Of a DNA stretch of 36,281 bases, positions 1-36,281 are shown piece after piece. The notes beneath the pieces were generated by a model. That model was not told the DNA's origin and did no database searches. It saw nothing but the letters and a program-made list of their open reading frames with translations. The translations under genes and the position numbers were made by a program. The stretch covers positions 1-36,281 of the IMG/VR virus record IMGVR_UViG_3300021963_000352; one strand, 5' to 3'. The DNA comes from a virus. Within the stretch, counting starts at the first letter, position 1; every line of letters starts with the position of its first letter.

Positions 1-359
1 ACTACCGTTGTTGTATTATGTGAAACTATGTTATTGGTATAATATATGTTTCCGCCATTAACATCAACCAAATCATACATATTAGATTTAGTTTCTGTAA
101 TCTCTATTGATGAAATTTTTTCTATACCTTCAGAAGTTTGGATTTCATCACCAACTACTAGGTCTTCACAAAATACTTGATTCCAGTTTTTGTCTATAAA
201 AATATGCTTATCAGCACATATTAAATATTTTCCAGATTCTGTAGTTACAATCCACTCATCATATTCTATAGTTTTTGCAATTCCAGAAAAATCTTGCCAC
301 CCGGATGGTGTCTCAACTTCCCACTGACTAGAATTAAATTGTTCTATAAATTTATTCAT
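1..359 (-). CDS. terL: Split-intein C-fragment (IntC) fused to C-terminal part of large terminase gp17 (partial, runs off window)
   Basis: This short gene is read from an ATG at 359-357 to the window edge. It encodes a 115-residue intein C-fragment (15-359) ending in the splice signature IVSHN, followed by C-extein residues T-T-T-V-V. These complete the Walker A loop (GK|TTTVV) of the packaging ATPase broken off in the gene at 1340-1738. The block B region is LICADKHIFI, with the conserved His but Ala in place of the usual Thr three residues before it. Blocks F and G are YDLVDVNGG...IVSHN. The +1 residue is Thr, a legal splice nucleophile. The N-terminal stretch (VETPSGWQDFSGIAK) resembles the equivalent part of the AceL-TerL IntC as I remember it. 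The ATG overlaps the endonuclease stop by eight bases (ATGAATAA) and has no evident Shine-Dalgarno sequence, so translational coupling is likely. The rest of the ATPase and nuclease domains lies outside the window. Confidence 0.9.
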   Translation of the reverse strand, partial: MNKFIEQFNSSQWEVETPSGWQDFSGIAKTIEYDEWIVTTESGKYLICADKHIFIDKNWNQVFCEDLVVGDEIQTSEGIEKISSIEITETKSNMYDLVDVNGGNIYYTNNIVSHNTTTV

Positions 360-1380
360 TTAAGAAATTTAAGCACTTTGATACACATTCATCCGGATTA
401 TTTTTATAATCCTCTTCTTTAATATGTAGCACATTATATCCAGAACTAATTAATATTTCATCACGAACACTATCCCTCAATTTATTTGGATTATCAATCT
501 TATGTTTATTATGCCAATATGTGCCATCAAATTCTATTATTTTTTTTAAGTTAATATCTATAAAATCGGGAAGAAGCATTCTATGAGAAGTCTTTAATCT
601 ATATTCATTGTTAATGCCACTATAATCCGGATTTTTATTATCATCTAATTCAGCGAAAAATATATTATTTTTTTCTATTAAATTATTGTAAATTTTCCAA
701 AATAATTCTTGGGAAACTTTAGAAAAGTTACTACACTTAGTTTTTTTACAACTATTTTTCCATTTCTCTTGCCTATCCACCCATCTTTGTATACCATCCT
801 CCTCCCCATATTTTTCAATGCATTTTTGGAGTGTAAATGTAGTTTGCCTTTCCCTTAGTTTTTCTTTTGCCTCACTTTCAGTAAAACCTCTTTTTATCCA
901 ATATTTTATTGTGGTACTATTGTTACCATTATTTTTAGTGGAATCTGAAACTTTTTTTATAAGTTTTTCTTTATCTATTTTATCCGAGTAAATGAATTTA
1001 TCTGAAAATGGTGAATATTTTCCGCCGTGATTATATGCCGGATTTTTATCTCCTTTTATTCTCTCCGATTGATACTGTATATAATTATTACTTCTAATAA
1101 TATTTCCGTGTTTACTTTTATATTCTAGTGTTGTGATTTTGTGAGTTCTTGTTATATGGGATGTTAAATCGTGTGCTATTAAACCACATATCTTACATTC
1201 CACTGCTCCTTCTTTTAACAATTGTTCTTGAGTTTTAATTAAACCATATTTAATTTTATATTCATTATAATTGTTATATCCGTGTTGTTTTCGGATATGG
1301 TTAGATAATTCTCTTCCTCCACATAAAACTTTTCCACAATCAAGACAAGTCAGAATTGTTTTCTTCCTCGATTTTGCCAT
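352..1380 (-). CDS. Homing endonuclease inside the fractured terminase intein (zinc fingers plus EDxHD/Vsr-like nuclease)
   Basis: This 342-aa free-standing endonuclease gene sits between the two intein halves. Residues 12-33 (C-x2-C...H-x4-H) and 62-80 (C-x2-C...H-x4-H) form two zinc-finger-like DNA-binding units. Residues 112-121 (KNPAYNHGGK) resemble a NUMOD3-type motif. Residues 159-210 have the YWIKRGFTESEAKEK...QTTFTLQKCIEKYGEEDG...RW pattern seen in phage homing endonucleases. The C-terminus (271-325: PDFID...IIEFDGTYWH...RDEILISSGY) is a Vsr-like/EDxHD nuclease fold with E283, D285 and H290 as likely catalytic residues. The start is set by a strong AGGAGA ribosome-binding site at 1386-1391. 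The first 41 bases overlap the end of the IntN gene in another frame, and the stop overlaps the IntC start. By family logic it should cut intein-free terL alleles at the P-loop and spread the cassette. Its exact cleavage site is not visible here. Confidence 0.9.
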   Translation of the reverse strand: MAKSRKKTILTCLDCGKVLCGGRELSNHIRKQHGYNNYNEYKIKYGLIKTQEQLLKEGAVECKICGLIAHDLTSHITRTHKITTLEYKSKHGNIIRSNNYIQYQSERIKGDKNPAYNHGGKYSPFSDKFIYSDKIDKEKLIKKVSDSTKNNGNNSTTIKYWIKRGFTESEAKEKLRERQTTFTLQKCIEKYGEEDGIQRWVDRQEKWKNSCKKTKCSNFSKVSQELFWKIYNNLIEKNNIFFAELDDNKNPDYSGINNEYRLKTSHRMLLPDFIDINLKKIIEFDGTYWHNKHKIDNPNKLRDSVRDEILISSGYNVLHIKEEDYKNNPDECVSKCLNFLNE

Positions 1381-1738
1381 AAAGTTCTCCTGCAGTTAGT
1401 TCTATAATTTCTCCGGTGATTTTATTTCTCACCTTCATAGATGTATTTATATGAAAGCACTTTCCAACTTGGCGTGGCATCTTCGCTATGTTAAATCTGT
1501 TCTTATGAAAGTTGCTGACTAATCTCTCCTGAAAGGGCCACATATTAAACTTAACAAGACCATCATCAACATTAACAATCTTGATGTATTTCTTGGCAAA
1601 ATAAACAGGGTCTTCCTTACAAGTTAAGAACTCAATAATTTGTTCTTCGGTAAATTGTATTGGAGTATTTGCTCTCTTTAGATTTGGGTTGGAGAGATAT
1701 GCATCACCTATCTTTAGTTGAATGTCTTGAATATCCAT
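1340..1738 (-). CDS. terL: Large terminase gp17, N-terminal fragment fused to split-intein N-fragment (IntN)
   Basis: This 132-aa protein has two parts. Residues 1-93 are the start of a T4 gp17-like packaging ATPase: the EEQIIEFLTCKEDPVYFAKKYIKI segment, an adenine-binding Q-motif-like FNMWPFQ, and the start of Walker A, MPRQVGK. At residue 94 (codon 1457-1459) the sequence changes to a Cys-initiated intein N-fragment of only 39 residues (CFHINTSMKV...), with block A and a TAGELYGKI stretch, then a stop. Split inteins usually break after block B, with about 100 residues in IntN. Here block B is in the C-fragment, so the split is of the atypical short-IntN kind. The fragment cannot be an ATPase alone, since the P-loop Thr and all later motifs are in the gene at 1-359. 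The start is five bases after the preceding gene and has only a weak AAGGAA-like signal. The last 41 bases double as the 5' end of the endonuclease gene. Confidence 0.92.
   Translation of the reverse strand: MDIQDIQLKIGDAYLSNPNLKRANTPIQFTEEQIIEFLTCKEDPVYFAKKYIKIVNVDDGLVKFNMWPFQERLVSNFHKNRFNIAKMPRQVGKCFHINTSMKVRNKITGEIIELTAGELYGKIEEENNSDLS
1386..1391 (-). promoter_or_regulatory. Shine-Dalgarno site for the homing endonuclease
   Basis: AGGAGA lies five bases before the ATG at 1380, within the IntN coding sequence (codons for the A-G-E-L stretch). It is stronger than the signals in front of either terminase fragment and decides the endonuclease start. Confidence 0.75.
1444..1451 (-). promoter_or_regulatory. 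Possible T4-type late promoter inside IntN
   Basis: The octamer TATAAATA lies on the minus strand about 63 bases upstream of the endonuclease ATG, within the codons for H-I-N-T near the start of IntN. It matches the T4 late-promoter consensus and could give the endonuclease its own transcript. In DNA this AT-rich the octamer is expected a few times per strand by chance, so position is the only extra support. Confidence 0.35.
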
Positions 1739-1743
1739 ATTAG

Positions 1744-2631
1744 TTAAGATAATTCCTTACAAGTAAAAGCAAACCAAACATCTAATTTGGTTGAGTTATC
1801 AACTCTTTTCATACAAAGTGTAAGCATATTTGGAGATGCTCCACCATGCATAGTTGATGGTCCTTCATCATCAGAAGTATTTTTTCCAATAATAACTCCA
1901 CTATGTCTCATGACAGAACTATTTTGTGTGAAGGTATTTCCTGCATTACTACTATACTTATCTTGATATACTCTATATTGTAATTTTGTTCCTAATGAAT
2001 TCCAAGCAGGAATTGCTGCTCCAGCAATATTAATATCACCCTCATACCACTCATAGATGATAGTACTTTGATTGGCATTATTATTTCCAATTTCATATTC
2101 CGTAATTTCTGCCAAATCTGCTATAGTAGTTCCAGAACTATTCACTCTAATACTCATTACGGGTCTCATTGTATCATCCATAGTCCAACCACGATGTGTA
2201 TTTGTTGCGTGATTGTTGAATGAATATAAACTGCCTTCAGATTGTTTGATAACTATAATATTATTAAAAGTTGATATACCTACTGGAAGATAAGGAATAC
2301 CCATATCCTGCAAAATACCACTTGAACCAACTTCTGTAATATGAGTATGTACTGGGTCTTGTGGAGTACTTGTGACTGATACTGTTGTTCCTACATTTAC
2401 ATCACCAGTAATCGTAATATTGGAAGAACCTAATGATACTGGAAATGGATTGTTGAATGTGACTGGAGAACCACCTTGATTAATCGCAACAAATCCAGTT
2501 GTTCCAATACCTACTGGAAATCTATTTGTTTCACTTACAACTTCTCCATCTTTAGTCGCAATCATTGGGACTTCAAAAAGACTTCTTTCTTGATTCAGAA
2601 AGTCCTGCGTATTCTTATTAAACTGTGCCAT
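1744..2631 (-). CDS. Predicted virion-associated protein of unknown function, 295 aa
   Basis: I do not recognise this protein by name. It has no signal peptide or membrane segment. The N-terminal 100 residues are rich in Gly, Thr, Ser and Val (FPVGIGTTGFVAI..., FPVSLGSSNITITGDVNV), the composition of the neighbouring virion proteins and typical of beta-structured fibre or decoration proteins. The remainder (residues 110-295) reads as a compact globular domain, with Trp/Tyr-rich segments near YEWYEGDIN and a Cys-containing end (LTLCMKR...FAFTCKEL). It lies two bases after the 104-aa gene and five bases before terL, in the same late transcription unit, so a structural or packaging-associated role is likely by position. 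Confidence is high that it is a gene and low on function. Confidence 0.75.
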   Translation of the reverse strand: MAQFNKNTQDFLNQERSLFEVPMIATKDGEVVSETNRFPVGIGTTGFVAINQGGSPVTFNNPFPVSLGSSNITITGDVNVGTTVSVTSTPQDPVHTHITEVGSSGILQDMGIPYLPVGISTFNNIIVIKQSEGSLYSFNNHATNTHRGWTMDDTMRPVMSIRVNSSGTTIADLAEITEYEIGNNNANQSTIIYEWYEGDINIAGAAIPAWNSLGTKLQYRVYQDKYSSNAGNTFTQNSSVMRHSGVIIGKNTSDDEGPSTMHGGASPNMLTLCMKRVDNSTKLDVWFAFTCKELS

Positions 2632-2633
2632 AA

Positions 2634-2948
2634 TTAATCAGTCCAAGTTAGTCTTTCTGGTTGATATCTTTGTGAGTTCTTAATTTTTAAAGAATTTGTT
2701 GTTTGGGGGTAAATGTTATGTACAATTGCTCCTGGATATTCTCCCTGAAGTTGCTCCGCAAGTTGATTTTTGTTCAACATCTTGCCTTCAACTTCTAATC
2801 TATACATTTTACCTTCCCAAACTATATCTGCGGTAAAAGATTCTCCAACGGGTTCTGATTGAGATTCTGAACCATTCATATAAAGATTGCCGTTGAAATT
2901 TCCGGCAATATTAACACTTTCTGAAATAAACTGATTGAAGGATTTCAT
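2634..2948 (-). CDS. Small conserved-type phage protein, 104 aa
   Basis: This 104-aa acidic protein begins MKSFNQFISESVN. An N-terminus of this kind (MKxFxxFISE) recurs in T4-like cyanophage virion and capsid-associated proteins. The middle has a short beta segment (FTADIVWEGKMYRLEVEGKML) and an amphipathic stretch (NKNQLAEQLQGEYPGA). No catalytic motif is seen. It starts one base after the stop of the 504-aa gene and ends two bases before the 295-aa gene, so the three are translated from one message. The shared peptide may be a sorting or prohead-targeting tag, which is inference only. Confidence 0.65.
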   Translation of the reverse strand: MKSFNQFISESVNIAGNFNGNLYMNGSESQSEPVGESFTADIVWEGKMYRLEVEGKMLNKNQLAEQLQGEYPGAIVHNIYPQTTNSLKIKNSQRYQPERLTWTD

Positions 2949-2949
2949 T

Positions 2950-4464
2950 TTAGTTACAGTTCCACTTTCTTAGGGATAATGTCTTTCTTGTTGGACGACC
3001 TTTTTCATCTTTCGTAGGTCCAGGCATTCCACTCATACGAGCACAGAATGATTTTCTGCGTTTTGCATCCTTAGAACCGGGTTTTAATTTTGATGGTTTA
3101 GTAGTAACGGCAGTTTGCAATTTTGAACCTGGATTTTCTTTTCTATAAGATGCAACTCCTGCTGCGTTTAAACCACCCTCAGGATTTTTACCTGCTTTTC
3201 TTTGCCAGGCAGCGGATGCTTCAATCATAAAGTTTCCAAAAGTTTTTCCTTCTCCAAGAATTCTACTTCCAATACCTCTTGTCGCTCTTAGAGGTTCTGG
3301 TTTCATAATATCAATAAACTCCACATAAGGATTTCCATTCGCATCTTCAATTGAAACTGATTCTTCAACACAGTTTGGAACTATTTTTTTACCTTTCTTC
3401 TTCATCCCAACTTGCTTATAACCTTTCCAACACGCCTCTTTAACGTCGTGTTCTCCACTATCTAGGTAGTCAGCAGCGGCATCAATATAATCTGCTGCCT
3501 TTGTAATTTTTGATTGAACCCATGCCTCAATATTGCCTTCACCATTCAATTTACCACGGAGTCTTTTTGCCGCAGAAATAATTGTAGAGAGTTCAGAACG
3601 AGCCATAGAATATTCGTGGTCTGGTTCTTTAGACTCATTTGCCGGATGAACCTGGGCAATACTAAACTTTATTTGATTCTGGGATAAACTTGATGGTATT
3701 GAGAACATATCCCAATACTTGGGACCATATCTACATTCTTCTCTAGTCTCATCTTTCTCACATTTGGGGCAATATCTAGTCATTTGTGTCTCCTCTGTTT
3801 TAGTTCCCCAATTGGCGGCACCAACTTTACGACATTTTACAAGTGCTCCAGAAGCATATGCTGAAGGCCAAACATCATACCTTGATTTAACTTTTTTATA
3901 ACAAGCGTCTTTTGTGCCGCTTCCCTTACCTTTAACATCTGATTCTTCGTTCATTTTCTTTTTAGAGGAATCTGTAGAAACATAAGTTGGTTTAGCGGCA
4001 CCTGATTTTGATTGTTGGTTTTTATCTGCTGCTTTCTTTCTTCTTGAGGCAGATAATCTTTCTTCTTTAGTCATACTTTCTCTTTTTTCGGAAGAAACGC
4101 ATTTAGGAACACCTTCTCCAGGTTCATCACTCGCACAGGTTCCTCCAGTAACAACATTTACCCAACCAGGTTTTCCTCCTTTTGATTTGGAGTCTCCAAA
4201 CCATTTATTGAGATTTCCCTCCTTCACATCTTTAAAGTTTTTATGCTCTTTTCTAGCATCAGACTCCATCTTTTTCAACTTAGTGTAATAATCTGGAAAC
4301 TCGTCAAGATGTTGGAGAGCAATATCAGCGGCAAGATCTTTATCTTTAGTATGCTCCTTTTCAATAGCAATACCCATCTTAAGTTGATTTCTTACAAAAG
4401 AAATATCCTGACGATGCTTTTTCGCAATACTCTCAACCGTATGGTGGGGTTTTAATTTGGGCAC
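2950..4464 (-). CDS. Multi-domain protein with DUF5661-, DUF5872- and DUF6321-like modules, 504 aa
   Basis: This basic 504-aa protein is built from several small modules. Residues 1-75 (HTVESIAKKH...FVRNQLKMGIAIEKEHTKD...ALQHLDEFPDYYTKL) match the DUF5661 pattern, a helical domain of phage and environmental proteins. Residues 85-150 (NKWFGDSKSKGGKPGW...) and 175-220 (KDACYKKVKSRYDVWPSAYASGA) have the Lys- and Cys-rich DUF5872-like look. Residues 225-245 hold a CPKCEKDETREEC cluster that could bind zinc. The C-terminus (430-504: GGLNAAGVASYR...SKLKPGSKDAKRRKSFCARM) is DUF6321-like. Highly basic, Cys-containing modules suggest nucleic-acid contact, possibly a packaged or packaging-associated protein, since it lies between gp16 and gp17. 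The real role is unknown. Domain names are from pattern memory and need a profile search. Confidence 0.72.
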   Translation of the reverse strand: MPKLKPHHTVESIAKKHRQDISFVRNQLKMGIAIEKEHTKDKDLAADIALQHLDEFPDYYTKLKKMESDARKEHKNFKDVKEGNLNKWFGDSKSKGGKPGWVNVVTGGTCASDEPGEGVPKCVSSEKRESMTKEERLSASRRKKAADKNQQSKSGAAKPTYVSTDSSKKKMNEESDVKGKGSGTKDACYKKVKSRYDVWPSAYASGALVKCRKVGAANWGTKTEETQMTRYCPKCEKDETREECRYGPKYWDMFSIPSSLSQNQIKFSIAQVHPANESKEPDHEYSMARSELSTIISAAKRLRGKLNGEGNIEAWVQSKITKAADYIDAAADYLDSGEHDVKEACWKGYKQVGMKKKGKKIVPNCVEESVSIEDANGNPYVEFIDIMKPEPLRATRGIGSRILGEGKTFGNFMIEASAAWQRKAGKNPEGGLNAAGVASYRKENPGSKLQTAVTTKPSKLKPGSKDAKRRKSFCARMSGMPGPTKDEKGRPTRKTLSLRKWNCN

Positions 4465-4476
4465 TTTAGGAAAACA

Positions 4477-4899
4477 CTATTCTTTATTATTTAGAAAACC
4501 TTGCTTCAGTATTTTTGAAAGTTCGGAAGTTGAACCAATAAAAACAGCATTATTAGTAACATTATTTGAAACTTTAGTATTATCTTCTTCAACATCCTTC
4601 AGTTTTTTCTGTAGGTCTATAAGTTTATCAGTAGTATCAGCAACACTTTTAATCAATTGCCCTGCCACTTCGTATGCTCTTGGACTTCCACCATCACTGG
4701 CAAGTTCCATAATTCCATTAATTGCTTCTTGACCTTTTTCAATTAATGAATATAGATTTGCCCTAGTATATTCATAATCTTTTTTTATATCATTATTCTG
4801 TGTTGGAATAATATCTATTGGTGTAATAGATTTCTCTACCTCAACAATACTACTTTCAATATTCAGTGCTTTATCTAAATCCTCATAATTATTTTTCAT
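4477..4899 (-). CDS. gp16: Small terminase subunit, gp16-like
   Basis: This 140-aa protein is taken as the TerS partner of gp17, which recognises DNA for packaging. The central region (residues 44-105: YTRANLYSLIEKGQEAINGIMELAS...SPRAYEVAGQLIKSVADTTDKLIDLQKKLKDV) is long alpha-helical and coiled-coil-like, as expected for the oligomerising core of T4-type TerS. This segment is the recognisable hallmark of cyanomyovirus gp16. It is shorter than T4 gp16 (164 aa). It begins six bases after gp15 and is separated from gp17 by three other genes, unlike T4, where 16 and 17 are adjacent. Confidence 0.85.
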   Translation of the reverse strand: MKNNYEDLDKALNIESSIVEVEKSITPIDIIPTQNNDIKKDYEYTRANLYSLIEKGQEAINGIMELASDGGSPRAYEVAGQLIKSVADTTDKLIDLQKKLKDVEEDNTKVSNNVTNNAVFIGSTSELSKILKQGFLNNKE

Positions 4900-4905
4900 A
4901 ATATA

Positions 4906-5706
4906 TTAGATATCACTTTGTTGAGTTGGACTATATGTTCTAGCATCGCCAAATGTTTCCCATGTTTCATTAAATCCAAAATCATCATCTGGTCCCGCAT
5001 CTATTGGGTCTGGAACAAGAGTATATCTCATTTCTCTCTTGGCAGTTGTAGTATCGGTACTAGTATACATATCAACCTGAACCTTACGAATAAGACCCTC
5101 TGTACTATCAGAAATTGGTCCGAATAGGTAGGTCTTTGCTGTGAAATTTAAAGTATATATTAGGGTTCTCCGAGTTGAATAGTCCCCTTCATAATCATCG
5201 GTAAAGGATACACTATCTAAAACCACAGGAATATCTCTTTTTTCTCCGATAGAATCTATCAAATCTACTGTCAGATTAAATGCTGGTTGAAAATTTGGAA
5301 GAATCTGTTCTACTATTTGTAGAGCATCATCTTGCAACTTAGTCATAATATTTAATTGAAATCCAATATTATATGGAACTGGCATATAAACTTTTTTTAT
5401 AGTATCACCATTACCACAAGTTTTAAATGTTTGAGTTACATTTGCCTTTCTTGTGGAATCATACTGAATAGAAGTCATTTCAAATGATATTCTTGGTAAT
5501 GTAATAGCAACTGGTTTATTCAATTTCTCTTGCTGCTCAATCTTTGCAAGAAATTTTTGCATAGGTCCATATCCCAACGGAACCCTCATATCTGAAATAA
5601 TATCATTATCATTATTTTTATGTTTAATAAAAATTGTATTGAAAAGTGTTCCGAAAGCAATTATTGTCTTCCTAGTAATCTGGTGATAATAATATTTTCC
5701 TAGCAT
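4906..5706 (-). CDS. gp15: Tail completion and sheath stabiliser protein, gp15-like
   Basis: This 266-aa protein is close to T4 gp15 (272 aa), the hexameric protein that caps the tail tube and sheath and joins the tail to the neck. The N-terminus (MLGKYYYHQITRKTIIAFGTLFNTIFIKH) and the following DMRVPLGYGPMQKFLAKIE and ITLPRISFEMTSIQYD stretches are typical of the family. The C-terminal 25 residues are acidic and probably flexible (DDDFGFNETWETFGD). It shares one base with the end of gp14, indicating translational coupling within the neck operon. Confidence 0.88.
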   Translation of the reverse strand: MLGKYYYHQITRKTIIAFGTLFNTIFIKHKNNDNDIISDMRVPLGYGPMQKFLAKIEQQEKLNKPVAITLPRISFEMTSIQYDSTRKANVTQTFKTCGNGDTIKKVYMPVPYNIGFQLNIMTKLQDDALQIVEQILPNFQPAFNLTVDLIDSIGEKRDIPVVLDSVSFTDDYEGDYSTRRTLIYTLNFTAKTYLFGPISDSTEGLIRKVQVDMYTSTDTTTAKREMRYTLVPDPIDAGPDDDFGFNETWETFGDARTYSPTQQSDI

Positions 5707-7160
5707 TAGTATATACCAAATGGGTTCGATTCACTGAAATCAATTATCAAATCTGCTTCATCCTCTATCTCATCATTTTGGGAATATTTATCATTTGTGG
5801 TATCCAAATTATATGACTTTAACGTATATACTGCAGATGATGCAGATCCCACAATTACTTCATTTTCACTAAAGGTTCCACTATTTAGATAGACTCTTAA
5901 AGTCTTATCAATATCTTTTCCTGGATTATTCCAATATTTAACTATTGCCGAAGTTCCAGACAAACTTCCTACCACTTCTTCGGAAATAATATAAGTACCA
6001 AATCCAATTATTGGTGGTGCCGATACTGTTATTGTTGGTTGGGAAGTATAACCTGATCCTGCATTAATGAGTAGAACTTCAGAAAGTCTACCAGAAGAAA
6101 TTTTTGCAATTGCAGTGGCAGTTACACCCACACCTACAGGAGGATTTATAGTTATAATTGGTGGAGTATAATATCTATCTCCTCTATCAGTAACTTGAAT
6201 TTTGTTAATAATACCAGTTGCTATGTTACTAATTGCGGAAGCCCCTGTTCCCCCACCACCAGATATTGTAACTGTTGGTGCAACACTATATCCATATCCG
6301 GTATTTGTAATTAAAATTCTATCGATAGACCTAACTCCACCTATAGAAGTTGTTATGGCAACAGCAGTTGCCCTGGAAGAATTCACATCTAATTCAGATG
6401 TACCTAAAAATTGATTAAAATATAATCCCAAATTGGGTGGAGCACTTATAGAAACAATGGGTGTCCCACTATAACCATATCCATCATTAGTCACTATAAT
6501 TTGATTTACTCCACCATATGGACTAATAATTGCCTCACATTTGGCAGTTCCTCCAAATGCAACTAATTTTAGATCAGTTATATATCCAGTATCGGATAGT
6601 GTGGATTCAATTTCTTCGACACCAGTACTAATTTCTTCATCCTCATATTCAAATAATTCACATTTCAATTCATACACATAATTTTTTCCTAATTGGTAGA
6701 AAGGATTTTCAAATTCTATGTGCTTTATTTCGAAAATTCGTTCTCCTAAGGGAAAATAAATTAAATCACCTTCTTTTGGTCTAGTGGAGAAAATTAAACT
6801 TTCTCCAGGTGAATAATTTGGTTCTCCTGCTATTATTTCCGATAAAAATGGACTTATAAATTCTTCAAATCTCTCTCTAGAAATAACAAGTGATAATTCA
6901 TTTTTCAGAGAAATTCCAAATTTGGACATAATATCACTACCAAGAGAATAACCATCATAATTATTTAAATATGCTTCAATAATAAAATTGTCATCAAATT
7001 TTGATGACTGCACTTCTCTGATAATATTATCAGTTTTTAATAATTTTCTGGGAATATAATATACTTCAATCCCGAACATTCTCAAATGCTCGTTTACTAA
7101 ATCTTGAACTAAACTTTGTTCTGTGGGTGAACCTTGAAGAAAGAAGGGATTGAGTGCCAT
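5706..7160 (-). CDS. gp14: Neck protein gp14-like, enlarged by a GxGY beta-repeat insertion
   Basis: This neck or head-completion protein (gp14) is 484 aa, against 256 aa in T4. Residues 1-175 (MALNPFFLQGSPTEQSLVQDLVNEHLRMFGIEVYYIPRK...) are clear gp14, and the C-terminal 70 residues, ending SNPFGIY, look like the family's other end. Between them, roughly residues 195-400 hold four degenerate copies of a short beta unit, I-x-I-x-x-G-x-GY-x-x-x-P-x-I-x-I, with cores at NDGYGYSGTPIVSI, NTGYGYSVAPTVTI, DRGDRYYTPPIITI and NAGSGYTSQPTITV. The same unit occurs in gp7, gp8 and the DUF4815 protein, so it is probably a surface-exposed module added to the neck. It overlaps gp13 by one base. Confidence 0.88.
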   Translation of the reverse strand: MALNPFFLQGSPTEQSLVQDLVNEHLRMFGIEVYYIPRKLLKTDNIIREVQSSKFDDNFIIEAYLNNYDGYSLGSDIMSKFGISLKNELSLVISRERFEEFISPFLSEIIAGEPNYSPGESLIFSTRPKEGDLIYFPLGERIFEIKHIEFENPFYQLGKNYVYELKCELFEYEDEEISTGVEEIESTLSDTGYITDLKLVAFGGTAKCEAIISPYGGVNQIIVTNDGYGYSGTPIVSISAPPNLGLYFNQFLGTSELDVNSSRATAVAITTSIGGVRSIDRILITNTGYGYSVAPTVTISGGGGTGASAISNIATGIINKIQVTDRGDRYYTPPIITINPPVGVGVTATAIAKISSGRLSEVLLINAGSGYTSQPTITVSAPPIIGFGTYIISEEVVGSLSGTSAIVKYWNNPGKDIDKTLRVYLNSGTFSENEVIVGSASSAVYTLKSYNLDTTNDKYSQNDEIEDEADLIIDFSESNPFGIY

Positions 7161-8005
7161 TATCCAATAAAATCGTAAGGTGGTAATTCGTACTCAAGGA
7201 CCATTCTTTGCTTGATATCTTCTAATTCTTTTTCAGCATCTTCATAAAGTTCTCTACCATTTAGTTCAATTCCTCCTGGCAATTTAACTCCTCTAAATTT
7301 AATTAAATTTTGCCCCCACTGCTTTTTCATAAGTGCAGTCAGATATTTCTTTAGAAAACTATCATTATAAACATCAGTGAAGGTATTTGGATCTAAAATT
7401 CTGTAGCAATCAATTATTAGGAAAGTTCCAACTTGTTGAGATCCCCAGTCAATATCAAGATACATTCTATTCTGTCTTTTATTAAATCTTATCTGCTTAT
7501 CGGTACTCAAAAGAAAATCAATATCCTCAAGGTAACTTTTTACCATCGAATATTGTAATAAATCAATTGAATTGAAATAGTATAAATCATTTAAGAATAG
7601 TTGATATTTAATGCTAAACATACCTCTAGAGATAGAACTGGCATCAAATTTAAAAACTTTTTCTATTCCAATTACAGAGTCTGGAACTTGAATAAAATTG
7701 GATGTTTCATAAAAATTGGAAGTAATTGTTCCAAGACCTGATATATTTGTCGATGTTCCTGTTGTAGTTACTAATCCAACACCACTTCCTTTTGATGCGG
7801 TTCCTCTATTAATATCATCTTGAGTAAATTGATACTTCAGATACATTCTTTCTACGCCATCAAAGTGCCTCTCGTGGAAGTACTGGAGGGCATCATCAAC
7901 CAAATCATCTATCTGGTCATCATCAACGTTAATCTCCAATACAGGGGCACCTAGGCGTCTTAGGCAATAGTCCACTAGTTCTTGTCTACTTGCTGGTTTT
8001 GACAT
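7160..8005 (-). CDS. gp13: Neck protein gp13-like
   Basis: At 281 aa this is close to T4 gp13 (309 aa), a head-completion or connector-adaptor protein that works with gp14 to close the filled head before tail joining. Its N-terminus (SRQELVDYCLRRLGAPVLEINVDDDQIDDLVDDALQYFHERHFDGVERMYLKYQ) is the conserved signature of the cyanophage family. Residues 75-100 (GVGLVTTTGTSTNISGLGTIT) look like a Gly/Thr loop absent from T4. The C-terminal helix region (KKQWGQNLIKFRGVKLPGG...AEKELEDIKQRM) is also typical. One-base overlaps with both neighbours place it in the 13-14-15-16 neck and packaging block. Confidence 0.9.
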   Translation of the reverse strand: MSKPASRQELVDYCLRRLGAPVLEINVDDDQIDDLVDDALQYFHERHFDGVERMYLKYQFTQDDINRGTASKGSGVGLVTTTGTSTNISGLGTITSNFYETSNFIQVPDSVIGIEKVFKFDASSISRGMFSIKYQLFLNDLYYFNSIDLLQYSMVKSYLEDIDFLLSTDKQIRFNKRQNRMYLDIDWGSQQVGTFLIIDCYRILDPNTFTDVYNDSFLKKYLTALMKKQWGQNLIKFRGVKLPGGIELNGRELYEDAEKELEDIKQRMVLEYELPPYDFIG

Positions 8006-8337
8006 CAGTATTCTCCTCCATCAATTTGAGTTGAATTTATATTACCTGCCACATATAAATCTGCACCAACATACAAATCACCTCTAAAAGATGTAATTCC
8101 TATGACATCTAATTTGTATGTTGTTGTTACTCCAGTTACATTCAAATTTCTTAAATTACGTAAAACATCTGTGGTAATAAAATTTCCACTATTGGCATTA
8201 TATTCTAATACATATCCGTCTGCTAATGTTGATGTATCAACATCACTCAAATCTACTAATCGCGTTGAAGGTGAAATGCTATTAGAAAGTACTCTAATAA
8301 CATTTTGCCCACCAATTCTATCTGGTATATTTGGCAT
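8005..8337 (-). CDS. Small fibrous virion protein at the T4 wac position, 110 aa
   Basis: The N-terminal half has a LVDLSDVDTSTLADGYVLEYN segment, a pattern common in phage tail fibre proteins. The C-terminal half repeats a V-x-G-x-T/D beta unit (LNVTGVTTTYKLDVIGITSF, then GDLYVGADLYVAGNIN), typical of trimeric beta-helical fibres. It lies directly before gp13, where T4 carries wac (fibritin, whiskers). By position and composition it may be a short neck fibre, but it shows no fibritin coiled coil or foldon and is far shorter. It overlaps its neighbours by one base on each side. Confidence 0.7.
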   Translation of the reverse strand: MPNIPDRIGGQNVIRVLSNSISPSTRLVDLSDVDTSTLADGYVLEYNANSGNFITTDVLRNLRNLNVTGVTTTYKLDVIGITSFRGDLYVGADLYVAGNINSTQIDGGEY

Positions 8338-8687
8338 TAGCGTGTTACCCCCGATCTAACTAGAACCATTCCCTCAACAGCTTTATATTTTGCCCCCCCA
8401 GAACCCAATCCCCCATATTCCAACATTACATCATAAACATATCTTCCGGGTTTTAAGTTTAGAGTTTGCTCATCTGTCAGCGAAATTTTTATCGCACCGA
8501 CAAGGGGATTAACTATACTTGATCCAAAAGAGACTGCAGTCAAACTTGAAGGACTTTTTCTCAATTGTGAAGTTATACCATATCCAGTTATATTTAAAGC
8601 TGAATTTGTTCTGGTATCTTCTAATCCAAATATAGTGGAGAAGTCGAATCCTTGGTCAATGACAATATTGGAAACATAGACTGCCAT
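8337..8687 (-). CDS. Ig-like or beta-sandwich virion protein, 116 aa
   Basis: This 116-aa protein is predicted to be all beta. It has DQGFDFSTIFGLEDTRTNSALNITGYGITSQLRKSP, then SLTDEQTLNLKPGRYVYDVMLEYG, and ends KYKAVEGMVLVRSGVTR. The alternation of short strands and the 'LKPGRYVYDV' edge resemble the small baseplate or decoration domains found in many phages. I know no specific name. A TATAAATA late promoter precedes its ATG by about 24 bases, so it heads the transcript that continues through gp13-gp17. That makes a virion role very likely. The AAGGAA upstream of the ATG is an acceptable ribosome-binding site. Confidence 0.7.
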   Translation of the reverse strand: MAVYVSNIVIDQGFDFSTIFGLEDTRTNSALNITGYGITSQLRKSPSSLTAVSFGSSIVNPLVGAIKISLTDEQTLNLKPGRYVYDVMLEYGGLGSGGAKYKAVEGMVLVRSGVTR

Positions 8688-8710
8688 TTTTTTAATATAT
8701 TCCTTAAGTA

Positions 8711-8718
8711 TATTTATA
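8711..8718 (-). promoter_or_regulatory. T4-type late promoter for the wac-position and neck genes
   Basis: The octamer TATAAATA (minus strand) is in the gap ahead of the 116-aa gene, with an AAGGAA ribosome-binding site and ATG following at 8687. It matches the T4 late consensus and sits at the head of a tightly overlapping gene set (8687 down to terL). Confidence 0.6.
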
Positions 8719-8720
8719 CT

Positions 8721-8891
8721 CTAAAGATTCATAAGAGATGTGAGAGTTTCTTGCTGTTTTAAATATAATTTGCAATAAAGTTTTGAGAAATTTTTTAATT
8801 GTTCGGAACTCAATTCATCAATAATTCTACAGTGTTTTTCATATTCAAATAACTTATTTACTGACTGCAATTCAATTTCATTTGGATCCAT
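8721..8891 (-). CDS. Small helical protein, 56 aa
   Basis: This 56-aa gene runs from ATG 8891-8889 to TAG 8723-8721. The product begins MDPNEIELQSVNKLFEYEKH and continues as one amphipathic helical region (CRIIDELSSEQLKNFSKLYCKLYLKQQ) to an end at TSLMNL. It overlaps the end of the 66-aa gene by 14 bases in another frame, so the two are probably co-translated. A short protein of this type next to gp13 is familiar to me from T4-like cyanophages, but I know no function. The stop codon lies just upstream of the late promoter at 8711. Confidence 0.7.
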   Translation of the reverse strand: MDPNEIELQSVNKLFEYEKHCRIIDELSSEQLKNFSKLYCKLYLKQQETLTSLMNL

Positions 8892-9078
8892 TTAATAACT
8901 CCTTTAATAGTGATTTAATTTCATTAATATCTTGTTTAATCGTATCTAATTCTTTTTTTTGAGATTCTTTATTACTAATTATATTGAGATATTGATTATA
9001 TGCCACAGAATCGCAATTAACAATAGCTCCACTATTTTCATCTCTATAAAGATTCGTGTGCCCCTTTACTCTAATCAT
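8878..9078 (-). CDS. Small protein with C-terminal coiled coil, 66 aa
   Basis: Residues 1-30 (MIRVKGHTNLYRDENSGAIVNCDSVAYNQYL) form a short globular start. Residues 35-62 (NKESQKKELDTIKQDINEIKSLLKELL) have a clear heptad pattern and should form a coiled coil. The gene's ATGA overlaps the stop of the giant DUF4815 gene by four bases (9075-9078). Co-translation with the tail protein suggests a small tail or baseplate accessory or chaperone. Function is unknown. Confidence 0.72.
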   Translation of the reverse strand: MIRVKGHTNLYRDENSGAIVNCDSVAYNQYLNIISNKESQKKELDTIKQDINEIKSLLKELLNGSK

Positions 9079-12000
9079 CTTACCGCAATAGTCCTAAGTT
9101 CTTTGATTCTTGGTGGATATGCTTGATTAGTCCCTGACATTACTATTTTAATTACATATCCATTAAACAACCCAAGATTGTTTGCGGTAAATTCATATTC
9201 TTTGAATTGATTGTCCAAACTAGAACTTACGAAAGAATCAGGTTTTCCGTTATTTAGAGAAGAATCAACTACCGAAAGTCCAGATGCCGTAGAAGTAAGA
9301 TTATCATAACCGGGGAATAGTTCAAATGATTGTTCAACTTCAGAAGAGTCTGGCCTAAACAGACTATACAAAACTCTAAAATCGGCAGATTCGTGACGAT
9401 ATGCAGATAAAATAACTTTAAGAGAAGTTGCTGGTTGTACCAAATTTACTGATCTTGAAACATACACTACTGCGTGTGGATCATCCAATATAGAATTAGA
9501 TCTACCATCAGATGCATAATCAAAAACTGGACTGTTCAAACGATTGGAAATAAACTCAGTAAATGCAGTATCTAAGAATATTATAGGTGATAAATTAGAA
9601 TCTGTTGTACTTAAAGTTATTCCTGTAGTAAATGATTTATTTCTTGGCAAATTATTGAGATATTCAGTTTCATTTTCTTTAGAACATACAAGTCTCACTG
9701 TTTTTAGTGTATTTAATGCATTCAACTGAATTGGTTCAAATCCATTATCCAAGAATGAAGTCTCATTTCCACTTACACTTGTTCCAGAAACAGATCTAAT
9801 CACAGCCGAAACCGATGTGGAAGATCCTGGAGTAATAAGGTTATATGTCGGTACTATTGAACTATAAAGAATATTTTCACTTGCTAGAACTTTAGAACCT
9901 CCTAATGTTGATTCTGAAGTAAATTGTAGTTGTGGCGTATTTGGTGTACTTGCATCGGAACTTCTATTTTCTCCATTTGCAGTCCTATCAATTTCGAGAT
10001 AATAACCATCCAATCCGATATCTAAATCACTAATATCGTGAGTTGTATTAATTCTTCTTAAAGAAACCCCATTCAGTTCATACTTGTACATTAAACTATT
10101 GGCATTATGATCAATTGAAATAGTAGAATCAATACCTCTAGTAATAGTGCCTAAGAATCCACTACCAATAGACTGATATTTAATTATTTCATTTCCAATT
10201 TTTATATATCCAGGATTAGATCCACTTACAGAAACTCCTTCAAAAGTTCCAAAGTTTGAAGTATCTCCGATAGCAATTGTTGTTGACGTTGAAGTTATTG
10301 GTGAAGTAATTGCAACTGGTGCGGTACTAGATTCTGCATTATAAATTCTAAGTTTATTTGTATTTCCGTACATTCCGTGGTCAAAATGTTCTACTCTTAT
10401 GAAATTTCCAGAATATTGATCAGTTGAAGGTGTAGAATTTCTAATTGTAGTGCTTGCAAGAGAAACTATTGCATTAGAATTATTGTAATAACTTAATCCG
10501 GCACCAACTGTAAAAGTATTACCCTGAACTCCGGAAAGGTATAAAGTATCAATACTATTATTGTTTCCAGTTATTGTAATTTTTGCATCACGCCCACGCA
10601 CGGAAGTTCCGGTTCCTACTGTAGAAGTTACAATACCGACAACATCTCCTACCGCATATCCATTTCCGGGATTTACAATTATTGGGGTTCCGGTAATTGT
10701 TCCTGAAGTTGCTGTAATACTTAAAACAAGTCCAGAACCATTTCCAGTAATATTATAAGTACTTACATTAGAATCTGTAACATAATTACTTCCTCCCGTA
10801 GTTAATCCTACTGTTGCTACCGAACTTCCTGTTCCAATTACATATCCATAGACATACGGTTGTGATCCAGCAACCTTTCTACCTTTGGATAAATCAGAAA
10901 TCAATGATGCATTAGTTATTGTAGTAATTCCAAGAGTAAGTGTTTTTGGTAATGTTGTTAGCGGATTGTTTCCTAATCTCTGAACATATCCATTACTTTC
11001 ATCTAATGTTGGATTGTAGAAAAATGCAGTTCCTGGTTGATTTTCAATAAATTGTGCCTTATAAAGTTTAAACTTGAGGTCTTGGTATTGATTTGCTGTC
11101 CATATAGATCCGTTTTGAGATTTGAACAGACTTCCCATCGCAAATTGCTTTGAGTAGGTTACGGCATTTACATCTGGGAGATTTTTGGTATTGACAGTTT
11201 TTTCACCCATAACTGCAGTCCACATCTCATACTGATCACTATTTTCTGAAATGATTACGACAGCATACTCTCTTCCTGGTGGTAGGTAAATTGGTTCATC
11301 AAAAGTAACCTTAGTTGCAGCGGAAGCATCTGAAGAAATATTTACTTCACTTGGTCTTAATGTAACCGAATTTCCAATAACAATCCTTGTGGGGGTTCCC
11401 AGTTCTACAGTTCTTATTTCAACTTTTACCGTAGCATTTCCACTATCTTTTTTGGCAAAGAATAAATCAACGGCAGTTAAAAAGGCACCATTAGAATCAT
11501 CAGTTGCTAATCCTTCTCTAGAAGAATCCGGAGCCTCTATATTTCCACCAACAACAAAAGATTGTGCAAGAGGGTCTACAAATCTCTGGATAGTTGTTCT
11601 AGTATGAGTATTTATTGTCGTTTGTGATGTTGTTGTATTTGTTGTAAGATTAGTGACTGTTTTTGTTGTTAGATTTTTAGTAGTTGCCGTAACAGTATTT
11701 TCCCACTGTTCAAGTGTACCATCAGAATTGAAATTTGTTTCAGCAACTGAAGTGTCCGAACTTCCTGGAAGACCTGGATCGTTTGTTGAACTTGAACTCA
11801 ACTTAAATGTTTTAGTTCCAGTAGAAATTCTTACAGTTGGAGTTGGAATTGTATTTGGGTCTCTTAAGTAAAATGTCCCGATCAAATCTCCAAAATTATC
11901 AGAAATAAGTCTTAGGTCGCTTACGGTTGCCACAGATCCACTAGTCTGACCAACCAATTGCATACCTCTAAGTAAATATCCAGAATACTTTCCTTGAGAT

Positions 12001-15000
12001 TCTTCTGATAGTGAAACCGTATCAACATTCAAAACTTTTGATGATTGACTATATCCGGATGCTATAGATTCGGTTCTAATATATGGATTAATTGTATATG
12101 TGGTAGATGGTGAATTATATGGACCATACTTATGATTTGGTGCTGCAACTCTAAATGAAATTAAATTATTATCACCAAATGTTCCAATAACAGTTTCCCC
12201 AACTACAAATGCTTTGGATGAATTAGTTATTTCAATTAATTTGGGAATAAAATCAACTCCACTATTTCCATCGAGGAATTGATAAAATTGTGTAGATGGC
12301 TTGACATTAGATACAGAAAATTGAATATTTCTGGACCTCATAAATGATTCATTAGATGATGATATTAATACATTTCTTATTGTTGTATCGGTATTACTTA
12401 CCGTATCAAAATTTTCAGTTGTTGAAATATTAGAAGTAGTATTTGTAGCAGTTGATGAAGTTTGATTTTGGTCATTACCAACAATTCTAGTAAAATTACC
12501 TTCTCCAAAAATATCAGGAAGATTAACTGTGTCACTTGTTTGAGTATTAATTGGTGTCAAAGTAACTGAAACATTACTAGTTAAATTGTTGGTGAGAGTT
12601 CTACTAGAATTTAATGTTATGCTGATATTTTTATCGGGAAGTTGAACTGTTCTAACCCAGTTATCAATTTCTGGACTTAACTTAATATCACCACTATAAA
12701 CAATCACATTAAATGGATTTACATTTTCGACTGTCGTTGCAAACGCCTGCTCTATCCACCCAATAGATTCATACTTTAAAGTTACTGCTTTTCCTGTTTT
12801 TACGACATTTGGATCTAGTAACTTAAAATTTTCCGAAAAATCCAAATTTTCATCAGTAACTGCAGATTCGGGTGCAATTTGTGATTTAAGTGAATTTCTA
12901 CTAGTAACAGGTGTTATTTCATTTGTAGATGTATTAACTCTAATGGAGGATAATCCTCTGTTAATAAACGAATAATTTTTAAAATCGTCTACAAAAAATC
13001 CACTCTTAAATCTATTATTACCATCAGAATCTTGAATCTGTAAAGTCTGAGTATTTACTTCTAATAGAGACAGCGAAGTAACTCTCTCTAAGTTTTCCAC
13101 CCTATCTTCAATTAGTCCAATATCTCTCATAGTATATCTTCTATTATCCTTCAATGTCACCACGGCATTTGCTGGATTATAAAGATATGGGGGTAATTTA
13201 ATAGTTGCAATTTCCATCACAGCATCATTTTTTTCTGGTTCCTTAGGAGTATTTGAAGATATTCCCTTTTCAAGGATAAAGTTTTTATTTCTATCAAGAT
13301 ATAGTTTGTCAATTCTTGCTAAGTAATAATCGTAACCAAGTAATGAACTTTCGTTTGGTGATAAAATGCGTGTGGGATTTAGAGTTCTTGATGCAAAATC
13401 AAATGGTGAAGAACTATCTGAGGTGAAAATAGAAACTCTTGGTCTAAAATCTAAAGTATCTGAGGATCTTACAGATCTTGGTCCAATAAATGGGATATCA
13501 TGTGTAAATCTATCTTTATCATAACTTAATACTGTAAATACATCACCACTATCATTAGAAGGAATTGAATAATAATCAAACACAACTAAAAGTTGTTTTG
13601 ATGGTTCTGTAGTGCCCTTATTTCTGACAATTCTAGAATAATCATAATATTGATCTTTCTGTCCTTTGTCAAGTCTATACGAATTGGTAATATCTTTATA
13701 CTTTCCGGGAGTTATTGCTTCAATTTCCGTAGTTACATTTGATTCTTCAAATGTAACTGTCTCAGAATTTGTAAATCTTTCCGAATTTAAATATACTACA
13801 CCAAGAACATTAGTAAATGGTTTTGAAACAACTCTTGCAATGGATTTACTATCATTTCCTAGAATATTTTCACCAATAATAGCATTAGTTGATACATTAG
13901 CACTAGCACCAAATTGTATCTGATCTAAAGTAGGTGCCGAGGAATCAAATGACTCGTAAATTGAAATAATTTTTACTACATCTGGGTAATTTAGTGATAT
14001 TTCTTCATCTTGAACTCTTAGTCCATAAAATTGATTATAAGTAAGACCATCTCCAATTGAAGAACTAATACCAGTTCCTGATTGTGGATACTTTGATCTC
14101 GCTATGGTTAAGGTATTACTTTTATTGTATGTTTTTACTTTGCTCTGGATTCCATTTTTAACCAATGTGGTATTTACAACAACACCTGTCTCCGAAGGAG
14201 ATAATCCACTAATAGTTACCGTATTTCCGCTCAAAACAAATTGATCCGAAGTTACTGTACCAATACCACCTCCACTGTAGTGTACTGAATACCTTTCTTG
14301 ATCAAATGACTCAAAAAATGCACTAGAAATTCCACTAATTGCTGAAGCATTGAATTGTAGTACTCCACTACTATTTGTGCCTTGTCCGGTTATTTGTTCG
14401 GAAATTGTTAATAATGAATCTGAAAGATTTACTGAAGAAACATTAGGATCTGGTAATTGTGCATATAGGAACCCAGAATTCTCATTTCTTATTATTGGAG
14501 CACCAATAAAAACATTGTTATAAGTTCCATTTGTTACAGCACCAGTGCATATTCCGGAGACTGTAGTAACACCAACAATACTTAGTGATGCACCATCGGC
14601 AGAAACTGCGGTTACTCTATTAAATGATTCGTCTCCCGAAGTGGTTTGATATCTAATAATTGAACCAACTTTTACGCCAGTAAAAAATTTTCCAGGACTT
14701 ACTACAGTATTTCCTCCACTGATTGTTACTTGAGTCACTCCATTTGGAAGTCTAAATCTTTCAAGCAAACAGTCGGCAGTAAATGTTGGATATCCAGATA
14801 TTCCGGTCTGTTTTACCGATTTTATATCTTCTGTAGAATATGCAGTTACTGTTCTAATAGTTCTTGGAAAATCAATCCCATTGATAATTAACTGCTCTCC
14901 AACTGAAAATGTTCCGGAAGTTTGTCTCAGACTGATTGTATTGGATGATCCACCAGCAGAGACTGCATACCCACTAGCGCCGCTACTTTTTCCCTTTACA

Positions 15001-16427
15001 TACGATGTTGCTGGTAATTCTGTACTTGATATTATAGAGTTTAAAACAATAGTTGTATAAGTTTGAATGTCGTACAGATATAGATCCCAATTAGTAGCAT
15101 CATTACTATATGCAGCATCGGTCAAACTAAAATTATACACTCTTGCATTCCCAATAGTAGTCCCAGATCCCACAAATTGATCTAATAAATCTATTGTAAG
15201 TTTTTGTTTTGGTGCTCCAGATACATTATTGACTACAATATTATTTCCCATCTCAAAGGGAACATTTACATTTTGAATGGATGCAGTATCTCTAGGTTTA
15301 TCAATATCAATAATCGTTGTTGATATTTTTTCAACATCATACCCCCTTACATAAGCCTTTCCTGGGGATATCTTTAAACACATCAAGTCTTCTGATGGTG
15401 AGTTTCTTTGTTCAGTAATTTCAGTATTGAAAAATAAACCATTATTACCTAATCTATCATTTAAAGAATTATTTACAGATACATTAAATGGTTCAACCGT
15501 ATAATCTCCAGATTCATCATAAGTTCTTTCTGCCATATAATCTTTGATTATATTATATTGACTTTTTTGTTCAATAATTTTAATTTTTCCATTTTCAACT
15601 CTCAAAAGTTCAACAAAATCAGTATCGTTGAGGTCTGATATAAATTTCTTCGTTAGAGTTAAATCAATCTTAAATCTATCTGCTCCTGGTGCTGCATAGT
15701 TTGTAAATCCCTTAGATGGGTCATACAATGAACTGTCATCCCCAGCACTGAGAATTAATTCGTCAATTTTTAGTCCAACTCTATATGAAGGCGTATTTGT
15801 ATAATTATCTAAAATTATAGTTTGTTTAGATACATTAACAAAATAACCTCTAATGAAATAAACTCCATCACCAATAGATGCAGAAGAACCTACGGATGTT
15901 GCATTCAGTGCTATTAATGATGCAAATGGAGTTCCTGCATTAATGGTAGTATTACCATAAGTTATATTTTCTTCTGCAATTAATGATTCCCCATCTTCAA
16001 ACGGATTAAACTGAAAATTATTATCAGAATCCAAATATTTTACATATATTGTTAAATCTTCTACATTTTCTCCATCGGGGAGAGAAACAAATTGAATTAT
16101 TGCTGTTGTTCCTGATATTTGCCCTGATATTTTTTTACCAATAAAATTATTAATATAAAGAGAAATATCAACTCCAAAATTAGTTGGATTAAGTTTTACA
16201 GAATTAAAATTTCCATCATAGGCAATATTTCCAGGAATAACTACCGATCCCTCTTTGAATATATGACTTCCAAAAGATTTTACCTGATCCTGTAAAATAG
16301 ATTGAAGAGTTGTTAATTCTCTTGCCTGTACTGGATATCCTGGTTTGAACAAGACTTTGTAAAAATTCTTTTCAGAATCAAAGTCATCATAATATGGACT
16401 GATGTTTAAATCTGTTTTTTGTGCCAT
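9075..16427 (-). CDS. Giant DUF4815-type tail/baseplate structural protein, 2450 aa
   Basis: Residues 1-120 (NISPYYDDFDSEKNFYKVLFKPGYPVQARELTTLQSILQDQVKSFGSHIFKEGSVV) are the DUF4815 signature of T4-like cyanophage tail proteins. The protein lies between gp8 and the neck genes, where T4 has gp9-gp12, so it probably forms or carries the baseplate-to-fibre connection. The long body is rich in Ser, Thr, Gly, Asn and Val. Around residues 1600-1740 is a DPLAQSFVV segment followed by FLTAVDLFFAKK...VKVEIRT, a module also seen in other phage tail proteins. Further on are a GxGY unit (IIVNPGNGYAVGD) and a 'GNEIIKYQSI...ITRGIDST' unit of the same kind as in gp7. No enzymatic motif is visible. The start is six bases after gp8's stop. 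Confidence 0.85.
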   Translation of the reverse strand: MAQKTDLNISPYYDDFDSEKNFYKVLFKPGYPVQARELTTLQSILQDQVKSFGSHIFKEGSVVIPGNIAYDGNFNSVKLNPTNFGVDISLYINNFIGKKISGQISGTTAIIQFVSLPDGENVEDLTIYVKYLDSDNNFQFNPFEDGESLIAEENITYGNTTINAGTPFASLIALNATSVGSSASIGDGVYFIRGYFVNVSKQTIILDNYTNTPSYRVGLKIDELILSAGDDSSLYDPSKGFTNYAAPGADRFKIDLTLTKKFISDLNDTDFVELLRVENGKIKIIEQKSQYNIIKDYMAERTYDESGDYTVEPFNVSVNNSLNDRLGNNGLFFNTEITEQRNSPSEDLMCLKISPGKAYVRGYDVEKISTTIIDIDKPRDTASIQNVNVPFEMGNNIVVNNVSGAPKQKLTIDLLDQFVGSGTTIGNARVYNFSLTDAAYSNDATNWDLYLYDIQTYTTIVLNSIISSTELPATSYVKGKSSGASGYAVSAGGSSNTISLRQTSGTFSVGEQLIINGIDFPRTIRTVTAYSTEDIKSVKQTGISGYPTFTADCLLERFRLPNGVTQVTISGGNTVVSPGKFFTGVKVGSIIRYQTTSGDESFNRVTAVSADGASLSIVGVTTVSGICTGAVTNGTYNNVFIGAPIIRNENSGFLYAQLPDPNVSSVNLSDSLLTISEQITGQGTNSSGVLQFNASAISGISSAFFESFDQERYSVHYSGGGIGTVTSDQFVLSGNTVTISGLSPSETGVVVNTTLVKNGIQSKVKTYNKSNTLTIARSKYPQSGTGISSSIGDGLTYNQFYGLRVQDEEISLNYPDVVKIISIYESFDSSAPTLDQIQFGASANVSTNAIIGENILGNDSKSIARVVSKPFTNVLGVVYLNSERFTNSETVTFEESNVTTEIEAITPGKYKDITNSYRLDKGQKDQYYDYSRIVRNKGTTEPSKQLLVVFDYYSIPSNDSGDVFTVLSYDKDRFTHDIPFIGPRSVRSSDTLDFRPRVSIFTSDSSSPFDFASRTLNPTRILSPNESSLLGYDYYLARIDKLYLDRNKNFILEKGISSNTPKEPEKNDAVMEIATIKLPPYLYNPANAVVTLKDNRRYTMRDIGLIEDRVENLERVTSLSLLEVNTQTLQIQDSDGNNRFKSGFFVDDFKNYSFINRGLSSIRVNTSTNEITPVTSRNSLKSQIAPESAVTDENLDFSENFKLLDPNVVKTGKAVTLKYESIGWIEQAFATTVENVNPFNVIVYSGDIKLSPEIDNWVRTVQLPDKNISITLNSSRTLTNNLTSNVSVTLTPINTQTSDTVNLPDIFGEGNFTRIVGNDQNQTSSTATNTTSNISTTENFDTVSNTDTTIRNVLISSSNESFMRSRNIQFSVSNVKPSTQFYQFLDGNSGVDFIPKLIEITNSSKAFVVGETVIGTFGDNNLISFRVAAPNHKYGPYNSPSTTYTINPYIRTESIASGYSQSSKVLNVDTVSLSEESQGKYSGYLLRGMQLVGQTSGSVATVSDLRLISDNFGDLIGTFYLRDPNTIPTPTVRISTGTKTFKLSSSSTNDPGLPGSSDTSVAETNFNSDGTLEQWENTVTATTKNLTTKTVTNLTTNTTTSQTTINTHTRTTIQRFVDPLAQSFVVGGNIEAPDSSREGLATDDSNGAFLTAVDLFFAKKDSGNATVKVEIRTVELGTPTRIVIGNSVTLRPSEVNISSDASAATKVTFDEPIYLPPGREYAVVIISENSDQYEMWTAVMGEKTVNTKNLPDVNAVTYSKQFAMGSLFKSQNGSIWTANQYQDLKFKLYKAQFIENQPGTAFFYNPTLDESNGYVQRLGNNPLTTLPKTLTLGITTITNASLISDLSKGRKVAGSQPYVYGYVIGTGSSVATVGLTTGGSNYVTDSNVSTYNITGNGSGLVLSITATSGTITGTPIIVNPGNGYAVGDVVGIVTSTVGTGTSVRGRDAKITITGNNNSIDTLYLSGVQGNTFTVGAGLSYYNNSNAIVSLASTTIRNSTPSTDQYSGNFIRVEHFDHGMYGNTNKLRIYNAESSTAPVAITSPITSTSTTIAIGDTSNFGTFEGVSVSGSNPGYIKIGNEIIKYQSIGSGFLGTITRGIDSTISIDHNANSLMYKYELNGVSLRRINTTHDISDLDIGLDGYYLEIDRTANGENRSSDASTPNTPQLQFTSESTLGGSKVLASENILYSSIVPTYNLITPGSSTSVSAVIRSVSGTSVSGNETSFLDNGFEPIQLNALNTLKTVRLVCSKENETEYLNNLPRNKSFTTGITLSTTDSNLSPIIFLDTAFTEFISNRLNSPVFDYASDGRSNSILDDPHAVVYVSRSVNLVQPATSLKVILSAYRHESADFRVLYSLFRPDSSEVEQSFELFPGYDNLTSTASGLSVVDSSLNNGKPDSFVSSSLDNQFKEYEFTANNLGLFNGYVIKIVMSGTNQAYPPRIKELRTIAVR

Positions 16428-16433
16428 TTTTAG

Positions 16434-17993
16434 TTAGAATTCCAGGATAATTTTAATGTCTTCTTTTTGCCTAATGTCTCTTGTTACCAGGGGTCTATTA
16501 TCAATATAAATTATATCTCCTGTCTTTTTATTTATCTCTGGATTTGCAAGACCTGCAGTGAAAGTTACTCCTAAGTCTACAACTTTACCTCCAACTGTAA
16601 CTTTATTTGTTGGGGTGGGAGTCCCGAAAGTACTAGCAATAGATACTGTAAATGGAAATGCTCCAGTTGAAATAATTGATCCTCCAGTAGATTCGAAATT
16701 ATAAACTCTAGAGTGATCTGTACGATCAGTTTGATCTAAACTATTTCCAAAATATAAAGATCTATCTTGAAAATATTTTAAGACTTTAGTTTCACTATCA
16801 TATGATGCAATATAACCTCTTGCAGTTCCATTAGTCACAGTTTGGGTAATTTCTTCTCCGATACCTGGAGTTGCAGTAAAGTTTTGATCTAATTTAATTG
16901 CTCCTAAAGATGAATATTGATTTTCTGTAAAAATAGCAGTATTTGAAGAAAAAGTAGTTGGATTTTTTATAATTCCAACTTGAGCAAATTTAGTGTCCGT
17001 TGGAAAATCTTTTGTTGAGTCATCAAATCTGGCATATACCAATACCTTATCTGTTCCCAATTCGGTATAAATGTCGTAACCATGTCCTTTTGATGGTGGA
17101 ATGATTGGTATTAATTTTGCTGGATTTGGAAGACTTCCCACAGGTTGAAGACTACCTAAATCAACAATTCCCCAAGTATACCCAAATCCACCTGCAACAA
17201 TTTGAGTAGATGTAATAGATCCACTGCTATCTACTGTTATAGAAACTCTACCTCCAGATCCATCGCCAAGAATATCAACAACACCAGAACTATATCCGAG
17301 ACCACCAGATGCAATATATACTTTTTTAATTTGATTTGGATTTGTAGATCCGGAATCTCCATTTTCTCTTACACTTATAATTTGAGAATCTGTTGAAGTT
17401 GCCCAATCATTAGGGACGACAACATATTCTGTAGAATCAAACTTTATAATATCACTGGGGGAAACTGAAAATAGGTATTTCCAAATATATCCATCCCCAC
17501 TTGTTCCTGCCGCCGAAGGTTCCAAATCTGTAAAAGTGGGTTCATCTTGAGATTTTCCACCTTTCAAACTAGTACCAGAAGAACCATTATCTATACAAAT
17601 ATAAACTCTAAAATCACTATTAATTACATAATAATTGGAATCATATAATCTACTTGAGTTTGAATTTGGTGTTGGATTCTGAATACTATAATCGTGCCTA
17701 TACATCTCATAGGATGTATTAGAAGTCCAAGTAACTTTTCTTATAAGTCTCCTAATATTACTAGATGTAATTTTTTTAGCAAATAAAGATGTGTCTCTGT
17801 AATGACTTAAATATTCCAAATTATCTGTTGGATTTGGAATATTGCTATCCCAATTAGTAGTTCTTCCGAATCCAATTTGTGCCGGATTATCTAATCCCAA
17901 AAAAACATAGTAAGAATCGTTACCACCAGTTACGGAATTTATAAAATTACTCGCATTTATTATTCTAAATTGATCTGTTACTATTGCCGCCAT
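16434..17993 (-). CDS. gp8: Baseplate wedge protein gp8-like
   Basis: This 519-aa protein is read from MAAIVTDQFRIINASNFI, with the ATG at 17993. An upstream in-frame ATG at 18077 would add 28 residues that overlap gp7 and do not look like the family. The late promoter at 18010-18017 lies between the two and supports the shorter form. T4 gp8 is 334 aa. The N-terminal half (NSYYVFLGL-type segment, then SLFAKKITSSNIRRLIRKVTWTSNTSYEMYRHDYS..., DGYIWKYLFSVSPSDIIKF) is the conserved gp8 core. The extra length lies mainly after residue 220 and includes two GxGY beta units (IASGGLGYSSG and IVAGGFGYTWG). It forms the outer baseplate wedge with gp7, gp10 and gp53 equivalents. Confidence 0.87.
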   Translation of the reverse strand: MAAIVTDQFRIINASNFINSVTGGNDSYYVFLGLDNPAQIGFGRTTNWDSNIPNPTDNLEYLSHYRDTSLFAKKITSSNIRRLIRKVTWTSNTSYEMYRHDYSIQNPTPNSNSSRLYDSNYYVINSDFRVYICIDNGSSGTSLKGGKSQDEPTFTDLEPSAAGTSGDGYIWKYLFSVSPSDIIKFDSTEYVVVPNDWATSTDSQIISVRENGDSGSTNPNQIKKVYIASGGLGYSSGVVDILGDGSGGRVSITVDSSGSITSTQIVAGGFGYTWGIVDLGSLQPVGSLPNPAKLIPIIPPSKGHGYDIYTELGTDKVLVYARFDDSTKDFPTDTKFAQVGIIKNPTTFSSNTAIFTENQYSSLGAIKLDQNFTATPGIGEEITQTVTNGTARGYIASYDSETKVLKYFQDRSLYFGNSLDQTDRTDHSRVYNFESTGGSIISTGAFPFTVSIASTFGTPTPTNKVTVGGKVVDLGVTFTAGLANPEINKKTGDIIYIDNRPLVTRDIRQKEDIKIILEF

Positions 17994-18009
17994 ATTAATA
18001 TTTTTTAAG

Positions 18010-18017
18010 TATTTATA
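18010..18017 (-). promoter_or_regulatory. T4-type late promoter for gp8
   Basis: TATAAATA on the minus strand overlaps the gp7 stop codon (TAA at 18013-18015) and is followed after 16 bases by the gp8 ATG at 17993. The spacing is short but fits a separate late transcript for gp8 and the DUF4815 gene. Confidence 0.5.
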
Positions 18018-21000
18018 AAAGTTTTGGAAGTGCTCCAGTTTGTCTAATCCCAATTCCTCTTCGTTGAATAGTTGCAAAGGTTGTTAATCCAACATCCACA
18101 GTATTTCCGGTTACTCCTATTGAAATTGGAGAACTTGATCTACTAAATCCAGACATTCTACCCCAAGAGAATTTGCCTATTGGGTTCGATACATTTCCAG
18201 AAGAAGAGAGTCCAATCGTGGATGTAGTTGATAATATGTTACAAGTAATAATTCCAACAGCACCACTAGAGGAGAACTGATGAATGTAGTAAATATTATC
18301 TATAAAAGTTGTTCCAATTCCAACCACTGCAGAATTTGATGTATCAATAGAAGTCACTCCCTTTCCAACTCTTGTATCAAAGATGTAAATTGGATATCCA
18401 GTTGATAAACCTGCAAATGATGGAGAATTTAAATGGAATCTAAGTGCCAGTGGATTTCCACCACTACCTGTTGTGGTTGTAATTCCTGTAATAATTCCAG
18501 AGAATCCGTTAACTAAAGTAATATTTGAAATTAATTCAACTGCTCCACTTGCATTAGTGGAAATTCCATTGACAATTAAAGAACTAAAAGATTCTGGACT
18601 GATAGTATTATCATACTCAAAGAATTCTGCATTATCTACAAATATTTGAGTATCTGTCGTTGAAAAATCTTTGATAATTTTAGCAGTTGGATAAATCAAA
18701 GATTCAATAGAATCTCTAGTTTTATAAACATCTTCTCCGTTAATTTTCCTATCAACTTTTTGTTTAATCCAACTTAATGGTTTATTATTTTCTGAATCAA
18801 CTCCTTGATTTGAATATAAATTAGTCTCAAACTTATCAGAGAATGATAAATCAAATATTGTCCTCTTATCTTGTGTTATTGTTCCTGAAATTGAATTATT
18901 CTTAAGAACCTGTACGGTGTCACCTCTTTTTAGAGTTTCATTAATCGTATCATTTACAACAACATCATCACCATCAGTACCCTTATAGAAGAAAATGGCA
19001 ACATTATCTTCTGGTCTTGGGGCAGTTGTAAATACGAAACTAGTTCCACCATCGAATTCATATGCAACTCCAGGATCTTGAATTACTCCATTTATAACAA
19101 TTAATAGTGCATTTGAAAGATTTACCTGAGAATCTTCTAGAGATTCAAAACTTAATAATTCATTATTATAGAATAATGGGAATCTTGTTCTTACTCCATC
19201 TTGATAATTTTTTATAGAATCTATATAATCAAACTCCCCAAACTGCCAAGCGGCAAAAGAATCTGAAAATGTATCAACTACTGTTAATTTGAACTCTGAT
19301 AGTGGAGATGCTAATCCCTTAGCAGTCACTAATCCAACTGGTTTAAATACATCTCCTCTTCGGAATGAGTAACCCTGTCTAGAAATACTAAATCTAGAAA
19401 CTTCAAAATATGTTGATCCTATTCCAGTTGTAGAACTTGCACCAACTTCAACGTTGAGTAAAAGACCTATTCCAGTTCTTGTTGTTACTCCAAGTCCTAA
19501 TCTAGATACGCCGATTACACTTAAATTTTCATATGATGGTTCAGATACAAATACTTTAGGAGTTGTGTATCCAGTTCCACCACCAACAACAGTAAATGAT
19601 AGAGTTCCACCCGCTCCAACTGTTGCTGATATCGTTGCTGCAGCACCTGTGTGTCCATTTTGATATACTGAAACTCCTATCGAAACAATACCATTATATC
19701 CAGAACCAAGATTATCAGTAGTTCCTAGTCCAACAGATACTATACTGCCTCCAGCACCAACTACGGCAGTTACTGCTGCTCCCACAAGAGGTGCATATCC
19801 AAGACCAGTAGAAGAACCCAACGAGATAATTATACCTCCTCTGGGGATTTGATTTTGATTTACATCAAACTCTGACGTAATAATTGTGCCAGTACCAGAA
19901 GATGTAATACCAGAGAATACTACACTAGATATTCCAGAAACAGTATTTTCAATAATACTAAAATTATTTTGTGGATTATTAATAGTTGTTGGAGTTTGGA
20001 AAACGCCATTTATAAACAAAATTCCATTTCCTCCAGTGCTTCCTAGTCCTACAGTGTTTGCTCCACCAACAGTTAATGTGAAAGTTCTACCAATACCCGT
20101 AAATTGACTTGAAATATCATCATATAGTTGATTTGATGTGTAATCATTTCTTAAGAAAACTCTTCCCGTAAAATCGGAAGTTTCAAAAATCAAATTACTA
20201 GAGTCTCTAATTATTTGTGGATTTCCTCTTGGAGATTCAGCAAAGAAAATATTACTATCAACAATATTATAAGATCCTTTATAAATTCTTACTGAAGTAG
20301 TGTCTGTATGAGTTGTTGCTGATGATCCGACAAATGCTCTGCTTACTTCAACTAAATTAATATTTCCACTATTTGTAATGGGTCCAACATTGGTCGTTCC
20401 CAATCCAACATTGACTACTCCCATATATTCATTATCAATTTTTAGAATATCTTTTGGTATAATTGTAGATATTCCACTCAAAGCAAATACTGAAGATCCT
20501 GCACTTATTTGCCCCCCATTTCCAAGCAAATTATACGATATTGGAGTAAATTGTAATGGATATTGGACAATATTATCGATAGTAATCAGTGATTTTTCAA
20601 GTTTTTTATCCATTTCAAGTTGGTGTGCATTACCACTACCGTATGAAGTAAATGTAACTCCAATTCCTAGTGTAGCATAATCCTTTCTTGTGGATAATTT
20701 AAATGTATTATCTGATAATTTTATAACATAAACATCAGATGGGAGTATTGTAGTTACAACACCTACAGAATTTAGAGTTGAACCAATTCCAACGGCACTG
20801 GCACCAACTCCAATAAATGTTGATTTTGGCGTATAGATAAGTTTTTCTAGATTACTAAAGAAATGATTTTGTATAGTGAATATTCCCGTTGATGGGTCTG
20901 GAGTTAATGGATTTATTGGATTAAATCTTTTTCTAAAAATTTCAATTCCATTGGAGTTTAGATTGAAATTAGTTTTATTTATTCTACTCCCATTAATTGC

Positions 21001-24000
21001 ATTGTATAATTTGATATCAATCGATTCTTCTACTGTTCCATAACTTAAATTTGGAGCAGTATTTTGAGTATCTAAAGTTGTATATAAACATTGATTAAAT
21101 GCTAAAATATTAATATTTGAAGTTACTGTTGGTTCTGGATAAAATTTTAGTGTAAAATTACTGCCAGAATATTCTCCACCAAAAGTTCCAATTCCGTTGC
21201 TATCAAAAGTACTAGTTCCGGTAGTACTTCCAACAGAAAGAAATGGTGACTGTTGAACATAAATGTTAGTTTCGTCTTGTAGTAACATAATTTGATGAAG
21301 AGCACTTGTCGATCCGAAACTGACTTTTACTAAAGATTTAACCGCATTAAAATTAGATTTATCTAATGATATGACAGTTGATGCGGAAGAAACTGTGGAC
21401 GAATAAGTTGATTGATATACCACACTTCTCTCATTTCCTGGTATTTGACCTGGAGATATAAATCTATATGCACCAGTTCCTACAGATGTTGTTCCAAACC
21501 CAACAATCTTTGATCTAATATCTACCGAATTTGATGAATTATTAATATAGTTTAATGATAAAATTCCGGAAGGAGAAATACTTGCCGTGAATATTCCTAT
21601 ATTATTTCCGGAATAATAATTACTTGAAAATTCCGAATCAAAATAATATTCTGAAATATAAGTATCTGCTCCATCATGATTCAAATAAACTTCGGCAAAG
21701 TTCATTTGAGTTGTTGCTGAACCAACAATCTGGACATTTAAATACAATGAAGAAAACTTATTAGATTCTACGGATATAATTGAAGTTTGTATTCCAGATG
21801 CCGCAGTTTTATTAGAACCAGTTAGATTTATGAATCCAATAGAAGTTGTTCCAATTCCCGGTGAACTGGAATTAAAATTACTATTAATTAGTTTAACATC
21901 ATAATCAATATCGAATGGATTATTTGGAATAAATCTTAAGTAAGTATTATCATCCGCATCGTCTTCAATTAATATAAATTCTCCTATTGGTTCTCCGGAG
22001 ATATGTGCAAGTCCTACTCCAGTATTGACTAGAGTTGATTTTTCTGCCAAAAATGAATTACTTCCATCATTCAGTAAAACTAATTCTGTCAATTGAATTT
22101 CAGTATTATCCAGACTAGAAACTCTGACTAGTATATTGCCATAAGATACTCCAGAATTTAATTCCAGTAAATTGAGAAATTCACTTGGATTTCCATCAGC
22201 ATCTGAAAATTGACGATTTATGTCATCTATTTTTAAAACTACATTACTTCTACACTCAATGTAATCAGTTAATTTTTTATTTTTTAATTTTAAGAATTTT
22301 GAAGAAGTTCCAACTATATCAATATCCTTTACTAAATCAAAATCATAAATTGTATCTACTCGGTTTTCTTCTATTATGTCATAAATTATAGATGTAGCAT
22401 TCTCGGAATTTATAGCACCAAAGTTTGTAGTTGATGTAATTCCAGTGTCAGAAAAATTCTTCAATCCACTTGTATGAACTAAACTATTAACTGGTGTTCT
22501 TAATTCTTGATATGTAATTGGACTCTTTACAGTATATGAAAGATTTTGGTAATAATCATTATCAGGAATAACTTGATTATCTTGATCTAATTTACCAATA
22601 TCATTAGACCATCCAATGTTTTTTTCAACTGAATAGTCAATCTTAAATCTACCGATACCGGATTCAATTTTATCTATTGTTGCTATATTTCCAGATTCTT
22701 TTCCTATAATAATTTCTCCAACAGACAACTCATAGGTTCCGGATACTTTAATAAATGAATTTTCATATGAAGAAATTTCTAAGTTTCTCTCAGTATTATT
22801 TGAAATAAGTTTTTCTCCAACAATAAATTTAGATGGAATTTGAGTAACATTAAATGACGGATAATCAGTTCTTTTTATAATATTACCAACAGAATCCTGA
22901 ATTGTTTTTGCTATTCCAGTATTTGTAGTTAAACCGGAAATATTAATTGTTACTGAATCAAGAACTCCTGCGGTATCAATATTGCTAATTGTAAAAAATT
23001 CATATCCATAGTCTTCAGAATTAAACCCAGTCCCTTCGGTACTAAATTTTTGAATTCCTTCCACAAATACTTGATCATTAACACTAAAAGGATATGGTAC
23101 AAAAGTAGAAAATCCTAAAGTTGGTGTTGTTATGAAGCAAGTAAATATTCCACTTGAAGAAGATTGAACTTGTTGAATACTAATTCCATTAGTGTTATTG
23201 GTGGTGAATAATTGTACCGTTGTTTCTGGAAGACCATTTGGTTGCTGTATAATACTTACGGAATCAATAGAATTTCCTGATAGTTTTGCTTCCAATATTC
23301 CACTATCAATTTTTTCTCCAGTGCTAGAATTCACAATTATTACAGATGGTGCATCAGTATATCCATTTCCGCCATTATTAACTGTAACAATACCAATTGT
23401 ATTTGAGTCTTTAATTGTGATTAGGGGAGATATGAATGCAATTGGTTGTAAAGTTTTATCTGAAGAATATTGAAATCCTTCACTGACAATTCTTACTTCC
23501 TTTGCATTGCCTATAGATGTAGATTTTGCAGTAATGTAAGCATCCTTTCCGTTCACAGAATTAGATCCTACGAATGTTGGAAGTTTTTTATATCCAGACC
23601 CACCAGAAATAATATTAATTCTATCAATAGAACCTTTTGCTGATAGTGAAGTTGTAGTATATTTTAATTTATCACATTCATTTTGAGTATATGTTAATTT
23701 TTCTGGTTTTTTAGATAAAGAAACAATAAATGTTGTTGCTCCTACACCAGAAATTGTATAATTAGAATTATATACGCTATTTGCAAATAATATTTCGGAA
23801 TAGTTATTCACTTCTGTGTCTGAAGTACTAATATATCCAGATTTTTCTAAATTATAATATAACTTTGTTGGCAAACTTTCACTATAATTAATTGCCAGAG
23901 AGGCATTAGTGGAGACTCCGATAGTTCCAATGCCAGATAGTACAAACAAATTAGAAGATGGAGTTGAAATAAATTCATTATTATAATTTTGATCATAATA

Positions 24001-27000
24001 AAGTTTAAATTTATATCCCACTAAAGAACTATCTGATAAATTGAATACAAGGTTATTATTTTTAATCGATTCAATTTGGGGATTTATTAATGAAATACTT
24101 TGACTTGAACCACCAGTTCCGGCAATACTTACTGTTGTTGGGGGAATGGTTTTAGAGTCTAGATATGTTTCAGAAAGTTTTATTGTGCTATCATTAACTC
24201 GGTAAACATAATAAAGTCCAGTTGATAATCCAGATGCAACTACATTAGATGAATATAGAATTTTATCTCCGGTTTTTAAGTTATGTGAATTAATTGAAAT
24301 GGTATTCGTTGATGTGTTAATTCCGGTTGAACTAAATCCAATTGGATTGATTAAAATATTTCCAGTTATTAAATCTCTTTTTACTCTAATACCAGTAGAA
24401 GTTCCAATACCAACAGAAAGATTTGGTTCGATACTTAAACTAATAACGTCTGAACTAGAAAGTTCGTGAGAAGTCGATACTGAAACGGTAGACTTAACTC
24501 TTTCAACTCTTCCGATTATTTGTGGATATACACTTTCAAATGAATACTTATCATTATCAATACCATTGCCAGTAAAGAATACTTCGGAAGAATTAAGGGT
24601 GGTTTTTATTCCTATTGTATTTTTATTTTTATTGGTTACATATACATTTTGAGGTAAACCAAATGTAGTAGGTGCTGCTGATGAAGTTGAAATTTGTATA
24701 TTTGTTCCGTTATTTACGAATATTACTTGTTGATTATTTGTAAATGGATGATTCTCAATATAAATTCCCTGTGTTGGAATAGTTCTGGTAATATTAGAAT
24801 CTCCAAATTCAAATGTTATATTAGTTGTAATTCCTGGTGTAGTACCGACTCCTACTGATTGTTTTGGATTAAAATACACCTTATCATTAACTTTAGAATC
24901 AAAGTAATCTATTTTTTGTGAAATAGTAAATGAATCTGGAATAAAGTTTATTTGTGTAGTTGCAGTATGAGATACTCCAGTAGATCCTCTCTGAACTTTA
25001 AGTATATTGAGATTTTTATATACTTCTAGTACTGATAATGTTTCATTGCCTATTTTAATGCTACTTCCAATAGATACTATTGTTGGGAGTTGTGTAATAT
25101 AAATTTCAGTTGTTAATCCGGATGTTGATGTTGATGGAATGTCCTTAAGAACATTTGAATAATATGAAGATACTCCAATTTTGTATGAATTATTCAACTT
25201 AGATAAATTAGTTGAAAATCCGGAAACCACAACAAAATCATTATTAGACAAATTGTGATATGGTTTAATGGTAACTTTTACTTCTGCTCCATCATTATAT
25301 GTAAAAATAGAATTTTCATAAGTTTCTATAGAAGTATCTATTTTTGTAATATCTTTTCCTTCTATTGAAGATACTCTTGCTATTAATCCACCTCCTGAAG
25401 TATTAGTATCATCAAAATTTAAAACATCGTTAACTTTATAATCAGATCCAGAATTAATAATATCAAAAGAATTTACAAATCCTTCAGATACTGATTCTAC
25501 AATTGACTCTTGGTTAGTAATTTCATTAGTTTCTATTATAAAATCATTTTTTGCATAATTATCTGATACTTTATATGGTAAGGTATTTCTAAGTAAATTT
25601 GAGTTATTAAAATCAAATTTTTGGTTTAAAGTAGAGTTTTCATTTATAGTATTAGATCTGTACTTGTTTCCTATAAAATATGGGAACTGGGAAGTGAAGG
25701 AGGTTGGGTTAATAGTTGCAAAATATGCATAAACTCCATTTGGAAATTCTGGTGTTTTTCCAAATCTTCCATTATTTTCATCTAAATCTCCAGAATTTGT
25801 GTACTTGTAATCTTCAACAAAGAACCCTAACGGCAATTCTGGTCTATCAATAATGTTAGAAGAACTTAATGTATATCCAGAAGTTAAAATTTTTGGAGTA
25901 GAATTAGTATCCTCTGGATTAGAATATCCATATGATCCATATATTGGATTTCCATCATATGCCCATCCTATTATATTAGATATTTGAGACCCACTGTCAC
26001 CAAATGAACTTCTTAGGTTATCAAAATATCCACAAACAGAATATTGCAATTGATTTTGAGTTTCTATTAAAATCTCATCACCAAACTTTACATTATTATT
26101 TACAGTTAAAGACCTAATGTTAGCATTTAAAATTGCATTAGAACCTGAAGGATTTACTTTAATTATTGTTGAGGTGCTTGAATAACCAATTCCTGGATTT
26201 ACTATCTTAATGTCTGTTATTTTTTGGTTGGTAATAACTGGCCTTAAATCTGCTCCGGATCCAGCACCAGTTAAATCAGTTACAACTAAATCGGGAGTTG
26301 AATAATAATCAATTCCGCCATATTGAATATTTACAGAATTAATTTGACCATTCACAATAATTGGTTTTAATTTTGCCTCAGATCCAGTTTTTATTGATAT
26401 TAATGGTTTTTTCTCAAGATTTAAAATTGTAGATCCATATCCAGTTCCAGTTTCATATAGATAAGCATCTATAATATTACCTTTAATAATAGGAGTTGCC
26501 ACAAGAGATTGAATCTGTTGACTTGTAGTACCAAATCCAACGGGAGTATATTGTATAGAAACGGAAATATTAGGATAACTAAAATATTGATATCCCGATC
26601 CAGTAGAAGAAAATTTAATATAATTTTTTCTATTATAGTTTGATATATCAGTTCCACCAATTCCAGCATCACAAAGTCTAAAAGAATCATCATTATTTTT
26701 CAATACATAATATTGAAATAATGTCGAAATTCCAATTGTAGATGTCTCATACCGATAAGTTACAAGTTCTCCACTCTTAAATCCGTGATTTTCGAAACTA
26801 ATCGTATCGTTTATTGTAGATATTCCTGCCGAAGAAACAATTAACTCTCTATTTGTATATCCATTCCCACCATTTAATATTTTAATCTCTGATATGGTAT
26901 TTTTAAATGCTGCGGTAGAAAACTTATGGGTTCCTCCAGTATTAGTTCCATTAAAAGATACTGTATTAATTCCAGACAAATAATCAGAATTAGTCTGAAA

Positions 27001-29652
27001 GAGTCTTACAGTTCTATTATTATCAACTTTAGAATAATATATCGCATTATTGACCAAAGTTAAATTTGTAGTACCAATACCAATTGAAGAATTTCCATTA
27101 GAATTGTAAACTATTAATTCCCCATTACTTAAATTATGGTCCGTTAAAAATAATAATTGATTTGTGGTTGAACTAATTCCTCCAGAATTTGTAGTCAATC
27201 TTCCATCAAAGAAAATATCTCTTCTTCTCTTCGTAAGAATGGGTTCTAATATGCAACCAGACCCATTGCCACCAGTTACGCCAATAGATACAATTGTATT
27301 GATATCATAGTCTTGAGAATCGATATAAACTTTTTTAATTGATCCACTAACCACTGGTTGAACTAATGCCGTAGACCCAGTTCCAGAAGAAACCGATATT
27401 AATGGAGGATTAATAGCATCATAGTCGATTCCACCATTTAATACACTAATAGATTTTAGAGGACCATAGTATACCTTATCATCGGATTTATAATTATTAA
27501 CTTCAACACCATTAATTAACATTCCGACTGAACCTGGAATTGTTAATTCCCCAGTTCCAGTATCGATACTTTCAGATAATGGAAATTTTTTGAGTAATTT
27601 TTGAGCACCAATTATACCAGATTTTTGAGAGTATAATGTAAATCTATGGGATTGATTGGCAAAATTTGAATCTGAAAATGTTAAGAAATTATCAGTTCCA
27701 ACAAATGATAATGATGAATACAATCTTATTTTATTAGATGGATCTAGAACTTGTACATAATAATCTCCAGTATCTAAACCAACAATCGGAGTTCCTGATG
27801 GTTGGTAGTAAATTCTATTTCCAGTGATAAATGGAACAGGATTTTGAAATACTATATTCGTGTAGTTGTTATCTATCTCATCAGATATATCAACTGCAAC
27901 TGATGAATTAATATTTTTTGTTATTTTATATGTAAAATTTCCATTATAACCATCCCTACCGGATGGTAATGAGTTAGATGCTACGTAGGCATATTCATCA
28001 TCGGTATATAAATTTTGAATATCTGATAGAATAATATTATTTCCAAATTGTATTGGAACTATTGTGCTATTTGCAGTATTAATTTTTCTTCTTAGATCAT
28101 ATTTTACTTCATTTTCTGCAGAAAACCCAGAATTATCAATAATAACTCTATTTTCTGAGACAAAAATATTTGAAATATATGCACCAGATGAAGACACTAC
28201 ATTATTAGTATCTCTTTCTAAAATTTCTACTTCATCTCCAATTTTTAAACTAGACCTATCAATTAGACTTTTTAAAGTAAAATTGCTAATATTTTCTATT
28301 TCATATCTAGATCCAGTATTGTATATCCACGAATTTGCAAAAATTTCTTTATATGTCTTATTCTGCTTCGGATTTTGAATCAAATCCCCAATATTTTTAA
28401 CTGATATTTTTTGCCCTTCATCTAAATTTAAAGTATCTGATACTTGAACAAATTTAGATAATACTCCCGCAAGTCTTAACTCAACTTTTTTATTCAGATC
28501 TCCATTTTCATATCCAAAATAAATTTCATCAGATCTTATATCGGCAGAAGATAAGATTGAAGATGTAATTCCAGTACATCCAAAAAACTGATTAATACTT
28601 TTACTGGTGTAGGTAATTGTGTTGATTCCAGTTATTATTTTTCCTTGTTCTGGAAATCCAATTGTAGAATCTACTGAAATTACTGACGACCCGATGGCAA
28701 CATTTTTTAAACTTTTTGTATTCGGAGTAATTGTAAAATTTCCAAGAACAGCAGAAAAATCTTCATATCCAACAAAAAGTGAAATCTTAAAGTATTGTAT
28801 ATTACTTCTAGTGAATGGTTCTATTTCAGAAATTGAGGCACTAGTGCTCTCATCATTAAATTTCTGAATTGTTTGACCTACCAATTTAGAAGGATCTCCA
28901 GAAATTCTTTCTGCAATTACAACTTCTCTTCTTATAAATTCTGCCGAAGATGGTTTAATTAAAAACTCCTCTAAATTTACTACCAGGGGAGTTACTCCAT
29001 ATAAAATATTAAATAAAATTCTAAATGATTCATCAGTCCCCTTTGCCTGATAAAATGATCTTGCTTCTTTTATAAAATTACCAGCATTTAAATTTGATAC
29101 AAAATCAAATTCTTCTAGACCAGGAGTAAAAGTATATTTTATTTTTTTATAAAACTCTTTTAAGAATAAAGAACTTAGATTTTGTACAGAAGATCCACCA
29201 TTATGAAATGTTGATACTGATTCTGAAAATACTAACTCTTCTTGATTTGAGTTTGAATGATAATTAGTAACGCCACTAAATCCACGAACACATCCCGTAA
29301 ATGTATTTGTGGTTATTCCAGTGTATGTGATAATTTCATCATCAATTTTCAATAATCCATAAGTTTGAGGAAATCCTTTAGTACTACTTACTGTAATAAT
29401 ATTTGATGTTGTTGTAATTCCTATTGTAAGTATCGTACTATCAACTACAACTTCTGGAGTTAGGTTATCAAGTTTTAAATATTGATCCAGATTTTCTGCA
29501 ATATCAATTGGACCACCTTGATATTCTTGAGAAATATAATATTGCTTTAAAAATTCTGCCGTATTTGGACTTTCATCCAAAATAAAATTTGGAAGTTGAT
29601 TTTCAATAACTTGCTGAACCTTAACTCTAGATTCGAACCCAGTCTGTATCAT
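18013..29652 (-). CDS. gp7: Giant baseplate wedge protein gp7-like, 3879 aa
   Basis: This is a gp7-type wedge initiator, far longer than T4 gp7 (1032 aa). Residues 1-75 (SRVKVQQVIENQLPNFILDESPNTAEFLKQYYISQEYQGGPIDIAENLDQYLKL) and 160-250 (SLFLKEFYKKIKYTFTPGLEEFDFVSNLNAGNFIKEARSFYQAKGTDESFRILFNILYG) are the recognisable family parts. The body is a long series of beta units. Many have the form I-x-I-x-N/G-x-G-x-GY-x-x-x-P (ILNGGNGYTN, IVNPGIGYSS, IISGGSGYKK, VNNGGNGYTD). Others have 'IDDEIITYTGI...CVRGFSGV'. Near residue 1229 is GWAYDGNPIYGSYGY, a YHYH-domain-like motif. The last 600 residues contain QFGEFDYIDSIKNYQDG and a VINGVIQDPGVAYEF segment. It begins one base after gp6's stop. Confidence 0.87.
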   Translation of the reverse strand: MIQTGFESRVKVQQVIENQLPNFILDESPNTAEFLKQYYISQEYQGGPIDIAENLDQYLKLDNLTPEVVVDSTILTIGITTTSNIITVSSTKGFPQTYGLLKIDDEIITYTGITTNTFTGCVRGFSGVTNYHSNSNQEELVFSESVSTFHNGGSSVQNLSSLFLKEFYKKIKYTFTPGLEEFDFVSNLNAGNFIKEARSFYQAKGTDESFRILFNILYGVTPLVVNLEEFLIKPSSAEFIRREVVIAERISGDPSKLVGQTIQKFNDESTSASISEIEPFTRSNIQYFKISLFVGYEDFSAVLGNFTITPNTKSLKNVAIGSSVISVDSTIGFPEQGKIITGINTITYTSKSINQFFGCTGITSSILSSADIRSDEIYFGYENGDLNKKVELRLAGVLSKFVQVSDTLNLDEGQKISVKNIGDLIQNPKQNKTYKEIFANSWIYNTGSRYEIENISNFTLKSLIDRSSLKIGDEVEILERDTNNVVSSSGAYISNIFVSENRVIIDNSGFSAENEVKYDLRRKINTANSTIVPIQFGNNIILSDIQNLYTDDEYAYVASNSLPSGRDGYNGNFTYKITKNINSSVAVDISDEIDNNYTNIVFQNPVPFITGNRIYYQPSGTPIVGLDTGDYYVQVLDPSNKIRLYSSLSFVGTDNFLTFSDSNFANQSHRFTLYSQKSGIIGAQKLLKKFPLSESIDTGTGELTIPGSVGMLINGVEVNNYKSDDKVYYGPLKSISVLNGGIDYDAINPPLISVSSGTGSTALVQPVVSGSIKKVYIDSQDYDINTIVSIGVTGGNGSGCILEPILTKRRRDIFFDGRLTTNSGGISSTTNQLLFLTDHNLSNGELIVYNSNGNSSIGIGTTNLTLVNNAIYYSKVDNNRTVRLFQTNSDYLSGINTVSFNGTNTGGTHKFSTAAFKNTISEIKILNGGNGYTNRELIVSSAGISTINDTISFENHGFKSGELVTYRYETSTIGISTLFQYYVLKNNDDSFRLCDAGIGGTDISNYNRKNYIKFSSTGSGYQYFSYPNISVSIQYTPVGFGTTSQQIQSLVATPIIKGNIIDAYLYETGTGYGSTILNLEKKPLISIKTGSEAKLKPIIVNGQINSVNIQYGGIDYYSTPDLVVTDLTGAGSGADLRPVITNQKITDIKIVNPGIGYSSTSTIIKVNPSGSNAILNANIRSLTVNNNVKFGDEILIETQNQLQYSVCGYFDNLRSSFGDSGSQISNIIGWAYDGNPIYGSYGYSNPEDTNSTPKILTSGYTLSSSNIIDRPELPLGFFVEDYKYTNSGDLDENNGRFGKTPEFPNGVYAYFATINPTSFTSQFPYFIGNKYRSNTINENSTLNQKFDFNNSNLLRNTLPYKVSDNYAKNDFIIETNEITNQESIVESVSEGFVNSFDIINSGSDYKVNDVLNFDDTNTSGGGLIARVSSIEGKDITKIDTSIETYENSIFTYNDGAEVKVTIKPYHNLSNNDFVVVSGFSTNLSKLNNSYKIGVSSYYSNVLKDIPSTSTSGLTTEIYITQLPTIVSIGSSIKIGNETLSVLEVYKNLNILKVQRGSTGVSHTATTQINFIPDSFTISQKIDYFDSKVNDKVYFNPKQSVGVGTTPGITTNITFEFGDSNITRTIPTQGIYIENHPFTNNQQVIFVNNGTNIQISTSSAAPTTFGLPQNVYVTNKNKNTIGIKTTLNSSEVFFTGNGIDNDKYSFESVYPQIIGRVERVKSTVSVSTSHELSSSDVISLSIEPNLSVGIGTSTGIRVKRDLITGNILINPIGFSSTGINTSTNTISINSHNLKTGDKILYSSNVVASGLSTGLYYVYRVNDSTIKLSETYLDSKTIPPTTVSIAGTGGSSQSISLINPQIESIKNNNLVFNLSDSSLVGYKFKLYYDQNYNNEFISTPSSNLFVLSGIGTIGVSTNASLAINYSESLPTKLYYNLEKSGYISTSDTEVNNYSEILFANSVYNSNYTISGVGATTFIVSLSKKPEKLTYTQNECDKLKYTTTSLSAKGSIDRINIISGGSGYKKLPTFVGSNSVNGKDAYITAKSTSIGNAKEVRIVSEGFQYSSDKTLQPIAFISPLITIKDSNTIGIVTVNNGGNGYTDAPSVIIVNSSTGEKIDSGILEAKLSGNSIDSVSIIQQPNGLPETTVQLFTTNNTNGISIQQVQSSSSGIFTCFITTPTLGFSTFVPYPFSVNDQVFVEGIQKFSTEGTGFNSEDYGYEFFTISNIDTAGVLDSVTINISGLTTNTGIAKTIQDSVGNIIKRTDYPSFNVTQIPSKFIVGEKLISNNTERNLEISSYENSFIKVSGTYELSVGEIIIGKESGNIATIDKIESGIGRFKIDYSVEKNIGWSNDIGKLDQDNQVIPDNDYYQNLSYTVKSPITYQELRTPVNSLVHTSGLKNFSDTGITSTTNFGAINSENATSIIYDIIEENRVDTIYDFDLVKDIDIVGTSSKFLKLKNKKLTDYIECRSNVVLKIDDINRQFSDADGNPSEFLNLLELNSGVSYGNILVRVSSLDNTEIQLTELVLLNDGSNSFLAEKSTLVNTGVGLAHISGEPIGEFILIEDDADDNTYLRFIPNNPFDIDYDVKLINSNFNSSSPGIGTTSIGFINLTGSNKTAASGIQTSIISVESNKFSSLYLNVQIVGSATTQMNFAEVYLNHDGADTYISEYYFDSEFSSNYYSGNNIGIFTASISPSGILSLNYINNSSNSVDIRSKIVGFGTTSVGTGAYRFISPGQIPGNERSVVYQSTYSSTVSSASTVISLDKSNFNAVKSLVKVSFGSTSALHQIMLLQDETNIYVQQSPFLSVGSTTGTSTFDSNGIGTFGGEYSGSNFTLKFYPEPTVTSNINILAFNQCLYTTLDTQNTAPNLSYGTVEESIDIKLYNAINGSRINKTNFNLNSNGIEIFRKRFNPINPLTPDPSTGIFTIQNHFFSNLEKLIYTPKSTFIGVGASAVGIGSTLNSVGVVTTILPSDVYVIKLSDNTFKLSTRKDYATLGIGVTFTSYGSGNAHQLEMDKKLEKSLITIDNIVQYPLQFTPISYNLLGNGGQISAGSSVFALSGISTIIPKDILKIDNEYMGVVNVGLGTTNVGPITNSGNINLVEVSRAFVGSSATTHTDTTSVRIYKGSYNIVDSNIFFAESPRGNPQIIRDSSNLIFETSDFTGRVFLRNDYTSNQLYDDISSQFTGIGRTFTLTVGGANTVGLGSTGGNGILFINGVFQTPTTINNPQNNFSIIENTVSGISSVVFSGITSSGTGTIITSEFDVNQNQIPRGGIIISLGSSTGLGYAPLVGAAVTAVVGAGGSIVSVGLGTTDNLGSGYNGIVSIGVSVYQNGHTGAAATISATVGAGGTLSFTVVGGGTGYTTPKVFVSEPSYENLSVIGVSRLGLGVTTRTGIGLLLNVEVGASSTTGIGSTYFEVSRFSISRQGYSFRRGDVFKPVGLVTAKGLASPLSEFKLTVVDTFSDSFAAWQFGEFDYIDSIKNYQDGVRTRFPLFYNNELLSFESLEDSQVNLSNALLIVINGVIQDPGVAYEFDGGTSFVFTTAPRPEDNVAIFFYKGTDGDDVVVNDTINETLKRGDTVQVLKNNSISGTITQDKRTIFDLSFSDKFETNLYSNQGVDSENNKPLSWIKQKVDRKINGEDVYKTRDSIESLIYPTAKIIKDFSTTDTQIFVDNAEFFEYDNTISPESFSSLIVNGISTNASGAVELISNITLVNGFSGIITGITTTTGSGGNPLALRFHLNSPSFAGLSTGYPIYIFDTRVGKGVTSIDTSNSAVVGIGTTFIDNIYYIHQFSSSGAVGIITCNILSTTSTIGLSSSGNVSNPIGKFSWGRMSGFSRSSSPISIGVTGNTVDVGLTTFATIQRRGIGIRQTGALPKLL

Positions 29653-29653
29653 A

Positions 29654-31528
29654 TTATGCTCTTATTAAATTCCCGTTTGAATAACTTGATGTATAATAGT
29701 CTCTGGCAAATAATGTACCTGATATTTCATCACCAGAGGCAACTACATCTCTTACCATATTTATTGTGCTTTCTGAAATACTAAAATTTAAATATAAATC
29801 TTTTAGTCCTATAACATCATTTGATTCTGGGAATGCCTGTATTTCAATAATATTATTTTCTTTAGATGTTGAAATGATGTTTATGGTTCCGAGTTTAATT
29901 TCACCTTTTACATAATCAACTGTTCCGGCAGATTTTGCAACGATTCTTGTAGTTCCGTCACTTAAAGGTTTTACTATTGATAGTATTCCAGTTTTTCCAT
30001 CGCCATTGGGTACATCTGTTAGATATACAGTATCTGAATCTGCAGAAATTTTAAATCCAGTACTTTTAATATTAAAACCACCACTATTAATATGAAATTT
30101 ATTTCCAAAGCAAAGTTCATATTGAGCAAACTGATTTATCAGTGCCTTCAAATCTCTTCTAATTCTAACCTTAGTGATATTGGAAGTTATGGCAATATCA
30201 GTATTATCAATTATTTGAAGAATCTTACTATATTTAAATCTTCCGCCAAATGAATTGAGATCTACAGAATTAGAATATTCAGTTAATGAATTTATAACTT
30301 TTGTTTTCAATGATTGTACTGCCGATACTTGAGAATAGTTATAATAAATTGATGAATCAATTTCTACATATAATATCTTAAGATCAATTATTTTTTGATT
30401 AATTCCAGAAATACTATATTGCTTTAATTTATTAATAATTTGTTGCTTATTAAAATCAGAAACAAAGGTTCCATTTTTTGGTTTAATACTTATTGATACT
30501 GTACCAAATTCTGGTGGATCTAATTCCTCACCTCCAATAACAGCAACTGATTCGGTATCTGGATATATTTTTTTTATAATTGCCTCATAATCTCTTGATG
30601 TTACTGCCCTATATTGAGAGGAATAAATTCTTGGGGCAAAATATTTGACAGAATCTATGGATTCTATTTCAGAACCATTTTGAGATGACTGATTCGTTAT
30701 GACGGAGACCGAACCTGTTATATTACTTGGACTAATACTTCCCGCAAAAGAAAAAGAAGATGCTCCGTTACCTTCTTCTCCATCAGTAACGATATAATTT
30801 ACTGTGATTACTGCGTTGTTTTCTAATTTTTGTCCAATAATACCATCACCAAAAAGTAACTCATATTTTTCATCTTGAACTTCTTGTAAGAGATAGATTC
30901 TTGAGGATGAATCTACATTAAGAATATTATCAACAGAAGAATATTCTACTCCAATACCACTATCATTAATTCCTTTCACATAAACAGAAATTGTTGAAGT
31001 GTCTATAAATGAGTTGTTTAAAATAAATCTTTGGTCCAGAGATCCATCTACTGTAAATTGTTTGGTTAAAAATGTTCCCTGATATATGTCAATTTTGTCA
31101 AAGTATGCAAATCCATCGACAACATTTGATGATATGTTGTCCGGGATTGAAAATGTGTATGAAGTATTATCTACAGAACCTATACAGACTAGACCTCTCT
31201 GTAAGGTGAGTGTGGGAGTTGCGGTTGTGGGGATATTAAATGATACTTGTGCCTTTGCTGCCGTTCTGGACTGAGGTACATATCCAATATTTCTTGCCAG
31301 TGAAACTACATTTTCACGAACAGTTGCAGAATCCAAAAAGGATTCATTTACAACCATATTCGAGTTGAATGCGGTAATATAGGTATTATACGCCAGAGTG
31401 TCTATTAATACCGAAAAATTAGATCCCTCAAAGTCAAAATCCGTGAATGTGGAGTTAGCACGGAGATAATCTTTGATGGATGTCTTTATCTGATCGAAAT
31501 CTAGATTTGTAAATTTAGTGAAAGGCAT
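29654..31528 (-). CDS. gp6: Baseplate wedge protein gp6-like
   Basis: At 624 aa this is close to T4 gp6 (660 aa), the protein that forms the continuous ring of the baseplate. The N-terminus (PFTKFTNLDFDQIKTSIKDYLRANSTFTDFDFEGSNFSVLIDTLAYNTYITAFNSNMVVNESFLDSATVRENVVSLARNIGYVPQSR) is a textbook gp6/baseplate_J-type start. The middle (YLLQEVQDEKYELLFGDGIIGQKLENNAVITVNYIVTDG) and RAVTSRDYEAIIKKIYPDTESVAVIGGEE are the conserved J-domain pieces. It is flanked by one-base gaps to gp25 and gp7 and is not enlarged, unlike its neighbours. Confidence 0.93.
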   Translation of the reverse strand: MPFTKFTNLDFDQIKTSIKDYLRANSTFTDFDFEGSNFSVLIDTLAYNTYITAFNSNMVVNESFLDSATVRENVVSLARNIGYVPQSRTAAKAQVSFNIPTTATPTLTLQRGLVCIGSVDNTSYTFSIPDNISSNVVDGFAYFDKIDIYQGTFLTKQFTVDGSLDQRFILNNSFIDTSTISVYVKGINDSGIGVEYSSVDNILNVDSSSRIYLLQEVQDEKYELLFGDGIIGQKLENNAVITVNYIVTDGEEGNGASSFSFAGSISPSNITGSVSVITNQSSQNGSEIESIDSVKYFAPRIYSSQYRAVTSRDYEAIIKKIYPDTESVAVIGGEELDPPEFGTVSISIKPKNGTFVSDFNKQQIINKLKQYSISGINQKIIDLKILYVEIDSSIYYNYSQVSAVQSLKTKVINSLTEYSNSVDLNSFGGRFKYSKILQIIDNTDIAITSNITKVRIRRDLKALINQFAQYELCFGNKFHINSGGFNIKSTGFKISADSDTVYLTDVPNGDGKTGILSIVKPLSDGTTRIVAKSAGTVDYVKGEIKLGTINIISTSKENNIIEIQAFPESNDVIGLKDLYLNFSISESTINMVRDVVASGDEISGTLFARDYYTSSYSNGNLIRA

Positions 31529-31529
31529 T

Positions 31530-31931
31530 TTATCTTGTTGCCTCTAATATGAATGAATATTCTTGAGTTGGAAATTCTTGCCCTATAATATCAAAAATAA
31601 TTGTTACATTAAAGGTATTATCATCCGGAATAGGATCTACCTGAACTGTTACATTATTAACTCTTGGTTCAAAATTATTAATGGATATTTCAATTTGACT
31701 TTGTATTACTGATGCAGTACCAAAATCGACAAATTCAAATAAACTTCTTGTAATATCAGATCCTAAGAGTGAATTGAAGAATCTTTCTGTTGGGATAGTT
31801 TCTACAATATTTCTTACTGACCTGCGAATTGCATTTTCATTCTTTAGTATTGGCAGATCCTTTGTCACTGGGTGTGGTTCAAAGGATAAACTGATATCTT
31901 TGAATGATCTGGATATCCTTTGAATTGCCAT
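31530..31931 (-). CDS. gp25: Baseplate wedge protein gp25-like
   Basis: This 133-aa protein matches T4 gp25 (132 aa) in length and is a lysozyme-fold-like (GPW/gp25 family) wedge component without known lytic activity in T4. Typical segments are SLSFEPHPVTKDLPILKNENAIRRSVRNIVETIPTERFF, then LGSDITRSLFEFVD, and a C-terminal strand pair (VTVQVDPIPDDNTFNVTIIFDI). It heads the 25-6-7 wedge operon, with a TATAAATA octamer about 20 bases upstream of its ATG. Confidence 0.93.
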   Translation of the reverse strand: MAIQRISRSFKDISLSFEPHPVTKDLPILKNENAIRRSVRNIVETIPTERFFNSLLGSDITRSLFEFVDFGTASVIQSQIEISINNFEPRVNNVTVQVDPIPDDNTFNVTIIFDIIGQEFPTQEYSFILEATR

Positions 31932-31950
31932 CGAACGAAAGTTTTTTATT

Positions 31951-31958
31951 TATTTATA
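31951..31958 (-). promoter_or_regulatory. T4-type late promoter for gp25-gp6-gp7
   Basis: TATAAATA (minus strand) is in the 28-base gap between the 58-aa gene (stop 31960) and gp25 (ATG 31931). Location and match make it a good late-promoter candidate for the baseplate operon. Confidence 0.6.
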
Positions 31959-31959
31959 C

Positions 31960-32136
31960 TTACTTCCAGGGAGAACCATAGTTTGGTTCTGTTCCATAAG
32001 ACCAATCATCATAGTCTTCATCATTACGAATTTTTTCGTGCAGTTCAACCTGTTTTTTTAGGTTATGTTTTGGTGCAACATCATAGACCACTTCTTGAAT
32101 GAGTCTTTTTTGATTTTCTTCTGATTCGAATAGCAT
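31960..32136 (-). CDS. Small acidic protein, 58 aa
   Basis: The gene runs from ATG 32136-32134 to TAA 31962-31960. A good ribosome-binding site (CAGGAG, about eight bases upstream) fixes the start. The product (MLFESEENQKRLIQEVVYDV... ending YGTEPNYGSPWK) is acidic, with a helical N-terminal half and a Tyr/Trp/Gly-rich tail. No domain is recognised. It lies between speD and gp25 and its stop is two bases before the late promoter, so it may belong to the speD transcript rather than the baseplate operon. Confidence 0.65.
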   Translation of the reverse strand: MLFESEENQKRLIQEVVYDVAPKHNLKKQVELHEKIRNDEDYDDWSYGTEPNYGSPWK

Positions 32137-32177
32137 TTTGAAACTCCTGTTTTAATTTTAAAACAGAACTTTTATAA

Positions 32178-32195
32178 AGGAGGTTTCTATCTCCT
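32178..32195 (-). terminator. Possible weak terminator or hairpin after speD
   Basis: On the minus strand, AGGAG and CTCCT flank an eight-base loop and are followed by TTATAAAA. The hairpin starts nine bases after the speD stop. The stem is short and the T run is broken, so it may instead be an mRNA-stabilising or leader hairpin for the 58-aa gene. Confidence 0.35.
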
Positions 32196-32203
32196 AATAC
32201 TAT

Positions 32204-32530
32204 TTAACGATTTACTTCACGAAGATTATAATTGTCGGAATTTAGATATTTTAATAACTCAATTGCAACTAGTCTGGGATTTCCTTCGCCGCAAGTGTAG
32301 ACATCAATTGCTGTACAACCATTTTCAGGCCAGGTGTGGCAGGATACATGACTTTCTGAAAGTGCAATGACAATGGTACAACCTTGGGGAAGAAAACAAT
32401 GAGAAAAAATGTTTAAAATAGTCATATTTGCCCGATTAATACCCCTCTCCATTGTTTTTTGGAGAGATATTACATCATTTAAGAGGTCAAATTTGACATC
32501 GTACACCTCCAAAAGGAGATGAGTTCCCAT
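32204..32530 (-). CDS. speD: S-adenosylmethionine decarboxylase proenzyme (bacterial-type SpeD)
   Basis: SpeD makes decarboxylated SAM, the aminopropyl donor for spermidine; it is a known auxiliary metabolic gene of cyanomyoviruses. From ATG 32530 the product is 108 aa (MGTHLLLEVYDV...). An in-frame TTG at 32545 would add five residues, but neither start has a strong ribosome-binding site. The self-cleavage region is LSESHVSCHTWPE: cut before Ser60, which becomes the pyruvoyl cofactor, with His65 and Cys80 (VYTCGEG) as the other conserved processing residues. All three are present, so the enzyme should be active. Numbers shift by five with the TTG start. It is isolated by a strong upstream terminator and so probably has its own promoter; an AATAAATA-like octamer lies about 30 bases upstream. 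Confidence 0.93.
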   Translation of the reverse strand: MGTHLLLEVYDVKFDLLNDVISLQKTMERGINRANMTILNIFSHCFLPQGCTIVIALSESHVSCHTWPENGCTAIDVYTCGEGNPRLVAIELLKYLNSDNYNLREVNR

Positions 32531-32578
32531 TGAATACTGTTCCAATTATGATTGTAGTAAAAATTTATTTATTTCATT

Positions 32579-32601
32579 AAAAAAGTGGGACATGCCCACT
32601 T
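32579..32601 (-). terminator. Rho-independent terminator
   Basis: On the minus strand, AAGTGGG, a five-base loop (CATGT) and CCCACTT are followed at once by TTTT, giving six T residues in a row. It starts eight bases after the stop of the 48-aa gene and closes the transcript that includes the glycosyltransferase. It separates that transcript from speD. Confidence 0.85.
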
Positions 32602-32608
32602 AGATTAT

Positions 32609-32755
32609 TTATTTTCCCTGTCCTCTGTATTTCTTACGAGCTTTATTACGAGACGTAGCAGAATACTTAGTATGATCCCCATAACCTTGCTTAGTCTTCT
32701 TGGGAAGAGATTCGATTACCTGCTTCCCACCACCTGATGATTTTTTAATTGCCAT
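32609..32755 (-). CDS. Small very basic protein, 48 aa
   Basis: From ATG 32755 the product is 48 aa: MAIKKSSGGGKQVIESLPKK, then TKQGYGDHTKYSATSRNK and ARKKYRGQGK. It is Lys/Arg/Gly-rich with no acidic patches, as expected of a nucleic-acid-binding or packaged peptide. A strong AGGAGA site lies about six bases upstream. Its ATG overlaps the previous stop (TAATG). Similar basic peptides are common in T4-like cyanophages; function is unknown. The strong terminator at 32579 follows directly. Confidence 0.7.
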   Translation of the reverse strand: MAIKKSSGGGKQVIESLPKKTKQGYGDHTKYSATSRNKARKKYRGQGK

Positions 32756-32919
32756 TAATTTTCTCCTATAATTTCAGTTTCAATTTCATTTGGATTTGGA
32801 GAACCCGTCTGATAAAATTGTTCGGACAAATCCTCCATAGTATTGAAGTATTCTTCTTCTGTAAGATTAGAATAAATTTTACGTCCCTTACAGATTATAT
32901 TGTAAGATTCGTTAGTCAT
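32755..32919 (-). CDS. Small acidic protein, 54 aa
   Basis: The gene runs from ATG 32919, sharing one base with the TGA of the glycosyltransferase gene, to the TAA at 32757-32755, which overlaps the next ATG. The 54-aa product (MTNESYNIICKGRKIYSNLTEEEYF...SPNPNEIETEIIGEN) is acidic and has a 'GRKIYSNLTEEEYFNTMEDLSEQFYQTG' core that could be a small helical domain. Stop-start overlaps on both sides show tight coupling with the glycosyltransferase-like gene and the basic 48-aa gene. No family is recognised. Confidence 0.65.
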   Translation of the reverse strand: MTNESYNIICKGRKIYSNLTEEEYFNTMEDLSEQFYQTGSPNPNEIETEIIGEN

Positions 32920-33677
32920 CAAATTACTCTTGTCTTTTCGTGACCGACTCTAATACGAGGGTCACACCAAATTTCAAATCCTGCTTCCTTTGCATCCAAA
33001 CAGAATGATACATCTTCCCCACACATATCCTGAACTTCTCCAGATTCAAATACTTGCATCTTTGGTGCAAACCATGGATATGTCATCTCAGAGTGCTCAA
33101 AGACTCCTTTCTTAATCAGTAACCAACCAAATCCCGCATAATCAACTGTGAATGGTTTACGACGCTTAGAGATGCTATCGACGGTCTCATGATTCATGAC
33201 TCCACCATTATTGCGGAAATCATCTTCTTCCATCCAGTGTGCCACTGAGGTTGTATGCCCATCTTCGGTTGCATACCAGCCGGATGCAATATCTTTGTCC
33301 ATCAGAACTAATTGCCAAAACTTTTCACTATTGAAGACGATATCAGAGTCAATCCAAAGTTGCCAATCATAATTCAGTTTTCCATCCCAGGGAAGTTGAT
33401 TTGGACCTCTGAGTACATTCGCTCCTAAACATTTGCATCGTGCAAAGTTTACCATGGATGAATAGTCTTGTGAGATTTGAATACTTGCTCCGGACTGAAC
33501 AAGATCAAAACAGAGTTGAACAAAACTCTTTAGATATGTATAGGAGACTCCTCTTCCGGGAAGGCAGAAGACAATTGATTTGCCTCGTACCATTTCCTTT
33601 GCAAGATCATAGTCCCATTCTAGTTCTTTATTTGCTGCCACTGGGGCAGATGCTTTAACGGTAAATCCACGAGCCAT
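32919..33677 (-). CDS. Glycosyltransferase-like protein (GT-A fold, DxD motif)
   Basis: This 252-aa protein is probably cytoplasmic and may glycosylate phage DNA, virion proteins or host surface sugars. Residues 33-50 (KSIVFCLPGRGVSYTYLK) and 75-90 (MVNFARCKCLGANVLRG) fit the start of a GT-A nucleotide-sugar fold. WIDSDIVF places a DSD metal-binding motif at about 110-112. Near the C-terminus, CGEDVSFCLDAKEAGFEIWCDPRIRVGHEKTRV is the typical acceptor-side ED-x-x-FC end of this group. Substrate is unknown. Its ribosome-binding GGAG lies inside the last codons of the HNH gene. It overlaps the 54-aa gene by one base. Confidence 0.75.
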   Translation of the reverse strand: MARGFTVKASAPVAANKELEWDYDLAKEMVRGKSIVFCLPGRGVSYTYLKSFVQLCFDLVQSGASIQISQDYSSMVNFARCKCLGANVLRGPNQLPWDGKLNYDWQLWIDSDIVFNSEKFWQLVLMDKDIASGWYATEDGHTTSVAHWMEEDDFRNNGGVMNHETVDSISKRRKPFTVDYAGFGWLLIKKGVFEHSEMTYPWFAPKMQVFESGEVQDMCGEDVSFCLDAKEAGFEIWCDPRIRVGHEKTRVI

Positions 33678-33682
33678 TTTAA

Positions 33683-34165
33683 TTAATTCTCCAATAAATG
33701 TTTAAAAGTTTTATTATTTACAATATAAGAAATTGTAGATCTAGTGACACCATACATCTTTCCCAGTTTAATAGTTGTATAATTTTTGGTATTATATAAC
33801 TTTCTTATTTCAATTACATCTTTGTCTTTTAATTTAGATGCACCATTATGTTCACCTTTTTGGTGACCATTATAACATCTACCTTTGTTTATCTTATCTT
33901 TTACATTATCTAGATTTGTTCCTGCAAATAAATGCAATGGATTTACGCAGGATTGATTATCACATTTATGGAGACAATGTAGATTACCTAAAGATTTTTC
34001 ATAGTGTAATTCGTATGATACTCTATGTGCTTTAAGAGTTTTCTTATTATGACATATTACCCCATATCCACCTCTTAAATAATTTATTGCTCCTTTCCAT
34101 TCCCAACATTTGTTTTCGTCAAGAATGTCTGGAAGATACTTGCAAAATTGTTCTTTTAAATCCAT
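33683..34165 (-). CDS. HNH homing endonuclease (HNH_3 type with C-terminal HTH)
   Basis: This 160-aa endonuclease is read from MDLKEQFCKYLPD at 34165. An in-frame ATG at 34198 would lie upstream of the transcription start predicted by the promoter at 34187-34215. CWEWKGAINYLRGGYGVICHNKKTLKAHRVSYELHY leads into the HNH core HCLHKCDNQSCVNPLHLFAGT, where the metal-site His and the CxNPxH element are intact. The C-terminus (LKDKDVIEIRKLYN...LGKMYGVTRSTISYIVNNKTF) is a helix-turn-helix for target DNA binding. It is a typical free-standing mobile endonuclease of T4-like phages, inserted here between the AbrB-like gene and the glycosyltransferase. It overlaps neither and seems complete. Confidence 0.9.
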   Translation of the reverse strand: MDLKEQFCKYLPDILDENKCWEWKGAINYLRGGYGVICHNKKTLKAHRVSYELHYEKSLGNLHCLHKCDNQSCVNPLHLFAGTNLDNVKDKINKGRCYNGHQKGEHNGASKLKDKDVIEIRKLYNTKNYTTIKLGKMYGVTRSTISYIVNNKTFKHLLEN

Positions 34166-34186
34166 AAAAATGTAAGTTGCATTCAT

Positions 34187-34215
34187 ATCATACAACATTA
34201 TATATCAATTGTCAA
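34187..34215 (-). promoter_or_regulatory. Sigma70-like early promoter for the HNH gene
   Basis: On the minus strand, TTGACA (34210-34215) and TATGAT (34187-34192) are separated by exactly 17 bases. The -35 is perfect and the -10 differs from consensus at one base. TTGACA overlaps the stop of the AbrB-like gene. Transcription would start near 34180, leaving a very short leader before the ATG at 34165. Confidence 0.65.
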
Positions 34216-34385
34216 TCGGTGCGTTCTGTGAGAATTACATCATTCCCTTCAATCTTAAAACTAATCTCAGTATCTTCGTACCATGAGAGTTCGTTGGCGA
34301 CATTCTCTGGGATAATCACATAATAGTCGCCAGTAATTGGATCGACTTGTATGGACTCGAAAATTTCCTCGGAATTTTTTTTCAT
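34212..34385 (-). CDS. AbrB/SpoVT-like small DNA-binding protein
   Basis: This 57-aa protein starts at ATG 34385 (MKKNSEEIFESIQVDPITGDYYVIIPENVANELSWYEDTEISFKIEGNDVILTERTD, given here in parts: a helix-capped start, then FESIQVDPITGDYYVIIPE, then an NELSWYEDTEISFKI strand, then NDVILTERTD). The two short strand-turn-strand units around a '...G.Y.V.IPE.V...L...EDT.I.F...' line are the AbrB swapped-hairpin fold pattern. The protein could be a phage transcription regulator or an antitoxin-like relic, but no toxin gene is beside it. An in-frame TTG at 34406 is a less likely start. No convincing ribosome-binding site precedes either start. Confidence 0.6.
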   Translation of the reverse strand: MKKNSEEIFESIQVDPITGDYYVIIPENVANELSWYEDTEISFKIEGNDVILTERTD

Positions 34386-34406
34386 ATGTGAGTTATAAGG
34401 TTTCAA

Positions 34407-34668
34407 TTTTTATATAGGAAGTGTTATATTTTGAGGGTTGTGGAGGTTCTGGGACCTGGGGAAATTTTTATATCTTAGAAATAATGTGCAGCTCATATTT
34501 ACTTTTGTAGGTTAGGGTAGTTAGCTGTTTTTATACGCCCCATGGGGCCAGGGGGGCATACCCATAAGGCGACGTTAACTGTCCAAACACGAACGATCAG
34601 AAGTACTAATCACGAACGATTAGGGGCACTAAGTATAAACAACTGTCGCCCCACGAACGCATACAATA
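34407..34668. other. Non-coding region with palindrome and three CACGAACG repeats
   Basis: I see no gene in this stretch. GCCCCATGGGGC (34537-34548) is a perfect 12-bp palindrome. CACGAACG occurs three times (34588, 34611, 34652 on the plus strand). The middle copy sits in the loop of an inverted repeat (CTAATC at 34606, GATTAG ending 34623). The more GC-rich small-gene region begins here. The part at 34420-34530 is G-rich on the plus strand, with no clear stem-loop and no tRNA signature. Confidence 0.5.
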
Positions 34669-34690
34669 GGGGAGAGACTGTGCCCTCCCC
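34669..34690 (-). terminator. Hairpin after the DUF6011 gene
   Basis: Minus strand GGGGAG and CTCCCC flank a ten-base loop and are followed by TATTGTAT. The hairpin lies nine bases after the stop of the DUF6011 gene. It is related in stem sequence to the two identical hairpins at 35391 and 36176, but not identical. Probably a terminator with an interrupted T tract. Confidence 0.5.
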
Positions 34691-34699
34691 CGATATACC

Positions 34700-35359
34700 T
34701 TACCAACCAAACTTCGTCGCGCAGATAGGACCGATCCCTGCCTCAATCGACTTAGGATCGGTTAACTCACGCCCGCAACATGAGCACTCTCCGCTAACCT
34801 TTCCGTAGCGGATTGCGGCACTCAAAGGATCATTGGCAGCGCCCATTATGATCTCTTTAACTGTATCCGACAGGCGCGAATCGCAACCTGCCGGTGTAAC
34901 CTTGCCCAGGTACTTGGGTTTGAGACCATACTCACCCATTTCAGTTTCACTCTGGGATGTAACCCAAAGTGCTGTATTGTCGCGGTTTGGTTTGACACTA
35001 ATGCCATCAAATCGCAACGTAAGGCGCTTTGCACCCTTAGACTTTGCTGCCTCAAATGCAGCAAATAACGCCTCAAACTGTGAGGGTTTAGTATTATCAA
35101 CAACGGCGGGAGTGTTAGCGTCAACTGCCAACTTGTGCGCCCAAGCATACTGTGACGCGGAGAGTTTATTAAACTTACGCGCTAAATCTTGCGCGAAAGT
35201 AGAACGCATCCCGCGTAGGGTCTGCAACACTTTCGCATCGGAAAGTGTAGAGGTGAAATTGATAGTTTCCCCCCGCGCAGTTACAGTAAAGGTTTGCGCC
35301 TCATCTTGCGCCAGATCATACTCTAGGTTTGCTGCGTAGATTGCGGCGGGTGTGGTCAT
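34700..35359 (-). CDS. DUF6011 zinc-ribbon protein, 219 aa
   Basis: The chosen ATG at 35359 (MTTPAAIYAANLEYDLAQDEAQTFTVTARG) lies 31 bases after a hairpin. A longer in-frame version would read through that hairpin and is unlikely. The N-terminal 60 residues look like a small beta domain, and residues 60-85 (LSASQYAWAHKLAVD) a helix. The C-terminus, GECSCCGRELTDPKSIEAGIGP then ICATKFGW, has the C-x-CC-GR-x-LTD-x-x-S...GIGP-x-C pattern of DUF6011, a zinc-ribbon found in many phages. Function is unknown. Its codon use (GCG, CGC, GAC) and GC look differ from the AT-rich structural genes. It follows the 76-aa gene across the hairpin-leader cassette at 35360-35411. Confidence 0.75.
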   Translation of the reverse strand: MTTPAAIYAANLEYDLAQDEAQTFTVTARGETINFTSTLSDAKVLQTLRGMRSTFAQDLARKFNKLSASQYAWAHKLAVDANTPAVVDNTKPSQFEALFAAFEAAKSKGAKRLTLRFDGISVKPNRDNTALWVTSQSETEMGEYGLKPKYLGKVTPAGCDSRLSDTVKEIIMGAANDPLSAAIRYGKVSGECSCCGRELTDPKSIEAGIGPICATKFGW

Positions 35360-35411
35360 GACAAGAATAACGGTGGAAAGTGTAACGAAAGGGGAGGCGA
35401 TTAACCTCCCC
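35360..35411 (-). repeat. Repeated hairpin-plus-leader cassette, copy A
   Basis: In reading order: stem GGGGAGG, seven-base loop TTAATCG, stem CCTCCCC (35391-35411), then TTTCGT and a leader TACACTTTCC-ACCG-TTATTCT ending at the DUF6011 ATG. The hairpin is identical base for base to copy B at 36176-36196 and the leader is nearly so. It may act both as terminator for the 76-aa gene and as 5' leader or promoter for the next one. Confidence 0.7.
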
Positions 35412-35421
35412 TCAAATATAC

Positions 35422-35652
35422 TCAACCGACGTAAAAGTCGGTTTCGTCAATATCACTGAGATTGACGATTTCGATCTTGCCGATACATTCCATCGGCATA
35501 TTGTTTAGACTGTTAGCAGTCTCAACCCACTTGATACGGTCTAAATTAACAGTTTCAGGGGCAAACCCCCAATTGTAGCGTTGCCCTGAATGGTGAGCGT
35601 AAACTTTAATCATGGTGATCTGTGTGGCGGTGGCGGTGGCGGTGGTAGTCAT
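35422..35652 (-). CDS. Hypothetical small protein, 76 aa, with GCCACC-repeat N-terminus
   Basis: From ATG 35652 the product opens with a Thr/Ala tract (MTTTATATATQIT) encoded by tandem GCCACC units, then continues MIKVYAHHSGQRYNWGF and a compact region (NLDRIKWVETANSLNNMPMECIGKIEIVNLSDIDETDFYVG). The internal ATG before IKVYAHHSG could be the true start. No Shine-Dalgarno site marks either. No family is recognised. Its stop lies ten bases before the shared hairpin at 35391-35411. MTT/MSA-type Thr-rich starts are shared with the DUF6011 gene and the 67-aa gene of this region. Confidence 0.6.
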   Translation of the reverse strand: MTTTATATATQITMIKVYAHHSGQRYNWGFAPETVNLDRIKWVETANSLNNMPMECIGKIEIVNLSDIDETDFYVG

Positions 35653-35752
35653 CGGGTCAGGTGTGGTTGACTTCTAAAGTCTACAGCATCGCCAGCGACA
35701 CCGCAACCCCAAACGGTATCGGTTGATACAGTTTCACTAATTAACATTTAAA

Positions 35753-35768
35753 TGATTTACTTTTTGAG
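35753..35768. repeat. 16-bp direct repeat, copy 1
   Basis: TGATTTACTTTTTGAG on the plus strand is repeated exactly at 35867-35882. On the minus strand this copy covers the last codons (L-K-K-stop) of the 35-aa reading frame. Confidence 0.75.
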
Positions 35769-35864
35769 GTGGTGGTTTTTATCTAAAGTTTCAATATCAT
35801 CATCGAAAAGTAATACTAGGAGAAGAATTACTACGAATGGAGAAAGGCAAATAAGAGCAAACAT
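35757..35864 (-). CDS. Possible 35-aa single-pass membrane peptide
   Basis: This reading frame runs from ATG 35864-35862 to TAA 35759-35757. The product is MFALICLSPFVVILLLVLLF, then DDDIETLDKNHHLKK: one hydrophobic segment of about 18 residues with an acidic, then basic, cytoplasmic-style tail. Phage early regions often encode membrane micropeptides of this size. No ribosome-binding site is evident, and the frame is bracketed by a 16-bp direct repeat, so the call is tentative. Confidence 0.4.
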   Translation of the reverse strand: MFALICLSPFVVILLLVLLFDDDIETLDKNHHLKK

Positions 35865-35866
35865 AG

Positions 35867-35882
35867 TGATTTACTTTTTGAG
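35867..35882. repeat. 16-bp direct repeat, copy 2
   Basis: Identical to 35753-35768, 114 bases away. It lies immediately upstream of the ATG of the 35-aa frame and also spells L-K-K-stop at the end of a short frame in the preceding DNA. Confidence 0.75.
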
Positions 35883-35907
35883 AGTTGGCATCAGACGCAA
35901 ACCATCA

Positions 35908-35927
35908 GGGCAGGATTGCGCCTGCCC
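35908..35927. terminator. Inverted repeat GGGCAGG/CCTGCCC after the 67-aa gene
   Basis: A seven-base stem with a six-base loop begins 11 bases after the stop of the 67-aa gene (minus-strand reading). There is no T tract on either side, so it could be a weak or factor-dependent terminator or a processing hairpin. Confidence 0.4.
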
Positions 35928-35937
35928 GATGTAACTA

Positions 35938-36141
35938 TCAACCAGAGATTACCTCAAAAAATTGATGCAATCCGTTGTAACCAGTGTAATAGAATGCCTG
36001 CCTACTTTTGCACCATAATTTATAAGCATCGCATCCCATTTTGTAGTCGGCAATAACATACTCATAATACCCGTCAGTTACAACAACTCCCAACATTTCG
36101 CGGACTTTGTTGTAATCAATTGCAGTGGTAGTAGCAGACAT
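35938..36141 (-). CDS. Hypothetical small protein, 67 aa
   Basis: From ATG 36141 the product is MSATTTAIDYNKVREMLGVV, then VTDGYYEYVIADYKMGCDAY, then KLWCKSRQAFYYTGYNGLHQFFEVISG. It is rich in Tyr and aromatic residues and looks like one compact alpha/beta domain. No family is recognised. An in-frame ATG at 36219 would run through the shared hairpin and is rejected for the same reason as for the DUF6011 gene. The hairpin-leader cassette (copy B) ends at its ATG. Confidence 0.6.
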   Translation of the reverse strand: MSATTTAIDYNKVREMLGVVVTDGYYEYVIADYKMGCDAYKLWCKSRQAFYYTGYNGLHQFFEVISG

Positions 36142-36196
36142 TTGGAGAATAGCGGTGGGGAAAGTGTATAGAATAGGGGAGGCGATTAACCTCCCC
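36142..36196 (-). repeat. Repeated hairpin-plus-leader cassette, copy B
   Basis: Stem GGGGAGG, loop TTAATCG and stem CCTCCCC (36176-36196) are identical to copy A. They are followed by TATTCTA and the leader TACACTTTCCCC-ACCG-CTATTCT to the ATG at 36141. Compared with copy A the leader differs by a two-base insertion and a few substitutions. Confidence 0.7.
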
Positions 36197-36206
36197 AGAG
36201 TGTAAC

Positions 36207-36281
36207 TTACTTCGTCCAAGTTACGCGGATAAACTTATCACCCTCTGTAACTTGGGCAATGCCCATCTTAACCTCTTTAGA
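36207..36281 (-). CDS. C-terminal end of a gene cut by the window edge
   Basis: The frame enters from the right edge and ends at TAA 36209-36207. The visible tail is SKEVKMGIAQVTEGDKFIRV then TWTK, which reads like a small beta protein. Its stop is ten bases before the hairpin of copy B, the same spacing as the 76-aa gene has to copy A. That spacing supports it as a real gene end. Confidence 0.5.
   Translation of the reverse strand, partial: SKEVKMGIAQVTEGDKFIRVTWTK

What the first reader, a model, noticed from the sequence alone, without database searches (positions are those of the whole stretch)
1..1738. Large terminase fractured in its P-loop by an atypically split intein with the homing endonuclease gene still between the halves
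Three consecutive genes encode gp17-N + IntN (39 aa, Cys1 directly after PRQVGK), an endonuclease, and IntC (115 aa, ...IVSHN) + TTTVV. The two extein ends rejoin exactly as a Walker A motif. IntN is very short and block B lies in IntC, the rare atypical split of the AceL-TerL/VidaL type, rather than the usual break after block B. The fractured-gene layout with an EDxHD-like endonuclease is known from metagenomic phage data (Dassa et al. type arrangement). A complete TerL case, with the endonuclease and both fragments legible, is worth characterising. The packaging motor would depend on protein trans-splicing late in infection. The Ala replacing the block B Thr is unusual.
Basis: partly seen in the sequence, partly recalled or inferred. 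Interest (0 to 1): 0.92.

Follow-up and report, generated by a model that had tools for sequence, protein, structure and literature searches.

The report
DNA-packaging motor gene split by intein
In this freshwater cyanophage-like virus the gene for the motor that packs DNA into the capsid is cut in two at its ATP-binding site by a self-splicing protein element that carries its own DNA-cutting gene; the arrangement is real and is one of a large family of relatives that show how such broken genes form, decay and heal.

Summary
On the minus strand three overlapping genes encode gp17-N plus a 39-aa IntN (1340-1738), a 342-aa endonuclease (352-1380) and a 115-aa IntC that runs into the C-extein TTTV(V) at the contig edge (1-359). 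The AlphaFold model of IntC has the HINT fold; its best PDB matches are VidaL and the atypically split Cat intein. Four close contigs carry the same three genes and continue into the gp17 C-part. Contigs whose gp17-N protein is identical to the window's have no intein, so the insertion point is exact (Lys^Thr of Walker A). The endonuclease is EDxHD-like (structural matches I-Bth0305I, Vsr). It is a fractured gene of the kind described by Dassa et al. 2009, at the P-loop and not at the AceL/GOS/Cat TerL site. Ala in block B is a family signature.
A survey of 101 P-loop TerL junctions found fractured and contiguous alleles, with and without the endonuclease. In seven contiguous alleles an intact endonuclease lies in an overlapping second frame, and the intein frame through it has no stop (14-21 expected). 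The endonuclease often starts inside IntN, so the 'atypical split site' looks like the endonuclease insertion site. Splicing and homing are inferred, not shown.

The parts
1460..1738 (-). gp17 (large terminase) N-part, 93 codons, ending in the Walker A half PRQVGK
   Evidence: phmmer to T4 gp17 2o0h E 2e-13, aligned to the Walker A lysine; PHROG 5989 terminase large subunit E 2e-23
1340..1459 (-). IntN: 39 aa (CFHINTSMKVRNKITGEIIELTAGELYGKIEEENNSDLS) plus stop codon
   Evidence: ORF; Cys directly after PRQVGK; residue 1 is Cys in 87 of 87 relatives; exact junction against empty alleles
352..1380 (-). EDxHD-like homing endonuclease gene, 342 aa, N-terminal zinc-finger-like region and C-terminal Vsr/DUF559-like nuclease; overlaps IntN by 41 nt and IntC by 8 nt
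   Evidence: Pfam ROS_MUCR 4.5e-7, DUF559 1e-6; Foldseek I-Bth0305I prob 0.99, Vsr prob 0.97; invariant motif residues; dN/dS 0.13
1386..1391 (-). AGGAGA, Shine-Dalgarno-like, upstream of the endonuclease ATG (1378-1380) and inside the IntN codons for AGE
   Evidence: sequence; ATG plus Shine-Dalgarno at this place in 36 of 61 endonuclease-bearing relatives
352..359 (-). overlap of the IntC start codon (ATG 357-359) with the end of the endonuclease (stop TAA 352-354), ATGAATAA; no clear Shine-Dalgarno for IntC, so coupled re-initiation is proposed
   Evidence: sequence; overlap kept in L001, L004, L005 and L006
15..359 (-). IntC, 115 aa, holds block B (CADKH) and blocks F and G (ending VSHN)
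   Evidence: phmmer CatC 6dsl E 1e-11; AlphaFold pLDDT 92.9; Foldseek VidaL 8.5e-7, Cat 1.2e-6
1..14 (-). first codons of the gp17 C-part (TTTV + GT), cut by the contig end
   Evidence: sequence; complete C-part in L001-L004, PHROG terminase 2.9e-62 for L001

Best explanation
The large terminase gene of this T4-like, cyanophage-related virus is fractured by a mobile element made of an atypically split class 1-type intein and an EDxHD-like homing endonuclease gene, inserted between Lys and Thr of Walker A. Shown by sequence: three overlapping genes; an exact insertion against near-identical empty alleles; a HINT-fold IntC; conserved splicing residues (Cys1, block B His, penultimate His, Asn115, Thr+1); an intact endonuclease under purifying selection. 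Inferred mechanism: one mRNA is translated from gp17-N/IntN; the endonuclease starts at its own Shine-Dalgarno and ATG inside IntN; IntC-gp17C starts by coupled re-initiation at the ATG that overlaps the endonuclease stop. IntN docks onto IntC, trans-splicing removes both, and a whole Walker A (RQVGKTTTVV) and an active motor result. The endonuclease cuts intein-less terL in mixed infections and repair copies the whole insert, so the element spreads. The 'atypical' split position is where the endonuclease gene sits.
For: ORFs and junctions. gp17-N ends at the Walker A lysine. IntC by sequence and fold. Full three-gene set with gp17 C-part in four contigs. Empty alleles with identical gp17-N protein give the exact insertion point. 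Related elements in two diverged terL backgrounds that each have close intein-less relatives. dN/dS 0.09-0.13. EDxHD-like nuclease. Cys1 in 87/87 and SHN in 86/87 P-loop relatives. Nested start inside IntN. L005 and L006 have lost the endonuclease but keep its last codons in front of the IntC ATG. One split terL and no intact copy in the 243-kb relative.
Against: No splicing, cleavage or expression data. The window stops 14 nt into the C-extein and its genome is incomplete. IntN and IntC were not folded together. The EDxHD match rests on a low-confidence model (pLDDT 60) and weak E-values (0.04 for I-Bth0305I, 0.16 for Vsr). Some relatives of the endonuclease do not start inside IntN (25 of 61).
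Confidence: 0.9

Rival explanations
1. The halves are splicing-dead relics: the intein was broken by the endonuclease gene, and the phage uses an intact terL elsewhere or is non-viable.
For: The window's genome is only a 36-kb fragment, so another terL cannot be excluded.
Against: All splicing residues are kept, dN/dS of gp17N and IntC is about 0.09, the same arrangement recurs in many contigs, and the 243-kb relative has no intact terL.
Confidence: 0.04
2. The split intein is real and splices, but the endonuclease no longer homes; it is kept as a free-standing gene or because IntC translation is coupled to it, and the insert is inherited vertically.
For: L005 and L006 have lost the endonuclease but keep its last codons in front of the IntC ATG. 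IntC has no clear Shine-Dalgarno and its ATG overlaps the endonuclease stop. A homologue stands directly beside an intact terL in Caulobacter phage Cr30.
Against: The endonuclease is intact with dN/dS 0.13. Presence is patchy among near-identical phages, which fits active homing.
Confidence: 0.15
3. The interruption is removed at the RNA level (a group I or II intron carrying the endonuclease), not by protein splicing.
For: ICP1 phages splice terL mRNA beside an endonuclease gene (PMC10448857), and the layout of a gene interrupted by an endonuclease gene is shared with introns.
Against: Both flanks of the endonuclease are coding intein sequence with the HINT fold and all splicing residues, and the joint is exact between the Lys and Thr codons at the intein boundaries. 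No Rfam search was run.
Confidence: 0.02

Closest known systems
Fractured genes with split inteins and EDxHD homing endonucleases (Dassa et al. 2009, NAR 37:2560, PMC2677866; paper not held, known from citing papers and memory)
   Same: Host gene in two ORFs, intein halves at the break, an endonuclease gene between them, EDxHD-like nuclease
   Different: Host is TerL at Walker A with a short IntN; the endonuclease starts inside IntN; dual-coding contiguous relatives exist. Whether that paper lists this TerL site could not be checked
AceL-TerL, GOS-TerL and the Cat consensus (atypically split TerL inteins)
   Same: Homologous IntC (CatC E 1e-11); short IntN (39 aa here; 25 in AceL, 37 in GOS, PMC11766414); terminase host
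   Different: A Cat-like intein sits at E^CEFLG (L083); this one sits at Walker A Lys^Thr with Thr+1 (Cys+1 in AceL, GOS and Cat)
VidaL intein (PDB 6vgv)
   Same: Best structural match of IntC (E 8.5e-7, TM 0.80)
   Different: 29% identity; host gene and insertion site of VidaL were not compared
P-loop TerL inteins of mycobacteriophages (PMC5050341) and of Ackermannviridae such as Vi01
   Same: Insertion between Lys and Thr of Walker A; the Vi01 intein is homologous (41.5%)
   Different: Contiguous; no endonuclease gene at the split position in Vi01
[quoted passage not shown]
   Same: Precedent for an endonuclease hidden in the second frame of a stop-free insertion, as in seven relatives here
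   Different: ShiLan has no detectable self-splicing domain and carries HNH; here the outer frame is an intein and the inner gene is EDxHD-like

Membership tests
Fractured gene (Dassa type) | One host gene in two separate ORFs | tested here: met
   gp17-N and IntC-gp17C ORFs
Fractured gene (Dassa type) | Split intein halves at the break | tested here: met
   IntC by sequence and fold; IntN by position, Cys1 and conservation in relatives
Fractured gene (Dassa type) | Endonuclease gene between the parts | tested here: met
   352-1380, intact, also in L001-L004
Fractured gene (Dassa type) | Whole host protein made by trans-splicing | not testable with these tools
   needs expression of both halves
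EDxHD homing endonuclease | Vsr-like nuclease fold with conserved E, D, H and D | tested here: inconclusive
   I-Bth0305I prob 0.99, E 0.04, and Vsr prob 0.97, E 0.16, on a low-confidence model; E225, D272, H290 and D307 invariant or nearly so
EDxHD homing endonuclease | Site-specific cleavage of the empty allele | not testable with these tools
   needs purified enzyme
Atypically split intein | Short IntN, block B in IntC, HINT fold | tested here: met
   39-aa IntN; CADKH in IntC; HINT fold, best matches VidaL and Cat
AceL/GOS/Cat TerL intein family | Insertion at E^CEFLG with Cys+1 | tested here: not met
   window is at Walker A with Thr+1; Cat-like intein at the other site in L083
T4-type large terminase (gp17) | ATPase N-part joined to a C-part of the same family | tested here: met
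   N-part; C-part only in relatives, PHROG terminase 2.9e-62 for L001

The most novel reading that the evidence does not exclude
The atypical split site of this intein family is the insertion site of the endonuclease gene, away from the canonical endonuclease site of inteins. The endonuclease is translated from a start nested in IntN. The element exists in interchangeable states: a contiguous intein with the endonuclease in an overlapping second frame (selection keeps the intein frame stop-free), fractured with or without the endonuclease, and re-fused after its deletion. Fractured genes would then arise from dual-coding contiguous inteins and can revert.
Probability: 0.55. Interest if true: 0.78.

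Novelty: new member of a known kind. Interest (0 to 1): 0.64.

Why it matters
The packaging ATPase of this phage should be inactive until two proteins are spliced together at its ATP-binding loop. The relatives give a natural allelic series at one codon boundary: empty, class 3-like full intein, contiguous, dual-coding, fractured, decayed, and taken over by TnpB. That makes the origin and reversal of fractured genes testable by sequence comparison and simple splicing and cleavage assays. It also offers many new short-IntN split inteins for protein labelling, some in cultured phages (Vibrio phage vB_VmeM-32, Salicola phage SCTP-2).

Tried and rejected
First reading of L160, L166, L192 and L194 as contiguous inteins with an in-frame endonuclease domain: wrong, because the endonuclease is in another frame. 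Pfam and NCBIfam do not recognise IntC or gp17-N above cut-off and Terminase_6N finds nothing in the window; PDB and PHROG searches do. An exact-match search for a contig extending the window leftwards found none. Dassa et al. 2009 is not held, so comparison with it rests on citing papers and memory. A check printed as 'ATG at IntN nt79-81' was off by one base and was replaced. No Rfam search was run, so an RNA intron was rejected on protein evidence only. The tree of IntC has few columns (113), so its deep forks are unresolved.

Full report
OBSERVATION. The window is a whole virus record of 36281 bases with a T4-like structural module on the minus strand. Its gp17 N-part is closest, among named phages, to Synechococcus phages (S-SRM01, 77% identity). 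At its left edge lie three overlapping minus-strand ORFs. The first (1340-1738) is 93 aa of gp17 ending PRQVGK plus 39 aa of IntN starting at Cys. The second (352-1380) is a 342-aa endonuclease that overlaps IntN by 41 nt. The third (1-359) is a 115-aa IntC ending VSHN, followed by TTTV and two further bases at the contig edge.

IDENTITY OF THE PARTS. gp17-N matches T4 gp17 (E 2e-13) and the match stops at the Walker A lysine. IntC matches the consensus atypical intein CatC (E 1e-11), gp41-1 and VidaL by sequence. Its AlphaFold model (pLDDT 92.9) has VidaL and Cat as top structural matches, followed by many other inteins. The endonuclease has N-terminal zinc-finger similarity (ROS_MUCR) and a C-terminal DUF559 match. 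Its low-confidence model (pLDDT 60) gives the EDxHD enzyme I-Bth0305I (prob 0.99, E 0.04) and Vsr (prob 0.97, E 0.16) as nuclease-domain matches. Across ten relatives the residues E225, D272, E283, H290 and D307 are invariant or nearly so.

IT IS REAL AND MOBILE. Four contigs carry the same three genes with the same overlaps and run on into the gp17 C-part, which is complete in L001 and L003 (L001-L004). The C-part scores 2.9e-62 to PHROG terminase large subunit. Contigs whose gp17-N protein is identical to the window's (L027, L033, L034, L035, L038) have no insert at this point; in the four compared at DNA level (L027, L033, L034, L038) gp17-N DNA is 97.5% identical. They show the exact insertion: GTTGGCAAA|ACGACAACGGTAGT when empty, GTTGGAAAG|TGC...AAT|ACAACAACGGTAGT in the window. 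L001 and the window carry related elements (IntC 90%, endonuclease 83% aa identity) in diverged terL genes, and each terL has close intein-less relatives (L067-L069 for L001). Coding selection is purifying (dN/dS 0.09 gp17N, 0.13 endonuclease, 0.09 IntC). In the 243-kb record of L006 there is one split terL and no intact copy; the only other match is short, weak and contains stops. The window's own genome is incomplete, so the same cannot be said of it.

OTHER OCCUPANTS OF THE SAME CODON BOUNDARY. Other phages with gp17-N identical or nearly so to the window's carry an unrelated, contiguous 984-nt intein at the same Lys^Thr point (L028-L032, L039). It begins with Ala, has a LAGLIDADG_3 endonuclease and ends THN, which looks like a class 3 intein (motif reading from memory). 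Ackermannviridae such as Vi01 carry a contiguous mini-intein homologous to this one at the same point. P-loop TerL inteins are known in mycobacteriophages (PMC5050341). A second TerL site, E^CEFLG, carries a split intein that is nearly the Cat consensus (L083, 171 bits), so the window's intein is not an allele of that family although IntC is homologous.

SURVEY. From three scans with IntC queries and earlier loci, 101 distinct P-loop TerL junctions were classified. Forty-nine are fractured with an endonuclease, 2 fractured with a broken one, 14 fractured without, 12 contiguous without, 10 contiguous with an endonuclease or its remnant in another frame, and 14 lack the N-part on the contig. Searches were capped, so these are not population frequencies. 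In 87 junctions with both halves, residue 1 is Cys in all, the end is SHN in 86, +1 is Thr or Ser, and the block B Thr position is Ala in all 80 that could be scored. The same IntC family with linked endonuclease also sits at what look like Walker A sites of other phage ATPases (C-exteins SMWLHN.., TTIINALSY..; gp41- and gp46-like by motif, not tested).

DUAL CODING. In seven contiguous alleles with a full-length endonuclease (L160, L192, L205, L209, L212, L290, L330) the endonuclease ORF (278-313 aa, with EFDG..WH) is in another frame. The TerL-intein frame through it has no stop, where synonymous shuffling gives 14-21 on average and never fewer than 7 in 2000 trials (first seen). In 49 fractured alleles the lower alternative frame has at least 2.5 stops per 100 codons. 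The linker-frame protein is poorly conserved (29-33% identity where the endonuclease is 49-62%), so what is kept is openness, not sequence. The seven are partly related; the IntC tree forces at least three separate changes for this state. An out-of-frame endonuclease has a published precedent in ShiLan (HNH, no intein; PMC11855218); I found no report of one inside an intein, but the held library is partial.

START SIGNALS. The endonuclease ATG lies at codon 27 of IntN behind AGGAGA in the window, and ATG plus Shine-Dalgarno recurs there in 36 of 61 endonuclease-bearing alleles (10 of 10 contiguous) against 8 of 26 without (Fisher P = 0.02). These alleles are related, so P is only a guide. IntC has no clear Shine-Dalgarno, and its ATG overlaps the endonuclease stop. 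This suggests coupled re-initiation, which is inference.

DECAY AND HEALING. The nearest relatives show decay: L005 keeps only the end of the endonuclease, and in L006 a TnpB-like gene lies between the remnants of its two ends. L131 has an IntC nearly identical to that of fractured L128 but is one ORF in which endonuclease zinc-finger codons remain as a linker, which reads as a fracture healed by deletion. The IntC tree needs 26 changes among the four states and has many unresolved forks. In Vibrio phage vB_VmeM-32 and Salicola phage SCTP-2 the halves lie about 77 kb and 172 kb apart on opposite strands of the records.

CONCLUSION. The window feature is a new member of the fractured-gene kind. 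The wider family suggests that the atypical split site is the endonuclease insertion site. The published statement that all endonuclease domains in inteins sit at one conserved site (PMC6801210) concerns in-frame domains; this endonuclease is a separate gene or frame at another place. Splicing, homing and translation coupling are not demonstrated.

Noticed in passing
L006 4508-6001 (243-kb contig IMGVR_UViG_3300042560_001323): A TnpB-like gene (OrfB_IS605, Cas12f1-like_TNB; 398 aa) lies between remnants of the two ends of the homing endonuclease, between IntN and IntC: one nuclease seems to have replaced another inside the split intein.
   Followed up: partly
L160, L192, L205, L209, L212, L290, L330 (also L166): Contiguous intein-containing terL ORFs in which an intact endonuclease is encoded in an overlapping second frame; no stops in the outer frame.
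   Followed up: yes
L111 2062-5479 (Vibrio phage Va1, MK387337.2): terL fractured at the E^C site; the second ORF is an endonuclease-like region fused in frame to IntC and the gp17 C-part.
   Followed up: partly
L113, L119 (Vibrio phage vB_VmeM-32, KU160494); L347, L350 (Salicola phage SCTP-2, MF360958): terL halves with IntN and IntC lie far apart on opposite strands (about 77 kb and 172 kb), so splicing would join products of unlinked genes; the C half of each carries a further intein or break.
   Followed up: partly
L118 4294-8789 (LR756500.1, 462-kb uncultured phage): Fractured terL at the P-loop with endonuclease; IntC ends SSQ instead of SHN. A further terminase-like ORF with a degenerate Walker A follows directly downstream.
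   Followed up: no
L005 6001-6981: terL appears broken twice: at the P-loop and again at the second site, where the next fragment starts with Ser (SVSYETCLNTQ..), as in the Ser1 intein GOS-TerL.
   Followed up: no
L028 6280-7263 and Synechococcus phage B23 (L115 2986-5628): An unrelated contiguous intein with Ala1 and a LAGLIDADG_3 endonuclease, class 3-like, occupies the same Lys^Thr point of terL in close relatives.
   Followed up: partly
L045 2385-3677: A third terL insertion site (VVS^TPKG) with a 1293-nt contiguous intein-like insert.
   Followed up: no
L114 3911-6629 (Caulobacter phage Cr30): A homologue of the endonuclease stands directly upstream of an intact, intein-less terL, as a free-standing gene.
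   Followed up: partly
window 33683-34198 (-): A second homing-endonuclease-like gene (HNH, PHROG 59, E 2e-26) in the same window.
   Followed up: no
window 32204-32545 (-): An S-adenosylmethionine decarboxylase gene (PHROG 3125, E 5e-31), a host-like metabolic gene.
   Followed up: no
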